Assembly: GCA_900469955.1 (NCBI GenBank)
Contig: UBYX01000033.1
Coordinates: 1 to 64,000, forward strand
DNA length: 64,000 bases
From: Hyphomicrobiales bacterium
GTDB taxonomy: Bacteria; Pseudomonadota; Alphaproteobacteria; Rhizobiales; Rhizobiaceae
Direction: 5' to 3'
In this document: piece by piece, positions 1 through 64,000 of the stretch
Layout of the letters: each line of letters begins with the position of its first letter
Numbering within the stretch: the stretch's first letter is position 1
Made by a program: the position numbers and the translations under genes
Notes under the pieces: model-generated
What the model was told of the DNA's origin: nothing
What the model saw: only the letters and a program-made list of their open reading frames with translations
Database searches by the model: none

Positions 1-28
1 ATCTCTCGGGTCGGGCACCCGAGAGATT
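1..28. repeat. Inverted repeat at the left edge, possible terminator
   Basis: The arms ATCTCTCGGG and CCCGAGAGAT pair perfectly around a short TCGGGCA loop. No T-tract follows on either strand. It lies about 140 bases downstream of the minus-strand galM stop, so it may be part of a transcript end for galM or for a gene outside the window. Confidence 0.4.
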
Positions 29-168
29 GCAGGCACAACGCCGCCTTGGCTGCGGACAAACCGCATCTGATTTGAGCCAATCTCATACGGCGAAAAACGG
101 CGCAATGGCGCTGCCGGTTTGCGTGCGGCCGACCAGGTCAAGCCGCACGCCGTGACGCCTTCACGATG

Positions 169-1200
169 TCAATGCTTTGAAAAGACGTATTCGGTCTCCT
201 GTCGCAGCACCTCGCCCGGGCGCAATACCGCATTGGGAAATCCAGCATGGTTGATCGCATCCGGCCAGACCTGGGTTTCGAGGCAGAAACCTGAGAAGGG
301 GCCGTACTGCCGCCCGTCCAGGCCGGTCGCCGGAAGCTTCTGAAGCTTGAAGGCCGCATAGAACTGCACGCCCGGTTCGGTCGTGCGCACTTCCATGGCA
401 AGACCGGAATAGACGCTGCGCACCAGTGCAACGGGCCGTTTTGCGGTGCGTTCCGGCGAGAGGCAGAAATTGTGATCGAAGAGGATCTGATCGGCGCCAT
501 CGAAGCGCTTCATCGGCCCCATTTCCCGCAGGTCGAAAGGCGTGCCGGCAACGGGCAGAACCTCACCGGTCGGTACCTGCCGGTCATCGAGAGCGAGTAC
601 ATGGTCGGCCGCGATCATGATGTCATGGTCGAGCGCGTCGTCACGGCCGTCAAGGTTGAAATAGGAATGCTGGCAGATGTTGGCGAGCGTCGGCTGGTCT
701 GCCGTCGATTCGTAGATGACCGACAGAATGCCGTCGGCCTTGAGGTGATAGGTGGCGGTGATGGTGCAGTTTCCCGGATAGCCGGCACGGCCGTCCGGGT
801 CGGTGATGCGCAGCACCACCTTGTCCGGCGTGCAGTCGATGATTGTCCAGTTGCTGCGGCCGATGCCGTCCGTGCCGCCGTGCAGATGCGTGACGCCGCG
901 CTCGTTCAGCTCGAGCTGATATTGCTTGCCGTCCAAAGCGAACCGGCCGCCGCCGATGCGATTGGAACACCGGCCGGGGGTCGCACCGAAATAGGGAGAA
1001 TGGGCGAGATAATCTTCGAACCGCTCGAAACCCAGGACCAGCGGCGGCTGATGTCCCTCGAACCTCAGATCCTGGATGACGGCACCCCAGGTGATGACAT
1101 GCGCCGTCAGCCCACCGCCGGAAATTTTGACGCGATAGACCGTTTCGCCCTTTTCCGTCTGCCCGAAAACCTCGAAATCCTGTTTCACCTGATCCACCAC
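169..1200 (-). CDS. galM: Aldose 1-epimerase (mutarotase)
   Basis: Interconverts alpha and beta anomers of aldoses in the cytoplasm. The protein carries the family hallmarks: HLHGGTDG and HSYFNLDG with the two catalytic histidines, and the late LETQVWPDA segment with the catalytic glutamate. The reading frame is open further upstream to a TTG at 1272. I place the start at GTG 1200 because a GGAGGAG ribosome site lies 6 bases before it, giving about 343 residues, the normal family length. GTG 1197 is an alternative. It follows metA on the same strand and may be cotranscribed, but there is no functional link between the two. Confidence 0.88.
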   Translation of the reverse strand: MVDQVKQDFEVFGQTEKGETVYRVKISGGGLTAHVITWGAVIQDLRFEGHQPPLVLGFERFEDYLAHSPYFGATPGRCSNRIGGGRFALDGKQYQLELNERGVTHLHGGTDGIGRSNWTIIDCTPDKVVLRITDPDGRAGYPGNCTITATYHLKADGILSVIYESTADQPTLANICQHSYFNLDGRDDALDHDIMIAADHVLALDDRQVPTGEVLPVAGTPFDLREMGPMKRFDGADQILFDHNFCLSPERTAKRPVALVRSVYSGLAMEVRTTEPGVQFYAAFKLQKLPATGLDGRQYGPFSGFCLETQVWPDAINHAGFPNAVLRPGEVLRQETEYVFSKH

Positions 1201-1301
1201 GGCCTGCTCCTCCGAATTGTCGGCGTGCAAACTGCGCGATTTGTCCTGCAGCCGCAATGTCGTGGCGAACAAAATTATCCGCCAGGATCATCAGACCGAG
1301 C

Positions 1302-2222
1302 CTACTCTGCTCCGATCTTTTCCATGTCGTAGGGCGTAGTCTGGTAGATCTCGTTGATCCAGTTGCCAAACAGGAGATGCGCATGGCTACGCCAGCGGTT
1401 CAACGGCGTCAGCGTGTCGTCGTTATGCGGAAAATAGTTATGCGGCAGCTTGATCGGAATGCCCGCATTCACATCGCGGAAATATTCGTCCGCCAGCGAG
1501 GTGGAATCATATTCGACATGATTGAACATGTAGAGCCGTTTGCCAGCCTTCTCATGCACGAGGCAGATGCCCATTTCCTCGGATTCCATCAGAATTTCGA
1601 GGTTCGGCACCTTTTCGATATCGTCCCGCCGCACCTCCGTCCAGCGCGACACCGGAACCTGGAAATCGTCGGAAAACCCGTTGAGATAGACGGATGACGG
1701 GCAGAGATTGCGGTGGCGATAGACGCCGAACGCTTTCTCCTTCAGCTCGTATTTCGGCACGCGATGGAAATGGTAGATCGCTGCCATCGCTCCCCAGCAT
1801 ACATTCATGGTCGAATGGACATTGGTCGCCGTCCAGTCGAGGATCTTCTCCATCTCGTCCCAATAGGTGACCTCTTCGAAGGGAAGCGTTTCGATCGGCG
1901 CGCCGGTGATGACGAAGCCGTCGAACTTGCGGTGCTTCACCTCTTCCCAGGTCTCGTAGAAGGCAAGCAGATGGTCCTCGGAGGTATTCTTGGCCCTGTG
2001 ATTGCCGACGCGCACCAGCGAAAATTCGACCTGCAGAGGCGTCGCACCGACAAGGCGCGCCATCTGGAGCTCGGTCTTGATCTTGTTCGGCATGAGGTTA
2101 AGGAGTCCGATCTGCAGGGGACGGATATCCTGCCGCACGGCTGCGGTTTCACTCATCACCCGCACGCCCTCCTCGACGAGGGTGCTGAACGCGGGCAGCG
2201 TATCGGGAATCTTGATCGGCAT
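1302..2222 (-). CDS. metA: Homoserine O-acyltransferase MetA, probably acetyl-CoA-specific
   Basis: First committed step of methionine synthesis, acylating homoserine in the cytoplasm. It has 306 residues, typical for the family. Catalytic Cys142 (MNVCWGAM), His235 (FNHVEYDS) and Glu237 are all present at the same numbers as in E. coli MetA. Residue 111 is Glu (GAPIE), which family work associates with acetyl-CoA rather than succinyl-CoA, so the product is probably O-acetylhomoserine. A SAM-II riboswitch lies about 70 bases upstream, so expression should fall when S-adenosylmethionine is plentiful. The ribosome site next to the ATG is weak. Confidence 0.95.
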
Positions 2223-2292
2223 GGCTCAACCCAACAAAAACAAAGCCGGCGGCGAAAAATCGCAACCGGCCCGTGGGAAGACATCTTCTCGC

Positions 2293-2347
2293 GGCCCTTT
2301 AGCGACTTTTTTAACGTGGCTGCAAGCCGGCCGGCCAAATCACCACG
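2293..2347 (-). promoter_or_regulatory. SAM-II riboswitch upstream of metA
   Basis: Read on the minus strand the segment contains GTGGTGATTTGG, then GGCTTGCAGCCAC, then GTTAAAAAAGTCGCTAAA. These are the conserved blocks of the alphaproteobacterial SAM-II (metA) aptamer: a P1 hairpin (GTGG with CCAC) followed by the A-rich pseudoknot strand and GTCGCTAAA. It sits in the metA leader, the classical location. Assigned by eye from consensus; a covariance search would settle the exact ends. Confidence 0.92.
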
Positions 2348-2522
2348 GAATTACGAGCTTTCAAATAATCCTTGCTAAGCCCCGCGTCAATGGTAGCAAA
2401 ATCTACCTCGTTTCGCGCAAAGGACGTTCCGACCGCGAGATCCGGCGCCAAGCGCTCGAAATCGGTGCGACAGGCTTTTGGCCGCTTTCCCTTCGTGCCC
2501 GGTTTACGCTATGGGCAGTGGC

Positions 2523-3173
2523 ATGACCCATTCAACCTTTGTCATCCTGCTCGGCGGAAACCTGGCCGTCACCGATCGCTTGAAAAGGGCGCTCGCGGAC
2601 TGCCGCTTCATCGCAGCAGACAGCGGCATGCGACACGCGGCGATACTCGGCGTGGAGCCCGAATTGTGGGTCGGCGATTTCGACTCCACGGATGCCGAGC
2701 TCGCAAAGCAATGGCCAGACATCAAGCGGAAGCCCTATCCGCCGGCAAAAAACGAGACCGATGGCGAAATCGCGACCGCCGAAGCAATCGACCATGGAGC
2801 CACCCGATTGATTTTTGTGGGCGCGCTCGGGGGCGAACGGAGCGACCATGCACTCCAGCACCTCTTCCATGCGATGAGTCTCGCCGAACGCGGCCTCGAT
2901 ATCTTGCTGACCTCCGGCGAGGAAGAAGCTGTTCCGCTTTTGCCGGGCAAGATCGGCCTTGATCTCCCAAAAGGATCTTTGTTCTCCGTCATCGGTTTTT
3001 CCACCCTGGAGGGGCTCAATATCATTGGTGCCCGATATCCGTTGGCGAATTTCGCACTTCCGTTCGGCTCGTCCCGCACAGTTTCGAATGTTGCTGAAGG
3101 GCGCGTCGAATTCCATCTAAGAAGCGGCAAGGCAATGATCCTCGCCCGCCCCTATGACATGACAGGAGCCTGA
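2523..3173 (+). CDS. thiN: Thiamine pyrophosphokinase
   Basis: Transfers pyrophosphate from ATP to thiamine to make thiamine diphosphate. The family signatures are visible: the N-terminal FVILLGGNL strand, VGDFDSTDAEL, KNETDGEIATAEA and GGERSDHALQH, which line the nucleotide and thiamine sites. From ATG 2523 the protein has 216 residues, the usual size. ATG 2511 in the same frame is an alternative and neither has a strong ribosome site. The ABC-F gene starts 3 bases after its stop, so they probably form one transcript. About 2.6 kb downstream lies thiBPQ, which imports the substrate, so this is the phosphorylating half of a thiamine salvage route. Confidence 0.9.
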   Translation: MTHSTFVILLGGNLAVTDRLKRALADCRFIAADSGMRHAAILGVEPELWVGDFDSTDAELAKQWPDIKRKPYPPAKNETDGEIATAEAIDHGATRLIFVGALGGERSDHALQHLFHAMSLAERGLDILLTSGEEEAVPLLPGKIGLDLPKGSLFSVIGFSTLEGLNIIGARYPLANFALPFGSSRTVSNVAEGRVEFHLRSGKAMILARPYDMTGA

Positions 3174-3176
3174 CTA

Positions 3177-4997
3177 TTGGCGCCCCCAATTTTGAAACTC
3201 GATGACATCTTCCTGAGCTTCGGCGGCGCGCCGCTGCTTGCCGGCGCCGGATTGCAGGTGGAGCCCGGCGACCGGATCTGCCTCGTTGGCCGCAATGGAT
3301 CCGGTAAATCAACGCTGATGAAGATAGCGGCCGGAATGGTCGAGGCCCAGTCCGGTGAGGTCTTCCGTCACCCCGCCGTAACCATCCGCTATCTCGAACA
3401 GGCACCTGATTTCGCGGATTTCAAGACGGTGCAGGCTTATGCAGAAGCCGGCCTCGGTCCCGGCGATGATCCTTACCGCGTCACCTATCTGCTCGAGCAC
3501 CTCGGATTGACGGGCCAGGAGGATCCGAAAAACCTTTCAGGGGGAGAATCCCGCCGCGCGGCGCTGGCGCGCGTCATGGCGCCGGAACCGGATATTCTGC
3601 TGCTGGACGAGCCGACCAACCATCTCGACCTGCCGACGATCGAATGGCTTGAAGACGAACTGCGCAAGACAAGGAGCGCACTGGTCCTGATCTCCCACGA
3701 CAGGCGGTTTCTGGAGAAGGTGTCGACCACCACCGTTTGGCTGGATCGTGGCACGTCGCGGCGGCTCGACAGGGGATTTGCTCATTTCGAGGTCTGGCGC
3801 GACGAAGTGCTGGAGGCAGAAGAACTGGAGCAGCACAAGCTCGGTAAAGCCATTGAACGCGAGGAGCACTGGCTACGCTACGGCGTGACCGCGCGCCGCA
3901 AACGCAACATGCGCCGGCTCGGGGAGTTGCAGACGATGCGCTCGAACTATCGCGGCCATAAAGGACCACAAGGCACGGTGCAGGCACAAATCACCGAAGG
4001 CAGGGAGTCCGGCAAACTGGTGGTCGAAGCCGAGAACATCGCCAAGACCTACGATCGGCCTGTCGTGGCGCCGTTTTCGATCCGTGTGCATCGAGGCGAC
4101 CGAATAGGCCTGGTCGGCCCGAACGGCGCCGGGAAGACCACGCTTCTGAAAATGCTGACCGGCCAACTCGCACCCGACAGCGGAACCATAAAGCTCGGCA
4201 CCAATCTGGAGATTGCGACGGTCGACCAGAAACGCGAGGACCTGAATCCTGAAGAGACGCTGTCCCACTATCTGACGGATGGCCGCGGAGAGACGCTGCT
4301 CGTGAATGGAGAACAGCGCCATGTCGCCGGATACATGAAGGATTTCCTGTTTCAGCCGGAGCAAATCAGGACACCGATCAAGAACCTTTCCGGCGGAGAA
4401 CGCGCCCGCCTGATGCTCGCACGTATCATGGCAAAGCCGTCGAACCTGCTGATCCTCGACGAGCCAACCAATGATCTCGACATCGAGACGCTCGACCTGC
4501 TCCAGGAGATTGTGGCCAGCTATAACGGCACCGTCATCCTCGTCAGCCACGACCGCGATTTCCTGGACCGTACCGTGACCTCGACCATCGCGCCGGCTAG
4601 TCCCGACGCACCGGACGGGCGCTGGATCGAATACGCGGGCGGTTACACCGACATGCTGGCGCAGCGCAAAGGCGCCTTGGAGGAAAGGCGCAGGGCGGAA
4701 AAGGCAGAAAAGCCGAAGGCCGAGTTGAGCACTTCCGCAACCGAACCGCCAAAGGGCAAAGGCAAACTTTCCTACAAGCAGAAGTTTGCCCTCGAAAACC
4801 TGCCGAAGGAGATGGCGAAAGCAGAAGCGGAAATCACCGCGCGGGAGAAGGAGATGGCAGATCCCACTCTTTTCACCCGGAATCCCGCCGCCTTCAACAA
4901 GCTCGCCGCCGAAATGGAAAAGCTTCGCAATGGCTTGGCCAGGATGGAAGAGGAGTGGCTGGAGCTCGAAATGTTGCGAGAGCAACTCGAAGGATAG
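3177..4997 (+). CDS. ABC-F family ATPase (Uup-like)
   Basis: Soluble ABC-F protein of 606 residues with two nucleotide-binding domains and no membrane segments. Domain 1 has Walker A GRNGSGKST (near residue 38), signature LSGGESRRAAL and Walker B ILLLDEPTNHLDL. Domain 2 has GPNGAGKTT, LSGGERARLML and LLILDEPTNDLDI. A charged, Lys/Glu-rich tail of about 90 residues after position 510 looks like the C-terminal coiled coil of Uup-type members. Family members act on ribosomes or branched DNA intermediates; which one applies here cannot be read from sequence. The start is TTG 3177, three bases after the thiN stop, implying translational coupling. Confidence 0.85.
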   Translation: MAPPILKLDDIFLSFGGAPLLAGAGLQVEPGDRICLVGRNGSGKSTLMKIAAGMVEAQSGEVFRHPAVTIRYLEQAPDFADFKTVQAYAEAGLGPGDDPYRVTYLLEHLGLTGQEDPKNLSGGESRRAALARVMAPEPDILLLDEPTNHLDLPTIEWLEDELRKTRSALVLISHDRRFLEKVSTTTVWLDRGTSRRLDRGFAHFEVWRDEVLEAEELEQHKLGKAIEREEHWLRYGVTARRKRNMRRLGELQTMRSNYRGHKGPQGTVQAQITEGRESGKLVVEAENIAKTYDRPVVAPFSIRVHRGDRIGLVGPNGAGKTTLLKMLTGQLAPDSGTIKLGTNLEIATVDQKREDLNPEETLSHYLTDGRGETLLVNGEQRHVAGYMKDFLFQPEQIRTPIKNLSGGERARLMLARIMAKPSNLLILDEPTNDLDIETLDLLQEIVASYNGTVILVSHDRDFLDRTVTSTIAPASPDAPDGRWIEYAGGYTDMLAQRKGALEERRRAEKAEKPKAELSTSATEPPKGKGKLSYKQKFALENLPKEMAKAEAEITAREKEMADPTLFTRNPAAFNKLAAEMEKLRNGLARMEEEWLELEMLREQLEG

Positions 4998-5030
4998 CTA
5001 AGAATTTGTTATCCTTAACAAATAGTTAGC
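4997..5030. repeat. AT-rich inverted repeat after the ABC-F gene
   Basis: The core arms ATTTGTTA (5004-5011) and TAACAAAT (5016-5023) pair perfectly around TCCT. Outer arms GCTAA and TTAGC extend the stem after two mismatches. The repeat overlaps the ABC-F stop codon. No T-tract follows on either strand, so this is either a weak hairpin terminator or a symmetric protein-binding site ahead of the receiver gene. Confidence 0.45.
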
Positions 5031-5052
5031 CAAAAAACATATGTATCGGCTC

Positions 5053-5077
5053 GGAACAATCTGCCTCGTTCGGCGTT
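5053..5077 (+). promoter_or_regulatory. EcfG/RpoE2-type general stress promoter for the receiver gene
   Basis: GGAAC at 5053-5057 and CGTT at 5074-5077 are separated by exactly 16 bases, the consensus for EcfG-family (RpoE2) sigma factors of Rhizobiales. Transcription would begin near 5085, leaving a leader of about 60 bases before the ATG at 5145. Confidence 0.75.
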
Positions 5078-5144
5078 CGACAGGCAGACAGCGCCGATCC
5101 GCACCTCACGCATCGGCATATTGAGAACCGAACTGGGGACATCA

Positions 5145-5594
5145 ATGCTGACAAATGTTGAGAGTGGTCGGCTGGCTCGCGAGGCGCCAGGTCAACGGGT
5201 ACTGATTGTCGAAGATGAATTCCTGATCGCGCTCGACATTGCCGAGACGGTTGAACAGATGGGGCTGGAGGTAGCGGGCTTCGCTCACGGCCGCAGGAAT
5301 GCCCTTGAATTGGCGCCGGAAGCCGATATCGCAATCGTCGACGTCAATCTCGCCGACGGAAGGACCGGGCCTGACATCGGTCGTATGCTTGCCGAACGTT
5401 ACGGAGTGACAGTTATTTACATGACCGGGAATCCGGAAGACGTTGACGGCATGAAGGGGCCTCTGGGGGTCCTGACGAAACCGGTGCTGCCCCATGTGGT
5501 CGAGCAGTCGATCGACTACGCTGTCGCAAACCGCCTTGGCCGTTCCGCAAAGATACCGCGCGAACTCAAGGTTTTTCGGCAAGGGAGGGCCTGA
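5145..5594 (+). CDS. Stand-alone response-regulator receiver protein
   Basis: A single CheY-like receiver domain of 149 residues with no output domain. The acidic pair Glu23/Asp24 (IVEDEF), phosphoacceptor Asp66 (IVDVNL), Thr94 (YMTGNP) and Lys112 (LTKPV) are all present, so it should be phosphorylatable. ATG 5145 is chosen for the GGGGA ribosome site a few bases upstream. A GGAAC-N16-CGTT promoter precedes it, suggesting induction by the general stress sigma factor. No histidine kinase is adjacent. Single-domain receivers often feed back on PhyR-type stress signalling or act as phosphate sinks; that role is inference here. Confidence 0.85.
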   Translation: MLTNVESGRLAREAPGQRVLIVEDEFLIALDIAETVEQMGLEVAGFAHGRRNALELAPEADIAIVDVNLADGRTGPDIGRMLAERYGVTVIYMTGNPEDVDGMKGPLGVLTKPVLPHVVEQSIDYAVANRLGRSAKIPRELKVFRQGRA

Positions 5595-5639
5595 ACCGGC
5601 CTCTTGCCATCGGAACTTCCTGCCGTTAAATCTTTCTCT

Positions 5640-5732
5640 GCTCTAACGGGGTGCCACGCGATTTCGGGTGGCTGAGAGGCATCGCCAACCCGCGGAACCT
5701 GATCCGGCTAGCACCGGCGGAGGGATTAGACG
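5640..5732 (+). promoter_or_regulatory. TPP (THI-box) riboswitch upstream of thiBPQ
   Basis: The segment contains GGGGTGCC, GGGTGGCTGAGAG, ACCC, GGAACCTGATCCGG, CTAGCACCGG and CGGAGGGA in the order of the thiamine diphosphate aptamer. The outer stem is TCTAA (5642-5646) with TTAGA (5726-5730). It ends about 45 bases before the thiB start, so it should lower expression of the importer when thiamine diphosphate is abundant. Confidence 0.96.
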
Positions 5733-5778
5733 GCTCGTTATCAGCGCCTATTCCCCAATCTTTGAAGAGGAGGCGCTG

Positions 5779-6789
5779 ATGCGCAATACCATTGTGTCGA
5801 TGTTCGCGGTCGCAGCGGCGCTTTCCCTTTCCACTGTTGCGCATGCCCAGCAGAAGACGCTGACCGTATATACCTACGAAAGCTTCATTTCCGAGTGGGG
5901 GCCTGGCCCGAAGGTCAAGGAGGCGTTTGAAAAGACGTGTGCCTGCAACGTGAAGTTCGTCGGCGTGGCGGATGGCGTGGCGCTGCTCACTCGGCTCAAA
6001 CTGGAAGGCCAGGATACCGACGCCGATCTCGCACTCGGGCTCGACACCAATCTGGTTTCCGAAGCGAAGGCTACCGGCCTTTTCGAGGCACACGGACTTC
6101 ATCTTGCGGCGGTCAAGGTGCCTGGCAGTTATAGCGATGATACCTTCGTCCCCTATGACTATGGCCACTTCGCTGTCGTCTACGACACGACGGCGATGAA
6201 GAGCCCGCCGAAAAGCCTGAAGGAACTCGTCGAAGGGGACCCTTCTCAGAAGATCGCGATCGAAGATCCGCGCACCTCGACACCCGGCCTCGGCCTGCTC
6301 CTGTGGGTAAGGTCTGTTTATGGCGACAAGGCTCCGGAAGCCTGGGCAAAGCTCAAGAACCGCATTCTGACGGTAGCGCCCGGTTGGTCGGAAGCCTACG
6401 GCTTGTTCACCAAAGGTGAGGTACCGATGGTGTTTTCCTACACTACCTCGCCGGCCTATCACATGGTCGAGGAAAAGACCGAGCGCTATCAAGCAGCATC
6501 CTTTTCCGAAGGCCACTACATCCAGATCGAGGTGGCTGGTATCCTGAAAGGCGCATCGGACAAGGAACTGGCTAAAGAATTCCTGAAATTCATGGTCTCG
6601 CCGGCCTTCCAGGATGTCATTCCCACCACCAACTGGATGATGCCCGCCGCTGAGACGTCGAGCCCGCTGCCGGAAGCCTTCGACAAGCTGGTCCAGCCGC
6701 AGAAGACGTTCCTCATGGGATCGGATGAGGTCGCCAAGAACCGCCAGACCTGGATAGACGAGTGGCTGAATGCCATGAGCATGAACTAA
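5779..6789 (+). CDS. thiB: Thiamine ABC transporter, periplasmic binding protein
   Basis: Captures thiamine or its phosphates in the periplasm for ThiPQ. The first 21 residues form a signal peptide (a hydrophobic run ending AHAQQ), and the mature start [10 protein letters not shown] matches TbpA/ThiB proteins. The total is 336 residues, normal for the family. ATG 5779 has a GAGGAGG ribosome site just upstream; upstream in-frame codons would fall inside the riboswitch. It is the first gene of the TPP-riboswitch operon and is followed by thiP after 7 bases. Confidence 0.93.
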
Positions 6790-6796
6790 GAAAATC

Positions 6797-8419
6797 ATGT
6801 TGCTGACACGGGCCGAGCGAAGAAGAGGCATCGCCTGGGGTCTGACAAGCCTCGCCTGCATCGCCTTCTTTGTCGGCATCGCCGTTATCGCGCTGCTTTC
6901 CTGGGATGTCGCTGACGCGCAATCCCGGCTCTTCACCGCCTACACCTGGCGCATCCTGCGCTTCACGCTTTGGCAGGCGATGCTGTCGACATTGCTCTCC
7001 GTGGGGTTCGCGCTTCCCGTGGCCCTCGCACTTGCCCGCCGGCCCGATTTTCCCGGCCGAATCTGGATTATCCGGCTCATGGCGCTGCCCATGGGGATAC
7101 CGGTTTTGATCGGTGCGCTGGGATTGATCGGCATATGGGGGCGTCAGGGCCTGATCAATGGGCTGCTGTTGAGACTCGGTCTCGACCAGCCGGTCAGCAT
7201 CTACGGTTTTTCTGGAATTCTGCTCGCGCATGTCTTCTTCAACCTGCCGCTCGCCACCCGGCTATTGCTCGCGGCCCTGGAGCGCCAGCCGGCAGAATAC
7301 TGGCTTCTATCTGCCAGCCTCGGCATGAAACCGCTCTCTGTCTTCCGGTTTGTCGAATGGCCCGCAGTCAGAAACGTCATCCCGGGCATCAGCGCACTCG
7401 TCTTCATGCTCTGTGCCACGAGCTTTACGCTCGTCCTGGTATTGGGCGGCGGACCGGCAGCGACGACGCTCGAGGTGGCGATTTACCAGTCGCTGCGTTT
7501 CGATTTCGATCCGCCGCGGGCGGTCGCCCTGGCGCTGCTGCAAATCGGCATAACGGGCATCATTCTGGTCGCCATGGCATTGTTGCCGGCGCCGGATGAC
7601 CACGGTGCAGCCTCGGGTCGCGCAAGCCGCCGCTTCGACGGCCGCACGTTGTCCGCAGGGCTGTGGGATTCATGTGCCGTCCTCGCTGCCACGGCATTCC
7701 TGATCATGCCGCTGGCTTCGATCCTTGCCGCCGGTCTGAAAGCCGATCTCTGGAGCCTCACCACGAGCGCTGCCTTTCTTGCCGCCGCCCGGACGAGTCT
7801 ATCAATCGCTCTAAGTGCCGGTCTGCTGACGGTTCTGACCTCGCTCGCCGTGATTGCAGGCCGGGAAGCGGTGGCCGACATGAAAAAGCCCGGCATAACC
7901 GCTCGAAGCTTCGCCGCAATGCTTGCGGGCATGTCTTCACTTGTTTTGCTGGTGCCGCCAATCGTACTCGGGACGGGCTGGTTCCTGGTGCTGCGGCCGC
8001 TAGGGGACGTCGATCGTTTTGCTGCGGCGCTGGTCGCGATCATCAACATGCTGATGGCACTCCCTTTCGTGATGCGCGTGCTGGAGCCTGCGCTAGATAC
8101 CCATCGCAGGCGGACCGCCAGGCTTTCCGCAAGCCTTGGCGTCTCAGGTTTGTCGCGGCTCCGCCACATCGACCTTCCTGTGCTTACAAAACCCCTGCTG
8201 ACGGCCCTTTCATTCGCCATGGCGCTGTCACTCGGCGATCTCGGCGTCGTGGCTCTGTTCGGCTCCAACGATCTGATCACCCTGCCCTGGCTCGTTTATA
8301 ACCGGCTATCCAGCTACCGGACGAACGACGCCGACGGCCTGGCGCTTATACTGTGCCTCATTTGCCTGCTGCTGACCATCCTGGGAACGACCGGCCGGAA
8401 AGGGGCGAACAATGGCTGA
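6797..8419 (+). CDS. thiP: Thiamine ABC transporter, fused permease
   Basis: Inner-membrane permease of 540 residues with about twelve hydrophobic segments. It consists of two tandem BPD-type permease halves, as in ThiP and FbpB-like transporters. The EAA-type loops are recognisable near residues 170-190 (ASLGMKPLSVF) and 445-465 (ASLGVSGLSRL), where ThiQ would dock. It overlaps thiQ by 8 bases, indicating coupled translation. Confidence 0.93.
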   Translation: MLLTRAERRRGIAWGLTSLACIAFFVGIAVIALLSWDVADAQSRLFTAYTWRILRFTLWQAMLSTLLSVGFALPVALALARRPDFPGRIWIIRLMALPMGIPVLIGALGLIGIWGRQGLINGLLLRLGLDQPVSIYGFSGILLAHVFFNLPLATRLLLAALERQPAEYWLLSASLGMKPLSVFRFVEWPAVRNVIPGISALVFMLCATSFTLVLVLGGGPAATTLEVAIYQSLRFDFDPPRAVALALLQIGITGIILVAMALLPAPDDHGAASGRASRRFDGRTLSAGLWDSCAVLAATAFLIMPLASILAAGLKADLWSLTTSAAFLAAARTSLSIALSAGLLTVLTSLAVIAGREAVADMKKPGITARSFAAMLAGMSSLVLLVPPIVLGTGWFLVLRPLGDVDRFAAALVAIINMLMALPFVMRVLEPALDTHRRRTARLSASLGVSGLSRLRHIDLPVLTKPLLTALSFAMALSLGDLGVVALFGSNDLITLPWLVYNRLSSYRTNDADGLALILCLICLLLTILGTTGRKGANNG

Positions 8420-9119
8420 CGGCATCACGCTGCAGAACGTCGAATTGAGGCTCGGCAGCAGGGATTTCCGCTTCGACTGCGCCCTTCCCTCCGGCGCAGT
8501 GACGGCGGTTACCGGACCTTCGGGTTCCGGCAAATCCACTTTTCTCAATATCGTCGCGGGGTTTGAAGCTCCCGACACGGGCCGCGTCATTGTCGCCGGG
8601 GAGGACGTGACGGAAAGGCATCCATCCGAACGGCCGGTCTCGCTGGTTTTTCAGGACCACAATCTTTTCGCCCATCTGGACCTCTTTACCAATATCGGTC
8701 TCGGCATCAGGCCTTCGCTGACCCTTTCGTCCGATCACCGGAAGGCAATTGCGCAGGCGCTGGAACGGGTGGGTTTAGGCGGATACGAAAAGCGCATGCC
8801 AGGAACCCTTTCCGGAGGTGAAAGGCAGAGAGCCGCCTTCGCGCGCGCCCTGGTGCGCAACAAGCCGGTGCTGCTGATGGACGAACCATTTGCGGCGCTC
8901 GACCCCGGACTACGCGTTTCGATGGCAAGCCTGTTGTTGGACCTGCATCGGGAGACGGGCAATACCGTGCTCATCGTCACCCACGACCCGAAGGAACTGA
9001 GTCGGCTGGCCGACCACGCCTTATTTATCGAACACGGACAAATCGCATTCAGGGCACCGACCGCGGAATTCCTCGACCGCCGCGACATCCCGGCACTCGT
9101 CGAATTCCTTTCAAATTGA
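8412..9119 (+). CDS. thiQ: Thiamine ABC transporter, ATP-binding protein
   Basis: ATPase of 235 residues that powers thiamine import. It has Walker A GPSGSGKST near residue 36, signature LSGGERQRAAF, Walker B VLLMDEPFAALD and the switch histidine in VTHD. It is short and lacks the C-terminal regulatory domain of sugar ATPases, as expected for ThiQ. Its start lies within the end of thiP, and it is the last gene of the thiBPQ operon. Confidence 0.93.
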   Translation: MADGITLQNVELRLGSRDFRFDCALPSGAVTAVTGPSGSGKSTFLNIVAGFEAPDTGRVIVAGEDVTERHPSERPVSLVFQDHNLFAHLDLFTNIGLGIRPSLTLSSDHRKAIAQALERVGLGGYEKRMPGTLSGGERQRAAFARALVRNKPVLLMDEPFAALDPGLRVSMASLLLDLHRETGNTVLIVTHDPKELSRLADHALFIEHGQIAFRAPTAEFLDRRDIPALVEFLSN

Positions 9120-9465
9120 TGGCTCGCGGAGTGTGTGTAGGAAAGCCTATCGCTCCTCTCGACCGATCACGCCCCGAGACTGTGCCAAAAGCTCCGTTAC
9201 ACCTGCCGCCACAATTTGGACGTGGCGCAATGGCATCGCGAACTGACTATGGGGATTTTCTTTGCAAACGCGCCGATAAGACATATCTCAATAATATCTG
9301 GGCATGCGTCGCGAAAATCGCTAAGCGAACATGGAGAACAAACTGGCTTTGGTTCGAGAGAGCCATCCTGACGCCGGGTGGCAGACCTTGGAAATGACGG
9401 TGCGTGAAACGAGGACGATGAGGCGCGAGACGGCTGGTTCAATGGTCTTGCCGGGAGCTCGCTTT
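9120..9465. other. Intergenic stretch without a recognised gene
   Basis: About 345 bases lie between thiQ and my chosen start for the M48 protease. Short open frames here (for example 9116-9397 on plus) have no recognisable protein features. No hairpin terminator with a T-tract was found after thiQ. If the protease starts further upstream, at 9418 or 9331, part of this stretch is coding. Confidence 0.5.
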
Positions 9466-10932
9466 ATGCTGGGCTTTCGAACGGCTGGCGCCCTGCTGCT
9501 CAGCGGCATCCTGTTGGCCGGCTGCCAATCGATCTTCGAGCAGGCCTATACTCCGAATGTCTCTCCTTCCGACTCCCCGCAGATCGTCGATGAGGTCCAG
9601 AAGAACGATCCCCGGGCGCAAATGGGTGCGCGGGAACATCCACGCATCGTCGCGAGCTATGGCGGAGAATACCGCGATGCCAAGACCGAACGACTGGTCG
9701 CCCGGATCGCCGGCGCCCTGACGGCCGTTTCGGAAAATCCCAACCAATCCTTCCGCATCACCATCCTCAATTCGCCGGCGATCAACGCTTTCGCCTTGCC
9801 CGGCGGTTATCTCTACGTGACCCGCGGCCTTCTCGCTCTTGCAAACGACGCTTCGGAAGTCGCAGCGGTCCTCTCGCACGAAATGGGGCATGTGACTGCC
9901 AACCACGGCATCGAGCGGCAACGGCGCGAAGAGGCGGAAGTGATCGCCAGCCGCGTCGTCGCAGAGGTGCTTTCGAGCGATCTGGCCGGGAAACAGGCCC
10001 TTGCCCGCGGCAAGCTCAGGCTTGCGGCTTTCTCCCGCCAACAGGAGCTGCAGGCCGACGTGATCGGCGTGCGAATGCTTGGCGAGGCGGGTTACGATCC
10101 CTATGCGGCGGCACGCTTCCTGGATTCCATGGCGGCGTATGCCAGGTATTCGTCCGTGGATCCGGACAGCGATCAGAGCCTGGACTTTCTGTCGAGCCAT
10201 CCGAACTCCATCCAGCGCGTCGACCTCGCACGCCGCCATGCGCGCAACTTTGGCCAGGAGGGCACCGTCGGCGACAAGGGCCGCGACTATTATCTGGCCG
10301 GCATCGACGGCCTGCTCTATGGCGACAGCCCGCAGGAAGGCTATGTGCGCGGCCAGACCTTCCTGCATGGTGGGCTTGGCATCCGCTTCGACGTGCCGCC
10401 CGACTTCCGTATCGACAACAAAGTGGAAGCGGTACTGGCGACCGGACCGGGCGAAACCGCCATCCGGTTCGACGGAGTGGCTGCCGGCGACAACAACAAT
10501 CTGACCAATTACCTGACGAGCGGCTGGGTCGCGGGGCTGCAGCCCGAGACGGTGCGGGAAATCCAGGTCAACGGATTGCCCGCAGTAACCGCTCGAGCGT
10601 CCGCGGATCGATGGGACTTCGACGTGACGGTCATCCGTGTCGGCGAACAGATATTCCGGTTTCTCACCGCCGTGCCGAAAGGCAGCGCTTCGCTGCAGAC
10701 CACGGCCGATCTCCTGCGCAGCACGTTCCGACGGATGACGCCGGAAGAAATTGCGACATTGAAACCGCTGCGGGTTCGGATCGTGACCGCCGCTCAGGGC
10801 GACACGGTTGCTTCCCTGGCCGCCAGGATGATGGGAACCGACCGGAAACTTGATCTTTTCAAGCTGATCAATGCTCTATCGGCCGGCGCCACCTTGTCGC
10901 CCGGCCAGAAGCTGAAGATTATCTCCGAATAG
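9466..10932 (+). CDS. M48 family zinc metalloprotease, lipoprotein, with LysM-like tail
   Basis: Predicted periplasmic membrane-anchored protease of 488 residues. A lipoprotein signal (hydrophobic run ending LLAGC) opens the protein. The zinc-binding HEMGH motif sits at about residues 138-142, with the third ligand in the QELQAD segment near residue 195. The last 60 residues (from TAAQGDTVASL to LSPGQKLKII) resemble a LysM fold. Related BepA/LoiP proteases act in outer-membrane quality control. I chose ATG 9466 because it gives the cleanest lipoprotein signal and has GGGAG upstream; in-frame ATGs at 9442 and 9418 also exist. It converges with rpoH2. Confidence 0.88.
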   Translation: MLGFRTAGALLLSGILLAGCQSIFEQAYTPNVSPSDSPQIVDEVQKNDPRAQMGAREHPRIVASYGGEYRDAKTERLVARIAGALTAVSENPNQSFRITILNSPAINAFALPGGYLYVTRGLLALANDASEVAAVLSHEMGHVTANHGIERQRREEAEVIASRVVAEVLSSDLAGKQALARGKLRLAAFSRQQELQADVIGVRMLGEAGYDPYAAARFLDSMAAYARYSSVDPDSDQSLDFLSSHPNSIQRVDLARRHARNFGQEGTVGDKGRDYYLAGIDGLLYGDSPQEGYVRGQTFLHGGLGIRFDVPPDFRIDNKVEAVLATGPGETAIRFDGVAAGDNNNLTNYLTSGWVAGLQPETVREIQVNGLPAVTARASADRWDFDVTVIRVGEQIFRFLTAVPKGSASLQTTADLLRSTFRRMTPEEIATLKPLRVRIVTAAQGDTVASLAARMMGTDRKLDLFKLINALSAGATLSPGQKLKIISE

Positions 10933-10944
10933 CCCGCAGATGCG

Positions 10945-11808
10945 TCAGCAGACTGCAGCCATTTGCGGGTTGGCCGAAACGAGCGCCATCTTGAGTTTCT
11001 CGATCGCGCGGCTCTCGATCTGACGAACGCGCTCCTTGGAAATGCCGAGTTCGGCACCCAGCGCTTCCAGCGTCGCGCCTTCATCCGTGAGCCGGCGCGC
11101 ACGGATGATCTTCTTTTCACGATCATTGAGCTTGGTGAGCGCGCCCTGTAGCCATTTGAGGCGCCGTTCACCGTCTATCATTCCCGAGACCTGTTCATCG
11201 GGCAGCGGTTCGGCGCTGGCAAGCATATCCAGTCGCTCGCCGCTGTCGGCGTCGCCGGCAATGGATGGAGCCTGCAGCGAAGCGTCATTGCCGGAAAGAC
11301 GCGCATCCATGGTCTGCACATCGGCGACGCTGACGCCGAGGGCTACCGCAATCTCTTCGTGGATCGCGCGCGCGGTGAGATTGGAATCCCCGCGGGCAAG
11401 TTTCGCGCGCAACCGGCGGAGATTGAAGAACAGGGCCTTCTGCGCCGAACTGGTGCCGCCGCGCACGATGGACCAATTGCGCAGGATATAATCCTGCATG
11501 GAGGCGCGGATCCACCAGCTTGCATAGGTGGAAAAACGTACGTCACGTTCCGGTTCAAACCTTGCCGCCGCCTCGAGCAGCCCTACATAACCTTCTTGTA
11601 CGAGGTCGCTCATCGGCAATCCAAAGCCGCGGAACTTGGAAGCCATTGCGATCACGAGCCGCATATGGGCAAGCGCAATACGGTTGCGGGCGTTCTGGTC
11701 TTGATCGTCCTTCCACCGCACCGCCAGATCTCGCTCTTCATCTCGCGCAAGATAGGGAGCCGACATCGCTATCTTGATCATAGTGCGGTCTGCGGACATG
11801 GCTGTCAT
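10945..11808 (-). CDS. rpoH2: RNA polymerase sigma-32 type factor, RpoH2
   Basis: Heat-shock-class sigma factor of 287 residues from ATG 11808, which has a GGAGA ribosome site. Region 2 (DLVQEGYVGLLEAA, FSTYASWWIRASMQDYI) binds core enzyme and the -10 element. The RpoH box QKALFFNLRR at 123-132 is diagnostic for the sigma-32 branch. Region 4 (LEALGAELGISKERVRQIE) is the -35 helix-turn-helix. Gene context matches the second rpoH of Sinorhizobium. A GGAAC-N16-CGTT promoter 156 bases upstream predicts control by the EcfG/RpoE2 stress sigma factor. Confidence 0.92.
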   Translation of the reverse strand: MTAMSADRTMIKIAMSAPYLARDEERDLAVRWKDDQDQNARNRIALAHMRLVIAMASKFRGFGLPMSDLVQEGYVGLLEAAARFEPERDVRFSTYASWWIRASMQDYILRNWSIVRGGTSSAQKALFFNLRRLRAKLARGDSNLTARAIHEEIAVALGVSVADVQTMDARLSGNDASLQAPSIAGDADSGERLDMLASAEPLPDEQVSGMIDGERRLKWLQGALTKLNDREKKIIRARRLTDEGATLEALGAELGISKERVRQIESRAIEKLKMALVSANPQMAAVC

Positions 11809-11963
11809 CGTGTTCTCCGTGAACGGTCTGATCCGACAAAAAGCGAAGCCCAAACCCCAGCGCATTCGAACGGGCGATGAAGATTAGAACTGCGCTTTTC
11901 TCCCCTCGTGCTTCCCTCGGACGCGAATGATGCCATCAACGCAATTCGCCATCCCGGCGGGAC

Positions 11964-11988
11964 AACGCTGCAGCACGGAAAAAGTTCC
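11964..11988 (-). promoter_or_regulatory. EcfG/RpoE2-type promoter for rpoH2
   Basis: On the minus strand GGAAC (11988-11984) and CGTT (11967-11964) are separated by exactly 16 bases. The promoter faces rpoH2 and lies immediately next to the carD terminator, giving a leader of about 145 bases. RpoE2 control of rpoH2 is established in Sinorhizobium meliloti, which supports the call. Confidence 0.78.
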
Positions 11989-11990
11989 AA

Positions 11991-12025
11991 TAAAAAAACC
12001 CGGCTGGGAGGCCGGGTTTTAAAAA
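11991..12025 (-). terminator. Intrinsic terminator after carD
   Basis: A GC-rich stem AACCCGGC/GCCGGGTT with loop TGGGAG is flanked by an A-run on one side and TTTT on the other. Read on the minus strand it ends in a run of seven Ts, so it should stop carD transcription about 20 bases after the stop codon. Confidence 0.9.
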
Positions 12026-12045
12026 GATACGGACGCAGGAAACAG

Positions 12046-12618
12046 TTATGCCGCCTCTTCCTGAGCCTCGTCTTCCTCGATAGTCTTGCCGCGCTTGGGA
12101 CCCTTGGCAAGATTGATCTCGACAACGCGAACGGCTTCCGTTTCGGACATTCTGTTAACGGCAGCGATTTCGCGAGCCATACGGTCGAGCGCAGCTTCAT
12201 AAAGCTGACGCTCGGAATAGGACTGCTCGGGCTGGTTCTCGGCACGATAGAGATCGCGCACCACTTCGGCGATAGAGATCAGGTCACCGGAATTGATCTT
12301 GGCATCATATTCCTGAGCGCGGCGCGACCACATGGTGCGCTTCACGCGTGCCTTGCCCTGGACAACCTTGAGGGCACGCTCGACGAAATCCGTTTCGGAC
12401 AATTTGCGCATACCGATGCTCACGGCCTTGGCGACCGGCACCTTGAGGCGCATCTTGTCTTTCTCGAAATCGATTACGAAAAGTTCGAGCTTCATGCCCG
12501 CCACTTCCTGCTCTTCGATGGCCGTGATCGTTCCCACGCCATGAGCGGGGTAGACAATCGATTCACCGGTCTTGAAGCCTTGGCGCGCGGGAGAATTCTT
12601 CTTCTGCTGAGTCGTCAT
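12046..12618 (-). CDS. carD: CarD/CdnL-family RNA polymerase-binding regulator
   Basis: Binds the RNA polymerase beta subunit through an N-terminal Tudor-like domain (YPAHGVGTI, near residues 24-32, to about 75). A helical DNA-contacting C-terminal domain follows. Such proteins stabilise open complexes at many promoters, including rRNA promoters. From ATG 12618 the protein has 190 residues and ends in an acidic tail (EEDEAQEEAA). GTG 12645 is an in-frame alternative; GGGAG lies about 12 bases before the ATG. It stands alone, followed by a strong terminator. Confidence 0.9.
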   Translation of the reverse strand: MTTQQKKNSPARQGFKTGESIVYPAHGVGTITAIEEQEVAGMKLELFVIDFEKDKMRLKVPVAKAVSIGMRKLSETDFVERALKVVQGKARVKRTMWSRRAQEYDAKINSGDLISIAEVVRDLYRAENQPEQSYSERQLYEAALDRMAREIAAVNRMSETEAVRVVEINLAKGPKRGKTIEEDEAQEEAA

Positions 12619-13006
12619 TCGTTTCACAAACTCCCTATTACTCACCCGTATTCCGGGTCGGGGAAACCGGGTCTGTCAGGCCCGGATGAGACGGGGGAAA
12701 CCGTCGGGTCACTCCATACTGGTCCGACAAACGCGCGCGAAAACAGACCATCTCGCGAACTGCGACCGCCAACATTCAAGCGTTGCAATGTCACTTGTAC
12801 CGCGTTTTGGATGATCTGTTGCTTTCGTGATGTTTTTTGGGCACGCGAGTGCCACCTTGTGGAACAGTTCTTATTACCTACCACAAAAAAGTGCGGAAAT
12901 CAATAATTTGCTTTTGCATGTGCACACAAGGCCACGCTCGACGTGTGCACAACAAAAAGGCAAAGCGATTCGAAACCGCCGCCGCGCCCTGTGATGGGCG
13001 CGTAGA
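12619..13006. other. Intergenic region with a TGTGCACAC inverted repeat
   Basis: This 388-base gap between the fdxA stop and the carD start must hold the carD promoter. The inverted repeat TGTGCACAC (12919-12927) and GTGTGCACA (12943-12951) is the main feature. It has T-rich and A-rich flanks, and could be an fdxA terminator or an operator. No gene was recognised. Confidence 0.5.
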
Positions 13007-13345
13007 TCAATCGCCCTTGCCCGGCTCGGGCGAGAAGAATTGGTCGTATTTGTCCGGCACGCCGTCCATCTCCTTGGCTTCCGGCAAGGGATCGCGCTTT
13101 ACGGTTATATTGGGCCAGATTTGCGCAAACTCCGCATTCACCTTGAGCCATTTGTCGAGCCCCGGTTCGGTGTCCGGCTTGATTGCCTCGGCGGGACATT
13201 CCGGTTCGCAAACGCCGCAATCGATGCATTCGTCCGGATGAATGACGAGAAAGTTTTCACCCTCATAAAAACAATCGACCGGGCAAACCTCGACACAGTC
13301 GGTGTACTTGCAACGGATACAATTGTCGGTCACGACATACGTCAT
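13007..13345 (-). CDS. fdxA: 7Fe ferredoxin FdxA
   Basis: Small cytoplasmic electron carrier of 112 residues. Nine cysteines lie near the N-terminus. The spacing matches Azotobacter-type 7Fe ferredoxins shifted by one: Cys9, 17 and 50 for the 3Fe-4S cluster and Cys21, 40, 43 and 46 for the 4Fe-4S cluster. The sequence [18 protein letters not shown] is the family start; in-frame codons upstream lack conserved sequence. Its partner is unknown. It is downstream of the S4 protein on the same strand. Confidence 0.93.
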
Positions 13346-13554
13346 GCGGCACCCCAGCAATATCTCGGATCAGCAGCACGTCGGCAACAGGAAGAGCGCC
13401 GGCATGCCGAAAAGCCGGGACAGGCGAAACCTTAACTGCAAAGATGACAGGAGGCAGGCAATCCGGCTTTTCGACTGTCAGGTAAAGCCTTTGGCTTTGC
13501 TTAGCAAGGATAAAGCGTTCCGAAAACCAGGGCCCAGCAGGCGATTTTTCCAAT

Positions 13555-13962
13555 CTAGTCGCTGTCTGCGTCCGGAAACAGTCGGTCGGTTTCCCGGCGC
13601 TCCTTCTTGGTGGGCCGCCCGCTTCCCTGCGCACGCTGCGCCTGCTCGAAGAGTGTCAACCTTGCCCTCTCTTCCGGAGGAGGGCTGAGATCCTCGTAGA
13701 GAAGCCGCGCCTCCTCGAAAGGACCGCGCCTCTCGCCGCACGACCTCACCACCAGCACGACATCGCGACGTTCGAGCGTGAGATCGATACGATCCCCCGG
13801 CTTCACCTGGGAACTCGGTTGCGAAACGATCTCTCCGTTCACGCGGACATGGTTCGACCGGATGAGGTCCTGCGCGATGGAGCGTGATTTCGCCATGCGA
13901 GCAAAAAAGAGCCACTTGTCGATGCGCTGGCGCGAACCGCCTTGTGGCTCCTTTTCCGTCAT
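13555..13962 (-). CDS. S4-domain RNA-binding protein (Hsp15-like)
   Basis: Protein of 135 residues with an S4 RNA-binding domain at residues 11-70 (RIDKWLFFARMAKSRS, HVRVNG, KPGDRI). A basic C-terminal tail follows. Hsp15-type proteins bind stalled 50S subunits carrying nascent chains. It starts only 3 bases after the helicase stop, so the two are almost certainly cotranscribed, which fits a shared RNA or ribosome role. Confidence 0.88.
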   Translation of the reverse strand: MTEKEPQGGSRQRIDKWLFFARMAKSRSIAQDLIRSNHVRVNGEIVSQPSSQVKPGDRIDLTLERRDVVLVVRSCGERRGPFEEARLLYEDLSPPPEERARLTLFEQAQRAQGSGRPTKKERRETDRLFPDADSD

Positions 13963-13965
13963 GGC

Positions 13966-16900
13966 TTACTTCTTCATTTGCTCCTTGAGAGCAGCGAGCT
14001 TTGCAAAGGGCGAATCCGGGTCGATCGGCTTTTCCTTACGCGGAGGTTTGGCCTCGAAGCGCGCCGGCTGCGACCCTTTGCCGCGATCGTTGCGATCCTG
14101 GCGCGGACCACCCTCCGGGCGCTCCCCACGGTTCGGCCGATCGCCACGGTTATTGTCCGTTCGGCGATTGTTGTTGTCGCGGTTCGGCCGGCCGCCATCG
14201 CGACGTTCATGATCTCGGTCACCGCCTGGGCGTCCCTCCCGGCGCTCTCCATCCCGACGATCGTCACGGCGCCCTTGGGCGCCTTGAGCAGTCTCGCCGC
14301 CGGCCTGGCGTTGGCCGCCACCATGACCGCGACGGTCGCCATGAGGCTGGCGCCCGGTCCTCTGGTTGTTGTCCCGACCGCCGCCGGGCCGCCACAGAAG
14401 AACGGGCTTCGGCTCCTCGGGTTCGACAGCCTTTGCCGCATCCGCCGCATCTGCCGAGGGCGTTTCCTCTGTCGCTTCCGGTACCGCTTCGGCCTGAACG
14501 GTTTCAGCAGGCGTATCGGCCGCAACCTCTGCCGTTTCAGCGACGTCGGCGTCGTCAGCCTCCGTAGTTTCCTGCGCAACTTCGGCAGATGCCGGCGCTG
14601 CACTATCGGCAGACCCACCGCCGTGAGCCGCCAGGAAAGCCTGCGCCTCTTCCGCCTTCACGGAATCCGCACGATAGCCCAATCCCTTGAGGATTTCTTC
14701 CATGTCGTCCGGCGTGGCGCCGAGAATGGAAAGCATCGCGGTCGTGGTCGTGAACCGGCGGCCGTCATAAGCGCCTTCCGGGCGCGGTGTGCTGCCCGGC
14801 TTCCACTGAAGAAGGGGACGAATGAGATCCGCCAGGCGCTCGAGAATATCGATACGAACCGCGCGCTTTCCGAGGAAGCGGAACCCCGCCAGTTTGTAGA
14901 ACATGCGTTCGAAGGTCGGATCCGCGACGACCGACGTGCGGCCGGCAGCAAGTGCCGGAATGAGGTCCCCGTAACCAGGCTTGTCGAGGCCGTCGCTCTT
15001 CAAGGCCCATAGAAGCGTGATCAGTTCGGCGGGAGCCGGCTTCAAGAGTGTCGGCATGAAGACGTGATAGGCGCCGAACCGGATACCGTACCGCCGCATC
15101 GAAGCGCGCGCGTCCTGGTCCAGCGATTTCACTTCATCGGCGACGTCACGCCGGAAGAGCACGCCCAGATTTTCAACCAGCTGAAAAGCCAGCCCCTTCG
15201 CAAGACCCTGCAGGTCCTCGGCACGCGAAAGGTCGTCGAGCGGCTTCAGGATCGTGGCGATATGATGATTGACGAAGCGTTCGATGCGGGCAACGACATG
15301 ATCGCGGGCGTTGCCGGTAAGCTGCTCATCCGCGAGCAGGATAACCCGCGGGCGCATGATATGATCGCTTGCAGTAAGGCGAGCAACAGGCTCGCCAAGC
15401 CAGCGCACGAAGCCGTCGGATCCCACGGCGAGATCTCCGTTGCCGGAGGCATAGAGCCTCGCGGCGCGTGCCTCGAATTCGAGAGCCAATGCCTTCTGGG
15501 CGGCCGCCTGCACCGCCTTGGCATCGGGCCCCTCGGCCCCTGCGACGGGTGTGAAGCGGAATCCCGCCAACTGCCCGACATGATGTCCTTCCACAAAGAC
15601 ATCACCATTCACACTGATTTCAGCTTCCAGCATAGCATTCTCTCTCAGGCGCTTCATGAGCACAGATGTCCTGCGATCAACGAAGCGTTTCGTCAACCTT
15701 TCATGTAGTGCGTCCGACAACCTATCCTCGATTTCCCGCGTCTTTTCTTGCCAGTGTGTCGGATCGGCAAGCCAACCGGGACGGTTCGAGACATAGGTCC
15801 AGGTCCGAATTTGTGCGATGCGCGCCGATAGCGTATCGATTTCGCCATCGGTCCGGTCGGCACGGCGGACCTGCTCCGCCATGAAGTCTTCGTTCACAGT
15901 TCCGAAGCGCACAAGATCGGAAAAAAGAGTCGAAATAAGGTCCGCGTGCTGGGCCGGCGCAATCCGTCGATAATCCGGAAGCGCGCAGGCTTCCCACAGT
16001 TTCTCGACCCGCTCCGGCGTCGTCGCCGCATCCCTAATCTCTGGATATCTCGAAAGGTGATCAAGGGCTTGGCTGTCGGTCGCGGGCAATGCACGGGTAA
16101 GACCGGCGACCGTTGGCGACGCGTCGAGGCTTTCTCGCAAAGCCTTGAGCGAGGAAAAATCCAGGTTCTTCGAGCGCCACTGCAGCACCTTCACCTGATC
16201 GAACTGGTGCCCTTCGATTCGCTCGACCAGTTCGTCGTCGAAGGGGGCAACCTGACCGGTGACGCCAAAGGTCCCGTCTCTGACATGTCGCCCTGCCCGG
16301 CCGGCAATCTGACCCAACTCGCCGGGGTTGAGATTTCGGAACTGGTAACCGTCGAATTTCCGGTCCTGGGCAAATGCGACATGATCGACGTCCAGGTTGA
16401 GACCCATGCCGATCGCATCCGTCGCGACCAGATATTCGACATCGCCCGATTGGTAGAGGCCGACCTGGGCATTTCGGGTGCGGGGACTGAGAGCACCGAG
16501 GACGACGGCCGCTCCGCCGCGCTGGCGCCGGATGAGTTCGGCGATGGCATAGACTTCATCGGCCGAAAACGCGACGATGGCAGAACGCTGCGGCAGACGG
16601 GTAATCTTCTTCTGGCCGGCGTAAAAGAGCTGGGAGAGGCGCGGGCGCTCGACGATTGTCACGCCCGGCAAGAGCCTTTCGAGAATCGGCCGCATCGTCG
16701 CGGCACCGAGCAGAAGGGTCTCGTCGCGCCCACGAAGGTGCAGGATCCGATCCGTAAAGATATGTCCGCGCTCGAGATCGCCAGCCAATTGCACTTCGTC
16801 GATTGCGACAAATGATGCCTTCGTCTCCCGCGGCATTGCCTCTACGGTACAAACGGAAAAGCGAGCGTTGGGAGGAGTTATCTTTTCTTCGCCGGTCACC

Positions 16901-17097
16901 AGGGCCACCTGGGAGGCACCGACTTTTTCCACAAGCCGCGTATAAACCTCGCGCGCCAGAAGCCGCAGCGGAAGACCGATCACGCCCGTACCATGAGCAA
17001 CCATTCGCTCGATGGCGTAATGCGTCTTGCCGGTATTGGTAGGTCCGAGTACGGCGGTGACGCCGCGCCCGCTGGTCATCATGGGCTGAAAATTCAA
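13966..17097 (-). CDS. Large Suv3-like DExH RNA helicase with disordered RG/RD-rich tail
   Basis: Protein of 1043 residues. The N-terminal helicase core has Walker A GPTNTGKT at 18-25, a DEVQ box (VAIDEVQLAGD) and helicase motif VI (QIAGRAGRH), the pattern of mitochondrial SUPV3L1 and related alphaproteobacterial helicases. Residues 840-900 are Ala/Glu-rich. Residues 900-1020 are dominated by Arg, Gly, Asp and Asn repeats (RRDNRG-like), suggesting an unstructured RNA-binding or condensate-forming tail. It is followed by the S4 protein. Suv3 relatives unwind RNA for degradation or ribosome assembly; the specific role here is inferred. Confidence 0.85.
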   Translation of the reverse strand: MNFQPMMTSGRGVTAVLGPTNTGKTHYAIERMVAHGTGVIGLPLRLLAREVYTRLVEKVGASQVALVTGEEKITPPNARFSVCTVEAMPRETKASFVAIDEVQLAGDLERGHIFTDRILHLRGRDETLLLGAATMRPILERLLPGVTIVERPRLSQLFYAGQKKITRLPQRSAIVAFSADEVYAIAELIRRQRGGAAVVLGALSPRTRNAQVGLYQSGDVEYLVATDAIGMGLNLDVDHVAFAQDRKFDGYQFRNLNPGELGQIAGRAGRHVRDGTFGVTGQVAPFDDELVERIEGHQFDQVKVLQWRSKNLDFSSLKALRESLDASPTVAGLTRALPATDSQALDHLSRYPEIRDAATTPERVEKLWEACALPDYRRIAPAQHADLISTLFSDLVRFGTVNEDFMAEQVRRADRTDGEIDTLSARIAQIRTWTYVSNRPGWLADPTHWQEKTREIEDRLSDALHERLTKRFVDRRTSVLMKRLRENAMLEAEISVNGDVFVEGHHVGQLAGFRFTPVAGAEGPDAKAVQAAAQKALALEFEARAARLYASGNGDLAVGSDGFVRWLGEPVARLTASDHIMRPRVILLADEQLTGNARDHVVARIERFVNHHIATILKPLDDLSRAEDLQGLAKGLAFQLVENLGVLFRRDVADEVKSLDQDARASMRRYGIRFGAYHVFMPTLLKPAPAELITLLWALKSDGLDKPGYGDLIPALAAGRTSVVADPTFERMFYKLAGFRFLGKRAVRIDILERLADLIRPLLQWKPGSTPRPEGAYDGRRFTTTTAMLSILGATPDDMEEILKGLGYRADSVKAEEAQAFLAAHGGGSADSAAPASAEVAQETTEADDADVAETAEVAADTPAETVQAEAVPEATEETPSADAADAAKAVEPEEPKPVLLWRPGGGRDNNQRTGRQPHGDRRGHGGGQRQAGGETAQGAQGRRDDRRDGERREGRPGGDRDHERRDGGRPNRDNNNRRTDNNRGDRPNRGERPEGGPRQDRNDRGKGSQPARFEAKPPRKEKPIDPDSPFAKLAALKEQMKK

Positions 17098-17282
17098 AGC
17101 CTAGGTCCGCGCACGTATATGGACCGGTCACTACAGAGGAAAACGCCGGCCCCGCCACACATGGAGATCCCTTCAGATAAAGGCAAGCCTCCATATCCGG
17201 TTTTGCAGGTTAGCAGGAGATTTTACGCCCGATATGAGCTGATTTCTGCCGGGAAATCACCCCGCAAGGAACAGAAGCGAAC

Positions 17283-17623
17283 GAATCAGAGACGAATCGA
17301 AGACTCAATAGGATTCAGTTTTTGTTCACGGCTATATATTGATGTGAGTCCGCATGCCCCCACGACATCCTGAATCTGCCGTCGATTCATACCACTTTTG
17401 GGCGGTACCGTGGCCAAACCCGCCAAACTCACAGAGAAACACCAGAGTCAACGTGTTGATTTGGTTAATTTTTGATGAAACGCGGAGCGCTCGCTCTACG
17501 CCGCAACCTGACTAAACTAACTTTCGGGTCAAAGCCGGAACGAATCGCTGACGAATCAGAGACCTTTCGTTTTTCCCGTTTCGTTCTCACAACATGTAGT
17601 AGGTGAGGCGATCAGTCGGACTC
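17283..17623. other. Dense cluster of GANTC (CcrM) sites in a 700-base gene gap
   Basis: Eleven GANTC sites start at 17283, 17294, 17302, 17312, 17346, 17372, 17384, 17445, 17542, 17553 and 17619, where about 1.3 would be expected by chance in 341 bases. Several are 8-12 bases apart, close to one helical turn. GANTC is the target of the alphaproteobacterial cell-cycle methylase CcrM. The gap (17098-17796) lies between the divergent helicase and DUF3309 genes and contains no recognisable gene. Confidence 0.7.
17530..17557 (+). repeat. 28-base direct repeat, copy 1 (GAATC pair)
   Basis: This 28-base sequence, containing CCGGAACGAATCGCTGAC and a second GAATC 11 bases after the first, recurs exactly at 18335-18362. 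Weaker similarity continues for about 40 bases in both copies (TTCCCG, then GTTC). A diverged relative with the same GAATC-N6-GAATC core is at 17283-17298. Confidence 0.85.
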
Positions 17624-17670
17624 TAAAAATCCGGGTTCAATCAACTCCCACGACAGGTTCTCGGCCCGCG

Positions 17671-17700
17671 CGTTAACCCCGCCTAACACCCGTTAACCAC
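17671..17700 (+). promoter_or_regulatory. Three 10-bp-phased TAAC repeats upstream of the stress promoter
   Basis: Three consecutive 10-base units, starting at 17671, 17681 and 17691, share the pattern N3-TAAC-N-(C/A)C; the outer two begin CGTTAACC. They end 28 bases before the GGAAC box at 17728. Helical phasing next to a promoter suggests an activator or response-regulator site. TTAA half-sites recall CtrA, but the 10-base period does not fit TTAA-N7-TTAA. Confidence 0.5.
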
Positions 17701-17727
17701 ACGTGAGAGGTCACGGTTCCTGCTCTT

Positions 17728-17752
17728 GGAACAAAAAACGCGAAGCCACGTT
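17728..17752 (+). promoter_or_regulatory. EcfG/RpoE2-type promoter for the DUF3309 gene
   Basis: GGAAC at 17728-17732 and CGTT at 17749-17752 are separated by exactly 16 bases. Transcription would begin near 17760, about 37 bases before the ATG at 17797. The glycine-zipper gene downstream has no promoter of its own that I can see and is probably in the same transcript. Confidence 0.78.
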
Positions 17753-17796
17753 TCCTCGCCACATCCGACCCGGATTGCCTAGCGGAGTAGAATGCC

Positions 17797-17952
17797 ATGC
17801 TCGGAACCATATTGCTCATCATCCTCATCTTACTGCTCATTGGCGCTTTGCCGAATTGGGGTTATAGCCGAGGTTGGGGCTATGGTCCGTCCGGCGGATT
17901 GGGCCTCGTAGTACTGATCATCATCATCCTGCTGCTGATGGGCAGGATCTAA
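17797..17952 (+). CDS. DUF3309 small hydrophobic protein
   Basis: A 51-residue protein made of two hydrophobic stretches (MLGTILLIILILLLIGALP and LGLVVLIIIILLLMGRI) joined by a Trp/Tyr/Gly-rich hairpin (NWGYSRGWGYGPSGG). This is the DUF3309 pattern, a widespread inner-membrane family of unknown function. ATG 17797 has GGAG 9 bases upstream. A canonical general-stress promoter precedes it, so induction under stress or in stationary phase is expected. The gene is followed by a glycine-zipper lipoprotein after 39 bases. Confidence 0.88.
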   Translation: MLGTILLIILILLLIGALPNWGYSRGWGYGPSGGLGLVVLIIIILLLMGRI

Positions 17953-17991
17953 AAACGGCGTAGCCGTGCGTTAGAAGGGAAGGGAAATCAC

Positions 17992-18246
17992 ATGAAGAAG
18001 ATTCTGGTTGTGGGCTGCATGATCGGCACGCTCGCCTCTTGCACATCCACCGAACGGGGCACGGCAATCGGTGCTGGTACCGGTGCTGTCATCGGCGGTG
18101 CTGTTACCAATAGCTGGGGCGGCGCAGCAGTCGGCGCTGTCGCGGGCGGTCTCGTCGGCGCAGCAATCGGCGAGTCCGAAAAGCGCCGCGGTTATTGCGT
18201 CTACCGCGACCGTTACGGCCGCACCTACGAGGCCCGTTGCCGCTAA
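17992..18246 (+). CDS. Small glycine-zipper lipoprotein
   Basis: An 84-residue envelope protein. The N-terminus is a lipoprotein signal with a lipobox-like LASC at residues 14-17. Residues 20-60 hold alternating Gly/Ala pairs (GAGTGAVIGG, GAVAGGLVGAAIGE), a glycine-zipper motif that packs in membranes, as in SlyB/17-kDa antigen relatives. The tail has two cysteines (YCVYRDRYGR, ARCR). It probably shares the EcfG promoter of the DUF3309 gene. The molecular role is unknown. Confidence 0.82.
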   Translation: MKKILVVGCMIGTLASCTSTERGTAIGAGTGAVIGGAVTNSWGGAAVGAVAGGLVGAAIGESEKRRGYCVYRDRYGRTYEARCR

Positions 18247-18269
18247 GCTGGACGCGGGAGATATCGATG

Positions 18270-18303
18270 ACCGGCGGAGGGCGACCGACGCCGGTTTTTC
18301 TTT
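18270..18303 (+). terminator. Terminator after the glycine-zipper gene
   Basis: The stem ACCGGCG/CGCCGGT with a 12-base loop is followed directly by TTTTCTTT, 23 bases after the stop codon. It ends the presumed DUF3309/glycine-zipper transcript. Confidence 0.85.
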
Positions 18304-18334
18304 GCCTAAAAGATGCCGGGATTAACCTTTGGAG

Positions 18335-18362
18335 CAAAGCCGGAACGAATCGCTGACGAATC
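18335..18362 (+). repeat. 28-base direct repeat, copy 2 (GAATC pair)
   Basis: Exact second copy of the 28-base sequence at 17530-17557, again with two GAATC sites 11 bases apart (18347 and 18358). The two copies flank the stress-promoter/DUF3309/glycine-zipper unit in direct orientation. Confidence 0.85.
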
Positions 18363-18430
18363 GGCGACATCGGCTTCTTCCCGGTTTGTTCACCGCAATA
18401 GGTAGTGTGATAACAATATGTTAACCATAG

Positions 18431-18452
18431 AGGCAGGCGATATCGCCTGCCT
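18431..18452 (-). terminator. 22-base perfect palindrome after phbB
   Basis: A perfect self-complementary 22-mer centred on GATATC (arms AGGCAGGCGAT) lies 38 bases after the phbB stop. It can form a strong stem, but the T-tract is missing on both strands, so termination is likely but not proven. Confidence 0.5.
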
Positions 18453-18490
18453 TGTTGCGGTCTAAATGCCGCCAAAGGTTAACGCCGGAA

Positions 18491-19219
18491 TTAACCGGCC
18501 ATGAACTGACCGCCGTTCGCCGAAAGCGTCGAACCGGTGATGAAACCTGCTTCGTCGGAGGCGAGGAAAACAACGCAACGGGCTATTTCCTCCGGTTCGC
18601 CCAGGCGACCGACTGGAATCTGCGGAATGATCCGCTCGTTGAGAACCTTTTCCGGAACGGCGCGCACCATCTCCGTGCCGATATATCCGGGGCAGATCGC
18701 ATTGACAGTGATGTTCTTCGCCGCTCCCTCCTGGGCAAGCGCCTTGGTGAAACCGAGATCCCCTGCCTTGGCCGCGGAATAATTCACCTGCCCCATCTGG
18801 CCCTTCTGACCGTTGATGGAAGAAATGTTGATGATCCGGCCAAACCCCCGGTCGCGCATCCCGGTCCAGATCGGATGCGTCATGTTGAAAAGGCCTGTGA
18901 GGTTTGTGCCGATTACCTCGTTCCACTGTTCCGGGGTCATCTTGTGGAACATTCCGTCCCGCGTGATGCCGGCATTGTTCACAAGGATGCCGATCGGCCC
19001 GAGTTCGGCTTCGACCCTGGCGATGCCTTCGACGCAAGCCTGATAGCTTGACACGTCCCACTTAAAGACGGAGATCCCCGTCTCGTCATAGAAAGCTTTT
19101 GCCTTCTCTTCATTCCCGGCAAAGTTGGCCGCCACCCGATACCCCGCAGCCTTCAGGGCAATAGAGATCGCCGCCCCGATACCGCGCGTTCCTCCCGAAA
19201 CCAATGCAACCCTGCTCAT
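18491..19219 (-). CDS. phbB: Acetoacetyl-CoA reductase
   Basis: NADPH-dependent reduction of acetoacetyl-CoA to (R)-3-hydroxybutyryl-CoA, the second step of poly-3-hydroxybutyrate synthesis. It is a short-chain dehydrogenase of 242 residues with cofactor motif GGTRGIG at 9-15, NNAG at 81-84, and the catalytic set Ser134, Tyr147 and Lys151 (NYSAAKAG). It follows phbA on the same strand after 112 bases that contain a hairpin, so the two are an operon, possibly with tuned expression. Confidence 0.96.
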   Translation of the reverse strand: MSRVALVSGGTRGIGAAISIALKAAGYRVAANFAGNEEKAKAFYDETGISVFKWDVSSYQACVEGIARVEAELGPIGILVNNAGITRDGMFHKMTPEQWNEVIGTNLTGLFNMTHPIWTGMRDRGFGRIINISSINGQKGQMGQVNYSAAKAGDLGFTKALAQEGAAKNITVNAICPGYIGTEMVRAVPEKVLNERIIPQIPVGRLGEPEEIARCVVFLASDEAGFITGSTLSANGGQFMAG

Positions 19220-19288
19220 GCGACTTCCCTTCCCTTTGTTATGCGGTCCTTTTGCGTAACCAGATACTTACGGATTTTCGTAAGACAG

Positions 19289-19320
19289 GCCCCGCCTTTT
19301 CGGCGTCCGTCCAGCGGGGC
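19289..19320 (-). terminator. Hairpin between phbA and phbB, possible attenuator
   Basis: The arms GCCCCGC (19289-19295) and GCGGGGC (19314-19320) can pair in the phbA-phbB spacer. A second small stem CTTACG/CGTAAG lies at 19267-19282. No T-run follows, so RNA processing or partial attenuation is more likely than full termination. Confidence 0.4.
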
Positions 19321-19331
19321 TTGGGCTAAGA

Positions 19332-20513
19332 TCACATTGCTTCGAGGCACATGGCGACACCCATGCCGCCGCCGATGCAAAGCGTCGCCAGACCTTTCTT
19401 GGCGCCGCGACGCTTCATTTCGAAGAGAAGCGTGTTGAGAACGCGGGCACCCGACGCACCGATCGGATGACCGATGGCAATGGCGCCGCCGTTGACGTTG
19501 ACGATCGAGGTATCCCAGCCGAGGTCCTTGTTGACTGCGCAAGCCTGCGCCGCAAAGGCTTCGTTTGCCTCGACAAGATCGAGATCGTTGACGGACCAGC
19601 CGGCTCTCTCCAGCGCCTTGCGGGAAGCAGGAATCGGGCCGGTGCCCATGATCTGCGGATCGACGCCGGCGGTAGCCCAGGAAGCGATACGTACCATGGG
19701 CGTAATACCTCGGCGTACGGCTTCTTCTTCCGTCATGAGCACGGCCGCCGCCGCACCGTCGTTGAGGCCGGATGCGTTGCCGGCAGTGACCGTTCCTTCC
19801 TTGTCGAAGGCCGGGCGGAGCTTTGTCATGGCATCCAGTGTGGTACCAGCACGGATATATTCGTCGTTATCGACGGTCACGTCGCCTTTTCTCGTTTGAA
19901 TGACGTAGGGAATGATCTCGTCCCTGAAACGACCCGCGGTCTGGGCGGCTTCCGCCTTGTTTTGCGAAGAGACCGCAAACTGGTCCTGCTCTTCGCGGGA
20001 GAGCTGCCACTGGCGGGCGATATTTTCCGCGGTGATGCCCATATGGTAGCCGAAGAATGCGTCCGTCAGCCCGTCCTTGATCATTGTATCGACCATCTTG
20101 AAGTCGCCCATCTTGACGCCCCCGCGCAGGTGGGCGCAATGGGGAGCCATGGACATCGACTCCTGCCCGCCTGCGACGATGATCTTGGCGTCGCCCAGGG
20201 CAATCTGCTGCATTCCGAGTGCCACGGCGCGCAGGCCCGAACCGCAAAGCTGGTTCACCCCCCAGGCAGTCGCCTCCTTCGGAACACCTGCTTTCATGGC
20301 AGCCTGGCGGGCTGGGTTCTGGCCCTCGCCCGCCGGCAGCACCTGCCCCAGAATGACCTCGTCCACGTCGGACGCATCGACACCGGCGCGGGCAAGCGCG
20401 CCTTTGATCGCCGCCGCGCCGAGTTCGTGGGCCTGGACGTTGGCGAAGGCACCGTTGAACGAGCCGACGGCAGTGCGGGCAGCCGATGCGATCACGATGG
20501 ATGGATTAGCCAT
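19332..20513 (-). CDS. phbA: Acetyl-CoA C-acetyltransferase (beta-ketothiolase)
   Basis: Condenses two acetyl-CoA to acetoacetyl-CoA, the first PHB step. The thiolase has 393 residues from ATG 20513, which has a GAGGAG ribosome site. Catalytic Cys90 (NQLCGSG), His349 (GHPIGASG) and Cys379 (LCIGGGMG) are all present. It is the first gene of phbA-phbB and is divergent from the PHB repressor gene phaR. The polymerase gene phaC is not in the window. Confidence 0.96.
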
Positions 20514-20760
20514 GGGAGGTCTCCTCTTATTCAATATTGCTCACGAGACTGGCAAAGCTTGGCCGCAGAGTCAAACGCCGGGCGGAGCAGCAAGCCGTTT
20601 TGCAAAATGGGCTCGGGATTTCGCAGATTTGCTGCGCAACAAAGCAATCGCCGCGCCGCACAATTCGATTGTCAGTCTGCTTCATTTAGGCTTACATTCC
20701 TCTTGGGAGTGCAGTGCCATCGACAAAAACAAACCAAATTGACGGGAGCAGGAGGCAATT
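20514..20760. promoter_or_regulatory. Divergent phbA/phaR promoter region
   Basis: This 247-base gap between divergent genes must contain promoters for both. It holds TGC-rich symmetric elements: TTTTGCAAAA (20599-20608) and TTGCTGCGCAA near 20629-20639, followed by CAAAGCAA. PhaR proteins bind TGC/GCA-rich repeats in PHB promoters, so these are candidate operators; that assignment is inference. Confidence 0.45.
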
Positions 20761-21336
20761 ATGGCGAAGACCGAGGGTGAAATTATAATCAAGAAATATG
20801 CCAACCGACGCCTCTACAATACAGGTACCAGCACCTATGTGACGCTGGAAGACCTGGCGAAAATGGTCAAGAAGGGCGAGGAATTCCTGGTTCAGGATGC
20901 CAAGACTGGCGAGGACATCACTCACTCCGTTCTAACGCAGATCATCTTCGAGCAGGAATCGAAGACTGGAAATACCCTGCTGCCGATCTCGTTTCTCCGG
21001 CAGCTGATTTCGTATTACGGCGACCAGATGCAGATGGTCGTGCCGACTTTCCTCGAACATTCGATGAAGGCTTTCACAGAGCAGCAAACGCAGATGCGGG
21101 AGCAGATGACCAAGGCTTTCGGAGACACGCCGCTCAGCAAAAATCTGCAGGCGCCGATTCAGTTGATGGAAGAACAGGTGCGTCGAAACACTGAGATGTT
21201 CCGTCAGGCGGTGCAGATGTTCTCCCCTTTCACCGGTCAGCCGCCAGCCACCGCTGCAAAGAAGACGGATTCGAAGGATATAGACGATCTGAAGGAACAG
21301 CTCCGCAACCTTCAGAGCCGGCTCGACAATCTCTGA
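20761..21336 (+). CDS. phaR: Polyhydroxyalkanoate synthesis repressor PhaR
   Basis: Protein of 191 residues with the PHB/PHA accumulation regulator DNA-binding domain at the N-terminus (IIKKYANRRLYNTGTSTYV), followed by the PHB-binding region (THSVLTQIIFEQE). The C-terminus is Gln-rich and helical. PhaR/AniA proteins bind both DNA and PHB granules, repressing phasin and PHB genes until polymer accumulates. In rhizobia they also affect exopolysaccharide and carbon flow. The ATG has AGGAGG upstream. The gene is divergent from phbA, and its stop abuts the next gene on the opposite strand. Confidence 0.94.
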   Translation: MAKTEGEIIIKKYANRRLYNTGTSTYVTLEDLAKMVKKGEEFLVQDAKTGEDITHSVLTQIIFEQESKTGNTLLPISFLRQLISYYGDQMQMVVPTFLEHSMKAFTEQQTQMREQMTKAFGDTPLSKNLQAPIQLMEEQVRRNTEMFRQAVQMFSPFTGQPPATAAKKTDSKDIDDLKEQLRNLQSRLDNL

Positions 21337-21744
21337 TCAGAGCCCGATCGACACATCCCGCCCGGCCGAACGGATCGCGACTGCAAAGCCGCCGATGACA
21401 TCAATGAATGCGATGATCATCAGGATGAAGAATATCTGCGTCGCAGCATCTCTGACCAATAGGAATTCCGTCAGATATCCGACGAAGGTCAGCATCGAGA
21501 GCATGTGATTGAAAAGCGAGCCGCGACCGTTGCGGCTCGCCTTCAGGATTTCCACGAAAAGAAAAACCAGCGCAACGACGATCAGAACATCGCCCAGCGT
21601 CATCGTCCACTCCGCGCCGGAGAGCATCCGCAGCGAGATCACCACGTTTTCGAGTGAGGCCACTCCGCCCCCACCCATCATTCCCGACATCGCGAGATTG
21701 TAGAGAACGAACGGAATGATCATCAACGGCAGGGCAGCGAGCAT
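21337..21744 (-). CDS. Hypothetical inner-membrane protein
   Basis: Protein of 135 residues from ATG 21744, which has GGAG 7 bases upstream. Hydrophobic segments lie near residues 1-20 (LAALPLMIIPFVLYNLA), 45-65 (VLIVVALVFLFVEIL), 80-95 (LSMLTFVGYLTEFLLV) and 100-125, giving four probable membrane helices. I do not recognise the family by name. It ends exactly one base after the phaR stop on the other strand, so the 3' ends of the two transcripts must overlap. Confidence 0.7.
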   Translation of the reverse strand: MLAALPLMIIPFVLYNLAMSGMMGGGGVASLENVVISLRMLSGAEWTMTLGDVLIVVALVFLFVEILKASRNGRGSLFNHMLSMLTFVGYLTEFLLVRDAATQIFFILMIIAFIDVIGGFAVAIRSAGRDVSIGL

Positions 21745-21820
21745 GGGCAGACTCCGGACTGAATGATTGGTCGGCCGGACTGTGATGGCTGCCCGCCCTT
21801 TCCGCAAGACATCGCTGAAA

Positions 21821-21846
21821 CAAAAAAGGCCGGCAAAGCCGGCCTT
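21821..21846 (-). terminator. Terminator after rpmF
   Basis: The stem AAGGCCGGC/GCCGGCCTT with loop AAA is followed on the minus strand by a T-run, 26 bases after the rpmF stop. It is a textbook intrinsic terminator. Confidence 0.92.
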
Positions 21847-21872
21847 CATGCAAACTTGCCTGTTAAAAACGC

Positions 21873-22058
21873 TTATGCGTTTTCCTTCGGCGTCAGAACC
21901 TGGCGACCACGGTACATACCGGTCTTCAGGTCGATGTGGTGCGGGCGGCGAAGTTCGCCGGAGTTCTTGTCTTCGACGTAGGTCGAAGCCTTGAGCGCGT
22001 CGGCGGAGCGGCGCATACCGCGCTTGGACGGGCTCGTTTTTCTCTTCGGTACAGCCAT
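21873..22058 (-). CDS. rpmF: 50S ribosomal protein L32
   Basis: Component of the large ribosomal subunit, 61 residues, starting [18 protein letters not shown]. It retains the family core ([21 protein letters not shown]). The start at ATG 22058 matches the universal L32 N-terminus. It is monocistronic, with a strong terminator. Confidence 0.97.
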
Positions 22059-22206
22059 TTTCGTTACTCCACTTTCGTGCAAAACATGATCCCCGGCCGG
22101 AACTGAGGCCGATTGGGCATGTCTCGATCTCGGAAATTTGGGCGGCTTATACATGCCCTGCAGGGGTTTGACCAGTCCCTGGCGGGATTTTTTGCAAATA
22201 GCCGGC

Positions 22207-22854
22207 TCATGCCTCGTCTTCTGGCACTATCCATGTTTCGGCAAGCGCCGCTTCTTGCCATTTGAGCCAAGCGGGGTGGGATTTCATCGCCGCCATATAG
22301 GCAAGCGTATCCGCATCCGTCACAAGATCATAAACGTCAAGACGGTTGACGACGGGCGCAAACATAGCATCCGCTGCGGAGAACTCGCCGAATAGAAACG
22401 GCCCGCCGGATTTCGTCCGGAATTCTTTCCAGATCGCGGAAATCCGGGCAACGTCGTCCATCACGCCTTCGGCCAGGTCGATTTTGCCCTTTGGCCGCCG
22501 GATATTCATCGGGCAGGCGTTACGCAAGGCTCTGAACCCGGCAAGCATCTCAACCGAAATCGACCGTGCTACCGCCCGGTCGGCCGCAGCTTTTGGCCAG
22601 ACGCTTTTTTCGGGGAAAAGCTCGGCCACATATTCGATGATCGCCAGCGATTCCCAGACACGCAGGTCCCCATGATGCAACACGGGCACCTTTCCGGTCG
22701 GTGAGATCGGTCTGAACTTGGGATTTCCTGCCGGAAAATCGAACGGGATCACCACGTCCTCGAAGGAAATTCCTGCCGCCGTCATCGCAATCCAGGGACG
22801 GAAAGACCAGGACGAATAATTCTTGTTGCCGATATAAAGGGTGAGTTTTTCCAC
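22207..22854 (-). CDS. Glutathione S-transferase family protein
   Basis: Protein of 215 residues with a thioredoxin-like N-terminal domain. It starts [18 protein letters not shown], has the cis-Pro segment GKVPVL near 54-59 and the glutathione-contacting ESLAIIEY near 68-75. A helical C-terminal domain follows. The YSSWSFRPW start is typical of a bacterial GST subgroup whose substrates are unknown. No close functional partner is nearby. Confidence 0.85.
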
Positions 22855-22925
22855 GACGGCGCCTCCAGTGGTTTTACCTGCCTATAAGCGGCCTGCGGGG
22901 CGACGACTAATGAAAATGTGCGAAC

Positions 22926-23627
22926 TCAGCCATAAATGCATTTGATATAGTCGGCGGAGCTGCGGGCACGGCGCTCGACGACCGCGGCAAGACGCTGCAT
23001 CCCCCGACCGGGCTTGCCGGCGACCCGGGTTATGGGATTAGGGAGCGCCACAGCCAGAAGCGCCGCCTGCCGCGCGCTGAGCTTTGCGGCCGGCACCTTG
23101 AAATGATGCTGAGCGGCGGCCTCCGCCCCATAAATACCAGGCCCCCATTCGGCGATGTTGAGGTAAATCTCCATCATCCGGCGCTTCGACCATACGAAGT
23201 CGGCTCCGATTGCAAGAGGCAGTTCGAGGCCTTTGCGAATGAAGGAACGGCCGTTCCAGAGGAACAGGTTCTTGACCGTCTGCATCGGGATCGTGCTGGC
23301 CCCGCGTGTCGCTTCGCCATCAAGGGCATCCTCGACCACGCCGCGCATCTGGGCCCAGTCAACGCCGCCATGAAAGCAGAATTGCCCGTCCTCTGACATC
23401 ATTACCGAACGCACCAGATTGGGCGAGATCTCATCGAGGCTGACCCAGCGCCGGTCATAGCCGCGGAAGAGCGCAAGTTCAGAGAGCATCAAGGTCGAAA
23501 CAGGGCGGGTGAACGGAACCGCGTAGACCAGGATCAGCAGGTAAGGCAGCACCAGAAGAACGACCGCAATCGACAGAAGCCGACGCGCCAGCCTATTGGA
23601 CAACAGACGTTCCCGCCGCGTCCTCAT
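22926..23627 (-). CDS. mtgA: Monofunctional peptidoglycan glycosyltransferase
   Basis: Polymerises lipid II glycan strands at the inner membrane. From ATG 23627 (GAGGAG ribosome site) it has 233 residues with one N-terminal membrane anchor (residues 16-36). The GT51 domain shows the catalytic glutamate in [11 protein letters not shown], the [13 protein letters not shown] motif and [10 protein letters not shown]. There is no transpeptidase domain. It is divergent from ispA; both pathways supply or use lipid-linked wall precursors. Confidence 0.93.
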
Positions 23628-23803
23628 GACGGGCTCCTCTTCGTCCGCGTGCTGTTCGGGTGTAATGTCCAATATCCCGCTTATCCCATGCTTAGCGATT
23701 TCATAACTGCTGAATGCCTCCAAGGCGAGTCCGACGCGGAAACTTCCCATGTACTGGTAAATCGCCGTTGCCTGCCAACGGTCGGCATGCCAAACAGCGC
23801 TCC

Positions 23804-24718
23804 ATGACGGACATCAAATCTGCCTTTGACCAGCATCTGCGGCAAAGCGCTTCCGAGACGGAAGCCTTGCTTTCTTCGATGCTTTCCGATGCCGCCCTCC
23901 CGGATGAGATCGCCCGCCCGGCACACCTGATGGCAGCTATGCGGCACGGCACCCTGAACGGTGGAAAACGGCTTCGTCCGTTTCTCCTGCGCGAAAGCGC
24001 AGCACTCCTTGGAGGGTCATCCGAGGTCGCCCTCCGCGTCGGCGTGGCGCTCGAATGCCTGCATTGCTATTCGCTGATTCACGACGATCTTCCAGCCATG
24101 GACGACGACGACCTGCGGCGGGGTCAGCCGACGGTGCACAAGGCTTTCGACGAAGCGACGGCGATCCTCGCCGGCGACAGCCTTCTGACCTATGCGTTCG
24201 ACATCATCGCCGCCCCGGAAACCGTGCTTGCGGACAGGCTCAAGACGGAGCTTGTGCTGGCGCTGGCGCGCGCAGCAGGCCCTGGCGGCATGGCAGGCGG
24301 CCAGGCGCTCGATCTCGCGGCAGAAAAATCCCCACCGGATGAAGCCGGCATCGTAACCTTGCAGGCAATGAAGACCGGCGCCCTGCTGCGGTTTGCTTGT
24401 GAGGCCGGCGCCATCGTCGCCGGTTCGCCAACGGCCGATCGGGAAAGGCTTCGTCTTTTCGGCCAGAAGATCGGTCTTGCCTATCAACTCGCCGACGACT
24501 TGCTCGACCTCACCTCCGATGCCGCTACCCTTGGGAAAGCGGCCGGCAAGGATGCCGCGCGCGGCAAGGGAACGCTGGTCGGTCTCCATGGCATGGACTG
24601 GGCAGAAAAAAGGCTCGATGCTCTCACCGAAGAGGCCGTCGGCCTTCTTGCGCCGTACGGTGAAAAGGCGCTTATTCTGCAGGAAGCGGCGCGCTTCATC
24701 GCCAGCCGAGACAATTGA
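23804..24718 (+). CDS. ispA: Polyprenyl synthetase (farnesyl/geranylgeranyl diphosphate synthase)
   Basis: Condenses isopentenyl diphosphate with allylic diphosphates. The protein has 304 residues from ATG 23804. First Asp-rich motif [15 protein letters not shown] at about 98-112; second motif [11 protein letters not shown] near 227-237. The two residues between the first Asp pair and the following Asp run fit the short-chain bacterial type. The frame is open upstream to 23714 but without conserved sequence. The ispG gene of the same isoprenoid pathway lies 2.7 kb away. Confidence 0.9.
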
Positions 24719-24734
24719 CGCCTGGGGGAAAATC

Positions 24735-25367
24735 TTGCCCGATATCCTGATCTATATGTGGCCCGCCTATGTCGCCTATATCATCAACGTCGTAAGCCCC
24801 GGCCCGGCTAATTTTGCAATCATCGGTGCCTCGATCTCGCAAGGGCGGCGCGCAGGCTTGATCACCGCGCTCGGTATCGGCTGTGGTTCATTCACCTGGG
24901 CCTGCGCGGCAGCGCTCGGCCTTGCGGCGCTGCTGCGCAACTATGCGATCGCGCTGGAAATCTTGAAGGTCCTCGGGGGGATTTACCTGATCTATCTCGC
25001 CTGGAAGGCCTATAAGTCCGCACGCCTGCCGGATACGGAAGCCGCGATCGGCAATGTCCGGACGAACTATACGGCGCGCCAGCTCTGGCTGCGTGGTTAC
25101 ATGATCCACTTGACCAATCCGAAGGCGATCTTTGCCTGGCTGGCGATCATTTCGCTCGGCCTTCCGGAAAATGCGCCGGTCTCGGCAATCATCCTGATCA
25201 TCGCCATCTGCATGACATCCAGCCTGACGGTCTTCACTACCTACGCGGTGGTATTTTCCACATCCCACGCGCTGCGGAGCTACAAGAGCGCGCGACGCTG
25301 GATCGAAGGCACGATGGCCGTCTTCTATAGCGTCGCCGGGTTCAAGCTTCTGACGAGCCGCATCTGA
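24735..25367 (+). CDS. LysE-family amino-acid exporter
   Basis: Inner-membrane transporter of 210 residues with about six hydrophobic helices. The conserved N-terminal signature VSPGPANFAIIGASISQGRR and the central YLIYLAWKAYKSA and HLTNPKAIFAW identify the RhtB/LysE family, which exports amino acids such as threonine, homoserine or lysine. I use TTG 24735 as start because GGGGGAA lies about 7 bases upstream; ATG 24756 is an alternative. The gene begins 16 bases after ispA and may be cotranscribed. Confidence 0.87.
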   Translation: MPDILIYMWPAYVAYIINVVSPGPANFAIIGASISQGRRAGLITALGIGCGSFTWACAAALGLAALLRNYAIALEILKVLGGIYLIYLAWKAYKSARLPDTEAAIGNVRTNYTARQLWLRGYMIHLTNPKAIFAWLAIISLGLPENAPVSAIILIIAICMTSSLTVFTTYAVVFSTSHALRSYKSARRWIEGTMAVFYSVAGFKLLTSRI

Positions 25368-25391
25368 GCGGCTCGCCAGGATTCTCAAAAA

Positions 25392-26051
25392 TCAGCCCTG
25401 GGTGATCGGAGCGATCGCCACCTCGACGCGGCGGTTCTGCGCACGGCCGTCCGGGGTCGCGTTGGAAGCAACGGGCTGCGATGGGCCAAAGCCCATCGTC
25501 GACATGCGACGCTGGTCAACTCCGCGGCTTCCCAGATAGTTGGCGACCGACGCGGCACGACGTTCCGACAGGCCCTGGTTATGCGCAAGACTGCCGGTCG
25601 AATCCGTGTGGCCGTTTACGTCGATCAAGGTGCGGTTGAACTTGTTGAGCATGAGCGCCACGGAATCGAGCGTCCTGTAGAACGGCGGGATCACCTGGTC
25701 CTGATCGGTCGCAAAAGTGATGTTGGACGGCATGTTGAGGATGATGCGGTCGCCGACGCGCGTCACGGAAACGCCCGTGCCCTGAAGCTCGGCGCGCAGT
25801 TCCGCTTCCTGATTGTCCATATAGGCGCCAATCCCGCCCCCGGCCAGCGCACCGATACCGGCGCCGATCAGAGCGTTGCGGCCCGCATGGCGTCCGCCCG
25901 TCAACCCGCCCGCGAGCGCACCGAGGCCGGCACCGATCGCGGCACCACCGGCGGTGTTGGAAACCTTCTGTTCCCCCGTGTACGGATCGGTTGTGGTGCA
26001 GGCAGAGAGATAGGTCGCGCAAAGTGCGACGATTGCGATTTTCTTGAGCAT
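25392..26051 (-). CDS. OmpA-family peptidoglycan-binding lipoprotein with glycine zipper
   Basis: Outer-membrane lipoprotein of 219 residues. The lipobox is LSAC near residue 18. Residues 35-80 form a glycine-zipper segment (GAGLGALAGG, GAGIGALAGG). Residues 105-215 form an OmpA-like domain with peptidoglycan contacts in NGHTDSTGS and LSERRAASVANYL. It resembles YiaD-type proteins, which tether the outer membrane to the wall. It converges with the LysE gene. Confidence 0.92.
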   Translation of the reverse strand: MLKKIAIVALCATYLSACTTTDPYTGEQKVSNTAGGAAIGAGLGALAGGLTGGRHAGRNALIGAGIGALAGGGIGAYMDNQEAELRAELQGTGVSVTRVGDRIILNMPSNITFATDQDQVIPPFYRTLDSVALMLNKFNRTLIDVNGHTDSTGSLAHNQGLSERRAASVANYLGSRGVDQRRMSTMGFGPSQPVASNATPDGRAQNRRVEVAIAPITQG

Positions 26052-26226
26052 GAAGTTGAAGTCCCCGTCGTCAATGGTGACATCTCATTTACCACGAATT
26101 GCGGCAATAGCGAGGACAGGCGTGAGCACCCCGGTGCCCTTTTGTCGGTGGCTGGCATCCTTGATGCTGGCTTACTCGTTAACGAGCGCAATGAACTGGC
26201 CGGACGGAACCTCCGGGGCAGCTAAA

Positions 26227-27477
26227 CTACTCCGCGGCCGAGCGGTGCCCGAAGCGCTGTTCGATATATTCGATCACGAGTTTCTCGAAGTCAGCGGCGA
26301 TGTTCGGGCCGCGCAACGTCATGGCCTTCTGGCCGTCGATGAAAACCGGGGCCGCCGGTGTCTCGCCGGTGCCGGGTAGCGAAATGCCGATATCGGCATG
26401 CTTGCTTTCGCCGGGCCCGTTGACGATGCAGCCCATGACCGCGACATTCAACGCCTCGACGCCTGGATATTTTTCGCGCCAGACCGGCATGTTCTTCCGC
26501 AGGTCGTTCTGGATGTTCTGGGCAAGCTCCTGGAAGACCGTCGAGGTGGTCCGCCCGCAACCCGGACAGGCGGCGACAACGGGTACGAACTGGCGAAAAC
26601 CCATCACCTGCAGCAGTTCCTGCGCCACCTGCACCTCGCGGGTGCGGTCGCCGTTTGGCTCCGGCGTCAGCGAAACGCGGATCGTGTCGCCGATCCCATG
26701 CTGCAGCACATAACCCATGGCCGCAGACGAGGCGACGATGCCCTTCGATCCCATGCCGGCCTCGGTCAGACCGAGGTGGAGGGCGTGGTTGGAGCGCTCG
26801 GCAAGCATGGAATAGACCGCAATCAGATCCTGCACCTGGCTGACCTTGGCCGACAGGATGATACGGTTGCGCGGCAGTCCGATCTGCTCGGCGAGCTCGG
26901 CAGAAATCAAGGCCGACTGGACGATCGCCTCGTGCATGACCTGCCGGGCCGACAGCGGCGAACCGGCTGCCGCATTGCGGTCCATCAACGTGGTCAGGAG
27001 ATCCTGGTCGAGCGAGCCCCAGTTGACGCCGATGCGCACCGGCTTGTCGTAACGGATCGCCATCTCGATGATGTCACCGAACTGCTTGTCCTTCTTGTCC
27101 TTGAAACCGACATTGCCCGGATTGATGCGGTATTTTGCAAGCGCCTCCGCGCAGGCCGGATGATCCGCCAGCAGCTTATGGCCGATATAGTGGAAATCGC
27201 CGACGAGCGGCACGTCCATGCCGAGACGCAAGAGTCGCTCGCGAATCTTCGGCACCGCAGCGGCGCTCTCGTCGCGATCGACCGTGATACGGACGATTTC
27301 GGACCCGGCCTTGTAAAGTGCGGCGACCTGCGCCACCGTCGCATCGATATCCGCCGTATCGGTGTTGGTCATGGATTGCACAACGACGGGTGCGCCCCCG
27401 CCGACGATGACACCACCGACATCGACCGCAACGGTGGCGCGGCGCGGCTTGGGATCGTATTCGACAGGTGAAGACAT
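26227..27477 (-). CDS. ispG: 4-hydroxy-3-methylbut-2-en-1-yl diphosphate synthase
   Basis: Late enzyme of the methylerythritol phosphate isoprenoid pathway. It reduces the cyclic diphosphate to HMBPP with a 4Fe-4S cluster. The protein has 416 residues. A TIM-barrel half begins [15 protein letters not shown]. The cluster cysteines are in [10 protein letters not shown] and the late [10 protein letters not shown], as in all IspG proteins. It stands alone, followed by the MFS gene on the other side of its start. Confidence 0.95.
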
Positions 27478-27605
27478 GGCGTATCTCGTGGCCTAGGCTG
27501 TTGGAGCGCCTTTCAGGTGGCGTATGGCTGGCTGCTTGTCAACCGGCACGACACTCAGTTTATCTCGTACCACGCCACGGAGCCAGCCGCACGGGACTGC
27601 GCGCC

Positions 27606-28796
27606 CTAGTGATGGGCGTTGTCCGCGTGTCGGGCGAGCGGCGACAGGAAGAGCGCCACGACGAGCAGCACCGAGAGACCGACGAAGATCATTGCGAGGC
27701 CGGTATATTCGGCGACGAAACCGATCGCCGAGGGGGCGACCAGGATACCCGAATAGCCCATGGTCGTAACCACGGAGAGACCGACACCGGCCGCCATCCC
27801 AGGCAGATTGCCTGCCGCGGAAAAAGCGATCGGCACGATATTGGAAATCCCGATACCTGTCAGCGCAAAGCCGGCGATTGCCATGGCGGAGTTTTCGGCA
27901 AAGCCAATCAGCAGAAGCCCCAGGATTGCGATCACGCAACAGACGCGCAAAGTCCTTACCGCGCCGAAGCGGTCGCGTATGAGATCACCGGCAAAGCGCA
28001 TGACTGCCATTGTCAGCGAGAAGGCTGCGAAGGCAAAACCTGAAAGCGTGACGGAAGCCGCCAGTTCGTTCCGCAGATAAAGTGCTCCCCAATCTAGGAT
28101 TGCGCCCTCCGGGATCATGCAGAACAGTGCCATGATGCCGATCAGCCAAGGCAGAGGTGAACGCGGCAGCCGGCTGCCGCCATGCTTGTGTTCATCCGGA
28201 TGCGGCGCATCGTGAAGCACCACCCGCCATGCGACCACGATCATCAGCACAGCCAGGAGAGTGACGAGGATCGCGTGAGCCGACACGCCGATATACTCGA
28301 TAAGGAAGCCGCCGGTCGACGAACCGATCAGACCGCCGAGGCTCCAGAAAGCGTGGCAGGAGGACATGATGGCCCGCCGCATATGCTTTTCAACCGCAAC
28401 TGCATTGGCATTCATCGCGACATCCATCGCGCCGATCAAACCGCCAAAGAGGAAGATGGCGACGGCACCGGTCCAGATACTGCCGACCCAGGTCAGCAAC
28501 AGCAGCGTTGGCGTCAGGAGCACCGCCGCCCATTTCGAAACCTGGCTCGATCCGAAGCGGGCGATCTGACTGCCGGCGAGCGGCATCATGACGAGGGAAC
28601 CGAGTCCAAATGTCAGGATCATCAGGCCGAGAGCGCTTTCGCTCAGACCGAGGCGGGTCGCAAATTCGGGAATTTTCGGAGCCCAAGCCCCGACCATGAA
28701 GCCGTTCATCAGGAACAGCAAAGCGACGCCAATCCTTTCCCGGGTAACAAAATTCCGGGACTGAGCAACAGAGCTACCGGGTGCGCGAGTATCCAT
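27606..28796 (-). CDS. MFS transporter (YbjJ/MosC-like)
   Basis: Inner-membrane transporter of 396 residues with twelve probable helices in two halves. The loop between helices 2 and 3 is the MFS-like GSQIARFGSSQVSK. The sequence GAMDVAMNANAVAVEK in helix 4 is typical of the group containing YbjJ and the rhizopine-locus protein MosC. The substrate cannot be predicted. It lies downstream of pyc on the same strand, separated by about 215 bases and a hairpin. Confidence 0.87.
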   Translation of the reverse strand: MDTRAPGSSVAQSRNFVTRERIGVALLFLMNGFMVGAWAPKIPEFATRLGLSESALGLMILTFGLGSLVMMPLAGSQIARFGSSQVSKWAAVLLTPTLLLLTWVGSIWTGAVAIFLFGGLIGAMDVAMNANAVAVEKHMRRAIMSSCHAFWSLGGLIGSSTGGFLIEYIGVSAHAILVTLLAVLMIVVAWRVVLHDAPHPDEHKHGGSRLPRSPLPWLIGIMALFCMIPEGAILDWGALYLRNELAASVTLSGFAFAAFSLTMAVMRFAGDLIRDRFGAVRTLRVCCVIAILGLLLIGFAENSAMAIAGFALTGIGISNIVPIAFSAAGNLPGMAAGVGLSVVTTMGYSGILVAPSAIGFVAEYTGLAMIFVGLSVLLVVALFLSPLARHADNAHH

Positions 28797-28946
28797 AAAT
28801 CCAATCCTTAATGGTTGTCGCGACCATATTTAAATCGATTGAAATTGCAACGGCGCAACGGCGGCCTGTGTCTCACAAATTATGTGCGAACGAAACCCGC
28901 GACGATCCAAAAGGTTCTCAGACTGGCGGCATTGATAAGAGATTTA

Positions 28947-28973
28947 GAGCGCAAGCCCGAAGACTTGCGCCTC
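28947..28973 (-). terminator. Hairpin after pyc
   Basis: The stem GCGCAAG (28949-28955) with CTTGCGC (28964-28970) and loop CCCGAAGA lies about 40 bases after the pyc stop. On the minus strand it is followed by TCTAAATCTCTT, a weak T-rich tail. It is a probable terminator. Confidence 0.6.
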
Positions 28974-29011
28974 TCACATCAATAGCGCTCAGGAAATAGG
29001 GACGGCAAAAG

Positions 29012-32000
29012 TCAGCCCCCGTAGACGATCAGCAGGTCCTTTGCGTCGATCTGGTCCCCGGCTTTGACGAGGACTTCGGAGACGGTTCCATCCTTTTCCG
29101 CATGGAGCGCCGTTTCCATCTTCATCGCTTCGATGGAGAGCAGCACGTCGCCGGCCTTGACCACCTGGCCGGCGGAGACGGCGACCGTGGAGATCACACC
29201 CGGCATCGGCGCACCGAGATGCAGACCATTCCCGAGCTCGGCCTTGCGGCGGATCGCGCCTCCGGATGCACCATGCGCCCGGTCCGGCACCTTGATGCGG
29301 CGCGGCTGGCCGTTCAACTCGAAGAAGGCTGTCACCATGCCCTGCGCGTCGGTGGCGCTCATCGCCTGGTTGACGATGACCAGCGTCTTGCCCTTCTCGA
29401 TATCGGCAAACAGTTCCTCGCCGTCCTTCAGCCCGTAGAAATAGGCAGGGGTCGGCAGGACAGAAACCGGTCCATAGGTATCGACGGCAAAAGCGAAGTC
29501 GGTAAAGACCTTGGGATACATGAGATAGGAGGCAAACTCGAAGTCGTCGACCTTCCGGCCGAGCTTCTCCTCGATGACCTTGCGTTCGGCGTCGAGATCG
29601 GCTTCCGCAAGCAGGGAGCCCGGACGTGCCGTATAGGGCTCTTCGCCCTTCAGCGCCTTCTTCTGCAGCGCCTCCGGCCAACCGGACGGCGGCTGGCCGA
29701 GATCACCTTTCAACATCGAAACGACCGATTCCGGAAATGCGATGTCCTTCGCCGGATTTTCGACATCGGCCACCGTAAGGTCCTGGGAAACCATCATCAA
29801 GGCCATGTCGCCGACGACCTTGGAAGACGGCGTCACCTTGACGATGTCGCCGAACATCTGGTTCACATCCGCATAGGTCTGCGCGACCTTGTGCCAGCGG
29901 GTGTCGAGGCCGAGCGAACGGGCCTGCTCCTTGAGATTGGTGAATTGGCCGCCCGGCATCTCGTGGAGATAGACCTCCGAAGCTGGTCCCTTGAGATCGC
30001 TTTCGAAGGCCGCGTATTGGCCGCGCACAGCCTCCCAATAGAAGGAGATGCGGCGGATCCATTCCGGATCAAGTCCCGGGTCGCGCTCGGTACCGGACAG
30101 CGCCTCGACGATCGAGCCGAGGCAAGGCTGCGACGTATTGCCGGACAGTGCGTCCATGGCCGCATCGACGACGTCGACGCCCGCATCGACGGCTGCGAGC
30201 ACGGTGGCGGCAGATATGCCGGACGTATCATGCGTATGAAAGTGGATCGGCAGGCTGGTGGCCTCGCGGAGCGCCTTGAACAGGACGCGAGCGGCGGCAG
30301 GCTTCAGGAGGCCCGCCATATCCTTCAGCGCGATGATATGTGCGCCCGCCTTTTCCAGCTCCGCGGCCAGAGCAACGTAATATTTGAGGTCATATTTCGG
30401 GCGGGCGGAATTCAAGAGATCGCCCGTGTAGCAGATCGCCGCCTCGCAGAGCTTGTTTTCTTCCTGGACCGCATCCATCGAGACGCGCATGTTCTCGACC
30501 CAGTTCAGGCAGTCGAAAACGCGGAAGAGATCCACGCCACCCTTCGCCGCCTGACGGACAAAATATTTGACGACGTTATCGGGATAGTTCTTGTAGCCGA
30601 CGCCGTTGGCGCCGCGCAAAAGCATCTGCAGGAGCAGGTTCGGCGCACCTTCGCGGATCAGCGAAAGCCGCTCCCAGGGGTCTTCCGTCAGGAACCGCAT
30701 CGAGACGTCGAAGGTCGCCCCGCCCCAGCATTCCAGCGAAAAGAGGTTGGGCAGCGCGCGCGCATAAACGCTGGCAACGCGGGCAATGTCATAGGTGCGC
30801 ATCCGGGTCGCGAGCAGCGACTGATGCCCGTCACGCATCGTGGTGTCGGTCACCAGCACGCGCTGTTCATTACGCATCCATTCGGCGAACTGCTTCGGAC
30901 CAAGGGCATCAAGACGTTGCTTTGTGCCGTCAGGGATAGCGCCGTTGATATAGGGTATGATCGGCTTCGCCATCTGTTCGGAAGGCACGGGCCGACCCTT
31001 GGTTTCAGGGTGCCCGTTCACTGTTACGTCGGCGAGATAGGTCAGGAGCTTGGTTGCGCGATCCTGCCGTTTCACCTGCTCAAAGAGTTCAGGCGTCGTG
31101 TCGATGAACCGCGTCGTATAGGAATTGTCACGGAACTTCGGGTGGCCGATGATCGCTTCAAGGAAGGTCAGGTTGGTCGCAACCCCACGAATTCGGAACT
31201 CGCGCAGCGCCCGGTCCATGCGGCTGATTGCTTCCTCCGGCTTGGGGGCCCAGGCGGTCACCTTGACCAGCAGCGGATCGTAGAAGCGCGTGATGATCGC
31301 GCCGGAATAGGATGTGCCGCCATCGAGGCGGATGCCGAAACCAGAGGCCGAGCGATAGGCGGTGATGCGGCCATAGTCCGGTATGAAGTTATGTTCCGGA
31401 TCTTCCGTGGTGATGCGGCACTGGAGAGCGTGACCGTTGAGGCGGATATTCTCCTGGGCCGGAACGCCGGATTCTGGCGTTCCGATCGCAAAACCTTCCA
31501 GGATATGAATCTGCGCCTTGACGATATCGATGCCTGTGACGACTTCGGTCACAGTATGCTCGACCTGGATACGCGGATTGACCTCTATGAAATAGAACTT
31601 GCCCGTATCGGCATCCATAAGATACTCGACCGTACCGGCGCCGATATAGTTCGTCGCCTCCGCGATCTTCAGCGAGTAGTCGGCCAGTTCCTGGCGCTGC
31701 GCTTCCGAGAGATAAGGTGCCGGCGCTCGCTCGACGACCTTCTGGTTGCGCCTCTGAATCGAGCAGTCCCGTTCGAAAAGGTGCACGGCATTGCCGTGGG
31801 TGTCGCCGAGGATCTGGCTCTCCACATGGCGCGCCCGCTCGACGAGCTTTTCCAGATAGACCTCGTCCTTGCCGAAAGCGGCCATTGCCTCGCGCTTGGC
31901 TTCCGTCACTTCCTTGGCGAGATCAGTCTCCGAACGAATAACGCGCATTCCGCGTCCGCCGCCGCCCCAGGAGGCCTTCAGCATCACGGGGTAGCCAATC

Positions 32001-32473
32001 GTCGCTGCCATCCTGGCCACTTCCGCCAGGTCGTCCGGCAGAGGCTCCGTTGCCGGAACAACAGGCACACCGACCGAAATCGCCAGATTGCGGGCCGCGA
32101 CCTTGTTGCCGAGCTGGCGCATCGTCTCGGCCCTCGGACCGATGAACGTGATGCCGGCCGCATCGCAGGCTTCGACAAATTCCGGACTTTCCGACAGAAG
32201 CCCATATCCGGGATGAATGGCGTCGGCGCCGGACAATTTGGCAACGCGGATGATTTCAGGGATCGAGAGATAACTTTCGATGGGTCCCATATCTCGGGAA
32301 AGATGCGGACCGCGGCCGACTTGGTAACTTTCGTCGGCCTTGAAACGGTGCAGCGAGAGCTTGTCTTCCTCCGCCCAGATCGCAACCGTCTTAATGCCCA
32401 GTTCATTCGCAGCACGAAAAACGCGGATCGCGATTTCAGACCGGTTGGCAACGAGAATCTTCGAAATCGGCAA
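29012..32473 (-). CDS. pyc: Pyruvate carboxylase
   Basis: Single-chain biotin enzyme of 1153 residues that makes oxaloacetate from pyruvate and bicarbonate, the anaplerotic step for gluconeogenesis and the TCA cycle. Biotin carboxylase domain at about 1-450 (SWGGGGRGMR, EVNPRIQVEHTVTE). Carboxyltransferase domain at about 535-810 (DTTMRDGHQSLLATRMRT). Carboxy-terminal biotinyl domain with Lys1118 in EAMKM as the biotin site. The alpha4 full-length arrangement is intact. The neighbouring expR gene is downstream of nothing here: it ends 127 bases upstream of pyc on the same strand. Confidence 0.97.
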   Translation of the reverse strand: MPISKILVANRSEIAIRVFRAANELGIKTVAIWAEEDKLSLHRFKADESYQVGRGPHLSRDMGPIESYLSIPEIIRVAKLSGADAIHPGYGLLSESPEFVEACDAAGITFIGPRAETMRQLGNKVAARNLAISVGVPVVPATEPLPDDLAEVARMAATIGYPVMLKASWGGGGRGMRVIRSETDLAKEVTEAKREAMAAFGKDEVYLEKLVERARHVESQILGDTHGNAVHLFERDCSIQRRNQKVVERAPAPYLSEAQRQELADYSLKIAEATNYIGAGTVEYLMDADTGKFYFIEVNPRIQVEHTVTEVVTGIDIVKAQIHILEGFAIGTPESGVPAQENIRLNGHALQCRITTEDPEHNFIPDYGRITAYRSASGFGIRLDGGTSYSGAIITRFYDPLLVKVTAWAPKPEEAISRMDRALREFRIRGVATNLTFLEAIIGHPKFRDNSYTTRFIDTTPELFEQVKRQDRATKLLTYLADVTVNGHPETKGRPVPSEQMAKPIIPYINGAIPDGTKQRLDALGPKQFAEWMRNEQRVLVTDTTMRDGHQSLLATRMRTYDIARVASVYARALPNLFSLECWGGATFDVSMRFLTEDPWERLSLIREGAPNLLLQMLLRGANGVGYKNYPDNVVKYFVRQAAKGGVDLFRVFDCLNWVENMRVSMDAVQEENKLCEAAICYTGDLLNSARPKYDLKYYVALAAELEKAGAHIIALKDMAGLLKPAAARVLFKALREATSLPIHFHTHDTSGISAATVLAAVDAGVDVVDAAMDALSGNTSQPCLGSIVEALSGTERDPGLDPEWIRRISFYWEAVRGQYAAFESDLKGPASEVYLHEMPGGQFTNLKEQARSLGLDTRWHKVAQTYADVNQMFGDIVKVTPSSKVVGDMALMMVSQDLTVADVENPAKDIAFPESVVSMLKGDLGQPPSGWPEALQKKALKGEEPYTARPGSLLAEADLDAERKVIEEKLGRKVDDFEFASYLMYPKVFTDFAFAVDTYGPVSVLPTPAYFYGLKDGEELFADIEKGKTLVIVNQAMSATDAQGMVTAFFELNGQPRRIKVPDRAHGASGGAIRRKAELGNGLHLGAPMPGVISTVAVSAGQVVKAGDVLLSIEAMKMETALHAEKDGTVSEVLVKAGDQIDAKDLLIVYGG

Positions 32474-32600
32474 AACGGACCTCCCCAGGCGCCATCGAAA
32501 TGCTGCACTGCGAGAACCAATATCGCCTTAATCAGCGAAGTGCAATTTCCTAGAACGCGTGGGGCTAAATTAATGTCATAATCCGGTCATCAGACCTTGC

Positions 32601-33341
32601 TCAGGTCACTAATCCCATGCGGAAGGCCGAGGCAACCACATGCTGGCGGTTCTTTGCTTGCAACTTCTCCTGAAGGCCGTTGATATACCAGTCAACGGTA
32701 TGGCTGGATATCTCAAGTGACTTGGCAATTTCGTTGGAGGTCAACCCTTCCGCGAGCAATCCGACGACTTCCATTTCTCGGCGCGTGAGTTGCGTGTCGA
32801 CTGGTGCAGCGGCCTCGAGCGCTGCCGCCTCACCCCGCATCTCCATAAAGCGCCAGAAAACCTTTTTCGCTGCCGCATCGAAAAGCGCCATCTCGGCAGG
32901 CGAAAGATCGACGGGCCGGCCTCCGACCGACATGGTCCCCAGAATGCCGTTGCGGCCGTGGACCGGAAAGATATAGCCGTCCTGCAAACCGTAGCGGGTC
33001 CCTTCCTGCATCATCCGTTGCATGCGCTGGCGGTGCGGATCGTTCCTCAGCGTAAAAAGCGCGTCGCGCCAGCGAAACGGCCTTTGCGCGATGCTCAACA
33101 TCCGGATGGTCGGGTCAATAAGAACATATCTGCGGGTGACATAGACCTGCGGCCAGCCCTCGGGCCAACGGCCAGCGAGCAGCAGGCTCATGGGGTTTTC
33201 ATTGAGGCGGGGCTGTATCAGCACTCCGTAATAGTCAAAGCCATAGGCCGATAGCAGGGATTCAAGCTGGGCCGTCAACTCCGCTTCCGCCTTGGTTTCG
33301 CCTGCCAGTACCAGGAGTTGTACGATCAGTTGAATGTTCAA
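32601..33341 (-). CDS. expR: LuxR-family quorum-sensing regulator, ExpR-like
   Basis: Protein of 246 residues. The autoinducer-binding domain (about 20-165) has the conserved set at TraR spacing: Trp63, Tyr67, Asp76, Pro77 and Trp91. The C-terminal LuxR helix-turn-helix (185-245) has Glu189, Gly199 and the recognition segment SSHTVDWYINGLQEKL. The position between pyc and ndvA matches expR of Sinorhizobium meliloti, which responds to long-chain acyl-homoserine lactones and controls exopolysaccharide and motility. No luxI-type synthase is nearby, so it is a solo receptor in this window. The frame is intact. Confidence 0.88.
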   Translation of the reverse strand: MNIQLIVQLLVLAGETKAEAELTAQLESLLSAYGFDYYGVLIQPRLNENPMSLLLAGRWPEGWPQVYVTRRYVLIDPTIRMLSIAQRPFRWRDALFTLRNDPHRQRMQRMMQEGTRYGLQDGYIFPVHGRNGILGTMSVGGRPVDLSPAEMALFDAAAKKVFWRFMEMRGEAAALEAAAPVDTQLTRREMEVVGLLAEGLTSNEIAKSLEISSHTVDWYINGLQEKLQAKNRQHVVASAFRMGLVT

Positions 33342-33645
33342 GACTGCCCCCCCGAAATGCCCACGGCGTCTTTTGTTTGCATGAAAATTGAGTTAATTCC
33401 CCGGGCCATAGTTGACTAGCATAGTTATCATTCGTTGAAGGTATACCGCAAAATTTAGCCCCTTGACGGCTCCAAATAAGATAGCTTCGGGCTCGATCAG
33501 AGCCGGTTTTGCAAAGATTTGCTGTATATGGAACATTTCGGACAGAAGGGCTATTAATCGCCCGGTTTCGTCGCGGAATTGCCGTTTCCGATATTTAAGT
33601 ATCAACGGCCGCGACCGCGGTTCTATGTGAATGAGGTGGTATTCG
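33342..33645. promoter_or_regulatory. Divergent expR/ndvA intergenic region
   Basis: About 300 AT-richer bases between divergently transcribed expR and ndvA, which must hold both promoters. I see no clear lux-box palindrome and no recognisable gene. A 70-codon open frame on the minus strand (33393-33605) lacks any supporting feature. Confidence 0.5.
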
Positions 33646-35415
33646 TTGACGCTGTTTCAGGTTTATGCACGAGCACTAAAATATCTGGCGAAGAACAAAT
33701 GGCGGGTCACTGCGGTGGTTATCGCCAATATCGTGCTCGCGGCCATTACCATCGCCGAGCCGATCCTCTTCGGCCGAATCATCGATGCCATTTCGTCGGG
33801 CGGCAACGTCACCCCGGTGTTGATGCTTTGGGCTGGATTCGGTGTTTTCAATACAATCGCGTACGTGCTTGTTGCGCGGGAGGCTGACAGGCTCGCTCAC
33901 GGTCGCCGCGCGTCCCTGCTGACGGAAGCGTTTGGCCGGATCATCTCCATGCCGCTCGCGTGGCACAGCCAGCGCGGCACCTCGCATGCTCTGCACACCC
34001 TGTTGCGCGCTGCCGAAAGCCTGTTCGGCTTGTGGCTCGAATTCATGCGCACGCATCTCGCCACCGCCGTCGCTTTGGCTCTTCTGGTTCCGACGGCGAT
34101 CTCCATGGATTGGCGGCTCAGCATCGTGCTTCTGGTGCTGAGCATTCTCTACTGGATCATCGGCGTGTCGGTGATGAACCGCACCAAGGAAGGGCAAGCC
34201 TCCGTCGAGAGCCATTATCACACTGTCTTTTCCCATGTGAGCGACGCCATCAGCAACGTCTCGGTGCTGCACAGCTACAACCGGATCGAGGCTGAAACCA
34301 AGGCGTTGAAGAACTACACCAAAGACCTGCTCGCGGCCCAATATCCGGTGCTCGATTGGTGGGCTCTTGCCAGTGCGTTGAATCGCACGGCTTCGACAGT
34401 ATCGATGGGTGTTATTCTGGTGATCGGCACCGTGCTCGTCCAACAGGGTCAACTGCGTGTCGGCGACGTCGTGGCCTTTATCGGCTTCGCAAATCTTCTC
34501 ATCGGCCGGCTCGATCTTCTGCGCCAGTTCGCCACTCAGATTTTTGAAGCGCGGGCCAAGCTCGAAGACTTCTTCGCGCTTGAAGATTCCGTCGAGGAAC
34601 GCGCCGAACCGGTGGATGCCGGCGAACTCTCCAACGTTCGAGGCGAGGTGGAATTCCGAAACGTCTCCTTCGGCTTCGCCAGCACGAGCCAGGGGGTCCA
34701 CAACATCTCCTTCACGGCAAATGCCGGCGAGACATTGGCGATCGTCGGTCCGACCGGGGCCGGCAAGACGACCCTCATCAACCTCCTGCAACGGGTCTAC
34801 GACCCCCAGGAAGGCAAGATCCTTATCGACGGCACCGATATCAGCAAGATAACGCGCAAATCGCTTCGCCAGTCCATCGCCACCGTATTTCAGGACGCAG
34901 GCCTGCTGAACCGCTCCATCAGCGAAAACATTCGTCTCGGGCGCGAGGGCGCCACCGAAGAGGATATAGCAAGAGCCGCGGAAGCGGCGGCGGCAACGGA
35001 GTTCATCGAAAGCCGGCTGGTTGGCTACGAAACTTCGGTCGGGGAGCGTGGCAATCGCCTTTCTGGCGGCGAACGTCAACGTATCGCCATTGCCCGTGCA
35101 ATCCTCAAGAACGCACCCATCCTGGTGCTCGACGAGGCAACCAGTGCACTGGACGTGGAAACCGAGGCCCGCGTAAAAGCTGCGATCGACAGGCTGCGCC
35201 AGGACCGCACCACCTTTATCATCGCCCATCGGCTCTCGACCATTCGCGACGCCAACAAGGTGATCTTCCTCGACAATGGCCGGATCATCGAGATGGGCAC
35301 TTATGACGAACTCAGCCAGAGTGGCGGGCGTTTTGCCTCGCTTCTCAAGGCCAGCGGCATTCTCAACGATGACCAGGAGAAACAGGCCGAAGGGCCGCTG
35401 CCGCAAACGGCTTGA
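33646..35415 (+). CDS. ndvA: Cyclic beta-1,2-glucan export ATP-binding/permease protein
   Basis: Half-type ABC exporter (NdvA/ChvA) of 589 residues that moves cyclic beta-1,2-glucan to the periplasm. The N-terminal membrane domain has six helices (about 20-300) with READRLAHGRRA and LHTLLRAAESLFGLWLEFMR as family-specific blocks. The ATPase domain has Walker A GPTGAGKTT near 369, signature LSGGERQRIA near 472 and Walker B ILVLDEATSALD. I choose TTG 33646 (GAGGTGG 5 bases upstream) because it aligns with the family start MTLxQVY; ATG 33631 lacks a ribosome site. It converges on ndvB, which makes the cargo. Confidence 0.95.
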   Translation: MTLFQVYARALKYLAKNKWRVTAVVIANIVLAAITIAEPILFGRIIDAISSGGNVTPVLMLWAGFGVFNTIAYVLVAREADRLAHGRRASLLTEAFGRIISMPLAWHSQRGTSHALHTLLRAAESLFGLWLEFMRTHLATAVALALLVPTAISMDWRLSIVLLVLSILYWIIGVSVMNRTKEGQASVESHYHTVFSHVSDAISNVSVLHSYNRIEAETKALKNYTKDLLAAQYPVLDWWALASALNRTASTVSMGVILVIGTVLVQQGQLRVGDVVAFIGFANLLIGRLDLLRQFATQIFEARAKLEDFFALEDSVEERAEPVDAGELSNVRGEVEFRNVSFGFASTSQGVHNISFTANAGETLAIVGPTGAGKTTLINLLQRVYDPQEGKILIDGTDISKITRKSLRQSIATVFQDAGLLNRSISENIRLGREGATEEDIARAAEAAAATEFIESRLVGYETSVGERGNRLSGGERQRIAIARAILKNAPILVLDEATSALDVETEARVKAAIDRLRQDRTTFIIAHRLSTIRDANKVIFLDNGRIIEMGTYDELSQSGGRFASLLKASGILNDDQEKQAEGPLPQTA

Positions 35416-35437
35416 GCGTTAGCGGACTATACGAACA

Positions 35438-35474
35438 AAGCCCGCCGCCATTTCCATTGGCGGCGGGCTTTTTT
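35438..35474 (+). terminator. Strong terminator after ndvA
   Basis: A 13-base perfect stem (AAGCCCGCCGCCA with its complement) and a short loop are followed by a run of Ts, 22 bases after the ndvA stop. It separates the convergent ndvA and ndvB transcripts. Confidence 0.95.
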
Positions 35475-35498
35475 ATGGAGTCGTAGCCAGGTGTGTTC

Positions 35499-38400
35499 TC
35501 AGTTGGCGGGTTCCGGCAGCCTCTTTGCCGACGATGTCTCAAGCGGGAAGCCCTCAGCTTCGCTGACAGCCTGCCCGTTGATGCTCACCTTGCCGTCTTC
35601 CACCGCGATCCTGTGCGCGACTTCATCAATGATGATTTCGGCGGTGAAGCCGGTCCAGCCCGTCGGTAGCACGGGGTTCACGAACAACCGGTCGCCTTGG
35701 CGCCGGATGCCGAGGATGCCCTCGACAGCTGCACGATAAAGCCAGCCGGCCGAACCCGTATACCAGCTCCAGCCGCCTCTGCCGGTGTAGGAGCCGTGAC
35801 CGTAGACGTCGGCGGCGACCACATAGGGCTCGACGCGGTAGGTTTCAGCCGCATCACGGCTGAGCGCGTGATTGATCGGATTGAGGATCTGGAAGCATTT
35901 CCACGCATCGTCCCCCCGCTTCAGCGCAGCAAGAGCCAGCACCACCCAGATAGCCGCATGGGTATACTGACCGCCGTTTTCGCGGACGCCGGGCGGATAG
36001 GCGCGGATATAGCCGGGATCCTTGCGCGTTTCCTGGAAAGGTGGCGTGAAGAGGCGGATGATCCCAGCCTGCTCATCGACAAGCTTTTCGAGAACGGCAT
36101 TCATGGCCTGGCTTGCCCGCTCGGGATCGCCTTCCCCCGAAAGCACGCTCCAGGACTGCGCCAGCGAATCGATCCGGCATTCGTCGCTCGAGCTTGAGCC
36201 GAGCGGTGAGCCATCGTCGAAGTAGCCGCGACGGTAGTAGCTTCCGTCCCAGCCCGCTTTCTCCAGCGCCTGCTTCAGACTTTCCAGATGCGCCGTCCAG
36301 TTTTGGACACGCGACCTGTCGTTTCGCTCGGAAGCGTATGGCAGAAAGTTCCGCAAGGCGCTCGCCAGGAACCAGCCGAGCCAGACGCTCATACCGCGGC
36401 CGCCGATGCCGACGCGGTTCATGCCGTCGTTCCAGTCCCCGCCGAGGATCAAGGGCAGGCCTTTTTCTCCAGTCCGGGTGACGGCGATATCCAGAGCCTT
36501 GGCGGCATGTTCGTAAACCGTAGCCGTCTCTGCGGATATCTCCGGTTTGAAGAAGGAGTCGTGCTTGTGTTTTTCAAGAACCGGGCCGTCCAGGAAAGCA
36601 ACCGGCTCATCCAGCAGCGATTTGTCGCCCGTCGCCGAGACATATTGGTGCGCGGCATAGGCGAGCCAAACCACATCGTCGGAGATCATCGTGCGGACAC
36701 CTGCGCCCGAATTCGGCAGCCACCAGTGTTGCACATCGCCTTCGCGGAACTGGCGCGAAGCCGCGTGAATGATTTGATGGCGTGCCAGCGATGGCTCCTG
36801 CACGAGGAAGGCCAGAGTGTCCTGCAGCTGGTCCCGGAAACCATAGGCCCCAGACGACTGATAGAAGGCTGTTCGCGCCATGATCCGGCAGCCAAGCGCC
36901 TGATAGGGAAGCCAGTGGTTGACCAGATTGTCGAGAGACTTGTCCGGCGTGGAAATCTTGAGGCGGCCGGTAAAGCCTTTCCAGAACTGCCGGTTTGCCT
37001 CAAGAGCCGTGTTGAAATCCTCGGCCCGCAGTTCGGCGACGAGCGCCTGAGCCTCTTCCCGGGTTTCCGCATCGCCGAGGAAGAAGGTCATCCTTTTCTC
37101 TTCGCCCGGCGCCAGTTCGAGATCATAGGCGAGTGCCGCGCACGGATCGCCATCGAGATCGAGCGAACCGCTGAGCGCGGAAGCGGACACGACTGCGGCG
37201 GGCAGCTGTACCGAACCGAAGCGTCCGATGAACTCCCGCCGGCTGGTCGTAAAACCGGATGGCGTCTCCCGCATTGCCATGAACGCGAAGCGGCGGTGAT
37301 CGATGCTGTATGGGTTCGTGGCAAAGAGAGTGCCGGCTTCCTCGTCGCGCGTCGACAGAATGAACGGGATAGTCCGCGCAGAATTACTGCCCAGCAGCCA
37401 TTCCGCATATCCATACACGCGCAGCCTGCGAACTTCGGAACCGATGTTGCGAAGGAAGAACGACGTGAGCTTTGCCGAGCGCGTGCGGTCAACCGTCTGC
37501 GTCAGTTCGAGTTTCAAGCCATTGTCTTCGGTCGCGAACACCGAATAGCCGAGCCCGTGTCGAGCTTCGAATTTTACTTCCGGTTTGCGCGACAGAGCCG
37601 CGAACGGCGTCGATACTGTGCCGCTATCCTGGTCGCAGACGTAGAAGGCCTCGCCCGGCCGGTTGATGACCGGATCGTTGCTCCACGGCGTAAGCTGATA
37701 GTCGCGGGAGTTCCGGGCCCAGGTGAAGCCCGCCCCTTCTGCGGACACATGGAAGCCGAACTTCTCGTTCGAGATCACGTTGATCCACGGTTGCGGGGTC
37801 GCCTGCCCGCCTCTCAGGCGGACCACATACTCGCTGCCGTCCTTCGAGAAGCCGCCGTACCCGTTCCAGAATTCCAGATCGGCGGGCGCCTCGGCCTCGG
37901 TGAGCGGCTGGAAGACCTCGCCGTTCAGCAACGGACGCCGGTCGATTTCGATCACCTGATCCTTGGCGGGTGCGAAAATGGACGCCGTACGGTTGAGCTG
38001 ATCGCTGATCTTGCCGTTGCGCGCATGTAGAACCACTCGCGAAGCAGCCACGAGGCCTTCCGACGCAGCCTCGTCGAGAATATCGCGACGGAGGGAGAAA
38101 ACATGCTGACGCTGGCCTTCCTGCTGGCCGAGACGCCGTGCATTCTCCGACAGATACTCGATAGCGTGCTGCATTTCCTGCGCATAGGAGGCTGCGCGCT
38201 CGTTGAAGATCACCAAATCCGAGACGACGCCACGCGAACGCAGGTATTCCTGAGCGCTCATCGCTTCCTTCGCCACCGCCATATCGGCATCGTCGTTGAT
38301 GCGCAGCGTGAAGATCGGGAAATCGCCCGAGATCGCCGCCGGCCAGAGTGACGATTGTGGCTGCATTGCAGCCTGGATCGTAGCCTGGTCCGCACGAAGC

Positions 38401-41400
38401 TGCATATCGGGATAGATGAGGTAGCGCGCCAGATGCTGGAATGCCGCGGCATCCTGGGACGAAACGCCGAGATGGCGCATCTGCACCTGCGTGCGGGTCC
38501 AGGCCTGAGTCAGTTCCGCCTGGAAAGCGTCCGGATGACGGTACCGCTCGATCGCCTGGTCGAGTTCCTCGCGCTTGGGAGCGGCGATCGTCCAGAAGAT
38601 GACGCTCACCTTCTTGCCCGCCGGAACCCGCACGACACGGCGCAGCGACAAGATCGGGTCGAGCGTAAAGCCGTCCGTTCCGGAAAGCGTCGCGCCGGGA
38701 TCAAAGGCGGCCGCTTCTGCAAGTGTGCGACCACGACCGAGGAACTTCCGGCGGTCGGTCTCGAATTCCGTGGGCCGCGCAGACCCTGCATTGTCGGCAG
38801 CAAGATGCGCAATCACCATGTCGGGATCGTTGGGATTGCGCTTGTTGCGCCACGCCCGGATCACATCGCCGCGTTTGCCGATCTCGGTACGGACGAACAT
38901 CCGCGAAAAGACCGGGTGGGCATTGTCGTCGTCTTCTGACGACAGTACCGGCTCCATATAGGAGGTGACCTCAATGAAGCGGTCCTCCGTGCCCATATTC
39001 AGCAAGGTCAGGCGGCGACCTTCCGCATCGTGTTCGGTAGCGACGATGCACTCCACGGTGCTGGTAAAATCGCCGATGGTCTTGTGGAACTCAGCGCGCT
39101 CGTCGCTGAAGATCGCCTTGCTCGTCTCACCCTCCGCACGACGGGGCTCGGACGTTGCCGACCACCATTCGCCGGTCGCGGTGTCGCGAAGGAACAGGAA
39201 CTGGCCCCATCGATCTTCCGTGGGATCCGGTTTCCACCTGGCGACCGACATGCCGTTCCAGCGGGAATAGCCGGAGCCGGTTGCAGTGAGCATCACCGAG
39301 TAGTGGCCATTCGACAGAAGGACCAGTTCCCGGTCCTTGGTCGCCGGATTGGTGATCGTTCGAATTTCCGAACGCAGCAGCTCGCCTTGACCCTTGCCTG
39401 GCGTCTCCTCGTGCTTCGCGCTCATGACCGGGATGTCGCGCGGAGCCTTCTCCTGAAGAAGGAGTTCGGCGGCCTCGATCACCGGATCGGAATGGAAGAA
39501 TTCGCGCAGCAGGCCGTTCATCACCACATTGGCGATCGCAGCGATCGACATGCCATGATGGTGTGCGTAGTAGTTGTATACCACCGCGCAACGCTGCCCC
39601 TCCGGAACACGGGTCGGCGTAAAGTCGACGGCGTCGTGGAAGCCGAACATGCCGAGCGCGCCGAGGGAACGCAGTTCCGCCAGGTTTTCAGCAGCCGAGA
39701 TCGGATCGTACTGACTGGCGAGGATCGAGGCATAGGGGGCTATAACGGCGTTCTGCCCGAGCCCTCGCTTGAGGCCGAGCGTCGGCACACCGAAATTCGT
39801 GTACTGATAGTTGAACAGATGGTCGCGGGCGTTGAAGGCGGCTTCCGAAATGCCCCATGGCGTGCCGAGCCGCTTGCCGTGGTTCATCTGCTCCTTGACC
39901 ACCAGATTGTTGGTCTGGTTCAGGATGCCCCCTTGCCGCTCCTGCATGACGAGCGGCGGCATCAGATATTCGAACATCGAGCCCGACCAGGAGACCAGGG
40001 CGCCCTGTGCGCCGATTGGAACGACCTGACGACCCAGGCGATACCAGTGCTCCGTCGGCAGGTCGCCCTTGGCGATCGCGAAGAGGCTGGTCAGACGGCA
40101 TTCGGATGCCAGCAAGTCGTAGCAGGCTTCATCCAGCTCGTTGCTGTCGACGCGGTATCCGATCGAAAGCAGCCGGCGTTCCTTGCGGAACAGGAAGCTG
40201 AAGTCCATCGAGAACGCGATCGTCCGGGCACGATCCCGCAGGGCAGCGAGCCGCTCGCGCAGCGATTCGATATTGGAATTGTCAAAGACGTTGTCGGCGA
40301 TATGCGCCTCGCAGGAATATACGAGGGACGCCGCCCAGCGGGTCACTTCATCGCTCTGAACCGACCGGACCTCGTGATCGAGATTGGCCGCCAGTTTCTG
40401 GATCTCTCGCGCCAGAACCGTCAGGTTGATGATGCGGATCGAGGCAAACTCGTGTTCCCGTTTGACGGCAGCAAGGGCGTTCCCGAAGCCGGCGATGCGC
40501 TCCTCGAGCCGACGACGCAACGGGCGCACCGTCTTGCGGTCATCCGGCAGAGCGCTCAGCGTCTCGGCGAGGATCCCCGCGACATCGCCAATGCCATCGA
40601 GATTGCCCTGCAGGTGAGCGGACGGCGCTTCCGCCCATATGCGGCAGGCGGACGAGATCGCGATCAGATGGCCGGCGAGATTGCCGCTGTCGACGGCGGA
40701 GATATAGGGCTGGCCGAGCGGCTTCAACGTATCGCTGTGATACCAGTTGTAGAGATGTCCGCGGAACTTCTCCATTTTTTCGATCGTCGAGATCGTCTGC
40801 TCGAGACGCTCGATCGTATCGGTGAAGCTGATCCAGCCGAAGTGACGCGCAGAGATCGTCGACAGCAGATAGACGCCGATATTGGTCGGCGAAGTGCGCT
40901 TGGCGATGATCGGCTCAGGACGTTCCTGGAAATTGTCCGGCGGCAGGTAGTTCTGTTCGAGCGTGACGAAGGTCTCGAAATACCGCCAGGTGCGGCGGGC
41001 GATCTTGCGCAGTTCAACGGACACCGAATCCGGAACAAAGAGACGATCTTCCGTTTCCGCCGACTGGCTGACATACCACGCAACGAGCGGCGAAAAGATC
41101 CAGAGCACGGCGAAAGGAATGCCCACCAGAAACGCATTGTCGCCGGGCAGAGCCGAAAGGATGATGCTCAGAACGGCAATCGTGGGCGCATGCCACATCG
41201 CGCGATAATAGTCCTGCGGGCTGCCCTGGGCGCTCGACTGGATCGATGCGGCCGTACGCCATTCCAGCATCAGCTTGCGGCTGAAGAACAGCCGGTAGAG
41301 CGAGCGCGCGATCGCGTCCGTCATGATGCAGGCGGTATCGGCAATGAAGACGACGCGAAGTGCGACTTGCGCGTTGGCCGAACGCATGTCCGACCAGAGC

Positions 41401-44003
41401 GAATAGAAATGCGCACCAGGCACGATATCGGTCGAGCGCGGCAGCAGGCCGGTCACCAGAGAGAGCGTCGGCGCGACGAACAGCAGGAAAATCAGCAGGA
41501 TCTGCCAGATCAGCGCGCCGAGCGGATCCATGAAGTACCAGCCGAGAACCGAGGCGAAGAACCAGGCGATCGGGGTAAGCGAGCGGCGAAGATTGTCGAT
41601 CATCTTCCAGCGGCCGAGCGCCGTGACGCCCCGCGTCGGATCCAGAATGTAGGACAGCAATTGCCAGTCGCCGCGCGCCCAGCGATGCTGGCGGGAAACC
41701 TCCACCTCGTACCGAACCGGAAAATCCTCGACCAGTTCGATGTCGGTGATCAGGGCGCAGCGGGCAAAAGAGCCTTCCAGGAGGTCGTGCGATAGGACGG
41801 AGTTTTCATCGATCCGGCCTTTGAGCGACGCTTCGAAAGCATCGACGTGATATAGACCTTTGCCCGTAAAGGTGCCCTCGCCGGTGAGATCCTGATACAC
41901 ATCGGATACCGTGAAGACATAGGGATCGAGGCCACGGCCGACCGAGAAGACGCGCTGGAAGACGGATGCCTCTTTGCCGGTCGTCAGCGATGGCGTCACA
42001 CGCGGCTGCATCAGGCCATAACCGTGGATCACGCGATTGCTCTTCGGATCGAGCACCGGCCGGTTGATCGGATGATGCATTTTGCCGACGAGCTTCGTCA
42101 CCGCATCCCGCATTAGGCGAGTATCGGCGTCGAGGGTCATGACGTACTGGACCTCCGCAGGCACCATGTTGGCACCCGGCAGATAGGTCGTATCCTGGTC
42201 GCCGCGAAGCAGCAAATTCAGTTCGTGCAGCTTTCCGCGCTTGCGCTCCCAGCCCATCCACGCACCTTCATTGGGATTGAAGAGGCGGCGCCGGTGCAGG
42301 AGATAAAAACGTGTCTTGCCGTCATGAGCATATTTGGCGCTGAGTGCCGCAATCTCGCGCTTGGCGTAGTCGAGAATTTCAAGATCCGCATCCGTCTCTT
42401 CCAGCTTGCTGTCACGCCAGTCGCTCAGCAGCGAAAAATAGATTTCGCCGCGCGGATTGGCGAGATAATGAACCTCGAGATTGCGGACGAGTTCATCGAC
42501 CGTGTCGCGGTCGGTGATCAGGCATGGCACCGCGACGAGCGTTCTCGCATCCTCCGGGATGCCTTCCTTGAATTCATAGCCGACAAGGCGCGCCGGACGG
42601 ACCACATAGGTCACGAGGGTATTGAACAGGCCCGTCGCACCTTCCGACGCAGGCAGGGCGAACATCAGCAGGAAGAAGAACACGACCGGCAGCGGCATAT
42701 CCGACTGCACGAGGAACCAGCCGGCGATTGCCATTGCCAGCACGGTCAACAGGATGACGGGGCCGGCGATGGCAAACCAGTTGAGCCGCCGAACGAGACG
42801 AACTGTCTGCTGAACGAAAAGCGGCTTGTAACCAACGGCCGCTTCCAACTCCCTGCGCCGGCGTCCGACGATGAAGGCGCCGATATTGCTTTCGCGCGGA
42901 TCATCACTTTCCTGGGCTGCCTGTTCGGCGAGCCTGATCGCCGCGTTGGCGACCTCGCTTTCGCTCCTGCGGGAGCGGCGGGCGATCTGTTCGATGCGGT
43001 TGCGATAGGCATTGCGCGAACCGAAATCGAGGGCTTCGTAGTCGGTACGGTCTCGGAAGATCTTGTCGATCTGCGAAACTTCTTCGAACCAGACGCTCCA
43101 CTCCGTATCATCGATGTGGCGCAGGCTCTTGATGATATTGCCCATCGTCACATTGCCGGACGAAAGCCGGTTTTGTTCGGCGAGCATCACCTCTTCGACA
43201 TCGGTTCCCGCCTGCTCGAGCCGCTGCTCCAGCCAGGTGACCGCAAAGCCGGAGGACTGGGAGGCATTCCGCAGACGATAGAGAAACTGGGTGATGAACG
43301 TATTGTCGCTGGTGAGCCCTTCAATGCTCCTGAGCACATCTGCGCTGGCGGCTTCGTCGTTGAGCCGTATGACCTCGTCGGCAACATCGTTTGCACGGCG
43401 ACGCATGTTACGTGAACGGTCGACGCGGGTGGCGATACGGCGAAGGTTTTCGATGAGAACAAAGCGGATGAATGACGGAAGAGCCCAGAGTTCGCCGATC
43501 TCGAGCGGCTCTTCCACCTGGAACCCCTCGACCATGGCGGCCAGAGCGTCCTGGGAAACGCTGCTGTGAGTGTGGGCGACATAGAGCCACGCCACCGCGA
43601 GCACGCGCGGTATCTCCTGCCCCGCAACCGTCATCGTCGGGAGCTGGCGATAGAACTTCTTTGGAAAGTCGCGACGGACTTCCTGGATCGCTTCTTCCAC
43701 AATGTAGTAGTTGTCGAGCAGCCACTCCGCGGCCGGCGTGATCGACGCCCCGGCATCCACATCCGTAGCCGTTGCGCGGTAGACACGGAAGATTTCCTTC
43801 TCGTTCTCCTGATGACGCTTGAAGAAATCGAACTCGAGGAAACCGGGCAGGCTGGAAGTGCCCTCTTTGCCGAGCTTTTCGCCGCACTCCCTCAACGCAT
43901 CGATATTGAAATACGTCGAGCGGATCGAATCGTTGTGATCGATCTGCTTGGCTTCGGTGTCACGCGAGGAAGCTGGCTGCGGATTCTGAAAGGACATGGA
44001 CAC
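35499..44003 (-). CDS. ndvB: Cyclic beta-1,2-glucan synthase
   Basis: Giant inner-membrane enzyme of 2834 residues, the length of NdvB/ChvB. It starts, elongates and closes cyclic glucans of osmoprotective and symbiotic importance. The N-terminal part has several membrane helices and a GT84 glycosyltransferase domain with LDADTRL near residue 626 and QHRWARGDWQ near 774. A central glycoamylase-like domain (about 1250-1650) is thought to cyclise the chain. The C-terminal GH94 phosphorylase-like part has YGFRDQLQDT near 2390 and GGDWNDGMNRVG near 2524. The gene is intact with no stops or frame breaks and converges with ndvA. Confidence 0.96.
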   Translation of the reverse strand: MSMSFQNPQPASSRDTEAKQIDHNDSIRSTYFNIDALRECGEKLGKEGTSSLPGFLEFDFFKRHQENEKEIFRVYRATATDVDAGASITPAAEWLLDNYYIVEEAIQEVRRDFPKKFYRQLPTMTVAGQEIPRVLAVAWLYVAHTHSSVSQDALAAMVEGFQVEEPLEIGELWALPSFIRFVLIENLRRIATRVDRSRNMRRRANDVADEVIRLNDEAASADVLRSIEGLTSDNTFITQFLYRLRNASQSSGFAVTWLEQRLEQAGTDVEEVMLAEQNRLSSGNVTMGNIIKSLRHIDDTEWSVWFEEVSQIDKIFRDRTDYEALDFGSRNAYRNRIEQIARRSRRSESEVANAAIRLAEQAAQESDDPRESNIGAFIVGRRRRELEAAVGYKPLFVQQTVRLVRRLNWFAIAGPVILLTVLAMAIAGWFLVQSDMPLPVVFFFLLMFALPASEGATGLFNTLVTYVVRPARLVGYEFKEGIPEDARTLVAVPCLITDRDTVDELVRNLEVHYLANPRGEIYFSLLSDWRDSKLEETDADLEILDYAKREIAALSAKYAHDGKTRFYLLHRRRLFNPNEGAWMGWERKRGKLHELNLLLRGDQDTTYLPGANMVPAEVQYVMTLDADTRLMRDAVTKLVGKMHHPINRPVLDPKSNRVIHGYGLMQPRVTPSLTTGKEASVFQRVFSVGRGLDPYVFTVSDVYQDLTGEGTFTGKGLYHVDAFEASLKGRIDENSVLSHDLLEGSFARCALITDIELVEDFPVRYEVEVSRQHRWARGDWQLLSYILDPTRGVTALGRWKMIDNLRRSLTPIAWFFASVLGWYFMDPLGALIWQILLIFLLFVAPTLSLVTGLLPRSTDIVPGAHFYSLWSDMRSANAQVALRVVFIADTACIMTDAIARSLYRLFFSRKLMLEWRTAASIQSSAQGSPQDYYRAMWHAPTIAVLSIILSALPGDNAFLVGIPFAVLWIFSPLVAWYVSQSAETEDRLFVPDSVSVELRKIARRTWRYFETFVTLEQNYLPPDNFQERPEPIIAKRTSPTNIGVYLLSTISARHFGWISFTDTIERLEQTISTIEKMEKFRGHLYNWYHSDTLKPLGQPYISAVDSGNLAGHLIAISSACRIWAEAPSAHLQGNLDGIGDVAGILAETLSALPDDRKTVRPLRRRLEERIAGFGNALAAVKREHEFASIRIINLTVLAREIQKLAANLDHEVRSVQSDEVTRWAASLVYSCEAHIADNVFDNSNIESLRERLAALRDRARTIAFSMDFSFLFRKERRLLSIGYRVDSNELDEACYDLLASECRLTSLFAIAKGDLPTEHWYRLGRQVVPIGAQGALVSWSGSMFEYLMPPLVMQERQGGILNQTNNLVVKEQMNHGKRLGTPWGISEAAFNARDHLFNYQYTNFGVPTLGLKRGLGQNAVIAPYASILASQYDPISAAENLAELRSLGALGMFGFHDAVDFTPTRVPEGQRCAVVYNYYAHHHGMSIAAIANVVMNGLLREFFHSDPVIEAAELLLQEKAPRDIPVMSAKHEETPGKGQGELLRSEIRTITNPATKDRELVLLSNGHYSVMLTATGSGYSRWNGMSVARWKPDPTEDRWGQFLFLRDTATGEWWSATSEPRRAEGETSKAIFSDERAEFHKTIGDFTSTVECIVATEHDAEGRRLTLLNMGTEDRFIEVTSYMEPVLSSEDDDNAHPVFSRMFVRTEIGKRGDVIRAWRNKRNPNDPDMVIAHLAADNAGSARPTEFETDRRKFLGRGRTLAEAAAFDPGATLSGTDGFTLDPILSLRRVVRVPAGKKVSVIFWTIAAPKREELDQAIERYRHPDAFQAELTQAWTRTQVQMRHLGVSSQDAAAFQHLARYLIYPDMQLRADQATIQAAMQPQSSLWPAAISGDFPIFTLRINDDADMAVAKEAMSAQEYLRSRGVVSDLVIFNERAASYAQEMQHAIEYLSENARRLGQQEGQRQHVFSLRRDILDEAASEGLVAASRVVLHARNGKISDQLNRTASIFAPAKDQVIEIDRRPLLNGEVFQPLTEAEAPADLEFWNGYGGFSKDGSEYVVRLRGGQATPQPWINVISNEKFGFHVSAEGAGFTWARNSRDYQLTPWSNDPVINRPGEAFYVCDQDSGTVSTPFAALSRKPEVKFEARHGLGYSVFATEDNGLKLELTQTVDRTRSAKLTSFFLRNIGSEVRRLRVYGYAEWLLGSNSARTIPFILSTRDEEAGTLFATNPYSIDHRRFAFMAMRETPSGFTTSRREFIGRFGSVQLPAAVVSASALSGSLDLDGDPCAALAYDLELAPGEEKRMTFFLGDAETREEAQALVAELRAEDFNTALEANRQFWKGFTGRLKISTPDKSLDNLVNHWLPYQALGCRIMARTAFYQSSGAYGFRDQLQDTLAFLVQEPSLARHQIIHAASRQFREGDVQHWWLPNSGAGVRTMISDDVVWLAYAAHQYVSATGDKSLLDEPVAFLDGPVLEKHKHDSFFKPEISAETATVYEHAAKALDIAVTRTGEKGLPLILGGDWNDGMNRVGIGGRGMSVWLGWFLASALRNFLPYASERNDRSRVQNWTAHLESLKQALEKAGWDGSYYRRGYFDDGSPLGSSSSDECRIDSLAQSWSVLSGEGDPERASQAMNAVLEKLVDEQAGIIRLFTPPFQETRKDPGYIRAYPPGVRENGGQYTHAAIWVVLALAALKRGDDAWKCFQILNPINHALSRDAAETYRVEPYVVAADVYGHGSYTGRGGWSWYTGSAGWLYRAAVEGILGIRRQGDRLFVNPVLPTGWTGFTAEIIIDEVAHRIAVEDGKVSINGQAVSEAEGFPLETSSAKRLPEPAN

Positions 44004-44400
44004 GGGCTTCTGAGTGAGAAAACTCTAGGGGTTCGTCGGCCTCGCCTTACTCGGCCTGCATTGGAAGCGCCAGTCATCATTTTGATTATGGTGACTGGCC
44101 CGACGCAAATCGGCGAAGAGGGGAAATAGAGGGCAGTAACGATATTGCAAATAACTGTCCAAAATCTATTGCCCGCTTTTGGCGGATTAACACATAAACG
44201 CCTCTACCGGCACAAGCCTGAATGAAAGCTGAACAACAGCAGGGCTTTGATAAGACGGAAGATTCACCTTCGACAACGACGGCGGCCCGCCCACATGAAA
44301 TTTGATCGGAAACCGGGTTACGTCGGCAAGGCGGCGCTGCTATCCATGTCGAGCGGAAGGTGTCTCGACCACCGCAGACAAACCGAGCGAAGGCAGTGTT
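44004..44400. other. Divergent intergenic region upstream of ndvB
   Basis: About 400 bases between divergent ndvB and the M20 amidohydrolase gene. It must carry the ndvB promoter. The only structure seen is a small hairpin CCGC-TTTTG-GCGG near 44167-44179. No gene or known RNA was recognised. Confidence 0.5.
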
Positions 44401-44406
44401 TTGGCG

Positions 44407-45570
44407 ATGACGGTACAATTTTCGAACTACATGGCCGAAGTGGTGGCAACCCGCCGCTATCTTCATCAACATCCGGAACTGGGGCTTTCAGAATTCAACA
44501 CGTCCGATTTCGTGGCCCGGCAGCTCACCGAATTCGGCTACGAGGTCACCCGCGGCCTCGCCCAGACCGGACTTGTGGCCACGTTGAGAAACGGGACCAG
44601 CAATCGGTCGATCGGTATTCGTGCGGATATCGACGCATTGCCGATCGAAGAAGAGACGGGTGCGGAATACGCAAGCCAGAACAAAGGCCTGATGCATGCC
44701 TGCGGCCATGACGGCCACACGGCCATGCTACTCGGCGCAGCCAGGATTCTCGCTGAACGAAGAAACTTCGACGGCACGGTCCATCTGATTTTTCAACCGG
44801 CGGAGGAAAACTTCGCCGGTGCGAAACTGATGATCGAGGACGGCTTGTTCGACCGCTTTCCCTGTGATGCCGTCTTCGGCCTTCACAACGACCCTACCTT
44901 GCCGTTCGGAAAGATCGTCGTGAAGGAGGGGCCCATATTGGCCGCTGCCGACGAATGTCATATCGTCATCAACGGGCGGGGCGGTCACGGCGCGGAGCCT
45001 CAATCGGCATCCGACCCGATCGTCTGCGGCGCAAGCATCATCATGGCCCTCCAGACCATCACCTCCCGAAACATCCATCCGCTTGACCCGGTGGTTGTCA
45101 CCGTCGGCTCTTTCCGCGGTGGCATGGCGAGCAACGTGATCCCGGAACGCGCCGAGATGCGGCTAACGATCCGCTCCTATGATCCTGCCGTGCGCGACAG
45201 GCTGGAGGAACGCGTCCGCATGATTGCCGAAGGCCAGGCTGCCAGCTTCGGCATGACCGTCACGATCAACTACGAGCGCGGTTACGACGCAACAATCAAC
45301 CACAAGGCCGAAACCGACTTTGTCCGCGAACTGGCTAAAGGGATACTCGGAGAAGAGAATGTCGAAGACCTGGAAAGGACATCGATGGGCAGCGAGGATT
45401 TTGGTTTCATGCTGAAAGAGCGTCCGGGCAGCTATTTCCTGCTGGGTACGAAACGGACCGACAACGACCCGCCGCTGCACCACCCGCAGTTCGATTTCAA
45501 TGATGATGCGCTGCCGATCGGGACAAGCTTCTGGGTCGAACTTGCAGAAGCTTATCTGCCGGCGAAATAG
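44407..45570 (+). CDS. M20-family amidohydrolase (hippurate hydrolase/aminoacylase-like)
   Basis: Predicted zinc peptidase-like hydrolase of 387 residues that releases amino acids from N-acyl forms. Metal-binding motifs of the IAA-amino-acid/HipO group are present: RADIDALPI, ACGHDGHTAMLLGAA with the Cys and His ligands, and FQPAEENFAGA with the catalytic Glu pair. MGSEDFGFM near the end supplies another ligand. TTG 44401, two codons upstream, has the better-placed GAAGG and may be the true start. A possible bidirectional terminator follows. Confidence 0.88.
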   Translation: MTVQFSNYMAEVVATRRYLHQHPELGLSEFNTSDFVARQLTEFGYEVTRGLAQTGLVATLRNGTSNRSIGIRADIDALPIEEETGAEYASQNKGLMHACGHDGHTAMLLGAARILAERRNFDGTVHLIFQPAEENFAGAKLMIEDGLFDRFPCDAVFGLHNDPTLPFGKIVVKEGPILAAADECHIVINGRGGHGAEPQSASDPIVCGASIIMALQTITSRNIHPLDPVVVTVGSFRGGMASNVIPERAEMRLTIRSYDPAVRDRLEERVRMIAEGQAASFGMTVTINYERGYDATINHKAETDFVRELAKGILGEENVEDLERTSMGSEDFGFMLKERPGSYFLLGTKRTDNDPPLHHPQFDFNDDALPIGTSFWVELAEAYLPAK

Positions 45571-45580
45571 CCCTTGAAAG

Positions 45581-45616
45581 CAAAACACCTCCCGAGCCGG
45601 CGGAGCGCGGGAGGTG
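45581..45616. terminator. Bidirectional terminator between the M20 gene and the small membrane-protein gene
   Basis: The arms CACCTCCCG (45586-45594) and CGGGAGGTG (45608-45616) pair perfectly. On the minus strand the stem is followed by TTTTGCTTT, making it a good terminator for the 44-residue gene. It also ends 46 bases after the M20 stop on plus. Confidence 0.8.
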
Positions 45617-45643
45617 CCATGCGGTCTTGGGAGGACCGGAAGC

Positions 45644-45778
45644 TTACGGAAAAAGCCCGAGCACTACGGCGCCGACGAAAATGAAGGATGCCGAAACCAG
45701 GGCGGCATTGGCCGCCCACTGCCATCTGCTAACGCTGCGAACGGGAAAAGGCCGTGTCTGATGCTGTAGCTGGCGCAT
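45644..45778 (-). CDS. Unannotated 44-residue single-span membrane protein
   Basis: A short gene starting ATG 45778 with a GGGAGG ribosome site 4 bases upstream. It encodes a basic head (MRQLQHQTRPFPVRSVSRW) and one hydrophobic helix (about residues 21-43, LVSASFIFVGAVVLGLF). A stop and then a strong terminator follow. The package of ribosome site, membrane helix and terminator supports a real gene. The function is unknown, and I do not recognise the family. Confidence 0.65.
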   Translation of the reverse strand: MRQLQHQTRPFPVRSVSRWQWAANAALVSASFIFVGAVVLGLFP

Positions 45779-45831
45779 GGATGCCTCCCGGGCTCTGGTG
45801 CCGCCCTTTGCGAGCGTTACCCTATGCTATC

Positions 45832-45858
45832 TTATCTCGATAAACCCGATAGAGATAA
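45832..45858. repeat. TTATCTC/GAGATAA inverted repeat upstream of the small gene
   Basis: The arms TTATCTC (45832-45838) and GAGATAA (45852-45858) are separated by 13 bases, 54 bases upstream of the 44-residue gene. The position suits an operator or promoter element for it. Confidence 0.4.
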
Positions 45859-45946
45859 TGTTTCACGCAGCCACACGTTCCGTAGAAAATCGTTTTTTCT
45901 TAATGGCCATTCCTGGGAGTTAACGGTTTGTTATTTCCCGAGCCTC

Positions 45947-46930
45947 CTATCGCGTCTCAATCGCGCTCTGGTCGAGGGCCAACCGGAAGACATCGGGGTC
46001 GATATTCCCGCCCGAGCAAACGGCTATCACCGTCTCGCCTAGTGTTTCGGCATGGAAAAGAGCCGCGGCCAGAGCCACGGCACCACCTGGTTCCACAACG
46101 ATCTTCAGACGGTTGAAGGCAAGTGCCACCGCATGAAGCGCTTCACTTTCCGTCACGACGAGCCCCGGACCACAAAGCCGCGACATGATCGGGAATGTAA
46201 TCGCGCCCGGCTGCGGTGTGATGATTGCATCGCAGAGCGAGCCCGATTGGGTGGAATTGCGTTCAATCCTCCCGGAAGCCAGGGAACGTGCGACATCGTC
46301 GAAACCTTCCGGCTCGCACGGATGCACCACGAAATCCGGCGCTTTCGCATTCAAGGCCAGGGAAACACCCGAAATAAACCCGCCACCGCCGGTCGGCACC
46401 AGCACATCGGCCTTCTCGATGCCGAGTTCTTTGGCCTGCTCGGCGATCTCCAATCCGGCGGTGCCCTGCCCAGCAATTACCAGCGGCTCGTCGAACGGCT
46501 TGATGAGGGTGAGCTGGCGCTCCTGCGACAGCCGCGCGCCGATAGCATCGCGATCCTCGTTGGCGCGATCATAGAGCACAACCTCGGCGCCATAGGCACG
46601 GGTGTTGTCGATCTTGATGCGTGGGGCATCGGACGGCATGACGATGACGCTCGGGATGCCATGTATCTTCGCCGCCAGCGCCACACCTTGCGCATGGTTG
46701 CCGGAAGAGAAGGCGATAACGCCTTTGGCACGCACATCGGGTGCGAGAGCCGATATCGCCGACCAGGCACCCCGGAACTTGAAGGAACCGGTGTGCTGCA
46801 GACATTCCGGCTTCACGAATATCCGGCGCCCCGCAATCTCGTCGAGAAATGGAGAAGACAGCAACGGCGTGCGGCGCACGTGCCCATCCAATCGGGCCTG
46901 CGCGGCTTCGATCATACTGATATCGGTCAT
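45947..46930 (-). CDS. Serine/threonine dehydratase-like PLP enzyme
   Basis: Fold-type II PLP enzyme of 327 residues. Lys51 in GSFKFRGAW is the cofactor lysine; SSGNHAQG binds the substrate carboxylate; the Gly-rich phosphate loop is PTGGGGFISG near 175. It lacks the C-terminal ACT-like regulatory domain of biosynthetic IlvA, so it is a catabolic threonine/serine dehydratase or a serine racemase relative. It lies downstream of the EEP gene on the same strand after about 80 bases. Confidence 0.88.
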   Translation of the reverse strand: MTDISMIEAAQARLDGHVRRTPLLSSPFLDEIAGRRIFVKPECLQHTGSFKFRGAWSAISALAPDVRAKGVIAFSSGNHAQGVALAAKIHGIPSVIVMPSDAPRIKIDNTRAYGAEVVLYDRANEDRDAIGARLSQERQLTLIKPFDEPLVIAGQGTAGLEIAEQAKELGIEKADVLVPTGGGGFISGVSLALNAKAPDFVVHPCEPEGFDDVARSLASGRIERNSTQSGSLCDAIITPQPGAITFPIMSRLCGPGLVVTESEALHAVALAFNRLKIVVEPGGAVALAAALFHAETLGETVIAVCSGGNIDPDVFRLALDQSAIETR

Positions 46931-47010
46931 GTGAAAATTCCAAGGAAAGACGAAGCAGGTGGCCCGCAGCCTATCGGCGCTTCATCTCCTGGTAAAGACC
47001 GTAGAACATG

Positions 47011-47841
47011 TCAGCCAGCTTCCGCTTGCTCTCTGGCGGGCAGCATGCCCAATTTCAGCACCGCCTTGATCGGCAGGTGGTCGGATGCAAGTCTTGCGAG
47101 CGGAGTATCGTGGGTCTCCACTGTTTCCAGCAATCCCGGGCGGTTCGCCATGATCCGATCTAGTGCCAGCACCGGCAGGCGAGACGGGAAGCTTGGCACC
47201 GCAGCCGGCAGGCCGAAGACGCTTGCAAGCGTGTTCAGGGAAGACCGGTCTCCAAGCCGCCATTCGTTGAGATCGCCCATCAGCACGGTCGGCTGTTCGT
47301 CACGCGATCGCAAGATGTCGATGATGACGCGGGCCTGCTGGTGTCGGGAACGGTTGAGAAGCCCGAGATGGGCCGCGATGATGCGGAACGCACTGCCGTC
47401 CTTCAATTCCAGTTCGGTGATAAGGGCGCCCCGCGGCTCGAGCCCCGGCAATTTGACCTGATGTACGTCGCGCACCAGCCCTTCGCGAAAGAAGACGACG
47501 TTGCCGTGCCAGCCATGCGCCTTGGCAACGCCGCTGATCGGAACCGGGAAGAGCCCGGTTTCACGCTCCATCCAGGCGAGGTCGAGCAGCCCGCGCCGTT
47601 CGCCGAACCGGGTATCGGCCTCCTGAAGCGCGATCACGTCGGCACCGATCTCGCGGATGACATGGCTGGTTCGAGCCGGATCGAACTTGCCGTCGATGCC
47701 CACGCATTTATGCACGTTGTAGGAGGCAACCAGCATGCCCTTGGCTCGGTCATGCGGCGCATGGACCCCGGCTCCGCGGTCCTTGCGGGCGCGGATTGAT
47801 GCCAGGATGTTTATGGGAAGATTTGTGCGCTTTTCCCGCAT
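47011..47841 (-). CDS. Endonuclease/exonuclease/phosphatase-family protein
   Basis: EEP-fold metallohydrolase of up to 276 residues. Motifs in order: SYNVHKC (metal and catalytic region), ALQEADTR with the metal Glu, AAHLGLLNRSRHQQA, MGDLNEW and the final catalytic SDHLPI. ATG 47841 lacks a clear ribosome site, and an internal ATG at 47736 directly precedes the domain, so the start is uncertain. It follows the cardiolipin synthase gene after 72 bases. Such pairs of EEP protein and PLD-type synthase are common, which suggests a membrane or phospholipid role. The 3' end may hide a frameshift (see findings). Confidence 0.8.
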   Translation of the reverse strand: MREKRTNLPINILASIRARKDRGAGVHAPHDRAKGMLVASYNVHKCVGIDGKFDPARTSHVIREIGADVIALQEADTRFGERRGLLDLAWMERETGLFPVPISGVAKAHGWHGNVVFFREGLVRDVHQVKLPGLEPRGALITELELKDGSAFRIIAAHLGLLNRSRHQQARVIIDILRSRDEQPTVLMGDLNEWRLGDRSSLNTLASVFGLPAAVPSFPSRLPVLALDRIMANRPGLLETVETHDTPLARLASDHLPIKAVLKLGMLPAREQAEAG

Positions 47842-47913
47842 GGTTCCGAAGGTTATTCGCAGAGGGGTGGATTATACGGCAATCCGCTCATCGATCTAGC
47901 ATTTCCAGTTCCG

Positions 47914-49374
47914 TCAAAGATAGGGTGAACCGAGCCACAGCACGCGCTCGATGAGACGTACCGCAAAGGGTCTTGCCATCAACGCCTCAAGCGTCACTTC
48001 AGTTGCGGAGGAAATCGCCAGATCTATCCTTCGCTCCAGAGCCTCCGCAAATGGACAGTCAAGCACTTCCAGATCAACCTCAAAATTCAGCCGAAGCGAT
48101 CTCGGGTCGAGATTGGAGGACCCCACATAGGCCCATCGCCCATCAATCGATATGAGCTTCGAATGATTGAAGGGGCCGGAAGCCCGCCAGATGCGGCAAT
48201 AGTTCTTCAGCATCTGGTCGAATTGCGCGGTCATGGCCCGGTCGACCAGAACCAGATTGTTGGTGGTGGGGACGACGATGTCGACAACGACGCCGCGCCG
48301 AGCCGCGGTAACCAGTGCAGTAATCAGTTCCCGATCGGGCAAGAAATATGGAGAGACGATGCGAATGGAGGAGCGGGCGACGGAAAAGGCTCCCATCAGC
48401 ATCTTGTGGTTCGTCTCCACGCTGCGGTCGGGACCCGACGATACAGCTCGAATGAAAACCGGATTTCCCGCTTCTGCTCCAGGCGTGTCCAGCGCCCATG
48501 CCTCTCCATCCAGCGTTTCGCCGGTGGCAAAGCGCCAGTCAGCTGCGGCGATCGCAAAAAGATCTGCAATAACCGGCCCCGTGACCCTGAAATGCGTATC
48601 GAAAGCGCACCCGTCGCCACTGAATTCGCTGGAAAACCCTTCGCGGATATTCATGCCGCCGGTGAAGGCCACTTTGCCGTCCGCCACCAGGATCTTCCGG
48701 TGCGTCCTGAGATTTGCGTAGGGCAGCCGAAGACCGATGATGACGTTGCCGTTGAAGACGTCGACCGCGACGCCGCCGTCATGCAGCATTCCGAGCACGC
48801 TGGGCACTGAATATCGGGCTCCGACGGCATCGATGAGAACGCGCACCTCGACTCCCCGTTTGACGGCGCCGATCAATGCGTGAACGAATCGCTGGCCGAC
48901 CTGATCGCGGTCAAAAATATAAGTCTCCAGGATGATGCTGCGCTGCGCTTCGTCGATCGCCTCCAGCATCGCGCCATAAGCTTCATCTCCGGTGTCGAGC
49001 GCAACGATCGTGTTGCTGGTCGTCAGGCGATGACGAGTCACTCGGTCGCCGAGGGTTTTCATGGCGCGAAACCGATGGCCGAAATCATTTATAATTTGAT
49101 CGTCGGTCGCGTCATAAGCTGCAAAATGAGCCCGAATTTCGCCCTGTAACAATGCACGCCGATCGCTGATGACGGTGCGGCGAATACGGTTCACGCCGGC
49201 AATCATATAAAGCACGGCGCCCACGATCGGCGAGAGAATGATGATGCCGACCCAGCCGACCGCAGCGCGAACTTCTTCCTTGGTCATGGCGGCGTGAACC
49301 GCCGCAGCCGTTCCCGCCAGGACCGAAATTGTGAAGAGTATATGCGGCCAGTAGGCCTCGGCGAGATCAAGCAT
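47914..49374 (-). CDS. cls: Cardiolipin synthase (phospholipase D superfamily)
   Basis: Membrane enzyme of 486 residues that joins two phosphatidylglycerols into cardiolipin. Two N-terminal membrane helices (about 10-30 and 37-60) are followed by two HKD motifs: HRKILVADG near residue 226 and HSKLISIDG near 404. Each is followed by the GG/GS-N/S element (GGMNIREG, GSSNLDPRS). Length and layout fit bacterial ClsA-type enzymes. It probably forms an operon with the downstream EEP gene. Confidence 0.92.
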   Translation of the reverse strand: MLDLAEAYWPHILFTISVLAGTAAAVHAAMTKEEVRAAVGWVGIIILSPIVGAVLYMIAGVNRIRRTVISDRRALLQGEIRAHFAAYDATDDQIINDFGHRFRAMKTLGDRVTRHRLTTSNTIVALDTGDEAYGAMLEAIDEAQRSIILETYIFDRDQVGQRFVHALIGAVKRGVEVRVLIDAVGARYSVPSVLGMLHDGGVAVDVFNGNVIIGLRLPYANLRTHRKILVADGKVAFTGGMNIREGFSSEFSGDGCAFDTHFRVTGPVIADLFAIAAADWRFATGETLDGEAWALDTPGAEAGNPVFIRAVSSGPDRSVETNHKMLMGAFSVARSSIRIVSPYFLPDRELITALVTAARRGVVVDIVVPTTNNLVLVDRAMTAQFDQMLKNYCRIWRASGPFNHSKLISIDGRWAYVGSSNLDPRSLRLNFEVDLEVLDCPFAEALERRIDLAISSATEVTLEALMARPFAVRLIERVLWLGSPYL

Positions 49375-49451
49375 AGCGCGAAATATAGGCGCACTCGCGT
49401 TTTGCGCAATCGGAGCGGGACCAATAGTTTAGGACCGGCTCCAACTGGAAC

Positions 49452-50807
49452 TCAGGCCGTTAGCTGTTTCTGAAACACATCAAGCGAGGCCTCAAAGGTA
49501 TCGAAAATGGCATCCACCTGTTGCTCGTTGACGATCATTGGCGGGCAGAGCGCCATGGAATCCCCGATCGCCCGGGAGATGAGACCTTTTTCGACCATGA
49601 TGGAAAACAGCTTCGGACCAAGCTGCCCGGCAGCAAAGCCATCACGCGGCTTCAACTCCAACGCGCCGATCAGGCCGACGCCGCGAGCTTCGATGGCCAG
49701 CGGATGACCTTCGAGCGCCTTCAGGCGGCTCTGGAACTTCGGCGCCAGCACCCGCACGTTGCCGACGAGATCACGTTCCTCGATGATCGCGATGTTTTCC
49801 AGCGCCACGGCGGCCGCCACCGGATGCCCCGCCGCGGTTACCCCATGACCGAAGGTGCCGATCTTCGCCGATTCATCGGCGAGCGGCTGGTAAACGTTCT
49901 CATTGATCAGCAGGGCCGAAATGGGTTGGTACGACGAGGAAATCTGCTTGGACAGCGTCATGATGTCGGGCTGAAGCGCATAGGTCGTCGTGCCGAACAT
50001 CTCGCCGGTCCGGCCAAAACCGCAGATCACCTCATCGGCGATAAAGAGAACGTCATATTTTTTCAGCACCTTCTGGATGGCTTCCCAATAGCCCGCAAGT
50101 GGCACGATGACCCCGCCGGCACCCATGACCGGCTCGCCGATGAAGGCCGCCACCGTTTCAGGGCCCTCCTTGAGGATCAGTTCTTCGAGGTCCTTTGCGC
50201 AGCGCTCAACGAACGCTGCTTCGGTCTCGCCATCCTGCTTGAAAGTACGATAGTGCGGGCAGGTCGTGTGGAAAATCCCCGGCAATGGCAGGTCGAAGGA
50301 GCGATGGTTGTTCGGCAGGCCGGTGAGGCTCGCAGCAGCGATCGTCACCCCGTGATAGCCCTTGATGCGGGAGATGATCTTCTTCTTCTCCGGCTTGCCG
50401 AGCGCATTGGAGCGATACCAGACCATCTTGATCGCGGTATCGTTGGCCTCCGACCCGGAATTGGTAAAGTAAGCCTTCGACATCGGCACCGGCGCCATCT
50501 GGATCAGCTTTTCGGCGAGCTCAATGGAGGGTCCGTGGCTGCGGGCGGTAAAGGTATGATAGTAAGGCAATTTTGCCATCTGCCTTGTGGCCGCTTCAAC
50601 GAGACGATTCTCGCCGAAGCCGACGGCCACGCTCCAAAGCCCTGCCATAGCTTCGATGTATTTCTTGCCGTTGTTGTCGTAGACGTAGATGCCTTCGCCG
50701 CGATCCATCACCACGGAACCGTCCCGTTCCAATGCACGGGCATTGGTATAGGAGTGAAGATGATAAGCCTTGTCCCGGGCTTCGATGGAGTTCGGCTGAA
50801 TAGTCAC
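49452..50807 (-). CDS. Class III omega-aminotransferase
   Basis: PLP-dependent aminotransferase of 451 residues in the aspartate-aminotransferase/omega-transaminase group. It likely acts on a polyamine, beta-alanine or similar amine with pyruvate. Visible motifs: TNSGSEANDTAIK, the metal-free cofactor Asp in FIADEVICGFGRTG, and Lys287 in TLSKQ as the Schiff-base lysine. GTG 50807 is the start: GAGGAGGT precedes it by 5 bases, and upstream in-frame codons overlap that site. The amidohydrolase gene lies 133 bases upstream on the same strand, which suggests a shared catabolic unit. Confidence 0.9.
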   Translation of the reverse strand: MTIQPNSIEARDKAYHLHSYTNARALERDGSVVMDRGEGIYVYDNNGKKYIEAMAGLWSVAVGFGENRLVEAATRQMAKLPYYHTFTARSHGPSIELAEKLIQMAPVPMSKAYFTNSGSEANDTAIKMVWYRSNALGKPEKKKIISRIKGYHGVTIAAASLTGLPNNHRSFDLPLPGIFHTTCPHYRTFKQDGETEAAFVERCAKDLEELILKEGPETVAAFIGEPVMGAGGVIVPLAGYWEAIQKVLKKYDVLFIADEVICGFGRTGEMFGTTTYALQPDIMTLSKQISSSYQPISALLINENVYQPLADESAKIGTFGHGVTAAGHPVAAAVALENIAIIEERDLVGNVRVLAPKFQSRLKALEGHPLAIEARGVGLIGALELKPRDGFAAGQLGPKLFSIMVEKGLISRAIGDSMALCPPMIVNEQQVDAIFDTFEASLDVFQKQLTA

Positions 50808-50940
50808 GGGGGACCTCCTCTGAGCATGCCACGATAGATGGATTTTCATAGGAGCAAACCGCGGCATTGGACAGCCCCAATTGCCGTTTTCAGCCCCGTC
50901 GAATCGTCAAAAGAATTGACGGTTCGATCAATGGATTTGG

Positions 50941-52374
50941 CTATTTCACCGTCATCGCCGCGACTGGCGGTTCGGCACCGGGCGGAATGGGGCTCGTATA
51001 AACCTGTCCCTTGCGGCGTTTCTTCAAGTCGGCCCAGGCGGCCTCGCGGAGCTGCTCGCTCTCAATTGCGGCAAGACCGGTCGCAGCCATGGCCTTGGCC
51101 GCGGAGATCATGCCTTTATGCGCAAGAGGGCTCTTACCCTGCGCAACGACCTGCCATGTATGAAGCTGCGTGCCGACGGCAAGCGTGGCGCCATAAGCCT
51201 GCACGGTCGGCACGACCCAGCTGACGTCGCCGACATCCGTAGAACCGCCCATCTGTCGATTTTCGTTGTGCGGCGGCAGGATGAAATCCGCAAGCGGGAC
51301 GTCCCGCTCCTCCAGTCGCTCCTGGTTCCAGCTCGCCGAAATGTCCTGCGGGGTCAATGTTGCGCGGATTTTTTCCGCGAACGCCCGATCTTCCTCTTCG
51401 AAGGGCGGTGGACCGATGCTGTCCCACACGTCCTGCATCACGTCCATCAAGGGTGTGTTGACGATAAGGTTGGATACGCCCGCAAGGATGGTGCTCTCGA
51501 CCTTCGTTTCGGTCATCAAAGCCGCGCCTTCTGCAACCTTTTTCACACGTTCGATCAGCGAGAGGAGGCCGGGCAGTTCCGGAGCACGGACGACATAACG
51601 AACCTTGGCATATGCCTGCACCACGTTGGGCGAAATGCCGCCAGCATCGAGGACTGCATAATGAATGCGGCAATCGGACGGCATATGTTCACGCATATAG
51701 TTGACGCCGACATTCATCAGCTCCACCGCGTCGAGAGCGCTGCGGCCAAGCTCCGGGACGGCAGCGGCATGAGCCGCGCGCCCAGTAAAGCTGAAATCGA
51801 TGCGGCAATTGGCTAGCGAAGTTTCGCGCTGCACCCCCGCAAAGTTGCTGGGGTGCCAGCTGATCGCAATATCCACATCCTCGAAGGCGCCGGCACGAAC
51901 CATGAAAGCCTTGGCCGCACCGCCTTCTTCCGCAGGGCAGCCGTAGTAGCGCACACGGCCGGGCGTTCCGGTCTCCTCCAGCCAATCCTTGAGCGCCGTC
52001 GCCGCAAGAAGCGAGGCAGAGCCGAGAAGATTATGGCCGCAGCCATGCCCATTTGCGCCGGCGACGATCGGCTCGTGACCGGTAAGCCCCGCCTTCTGGC
52101 TCAGTCCTGCCAATGCGTCATATTCACCGAGGAAGGCGATGATCGGGCCGCCTTTGCCCGCCTCTCCGATCAGCGCTGTCGGAATGTCGGCCACGTTTTC
52201 GGTAATGGCGAAACCCTGAGCTTCGAGCATTTCGCGGTGCGCCGCAGCTGACAGCTTCTCCATGTAGCAAGTCTCAGGCGTCTCCCAGACCCGGTCCGAC
52301 AATTCAGTGAAAATCTCCGTCTTGCGGTCGATAAGATCCCAGATGAGCGGGAGATTGGAATTGCCTGTCCTCAT
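50941..52374 (-). CDS. M20 amidohydrolase, AbgB-like (p-aminobenzoyl-glutamate utilisation type)
   Basis: Predicted metal-dependent amidohydrolase of 477 residues from ATG 52374. The motifs fit the AbgB subgroup: FLGEYDALAGLSQKAG, NGHGCGHNLLGSASL with metal ligands, and YGCPAEEGGAAK with the catalytic glutamates. A late histidine lies in the GTQLHTWQVVAQGKS segment. AbgB cleaves aminobenzoyl-glutamate in other bacteria; the substrate here is unproven. The gene is divergent from the dpp operon and lies upstream of the aminotransferase gene. Confidence 0.87.
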   Translation of the reverse strand: MRTGNSNLPLIWDLIDRKTEIFTELSDRVWETPETCYMEKLSAAAHREMLEAQGFAITENVADIPTALIGEAGKGGPIIAFLGEYDALAGLSQKAGLTGHEPIVAGANGHGCGHNLLGSASLLAATALKDWLEETGTPGRVRYYGCPAEEGGAAKAFMVRAGAFEDVDIAISWHPSNFAGVQRETSLANCRIDFSFTGRAAHAAAVPELGRSALDAVELMNVGVNYMREHMPSDCRIHYAVLDAGGISPNVVQAYAKVRYVVRAPELPGLLSLIERVKKVAEGAALMTETKVESTILAGVSNLIVNTPLMDVMQDVWDSIGPPPFEEEDRAFAEKIRATLTPQDISASWNQERLEERDVPLADFILPPHNENRQMGGSTDVGDVSWVVPTVQAYGATLAVGTQLHTWQVVAQGKSPLAHKGMISAAKAMAATGLAAIESEQLREAAWADLKKRRKGQVYTSPIPPGAEPPVAAMTVK

Positions 52375-52888
52375 GAAACCACTGCCTCGATGCAAATAAC
52401 GCTGATTGAAACGCCGAACCGTACTCCATTCTCGCCCCATGGCAATGCGGCAACGCAGCAAAAAGCAGCGCTGGTGAGGGATCACGCATCTGAAATGAAA
52501 AAGTGACCCAAAAGGCGAATTTTCGCATCTCGACAACAGAATGATAATCGCTATGCTCCCGCGCCGTTGCCGGTCGAGAATCTAAAGATCGAGCCAAAAA
52601 TGGTAAGAAGACATGGGGATTGTGTCGAACTTGCGGAAAATTTTCTAAGAAACGCTATCGCTACGAAAATAGATGGAGCTATAGCCTTTCGAAAACCTGG
52701 CGCTCTGGAATTACGTGAACGTAAAATGACATCCGCCAGGAGGAATAATCGAGGCACACGAGGGTCTAAGTCGCCGACCGGGAGGTAAATAACAAGAATA
52801 CCAAGCTTGAAGCGCACCGTTGCGCATCTAGTTCAATGACAGATCACCTGGGCCGCAAAGGGCCACAGGTCACAAGGGAGAAACTATC
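52375..52888. promoter_or_regulatory. Divergent region between the AbgB-like gene and dppA, with symmetric elements
   Basis: About 510 bases, AT-rich in the middle. Symmetric elements: TTACGT-GA-ACGTAA at 52711-52724; a small hairpin GCGCA/TGCGC at 52812-52825; and ACCTGGGCC/GGCCACAGGT at 52846-52870, just before the dppA ribosome site. These are candidate operators or leader structures for dppA. Two short overlapping open frames (52567-52788 plus, 52551-52817 minus) look random. No gene was recognised. Confidence 0.5.
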
Positions 52889-54484
52889 ATGAAATACAAA
52901 CTGACCCTTGCCGCAGCGCTGCTGTCGGCGACCTTCTTCGCGAGCGCTGCAAGCGCCAAGACCTTCGTTTACTGCTCCGAAGGTTCTCCGGAAGGTTTCG
53001 ACCCCGGCATCTACACGGCCGGCACCACCTTCGACGCGTCCGCTCATCCGATCTACAACCGCCTTCTCGAGTTCAAGCCTGGCACGACGCAGCCGGAGCC
53101 AGGCCTCGCCGAGAGCTGGGAAATTTCCGACGACGGCACGGTCTACACCTTCAAGCTTCGCCCGAATGTGAAGTTCCAGACCACCGACTTCTTCACCCCG
53201 AGCCGCAATCTGAACGCCGACGACGTTGTCTTCTCGATCGGCCGCCAGATCGACACGAAAAACGCCTGGAACCAGTACATCCCGGGCGCTGCCTGGGAAT
53301 ATGCAGCCGGCATGGGTTTCCCGGAACTCATCAAATCGGTGGAAAAGGTAGATGACCTCACGGTAAAATTCACGCTGAACAAGCCGGAAGCGCCGTTCCT
53401 CGCCAACCTCGCCATGCCTTTCGCATCGATCATGTCGAAGGAATATGCCGACAGCCTAGACAAGGCCGGCAAAAAGGAACAGTTGAACCAGATGCCGGTC
53501 GGCACCGGTCCGTTCACGTTCGTCGGCTACCAGCAGGATGCGGTTATCCGTTACAAGAAGAACGCCGACTACTGGGGTCCGGCTCCGAAGATCGACGATC
53601 TGGTCTTCGCAATCACCACCGACGCAGCCGTTCGCTACCAGAAGCTGCAGGCTGGCGAATGCCACCTCATGCCGTATCCGAACGCGGCCGATGTTCAGTC
53701 GATGAAGTCCAATCCGAACCTCACGGTTCTGGAGCAGGAAGGCCTGAACGTCGCCTATCTCGCCTACAACACGACCCAGGCTCCATTCGACAAGGTCGAA
53801 GTCCGCAAGGCGCTGAACAAGGCGATCAACAAGAAGGCGATCGTTGATGCCGTCTTCCAGGGCATGGCGACCCCGGCGAAAAACCCGATCCCGCCGACCA
53901 TGTGGTCCTACAACGAGGCTACGCAGGACGACGCCTATGACCTGGATGCTGCAAAGAAGATGCTCGCCGACGCCGGCGTCAAGGATCTTTCGATGAAGCT
54001 GTGGGCGATGCCGGTTTCGCGTCCGTACATGCTGAACGCTCGCCGCGCGGCTGAAATCATGCAGGACGATTTCGCCAAGATCGGCGTCAAGGTCGAGATC
54101 GTTTCATATGAATGGGCCGAATATCTCGATCGCTCCAAGGCCAAGGACCGAGACGGCGCTGTCATTCTCGGCTGGACCGGCGACAACGGCGACCCGGACA
54201 ACTTCCTCGACACTCTGCTCGGCTGCAATGCCGTGGGCGGCAACAACCGCGCTCAGTGGTGCAACAAGGAGTTCGACGAACTCGTGAAGAAAGCCAAGGT
54301 CACGTCCAACGACGAGGAACGTACGAAGCTCTATGAGCAGGCACAAGTGATCTTCAAGAAGGAAGCTCCCTGGGCCACTCTCGATCACTCCCTCTCCATC
54401 GTTCCGATGCGCAAGGGTGTGACGGGCTTCACCCAGAGCCCGCTCGGCGACTTCACCTTCGAAGCCGTCGATATCACCGAGTAA
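52889..54484 (+). CDS. dppA: Dipeptide ABC transporter, periplasmic binding protein
   Basis: Captures dipeptides in the periplasm for DppBCDF. The protein has 531 residues with a signal peptide ending ASAASA, then KTFVYCSEGSPEGFDPGIY, nearly identical to the mature start of E. coli DppA. Other shared blocks include NADDVVFSIGRQ, IPPTMWSYN, and GWTGDNGDPDNF, which contains the conserved Asp that grips the peptide amino group. Cysteines in EGSPEG-flanking YCSE and in AGECHL match the family disulphide. AAGGGAG precedes the ATG. A terminator-like hairpin separates it from dppB. Confidence 0.96.
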   Translation: MKYKLTLAAALLSATFFASAASAKTFVYCSEGSPEGFDPGIYTAGTTFDASAHPIYNRLLEFKPGTTQPEPGLAESWEISDDGTVYTFKLRPNVKFQTTDFFTPSRNLNADDVVFSIGRQIDTKNAWNQYIPGAAWEYAAGMGFPELIKSVEKVDDLTVKFTLNKPEAPFLANLAMPFASIMSKEYADSLDKAGKKEQLNQMPVGTGPFTFVGYQQDAVIRYKKNADYWGPAPKIDDLVFAITTDAAVRYQKLQAGECHLMPYPNAADVQSMKSNPNLTVLEQEGLNVAYLAYNTTQAPFDKVEVRKALNKAINKKAIVDAVFQGMATPAKNPIPPTMWSYNEATQDDAYDLDAAKKMLADAGVKDLSMKLWAMPVSRPYMLNARRAAEIMQDDFAKIGVKVEIVSYEWAEYLDRSKAKDRDGAVILGWTGDNGDPDNFLDTLLGCNAVGGNNRAQWCNKEFDELVKKAKVTSNDEERTKLYEQAQVIFKKEAPWATLDHSLSIVPMRKGVTGFTQSPLGDFTFEAVDITE

Positions 54485-54505
54485 TTTAGCGGCTCACAAT
54501 GTTTT

Positions 54506-54543
54506 TGCCGCGGGACGCGTTGCGTTTCCCGCGGCATTTTCTT
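54506..54543 (+). terminator. Terminator/attenuator between dppA and dppB
   Basis: The stem TGCCGCGGGA/TCCCGCGGCA with loop CGCGTTGCGTT is followed by TTTTCTT, 21 bases after the dppA stop. In peptide transporter operons such a hairpin usually allows partial read-through, giving more binding protein than permease. Confidence 0.85.
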
Positions 54544-54643
54544 ATGAGACGCCAAAAAATGTGGCACAGACGCCTCAATCGCCGCTTCCATGGCTTGACA
54601 AAGTCTTGAATCGGCCACGACCGAAACCATCGAAGGTTTTAGA

Positions 54644-55648
54644 ATGTTTGGCTTCCTTTTGCGGCGCCTCGCCGTACTGATCCCGACTTTTATCGGGGTC
54701 TCTATCATCGCCTTTGCCTTTATCCGGCTGCTGCCGGGCGATCCCGTAGCCCTTCTTTCGGGCGAACGCGTCATGTCGCCGGAACGCCATGCCGTTATCA
54801 GCCAGCAGCTCGGTCTCGATCGACCGCTGGCGATCCAGTATCTTGATTACCTCGGTGGAGTAGTGACCGGCGACTTCGGCTCGTCGATCGTGTCGAAAAA
54901 ACCGATCCTCGACCAGTTTCTGGCCCTCTTCCCTGCCACGATCGAATTATCTCTCTGTGCAATCATCCTCGCAGTCGCACTTGGCATCCCGGCGGGCGTG
55001 ATCGCTGCCATCAAGCGAGGATCGTTCTTCGATCAGGCACTGATGGGCGTGGCTCTCGTGGGCTATTCCATGCCGATCTTCTGGTGGGGCCTGCTGCTGA
55101 TCATCCTCTTCTCGGGCACCCTGCAGTGGTTCCCGGTTTCGGGGCGCATCTCATTGATGTTCTTCTTCCCGCCGGTGACGGGCTTCATGCTGATCGACTC
55201 TCTGCTGTCCGGCCAGAAGGGTGCTTTTGCGTCGGCACTGAGCCATCTGGCGCTGCCTTCGATCGTGCTCGCTACGATCCCGCTGGCGGTTATCGCGCGG
55301 CAGACGCGCTCGGCCATGCTGGAGGTTCTGTCGGAGGATTACGTCCGCACCGCCCGCGCCAAGGGCCTTTCGCCCTTCCGCGTCGTCGGCATCCACGCGC
55401 TGCGCAACGCCATGATCCCGGTTATTACCACCATCGGCCTGCAGATCGGCGTCATGCTCGCCGGCGCAATTCTGACCGAAACGATCTTCTCGTGGCCCGG
55501 CATCGGCAAGTGGATGGTCGATAGCGTCTTCCGCCGAGACTATCCGGTCATCCAAGGCGGCCTGCTGCTCATCGCCGGCATCATCATGCTCGTCAACCTG
55601 ATCGTGGACCTGCTCTACGGCCTGATCAATCCCCGTATCCGGCACTAG
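54644..55648 (+). CDS. dppB: Dipeptide ABC transporter, permease
   Basis: Inner-membrane permease of 334 residues with about six helices. The N-terminus LLRRLAVLIPTFIGVSIIAF and the QLGLDRPLAIQYLDYL segment are typical of DppB/OppB proteins. The EAA loop RTARAKGLSPFRVVGIHALRN near 235-255 docks the ATPases. It begins 159 bases after dppA, past the attenuator, and leads dppC by 14 bases. Confidence 0.94.
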   Translation: MFGFLLRRLAVLIPTFIGVSIIAFAFIRLLPGDPVALLSGERVMSPERHAVISQQLGLDRPLAIQYLDYLGGVVTGDFGSSIVSKKPILDQFLALFPATIELSLCAIILAVALGIPAGVIAAIKRGSFFDQALMGVALVGYSMPIFWWGLLLIILFSGTLQWFPVSGRISLMFFFPPVTGFMLIDSLLSGQKGAFASALSHLALPSIVLATIPLAVIARQTRSAMLEVLSEDYVRTARAKGLSPFRVVGIHALRNAMIPVITTIGLQIGVMLAGAILTETIFSWPGIGKWMVDSVFRRDYPVIQGGLLLIAGIIMLVNLIVDLLYGLINPRIRH

Positions 55649-55662
55649 AAGGAGAAAATCCC

Positions 55663-56580
55663 ATGGCCGATACTCTTATCGACAAGGCACCCGAGGCAAT
55701 CTCCAGTGCTGCCCTCCGCCGCCAGATGCTCAAGGAGTTCTGGTTCTACTTTTCCGAAAACCGCGGCGCCGTCATAGGGCTCTTCGTCTTTCTGGCGCTC
55801 GTCGTGATCGCGGTGCTGGCGCCCGTCATCGCGCCTCACTCGCCCTTCCAGCAGTATCGCGACGCGGTGTTGGTGCCGCCGATCTGGACCGAAGGGGGCC
55901 GCGCCGGTTATCTGCTCGGCACCGATCCGGTAGGCCGTGACATTCTTTCACGCCTGATCTACGGGGCCCAATATTCGCTCTTCATCGGGGTGTTCGTAAC
56001 GACGCTCTCGCTCGTCGGCGGCATCCTGGTCGGCCTTATCGCCGGCTATTATCGCGGCTGGGTGGATACCGTCATCATGCGCCTGATGGACATCATCCTG
56101 GCCTTCCCGTCGCTGCTGCTCGCCCTCGTGCTGGTCGCGATTCTCGGCCCCAGCCTGACCAACGGCATGATCGCCATCGCGCTGACCCTGCAGCCGCATT
56201 TCGTGCGTCTTACGCGCGCTGCCGTAATGACGGAAAAGACCCGCGACTACGTGACCGCCGCACGGCTCGCCGGCGCCGGCCCGCTGCGCCTGATGTTCCG
56301 CACCATCTTGCCGAACTGCACGGCACCGCTTATCGTGCAGGCGACCCTCTCCTTCTCGAACGCGATCCTGGATGCGGCCGCGCTTGGCTTCCTCGGAATG
56401 GGGGCTCAGCCACCGGCACCGGAATGGGGCACTATGCTTGCCGAAGCGCGTGAGTTCATCCTGCGCGCCTGGTGGGTCGTCACTTTCCCGGGCTTGGCGA
56501 TCCTCATCACCGTCCTTGCCATCAACCTGATGGGCGACGGCCTGCGCGATGCGCTCGACCCGAAACTGAAGAGGTCCTGA
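55663..56580 (+). CDS. dppC: Dipeptide ABC transporter, permease
   Basis: Inner-membrane permease of 305 residues, partner of DppB. It starts with a cytoplasmic tail and then a helix (GAVIGLFVFLALVVIAVLAP). The DppC signature LLGTDPVGRDILSRLIYGAQ is at about 83-103. The EAA loop AARLAGAGPLRLMF lies near 200. AAGGAG precedes its ATG; dppD follows after 2 bases. Confidence 0.94.
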   Translation: MADTLIDKAPEAISSAALRRQMLKEFWFYFSENRGAVIGLFVFLALVVIAVLAPVIAPHSPFQQYRDAVLVPPIWTEGGRAGYLLGTDPVGRDILSRLIYGAQYSLFIGVFVTTLSLVGGILVGLIAGYYRGWVDTVIMRLMDIILAFPSLLLALVLVAILGPSLTNGMIAIALTLQPHFVRLTRAAVMTEKTRDYVTAARLAGAGPLRLMFRTILPNCTAPLIVQATLSFSNAILDAAALGFLGMGAQPPAPEWGTMLAEAREFILRAWWVVTFPGLAILITVLAINLMGDGLRDALDPKLKRS

Positions 56581-56582
56581 TC

Positions 56583-57440
56583 ATGGCGCTTCTGCAAATA
56601 GACAATCTCACCGTCGAATTCGAAACCGCGACGGGCTGGTTCAGAGCCGTGGACGGCGTCTCTATGTCCGTCGAAAAGGGTGAAGTGCTCGCAATCGTCG
56701 GTGAGTCCGGATCCGGCAAGTCGGTCGCCATGCTCGCCGTCATGGGGCTTCTTCCCTGGACCGCGAAGATCACTGCCGACCGCATGCTCTTCGAAGGCCG
56801 CGACATTCAGGGCATCAGCCCGACCGACCGCCGCGAGCTGATCGGCAAGGATATCGCAATGATCTTCCAGGAGCCGATCGCCAGCCTCAACCCGTGCTTC
56901 ACAGTCGGCTTCCAGATCGAGGAAGTGCTGCGCATTCATTTGGGTCTCGATAAAAAGGCGCGGCGCGAACGGGCAATCGAGCTTTTCCGACAGGTCGGCC
57001 TGCCGAACCCCGAAGAGCGGCTCGGCAGCTTCCCGCACCAGATGTCGGGCGGCCAATGCCAGCGCGTGATGATCGCCATCGCCATCGCCTGCAATCCCAA
57101 GCTCCTGATCGCCGACGAGCCGACCACCGCCCTCGATGTGACGATCCAAAAACAGATCCTGGACCTCATCATGGCACTGCAGGCCAAGAACGGCATGGGC
57201 CTCATCATGATCACCCACGACATGGGCGTCGTGGCCGAGACGGCCGACCGCGTGGTGGTGCAATACAAGGGTCGCAAGATGGAAGAGGCGGACGTGCTTT
57301 CCCTCTTCGAAAACCCGAAGAGCAACTACACCAAGGCGCTTTTGGCGGCGCTGCCGGAAAACGCTACCGGCGACCGCCTTACCACCGTATCCGCATTCTT
57401 CGACGGCAATCCGGAACCGGCACCGGAGGCGCACGCATGA
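56583..57440 (+). CDS. dppD: Dipeptide ABC transporter, ATP-binding protein
   Basis: ATPase of 285 residues. Walker A GESGSGKS is near residue 42, signature [11 protein letters not shown], Walker [13 protein letters not shown] and the switch His in ITHD. DppD-class proteins usually carry a C-terminal cysteine cluster (an iron-sulphur site in some); this copy ends soon after ALLAALPEN without it. It overlaps dppF by 4 bases (ATGA), indicating coupled translation. Confidence 0.93.
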
Positions 57441-58303
57441 GCGAGAAAATGTCAAAAACTGAAACGGGCAATACGATGCTCGAAGTGCGCGACATCAAGC
57501 GCGATTACGAACTCTCCGGCGGTCTCTTCAAGCCCAAGAAGATCATTCACGCGGTGAAGGGCGTTTCCTTCAAGCTGGAACGGGGCAAGACGCTGGCAAT
57601 CGTCGGCGAATCCGGCTGCGGAAAATCGACGCTTGCCCGCATGATCACCTTCATCGACGAGCCGACCGCCGGCGACCTCCTGATCGACGGAAAGAAGGTC
57701 GATACGCGCCCGGGGCATCTCACTCACGAGATGCGTCAGAAGGTGCAGATCGTGTTCCAGAATCCCTATGGCTCGCTCAACCCGCGCCAGAAGATCGGCG
57801 ATGTGCTTGGCGAACCGCTGGCGATCAATACGGACATGCCCGCAGAAGAGCGGCGGCATCGCGCCAACGAAATGCTGAAGAAGGTCGGCCTGGGGCCGGA
57901 ACATTACAACCGTTATCCGCATATGTTCTCCGGCGGCCAGCGCCAGCGCATCGCTATTGCCCGCGCCCTGATGATGAATCCAAAACTCCTGGTTCTCGAC
58001 GAGCCGGTCTCGGCGCTTGACCTGTCCGTCCAGGCGCAGGTACTGAATCTGCTTGCCGACCTGCAGGACGAATTCAATCTCACCTATGTCTTCATCAGCC
58101 ACGATTTATCGGTCGTTCGCTATATCGCTGACGAGGTGATGGTGATGTATTTTGGCGAAGCGGTTGAATACGGCACGCGTGACGAGGTCTTCTCCAATCC
58201 CAAGCACGACTATACCCAGACGCTGTTTGCCGCGACACCGCGTGCTGACGTCGAGACCATTCGGGCGCGTGTAGCCCGGAAGAAGGCAGCGACTGCCGCC
58301 TGA
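57437..58303 (+). CDS. dppF: Dipeptide ABC transporter, ATP-binding protein
   Basis: Second ATPase, 288 residues. Walker A GESGCGKST is near residue 60, signature FSGGQRQRIAI, Walker B LLVLDEPVSALD and switch ISHD. The family-typical QIVFQNPYGSLNPR block is present. The ATG at 57437 lies inside the dppD stop region. It is the last gene of dppABCDF and converges with pbpC, with only 53 bases between the stops. Confidence 0.94.
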   Translation: MSEKMSKTETGNTMLEVRDIKRDYELSGGLFKPKKIIHAVKGVSFKLERGKTLAIVGESGCGKSTLARMITFIDEPTAGDLLIDGKKVDTRPGHLTHEMRQKVQIVFQNPYGSLNPRQKIGDVLGEPLAINTDMPAEERRHRANEMLKKVGLGPEHYNRYPHMFSGGQRQRIAIARALMMNPKLLVLDEPVSALDLSVQAQVLNLLADLQDEFNLTYVFISHDLSVVRYIADEVMVMYFGEAVEYGTRDEVFSNPKHDYTQTLFAATPRADVETIRARVARKKAATAA

Positions 58304-58322
58304 CTTTAGTGCGTAGCCGGTT

Positions 58323-58351
58323 CGCCAAAAACGGGGTTACCCTTTTCGGCG
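58323..58351. terminator. Hairpin between convergent dppF and pbpC
   Basis: CGCC (58323-58326) pairs with GGCG (58348-58351), and inner A-run/GGGG pairs with CCC/T-run around TTA. The structure fills the short gap between two convergent genes and may terminate both, although there is no T-tract outside the stem. Confidence 0.4.
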
Positions 58352-58356
58352 GCTTG

Positions 58357-60438
58357 CTAGTCGATGAAAACCCTGACGCTGGCGGCACGCCCGGCAGCGT
58401 CGATCACCGTCAATGTCGAATATCCGGCTCCGTCCGGTGTCCATTCGTTGACGCGGCGACGCGACAACTCGTCGAGCGGCCTTCCATTCGCCAGCCAGCG
58501 GAAAGGCGCCCGGCCACCCTGCAATTTCAGCACCAGCGGCGAGATTTCCCCGGACCCGGCGCTAAGATCGACCCTTGCACCTTCAGGTGGATAGACGATC
58601 TGCGGTGCCGGTTCTCGTGCCGAAGCTGCCACAAGACCGCCAGCGGTCGTCGAGAAGCGTCGCTGGCTGATCGGAAGATCTGCTTGTGCAAGCCGCATGG
58701 CGCCAGCCGGCGCCCGCGGCAGCGGCGTGATCGGCACGCCTGATTTCGTAAAAGCCTCGAAGAGGATTGGAGCCGCCGTTTGGTATCCGGCAATGCCCGG
58801 CACCGCTCCATTGTCCGGTCGGCCAACCCAGGCGCCCAATACATAACGGCCATCGTACCCGACCGACCAGGCATCACGATAGCCGTAGCTCGTCCCCGTC
58901 TTGTAGGCGATGCCGAGCTTGCGGCTTCCCTGTGGCGGCAGGACATCCGACAGAATATCCGCAACGTGCCAGACAGCCTGCGGCTCGAGCAGCGGTTCGC
59001 CATCGATCGGCATCGGCTGCCGGTCCACCCCGTTTCCAAGTTGCACCGGTTGGCCCCGGTTCGCCAGCGCTGCGTAGGCCTGGACCAGATCCTTGAGCGT
59101 GATGCCCACGCCACCTAGTCCGATCGCCAGCCCCGGCGCCTCGTTCGGCGGCAGAACCGGCCGCACGTCCGCACGGCGGAAGCGGATCATCAGTCGCGAC
59201 GGCCCAACCGCATCGAGCAGGCGCACCGCCGGCACGTTCAGGGACAGTTGCAGCGCCTGCCGGACGCTGACGTCGCCTTGATAGCTCATGTCGAAATTCT
59301 TCGGCCGATAGCCGAAGAAATCCGCCGGCCGGTCTTCTATGATGGTCTCTTGGGAGACGATCCCCTGTTCAAAGGCGAGCCCGTAGATAAAGGGTTTTAG
59401 GGTCGAGCCGGGTGAGCGAAGGACCCGGGTCATGTCGATCCAGCCGGAACGGCTGGCATCGAAATAGTCCGCCGACCCGACCTCACCGACGATTGCACCG
59501 GTCGTCACATCCGCCATGACCATGGCAAGCGAAACCTTGGGGCTGAGCCTGGATGCCGCCTCCCCGGCAACCTGCTCCAACCCTTGCTGGATGCTGCGCT
59601 TGAGCGTCGTCTTGTGCTGCTTGATATTCGGCCGCTTTCGGATCGCTGCTTCGGAAAGATGCGCGGCATAGGCCGGCAACTGCAGCCGTCGCATCGGAAT
59701 TGCCTCGCTCACGGCACGCTCGGCTTCGCCCGCACCCGTTACGTCCGCGACTGCCGCTCTTACCAGCACCCGCTCACGCCCCTCCTTCGCACTCCGGGCA
59801 TGCCGGTCGGGACGCCTGCCTTCCGGCGATTGAGGCAGTGCGACGAGAAGGGCCGCTTCCGCCACCGTCAACCGGCGCGGTTCCTTGCCGAAATAGGCCA
59901 GGCTTGCAGCACGAACTCCCTCCAGATTGCCGCCATAAGGCGCATGCGTAAGGTAGATTTCGAGGATTTCCTGCTTGCTCAGGCGCCGCTCTATCTGCAG
60001 CGCCCGGACAAGCTGGAGGAACTTTGCGGAAAAGGAACGGTTCTCGCGCGGCTCGATCAGCCGGGCCACCTGCATGGAAAGCGTGGAGGCGCCGGAAACG
60101 ATCCGGCCGTTCGTGATGAATTGCAGCGCCGCCCGGCCGAGAGCAAGAGGATCGATGCCCGCATGGTCGTAGAAACGCTGATCTTCATACGCTACCAGCA
60201 TTTTGAGAAACAGTGGGTCGACGTCCTGCACTGCAGTCTTCAGCCGCCAGCGGCCCTCGGGCGTGGCAAAGGCCCGCAAAAGCGCGCCATCCGCGTCCAG
60301 CACTTCAGTCGAGACGACCAGCACCTTTTCGAGCGGCGGGGGGAAGGCCCGGTCAGCCGCACCGAGTCCGGCGACCAACCCGGCTAAAAGGGTCAGGCCG
60401 GCGCTGATGCCGATCGAGAGCTTCCACCTGCGTTTCAT
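58357..60438 (-). CDS. pbpC: Penicillin-binding protein 1C
   Basis: Bifunctional-type wall synthase of 693 residues from ATG 60438. It has an N-terminal membrane anchor (8-27), a GT51 domain with catalytic Glu85 (AYEDQRFYD) and ASTLSMQ, and a transpeptidase domain with Ser345 and Lys348 (PGSTLK) and the KTGTSYG box. A C-terminal Bi-PBP domain (about 600-690) is typical of PBP1C. It begins 16 bases after the alpha-2-macroglobulin stop, so the two are cotranscribed, as in E. coli pbpC-yfhM. Confidence 0.93.
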   Translation of the reverse strand: MKRRWKLSIGISAGLTLLAGLVAGLGAADRAFPPPLEKVLVVSTEVLDADGALLRAFATPEGRWRLKTAVQDVDPLFLKMLVAYEDQRFYDHAGIDPLALGRAALQFITNGRIVSGASTLSMQVARLIEPRENRSFSAKFLQLVRALQIERRLSKQEILEIYLTHAPYGGNLEGVRAASLAYFGKEPRRLTVAEAALLVALPQSPEGRRPDRHARSAKEGRERVLVRAAVADVTGAGEAERAVSEAIPMRRLQLPAYAAHLSEAAIRKRPNIKQHKTTLKRSIQQGLEQVAGEAASRLSPKVSLAMVMADVTTGAIVGEVGSADYFDASRSGWIDMTRVLRSPGSTLKPFIYGLAFEQGIVSQETIIEDRPADFFGYRPKNFDMSYQGDVSVRQALQLSLNVPAVRLLDAVGPSRLMIRFRRADVRPVLPPNEAPGLAIGLGGVGITLKDLVQAYAALANRGQPVQLGNGVDRQPMPIDGEPLLEPQAVWHVADILSDVLPPQGSRKLGIAYKTGTSYGYRDAWSVGYDGRYVLGAWVGRPDNGAVPGIAGYQTAAPILFEAFTKSGVPITPLPRAPAGAMRLAQADLPISQRRFSTTAGGLVAASAREPAPQIVYPPEGARVDLSAGSGEISPLVLKLQGGRAPFRWLANGRPLDELSRRRVNEWTPDGAGYSTLTVIDAAGRAASVRVFID

Positions 60439-60454
60439 GGGATCGAGCTGCCGC

Positions 60455-63400
60455 TTATTGCGCGGCGAGCACCTCCATCTTGCCGGTTGCGGTGCGCGCC
60501 GAGAACTGCGGCCGGTACATATCTTCGACCTGCGCCGCGGGATGATCATAAACACCAGGCGTCACGGCACGCACGACGTAGGCGAGCGTGATCTGGCGGT
60601 TATCGCCGGCGCTGCGGTCGAATGCCGCGACGAAACGGTCGTTGCGGAACTCCGTATGCGCAGCCTGGACCTCCTCCAACCAATCGAAATTCGAAAGGTT
60701 GGCGCTGTTGACGACGCTCGGATTGTCGATTTCGAAACCGGCCGGCAACAGGTCTGTCACCACGATGCGTGACGGCCACTCGTTCGTCTCGGTGATGTTC
60801 AGCACCGCGACGTAACGCTCGTTTTGCTGCGCCTCGCTGACATTCACTTCCTCGCCATCCATATTGTAGTAGGTGCGCGAGATTTCGAAGCCCTCGCCAC
60901 CGGCAGGAAGCGGCTGGGCGGGAGCCGCAACCGTGGTGATCGCCGCGGAGAGCGTTTCGCCGCTGTCGTTCCTGATCGTTACCGGATGATCGATCAGTGC
61001 GTCACCCGTCATCTGCGACATCAGCGTCCCGCGGTGAGAAGCGCCATTGACGTTAAGCCGCAGGCTGTCGTCGCCGTTCTGCAGAGCACGGGCGGCGAGC
61101 AGCATCCAGGTCTGTTCCTGAGTGCTGGTATATTTCTTGGAAGCCCATTCCTTGGCGACGATATTCGCCAGCGCCGGAACGATCGGCGGCACCGGTTTGC
61201 TCTCGGCGGCCAGCGCCAGCACGGCGGCACCATCGCGCAGTGACGATCCATAATCCGACCGAGCAAGGCTCACCTTGTGGATCTGGGCCTGCTCCGACAT
61301 CTGCAGGGAATCCGCAAAAATGCTCTTTGAGCGCTGGGCATCTCCATAAAGCGCCAGCGCCGCGGCGATATGAGCTTTGGCGAGGGGCGTCGGGAAATCA
61401 TTGAGCGCCGTGTCGGCATAATAACGCAGATCGCTGATCGCGGCCTTCCGGTTACGCGCCAGCACATAGAGCGCATAGGCGATCTCGTTGCCCTGGTCCT
61501 TGATGTTGTTGGTATAGCCAAGCGTGTTCTGCAGGCTCTCTAGCGCCTGGACCAGCGTCTTTTCCGGGACGTCATACCCTTGCTCCCGGGCACGGGAGAG
61601 GAAGTCCGTGACGTAGGAGTCGAGCCACAGATCGCCACCACCCGGAGCCCACAGGCCAAAGCTGCCGGCCGAAGACTGGTACGACAGCACGCGATAGATC
61701 GCGTCCTGCACCCTCTTTTTGATCTCCGCGTCGTCGGCAAGCCCGTTCTGCACTGCCATTTCGCTGAGATAGAGAAGCGGAAGTGCGCGGCTCGTGGTCT
61801 GTTCGGCGCAGCCATAAGGATAGCGGCTGAGCCCCATCAACAGCGCCGGAATGTCGAAGGCGTTCGACCGGCTGACATTCACGCTGACGGATCCGCCGGG
61901 CAGGATACTGTCGGCAAGCAGGTTGGAATCGATTGTGAGATTTGCTCCGGACCGAAGCTCCACAAGCCGACGCTCCGTGACGGGCATCGATGCCGGCCGC
62001 ACCGGGATGTCGAGCTGCTGGTACACGGAAGGTCCCGAAACACTCGCCAGACGTACGTAAACCTCACCATTGCCCGGTTCGATACCGGAGAGCGGGATCG
62101 TGAGATTTGCCTTGCCGCCTGCTGCGAGCTTCAGGTTCCTGCTTCCGTTCTGGCCGACGGAAACCGGATCGGTCGTCATCACGGTAAGCTGGTAGTCGCC
62201 GGCCGGCGCATCCGTATTGGCGATATCAAGACGCAGATTGCCCTGGTCTCCAGGGGCGAGGAACCGCGGCATGCTTGCCGTCACCACGATCGGATCGCGA
62301 ATGATCACGTCCTTGACGCCATGCCCGACACCCAACTTCGACCAGGCGACCGCCATCACGCGTGCGGTGCCGTTGAACTGCGGGATATCGAAGGAAACCT
62401 TCGCTTTGCCCTCTGCGTCGAGCTTTACCGGGCCTGAGAAAAAGGCAACCAGCTTCTCCTTCGGCGGGCTTGCCTGCAGTGCAGTGCTGCCACCATCACC
62501 GCCGGTGCGCAGGCGGCCGGTGGCGCCAAGCGAGCCATCGATCAGCCGGCCGTATATGTCGCGGATCTCTATGCCGAGGCGGCGTTGGCCGAAATACCAG
62601 TCGTCCGGTGCGGGCGGCTCGTAACGCGTCAGATTGAGGATGCCGACATCGACCGCGGCCACCGTTACATAGGCGTTTTCGTTTGCGCCGGCCCCGGCTA
62701 CTTGCACGGAAATATCGAGCGGCTGACGCGGCAGCGTCTTATCAGGCGCACCGATCGAGACCTGAAGATCTCGACTTTCAGGATCGACCTTCAACCAAGT
62801 GATACCGATCGCGCGCATCGGCATCCGGCTTTGCTGCGCCTCACCGGGGCGATAGAGAGTGGCCGTCACGTAGGCGCCGGCTCCCCAAGCGGCCGTAACC
62901 GGAATGGCTATCTCTCCGCCCTGCTCGCTTATGCTCGCTGTCTGCAGGGTGATCAGCTCTTCGGAGCCCGCCGTCAGCATCAGCTCTCCCGCGTAACGCG
63001 AGGAAATCTTGAGTTTCGCCGTGTCGCCGATTTTGTAGCTCGCTTTGTCAAGCGCGATTTCCAGCGCATCCGGCGTTTCGGTCGAGGTCGCGGTGACGAA
63101 CCAGCCGGCGTCGAATTCCACACTCGATGCCGGTCCGCCGACATCGGCTGTCTCGACCTCGAGCCTGTAGCGCCCCCAGCCCACCGGAACGGAAATCTTG
63201 CCCCCGTCCGGGGTGACATTGACGGCACCATCGGCAATCTGGCTGGTGCGCGTCACCGGCTCGAAGCGCCAGGAGGATCCGTCGCGATACCACTGGTAGT
63301 CACGATCGACCTTGATGAGTTTCCAGGAAAGGCCGCGCATGGCCTGCTTGTTGCCGTCGGCGCCAACGACGATGACGGTGAAATTGCCAACCGAGTTTTC

Positions 63401-64000
63401 CGCCAGATCTCCCGTGAACTCCGGCTTGATCCCAATACGCGAACCGTCCGAGTTGACCGGCAAGGTCATCGTGCGCTCGACGGCCCGACCACCGGCCTCC
63501 TGCATACGCACAACAACGTCTGCGTTGATAAGCTGCGTGGTCGAGGGGATTTCGCTGACCAGAGCCTCGATGACTGACTTGCCCTCCTCGTCGGTCGGCT
63601 CCAGCTCATCGAGCGGTACCCGTACTGTCTCGGTTTCCTCCTCGTCCGCCAGCCCGAACTGATACCCCGGGAAAGTCGCATTTTCCCGAGTAGGCTTGAG
63701 CGCAATCTCACCTTCCAGATTGAGACCGGCTGCGGGTGCGCCGTATAGGAACCGCCCGTCGATATTGATCGAGACCGGCTTGCCCGCTTCGATCTCCTTG
63801 GCCTCGCTTGTCATGTCGAACTCGATGCGATCCGGCACGAAGTCATCGACGAGGAACGTCTTTTCCCCAATTGCGGAGCCTTTCGGATCCGTAAAAATCT
63901 GCATCGTCCAGGTGCCCCGCATGGACGTCTGCTGCAGCGGCAGGTTCACTGCATAGCCGCCCAGCAACCCGTTGCTGACCATCCGTCGATCTTCGACGCC
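60455..64000 (-). CDS. Bacterial alpha-2-macroglobulin (YfhM-like), 5' end outside the window
   Basis: Periplasmic protease trap linked to PBP1C. Only the C-terminal 1180 or so residues are visible; full proteins are about 1650-1850, and the frame stays open to the window edge, so no start can be given. The internal thioester motif GCAEQ, encoded at 61800-61814, marks the covalent protease-trapping type. MG domains and a TED-like helical region (RVLSYQSSAGSFGLWAPGG) are recognisable. It is presumed to repair or shield the periplasm after outer-membrane damage, together with PbpC. Confidence 0.92.
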   Translation of the reverse strand, partial: GVEDRRMVSNGLLGGYAVNLPLQQTSMRGTWTMQIFTDPKGSAIGEKTFLVDDFVPDRIEFDMTSEAKEIEAGKPVSINIDGRFLYGAPAAGLNLEGEIALKPTRENATFPGYQFGLADEEETETVRVPLDELEPTDEEGKSVIEALVSEIPSTTQLINADVVVRMQEAGGRAVERTMTLPVNSDGSRIGIKPEFTGDLAENSVGNFTVIVVGADGNKQAMRGLSWKLIKVDRDYQWYRDGSSWRFEPVTRTSQIADGAVNVTPDGGKISVPVGWGRYRLEVETADVGGPASSVEFDAGWFVTATSTETPDALEIALDKASYKIGDTAKLKISSRYAGELMLTAGSEELITLQTASISEQGGEIAIPVTAAWGAGAYVTATLYRPGEAQQSRMPMRAIGITWLKVDPESRDLQVSIGAPDKTLPRQPLDISVQVAGAGANENAYVTVAAVDVGILNLTRYEPPAPDDWYFGQRRLGIEIRDIYGRLIDGSLGATGRLRTGGDGGSTALQASPPKEKLVAFFSGPVKLDAEGKAKVSFDIPQFNGTARVMAVAWSKLGVGHGVKDVIIRDPIVVTASMPRFLAPGDQGNLRLDIANTDAPAGDYQLTVMTTDPVSVGQNGSRNLKLAAGGKANLTIPLSGIEPGNGEVYVRLASVSGPSVYQQLDIPVRPASMPVTERRLVELRSGANLTIDSNLLADSILPGGSVSVNVSRSNAFDIPALLMGLSRYPYGCAEQTTSRALPLLYLSEMAVQNGLADDAEIKKRVQDAIYRVLSYQSSAGSFGLWAPGGGDLWLDSYVTDFLSRAREQGYDVPEKTLVQALESLQNTLGYTNNIKDQGNEIAYALYVLARNRKAAISDLRYYADTALNDFPTPLAKAHIAAALALYGDAQRSKSIFADSLQMSEQAQIHKVSLARSDYGSSLRDGAAVLALAAESKPVPPIVPALANIVAKEWASKKYTSTQEQTWMLLAARALQNGDDSLRLNVNGASHRGTLMSQMTGDALIDHPVTIRNDSGETLSAAITTVAAPAQPLPAGGEGFEISRTYYNMDGEEVNVSEAQQNERYVAVLNITETNEWPSRIVVTDLLPAGFEIDNPSVVNSANLSNFDWLEEVQAAHTEFRNDRFVAAFDRSAGDNRQITLAYVVRAVTPGVYDHPAAQVEDMYRPQFSARTATGKMEVLAAQ

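Follow-up and report, generated by a model that had tools for sequence, protein, structure and literature searches.

A tandemly repeated composite element beside a Suv3-like helicase gene, a candidate cis-regulatory hub in Alphaproteobacteria

The helicase locus and its GANTC cluster

The window, the whole 64-kb stretch of DNA that was analysed, carries a gene for a Suv3-like DEXQ-box helicase, which we take to be a bacterial relative of the mitochondrial degradosome helicase, and a divergent gene for a small DUF3309 membrane protein (Table 1). A sequence-only reading of this DNA had placed a cluster of GANTC sites between divergent genes for a large helicase and a small membrane protein, and both genes were confirmed. 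An RpoH-like promoter was assigned to the helicase gene (17159-17187) and an EcfG-like promoter to the DUF3309 gene (17728-17752), using consensus sequences that we presume to identify these promoter classes. A helicase scan gave 553 matches, the best 80 of which are 80 Rhizobiaceae loci, hereafter the relatives. The pattern CTTG-N18..20-CCATNT was found within 160 bp upstream of the helicase in 62 of the 80 relatives and in 0 of 80 in a reversed-sequence control. Elsewhere in the window, a SAM-alpha riboswitch (2279-2356, minus strand) and a TPP riboswitch (5637-5742, plus strand) scored above the Rfam gathering score.

Table 1. Coordinates of the genes, promoters and element parts in the window
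Feature	Position	Strand	Remarks
Suv3-like DEXQ-box helicase, 1043 aa	13966..17097	-	Pfam DEXQc_Suv3, E 9e-27
RpoH-like helicase promoter, CTTG-N19-CCATGT	17159..17187	-	between the element and the helicase
First two phased half-sites, GAAC-N6-GAAC	17269..17282	+	GAAC-N7-GAAC, the alphaproteobacterial LexA consensus, in most relatives
Element copy 1, 49-bp core GAAC...GTTC	17279..17327	+	GANTC at 17283, 17294, 17302 and 17312; model match E 6.5e-17
NrdR-like box A, copy 1	17329..17344		core CTATATATTG; 8/8 core positions
NrdR-like box B, copy 1	17360..17375		6/8 core positions; starts exactly 31 bp past the start of box A; GANTC 17372 overlaps its end
Element copy 2, core	17538..17586	+	GANTC at 17542 and 17553; exact motif; model match E 3.6e-16
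NrdR-like box after copy 2	17587..17602		core CAACATGTAG; 8/8; at exactly +31 only 4/8
EcfG-like promoter, GGAAC-N16-CGTT	17728..17752	+	before the DUF3309 gene; sequence pattern
DUF3309 small membrane protein, 51 aa	17797..17952	+	divergent neighbour; Pfam DUF3309, E 2.6e-22
Element copy 3, core	18343..18391	+	GANTC at 18347 and 18358; exact motif; model match E 2.4e-17
NrdR-like box after copy 3	18393..18408		7/8; at exactly +31 only 5/8

All eleven GANTC starts reported between 17283 and 17623 were found in place. The window contains 101 GANTC sites compared with a mean of 358 in dinucleotide shuffles, which shows that GANTC is avoided, so the cluster is more unusual than the earlier estimate of one site per 256 bases had implied. 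In 400 kb of the same genome, sampled as 20 stretches of 20 kb, 506 sites were counted (1.27 per kb). The richest 341-bp window of this sample held 5 sites, against 11 at the cluster, so that no comparable cluster was present, and the sample rate gave a Poisson estimate of about 1.6e-12 for at least 11 sites per 341 bp. The GANTC cluster is not due to chance.

The relatives showed the same concentration of sites. In 77 of the 80 relatives, the 341-bp stretch richest in GANTC within the fetched 16-23 kb fell in the gap upstream of the helicase, although in a few of these it had only 3 or 4 sites. Among 81 aligned sequences, the sites at 17283, 17294, 17302 and 17312 were kept in 73, 74, 69 and 72, respectively, and 17372 was GANTC in 62. 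Conservation thus held for most core sites, but those at 17346, 17384 and 17445 were little conserved (8, 4 and 16 of 81). The sites at 17542, 17553 and 17619 lie outside this alignment. The bases between sites were mostly variable, and the spacing of 11, 8 and 10 was retained in many of the relatives' loci. Seven of the eleven sites fall within recognised parts of two copies of the element described below; 17619 lies within none. The sequence-only reading had pointed to sites facing one side of the helix, and a non-chance, conserved cis element carrying CcrM sites does lie between the divergent genes. It was right that a cis element exists; the conserved entity, however, is a longer composite and not GANTC as such. 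Neither of the two outcomes named as refuting that reading, similar clusters in most gaps or sites that are not conserved in close relatives, was observed in the 400-kb sample and the relatives. Methylation may still act as a switch at the element.

Architecture, copies and distribution of the element

The element is about 110 bases long and tandemly repeated, and the GANTC cluster is part of it. Its core usually runs 49 bp from GAAC to GTTC, with GAAC/GANTC-like units in 11-bp phase on the left and an inverted unit ending in GTTC on the right. This spacing was exact in 131 of the 148 copies from the family and the window, one of which is a register-shifted overlap (locus L063). The 11-bp spacing of GANTC sites arises because the GAAC-GANTC units repeat. 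The core is followed by a palindrome and, in many copies, by a pair of palindromes 31 bp apart. Inspection by eye revealed no sigma70 promoter with a conserved -35 box within the element, and CTATAT occurred in some copies only. A consensus fold of the element had five pairs, none of which changed on both sides; because this shows no covariation, the element was treated as DNA.

The motif AACGAATCNNNGACGAATC occurs exactly three times without mismatch in the genome, at 17280, 17539 and 18344, all on the same strand. Copies 1 and 2 lie between the helicase and DUF3309 promoters. Copy 3 lies beyond them, outside 17283-17623 and between convergent genes, with 805 bp between copies 2 and 3. A sequence-only model of the element, R1, was used for genome searches; in the 5.8-Mb genome it found 3 matches, all at this locus, and the next match had an E value of 0.34. 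An operator serving a regulon with many targets was therefore rejected, as the model finds only the helicase locus. The same genome has a second GANTC-rich stretch with GGAAC...GTTC (locus L087, C56, around 2267), upstream of a Ku-like gene named by eye; it differs from the core motif by two mismatches and spans about 44 bp from GAAC to GTTC instead of 49.

In the 80 relatives' loci, searched on both strands with up to 2 mismatches, the motif was found 145 times. It occurred in 1-5 copies per locus in 78 of the 80, always in one orientation and no more than 2 kb upstream of the helicase. Copies in the family were often about 200-260 bp apart and up to about 1.7 kb apart; the repeat distance was 199-267 bp in 27 intervals from 19 multi-copy loci that had been picked for close copies.

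More widely, model R1 had matches in 219 of 297 genomes of the order, which represent 87 of 122 genera (E up to 1e-3). In a class-wide draw of 289 genomes it matched 33 (E up to 0.01); three of them come from the window's own order, and the weakest matches are doubtful. Neighbours were checked in 58 fetched loci and 80 non-family loci among all matched genomes. The helicase was beside the element in 53 of the 58 fetched loci (11 of the 58 from the window's family), and three of the five without it were weak model matches. In the non-family set, which counts one genome twice (L160 and L229), the helicase adjoined the element in 77 of the 80 loci, on the opposite strand in all 77; the distance had a median of about 171 bp. 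The divergent neighbour varied, being the DUF3309 gene here and, in seven loci of distant families, a gene whose translation, judged by eye, resembles an acyl-CoA dehydrogenase. Because the divergent neighbour differs in distant orders, the element travels with the helicase and not with the divergent gene.

The helicase was also searched in 27 genomes, 24 without a model match and 3 with one. From the genomes without a match, 20 helicase loci were run against the model; 18 had no detectable element and 2 gave weak matches, so the helicase can do without the element. A reduced genome of the same family (G166, 1.5 Mb) gave no element match, and its helicase is a fragment with an internal stop, which is joint decay of helicase and element.

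Several other loci had features of their own. L160 and L229, from the same genome, contain four element copies, two of them in near-identical segments of about 225 bp, which look like a recent tandem duplication. In L115, from another family, a reversed GAACGAATC...GTTC of about 49 bp with four GANTC sites was seen by eye at about 1662-1710, between the element and the helicase. In L123 and L124, from one genus outside the window's order, the element has DnaA-box-like and TTAAC sequences on its flanks.

Similarity to LexA, CcrM/GcrA and NrdR sites

GAACN7GAAC, or GTTCN7GTTC on the other strand, is given as the alphaproteobacterial LexA box in passages of PMC3091678, and the genome's own lexA promoter carries a box of the GAACN7GAAC type. 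Counts of the LexA-like units used 63 first and 68 later family copies with the exact 45-bp GAAC-GTTC spacing. For the other families, 105 of 137 matches were used, after the removal of one genome's duplicate, of self-matches on the opposite strand and of some matches that were weak or partial; 104 of the 105 had GTTC. The first two units form a perfect GAAC-N7-GAAC in 47 of the 63 first copies in the family, in 46 of the 104 copies from other families and in 1 of the 68 later family copies. No perfect LexA consensus is present in the 64-kb window.

One GANTC site was universal across the other families, being present in 135 of 136 aligned matches, with A as the middle base in 134 of the 135; this alignment of 136/137 matches includes duplicates, opposite-strand matches and partial matches. 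The nearly fixed A indicates that selection acts here on a longer sequence and not on a GANTC whose middle base is free. The middle base of the site equivalent to 17312 varied in other families (T in 33, A in 8 and G in 6). Of the 104 copies from other families, 101 had the universal GAATC, and all 101 had C directly before it and a purine directly after it. In the family copies, which have two GAATC positions, the base that came next was a purine at 293 of the 296 positions. According to passages of PMC7987155, the extended GcrA motif in Caulobacter is YGAKTCK, and Brevundimonas GcrA has no preference for an extended motif. CGAATC followed by a purine is the reverse complement of YGAKTCK, which places the site in the extended context. 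With a single GANTC universal among the families, the GANTC richness of the locus is in part a by-product. The additional sites here would come from the repeated 11-bp units, the several copies of the element and lineage-specific additions.

The palindrome that lies just past the core's GTTC has the core CWANATNTWG. The published NrdR box consensus, as given in passages of PMC4009431, is acaCwAtATaTwGtg, and passages of PMC12176259 and PMC12051234 describe NrdR boxes as 16-bp palindromes with 15 (15-16) bp between them. A 15-bp gap between 16-bp boxes corresponds to 31 bp from start to start. In copy 1, the two palindrome cores start at 17332 and 17363, 31 bp apart, with 8 and 6 of 8 core positions. 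This is the only pair in the 64-kb window with a summed core score of at least 14 at 30-32 bp, although box B is weak; copies 2 and 3 have no partner box at exactly +31. The genome's own nrdJ promoter, on another contig (C50, locus L233), carries a similar pair at 31 bp with 8 and 7 of 8 core positions. About 245 bp upstream of the nrdJ pair there is one more box, ACACAAGATGTTGTGG, which stands alone and matches well.

Of the 148 family and window copies, 145 entered the palindrome counts. The best second palindrome was at 31 bp in 57 of 77 first copies in the family, and a second palindrome scoring at least 6 was absent in 51 of 68 later copies. In the other families, the 87 of the 104 copies with GTTC whose first palindrome scored at least 6 served as the spacing control. 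A second palindrome stood at exactly 31 bp in 30 of these 87 copies, against 0-7 at each other spacing from 14 to 60, and 57 of the 87 had none at exactly 31 bp.

Interpretation, alternatives and known systems

We propose, with a probability of about one half, that the element is an ancient cis-regulatory element, or operator hub, of the Suv3-like helicase gene that has been tandemly duplicated in many lineages. In favour of this reading, the element is unique to this locus in the genome and stays with the helicase in different families and orders, its parts match NrdR boxes, the extended GcrA motif and, in many copies, the LexA box, and the reduced genome G166 has no element match and only a broken helicase. 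As judged from its binding-site patterns, the candidate hub seems to combine signals of cell-cycle DNA methylation and of DNA building-block supply. A simple promoter operator is a poor fit for copies distant from the helicase, for example copy 3, which is flanked by convergent genes. A response regulator of the OmpR/PhoB type was considered, by eye, as a possible binder of the 11-bp repeats.

Other explanations were weighed against the cis-regulatory one. The density of CcrM sites might itself be functional, as an epigenetic switch or a platform for a methylation-sensitive protein, and several relatives' loci do reach 12-15 GANTC per 341 bp. In addition, GA-TC is kept at the site equivalent to 17312 in 47 of 131 sequences against 27 expected from independent columns. 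However, only one GANTC is universal and its middle base is almost always A, a single GANTC remains in 54 of 137 aligned other-family matches (duplicates and partial matches included), and 17346, 17384 and 17445 are little conserved; we therefore regard this explanation as unlikely. A tandem set of promoters directed away from the helicase and driving small untranslated RNAs would fit copies that share one orientation and are often similarly spaced, the CTATAT of copy 1, which resembles a -10 box, and the well-conserved 60 bp or so after the GTTC of copy 1 among ten Rhizobium loci. Past those 60 bp, however, the inter-copy stretches are variable, and a crude test detected no terminator-like structure on either strand in 27 selected stretches. 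The fold showed no covariation, and no Rfam match at the element exceeded its gathering score. The better of two weak Rfam matches near copy 3 was isrP (18384-18457), with E 0.002 and 29.8 bits where the gathering score is 45. Small-RNA promoters are thus distinctly improbable here, and a family of small RNA genes was not supported, for want of covariation, a terminator or an Rfam family above the gathering score at the element.

The locus could also serve the chromosome, for instance as a replication origin, a centromere or a titration site, and stand beside the helicase by chance. A single locus with tandem copies and GANTC sites would suit this, as would the DnaA-box-like sequence next to the element in L123 and L124. 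Its distance to hemE, however, is about 60 kb in A. vitis, 146 kb in R. johnstonii 3841, about 500-610 kb in other genomes with the helicase alongside, and 11 kb to about 2.3 Mb among matches with unchecked neighbours. The window has no perfect DnaA box, only a one-mismatch match near the element. An origin or centromere was rejected on these variable distances, which also contradict the earlier suggestion of a replication element in its origin-like form, and a chromosomal site of any kind is very unlikely. A dispersed or mobile repeat of the REP or RIME type, or chance repetition, is hardly credible: some genomes have the motif in near-identical neighbouring segments (L160), but the window's genome has no exact copy or model match beyond the three at one locus, and orientation and place are fixed in 78 of 80 relatives.

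If the element is a cis-regulatory hub of the helicase gene, its parts could work together as follows. NrdR, a dATP/ATP-sensing repressor, would bind the palindrome pair. CcrM would methylate the near-invariant CGAATC with its following purine once in each cell cycle, and GcrA would read this site. LexA could bind the left arm where GAAC-N7-GAAC is intact. The hub might then tune transcription of the helicase, and perhaps of the divergent gene, to replication passage, dNTP supply and DNA damage, acting on top of the RpoH-like helicase promoter. We suggest only tentatively, and with considerable doubt, that the hub is a class-wide replication-stress switch in which dNTP (NrdR), damage (LexA) and fork passage (CcrM/GcrA) set helicase expression and tandem amplification serves for tuning.

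Most bacterial operators turn over quickly, and a non-coding element that keeps company with one gene across orders of the Alphaproteobacteria is unusual. If NrdR binds, its regulon is not confined to reductase genes but takes in a Suv3-type helicase, and a single short piece of DNA brings together nucleotide sensing, DNA methylation and possibly SOS control. The 1-5 copies in related species offer a natural test bed for densely phased CcrM/GcrA sites.

The kinds of binding site in the element are known; their combination, their place before the helicase, the tandem copies and their persistence across orders appear to be undescribed. The open-licence literature, searched for the core sequence, Suv3, NrdR, LexA and conserved intergenic GANTC repeats, yielded no description of the element. 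In the part of this search that dealt with NrdR regulons of Caulobacter and Rhizobium, the main text of PMC5343134 did not contain the word helicase.

Among known systems, the GANTC promoters that MucR shields from methylation likewise have intergenic GANTC sites in Alphaproteobacteria including Sinorhizobium, according to passages of PMC5172544, which do not describe the helicase locus. The promoters controlled by GcrA and CcrM in Caulobacter and at Agrobacterium repABC, as presented in passages of PMC7987155 and PMC11514494, resemble the element in having GANTC in an extended context and several sites per intergenic region; in contrast, the sites of the element are denser and lie in phased repeats upstream of the helicase promoter, not inside it. 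The LexA box shares its half-site and, in many relatives, its spacing with the element, which has several half-sites at an 11-bp period and an inverted right arm. The window, however, has N6 spacing and no perfect box, and the inner units of the element are conserved as non-consensus forms. The NrdR operator shares the CWANATNTWG core and the 31-bp start-to-start spacing, as at the genome's own nrdJ. Unlike NrdR operators, which stand at ribonucleotide reductase promoters, the element precedes a Suv3-like helicase gene, with the helicase and DUF3309 genes as its neighbours. Its box B is degenerate here and missing in other copies, and its palindromes are joined to a 49-bp GAAC/GANTC/GTTC core and repeated with it in tandem.
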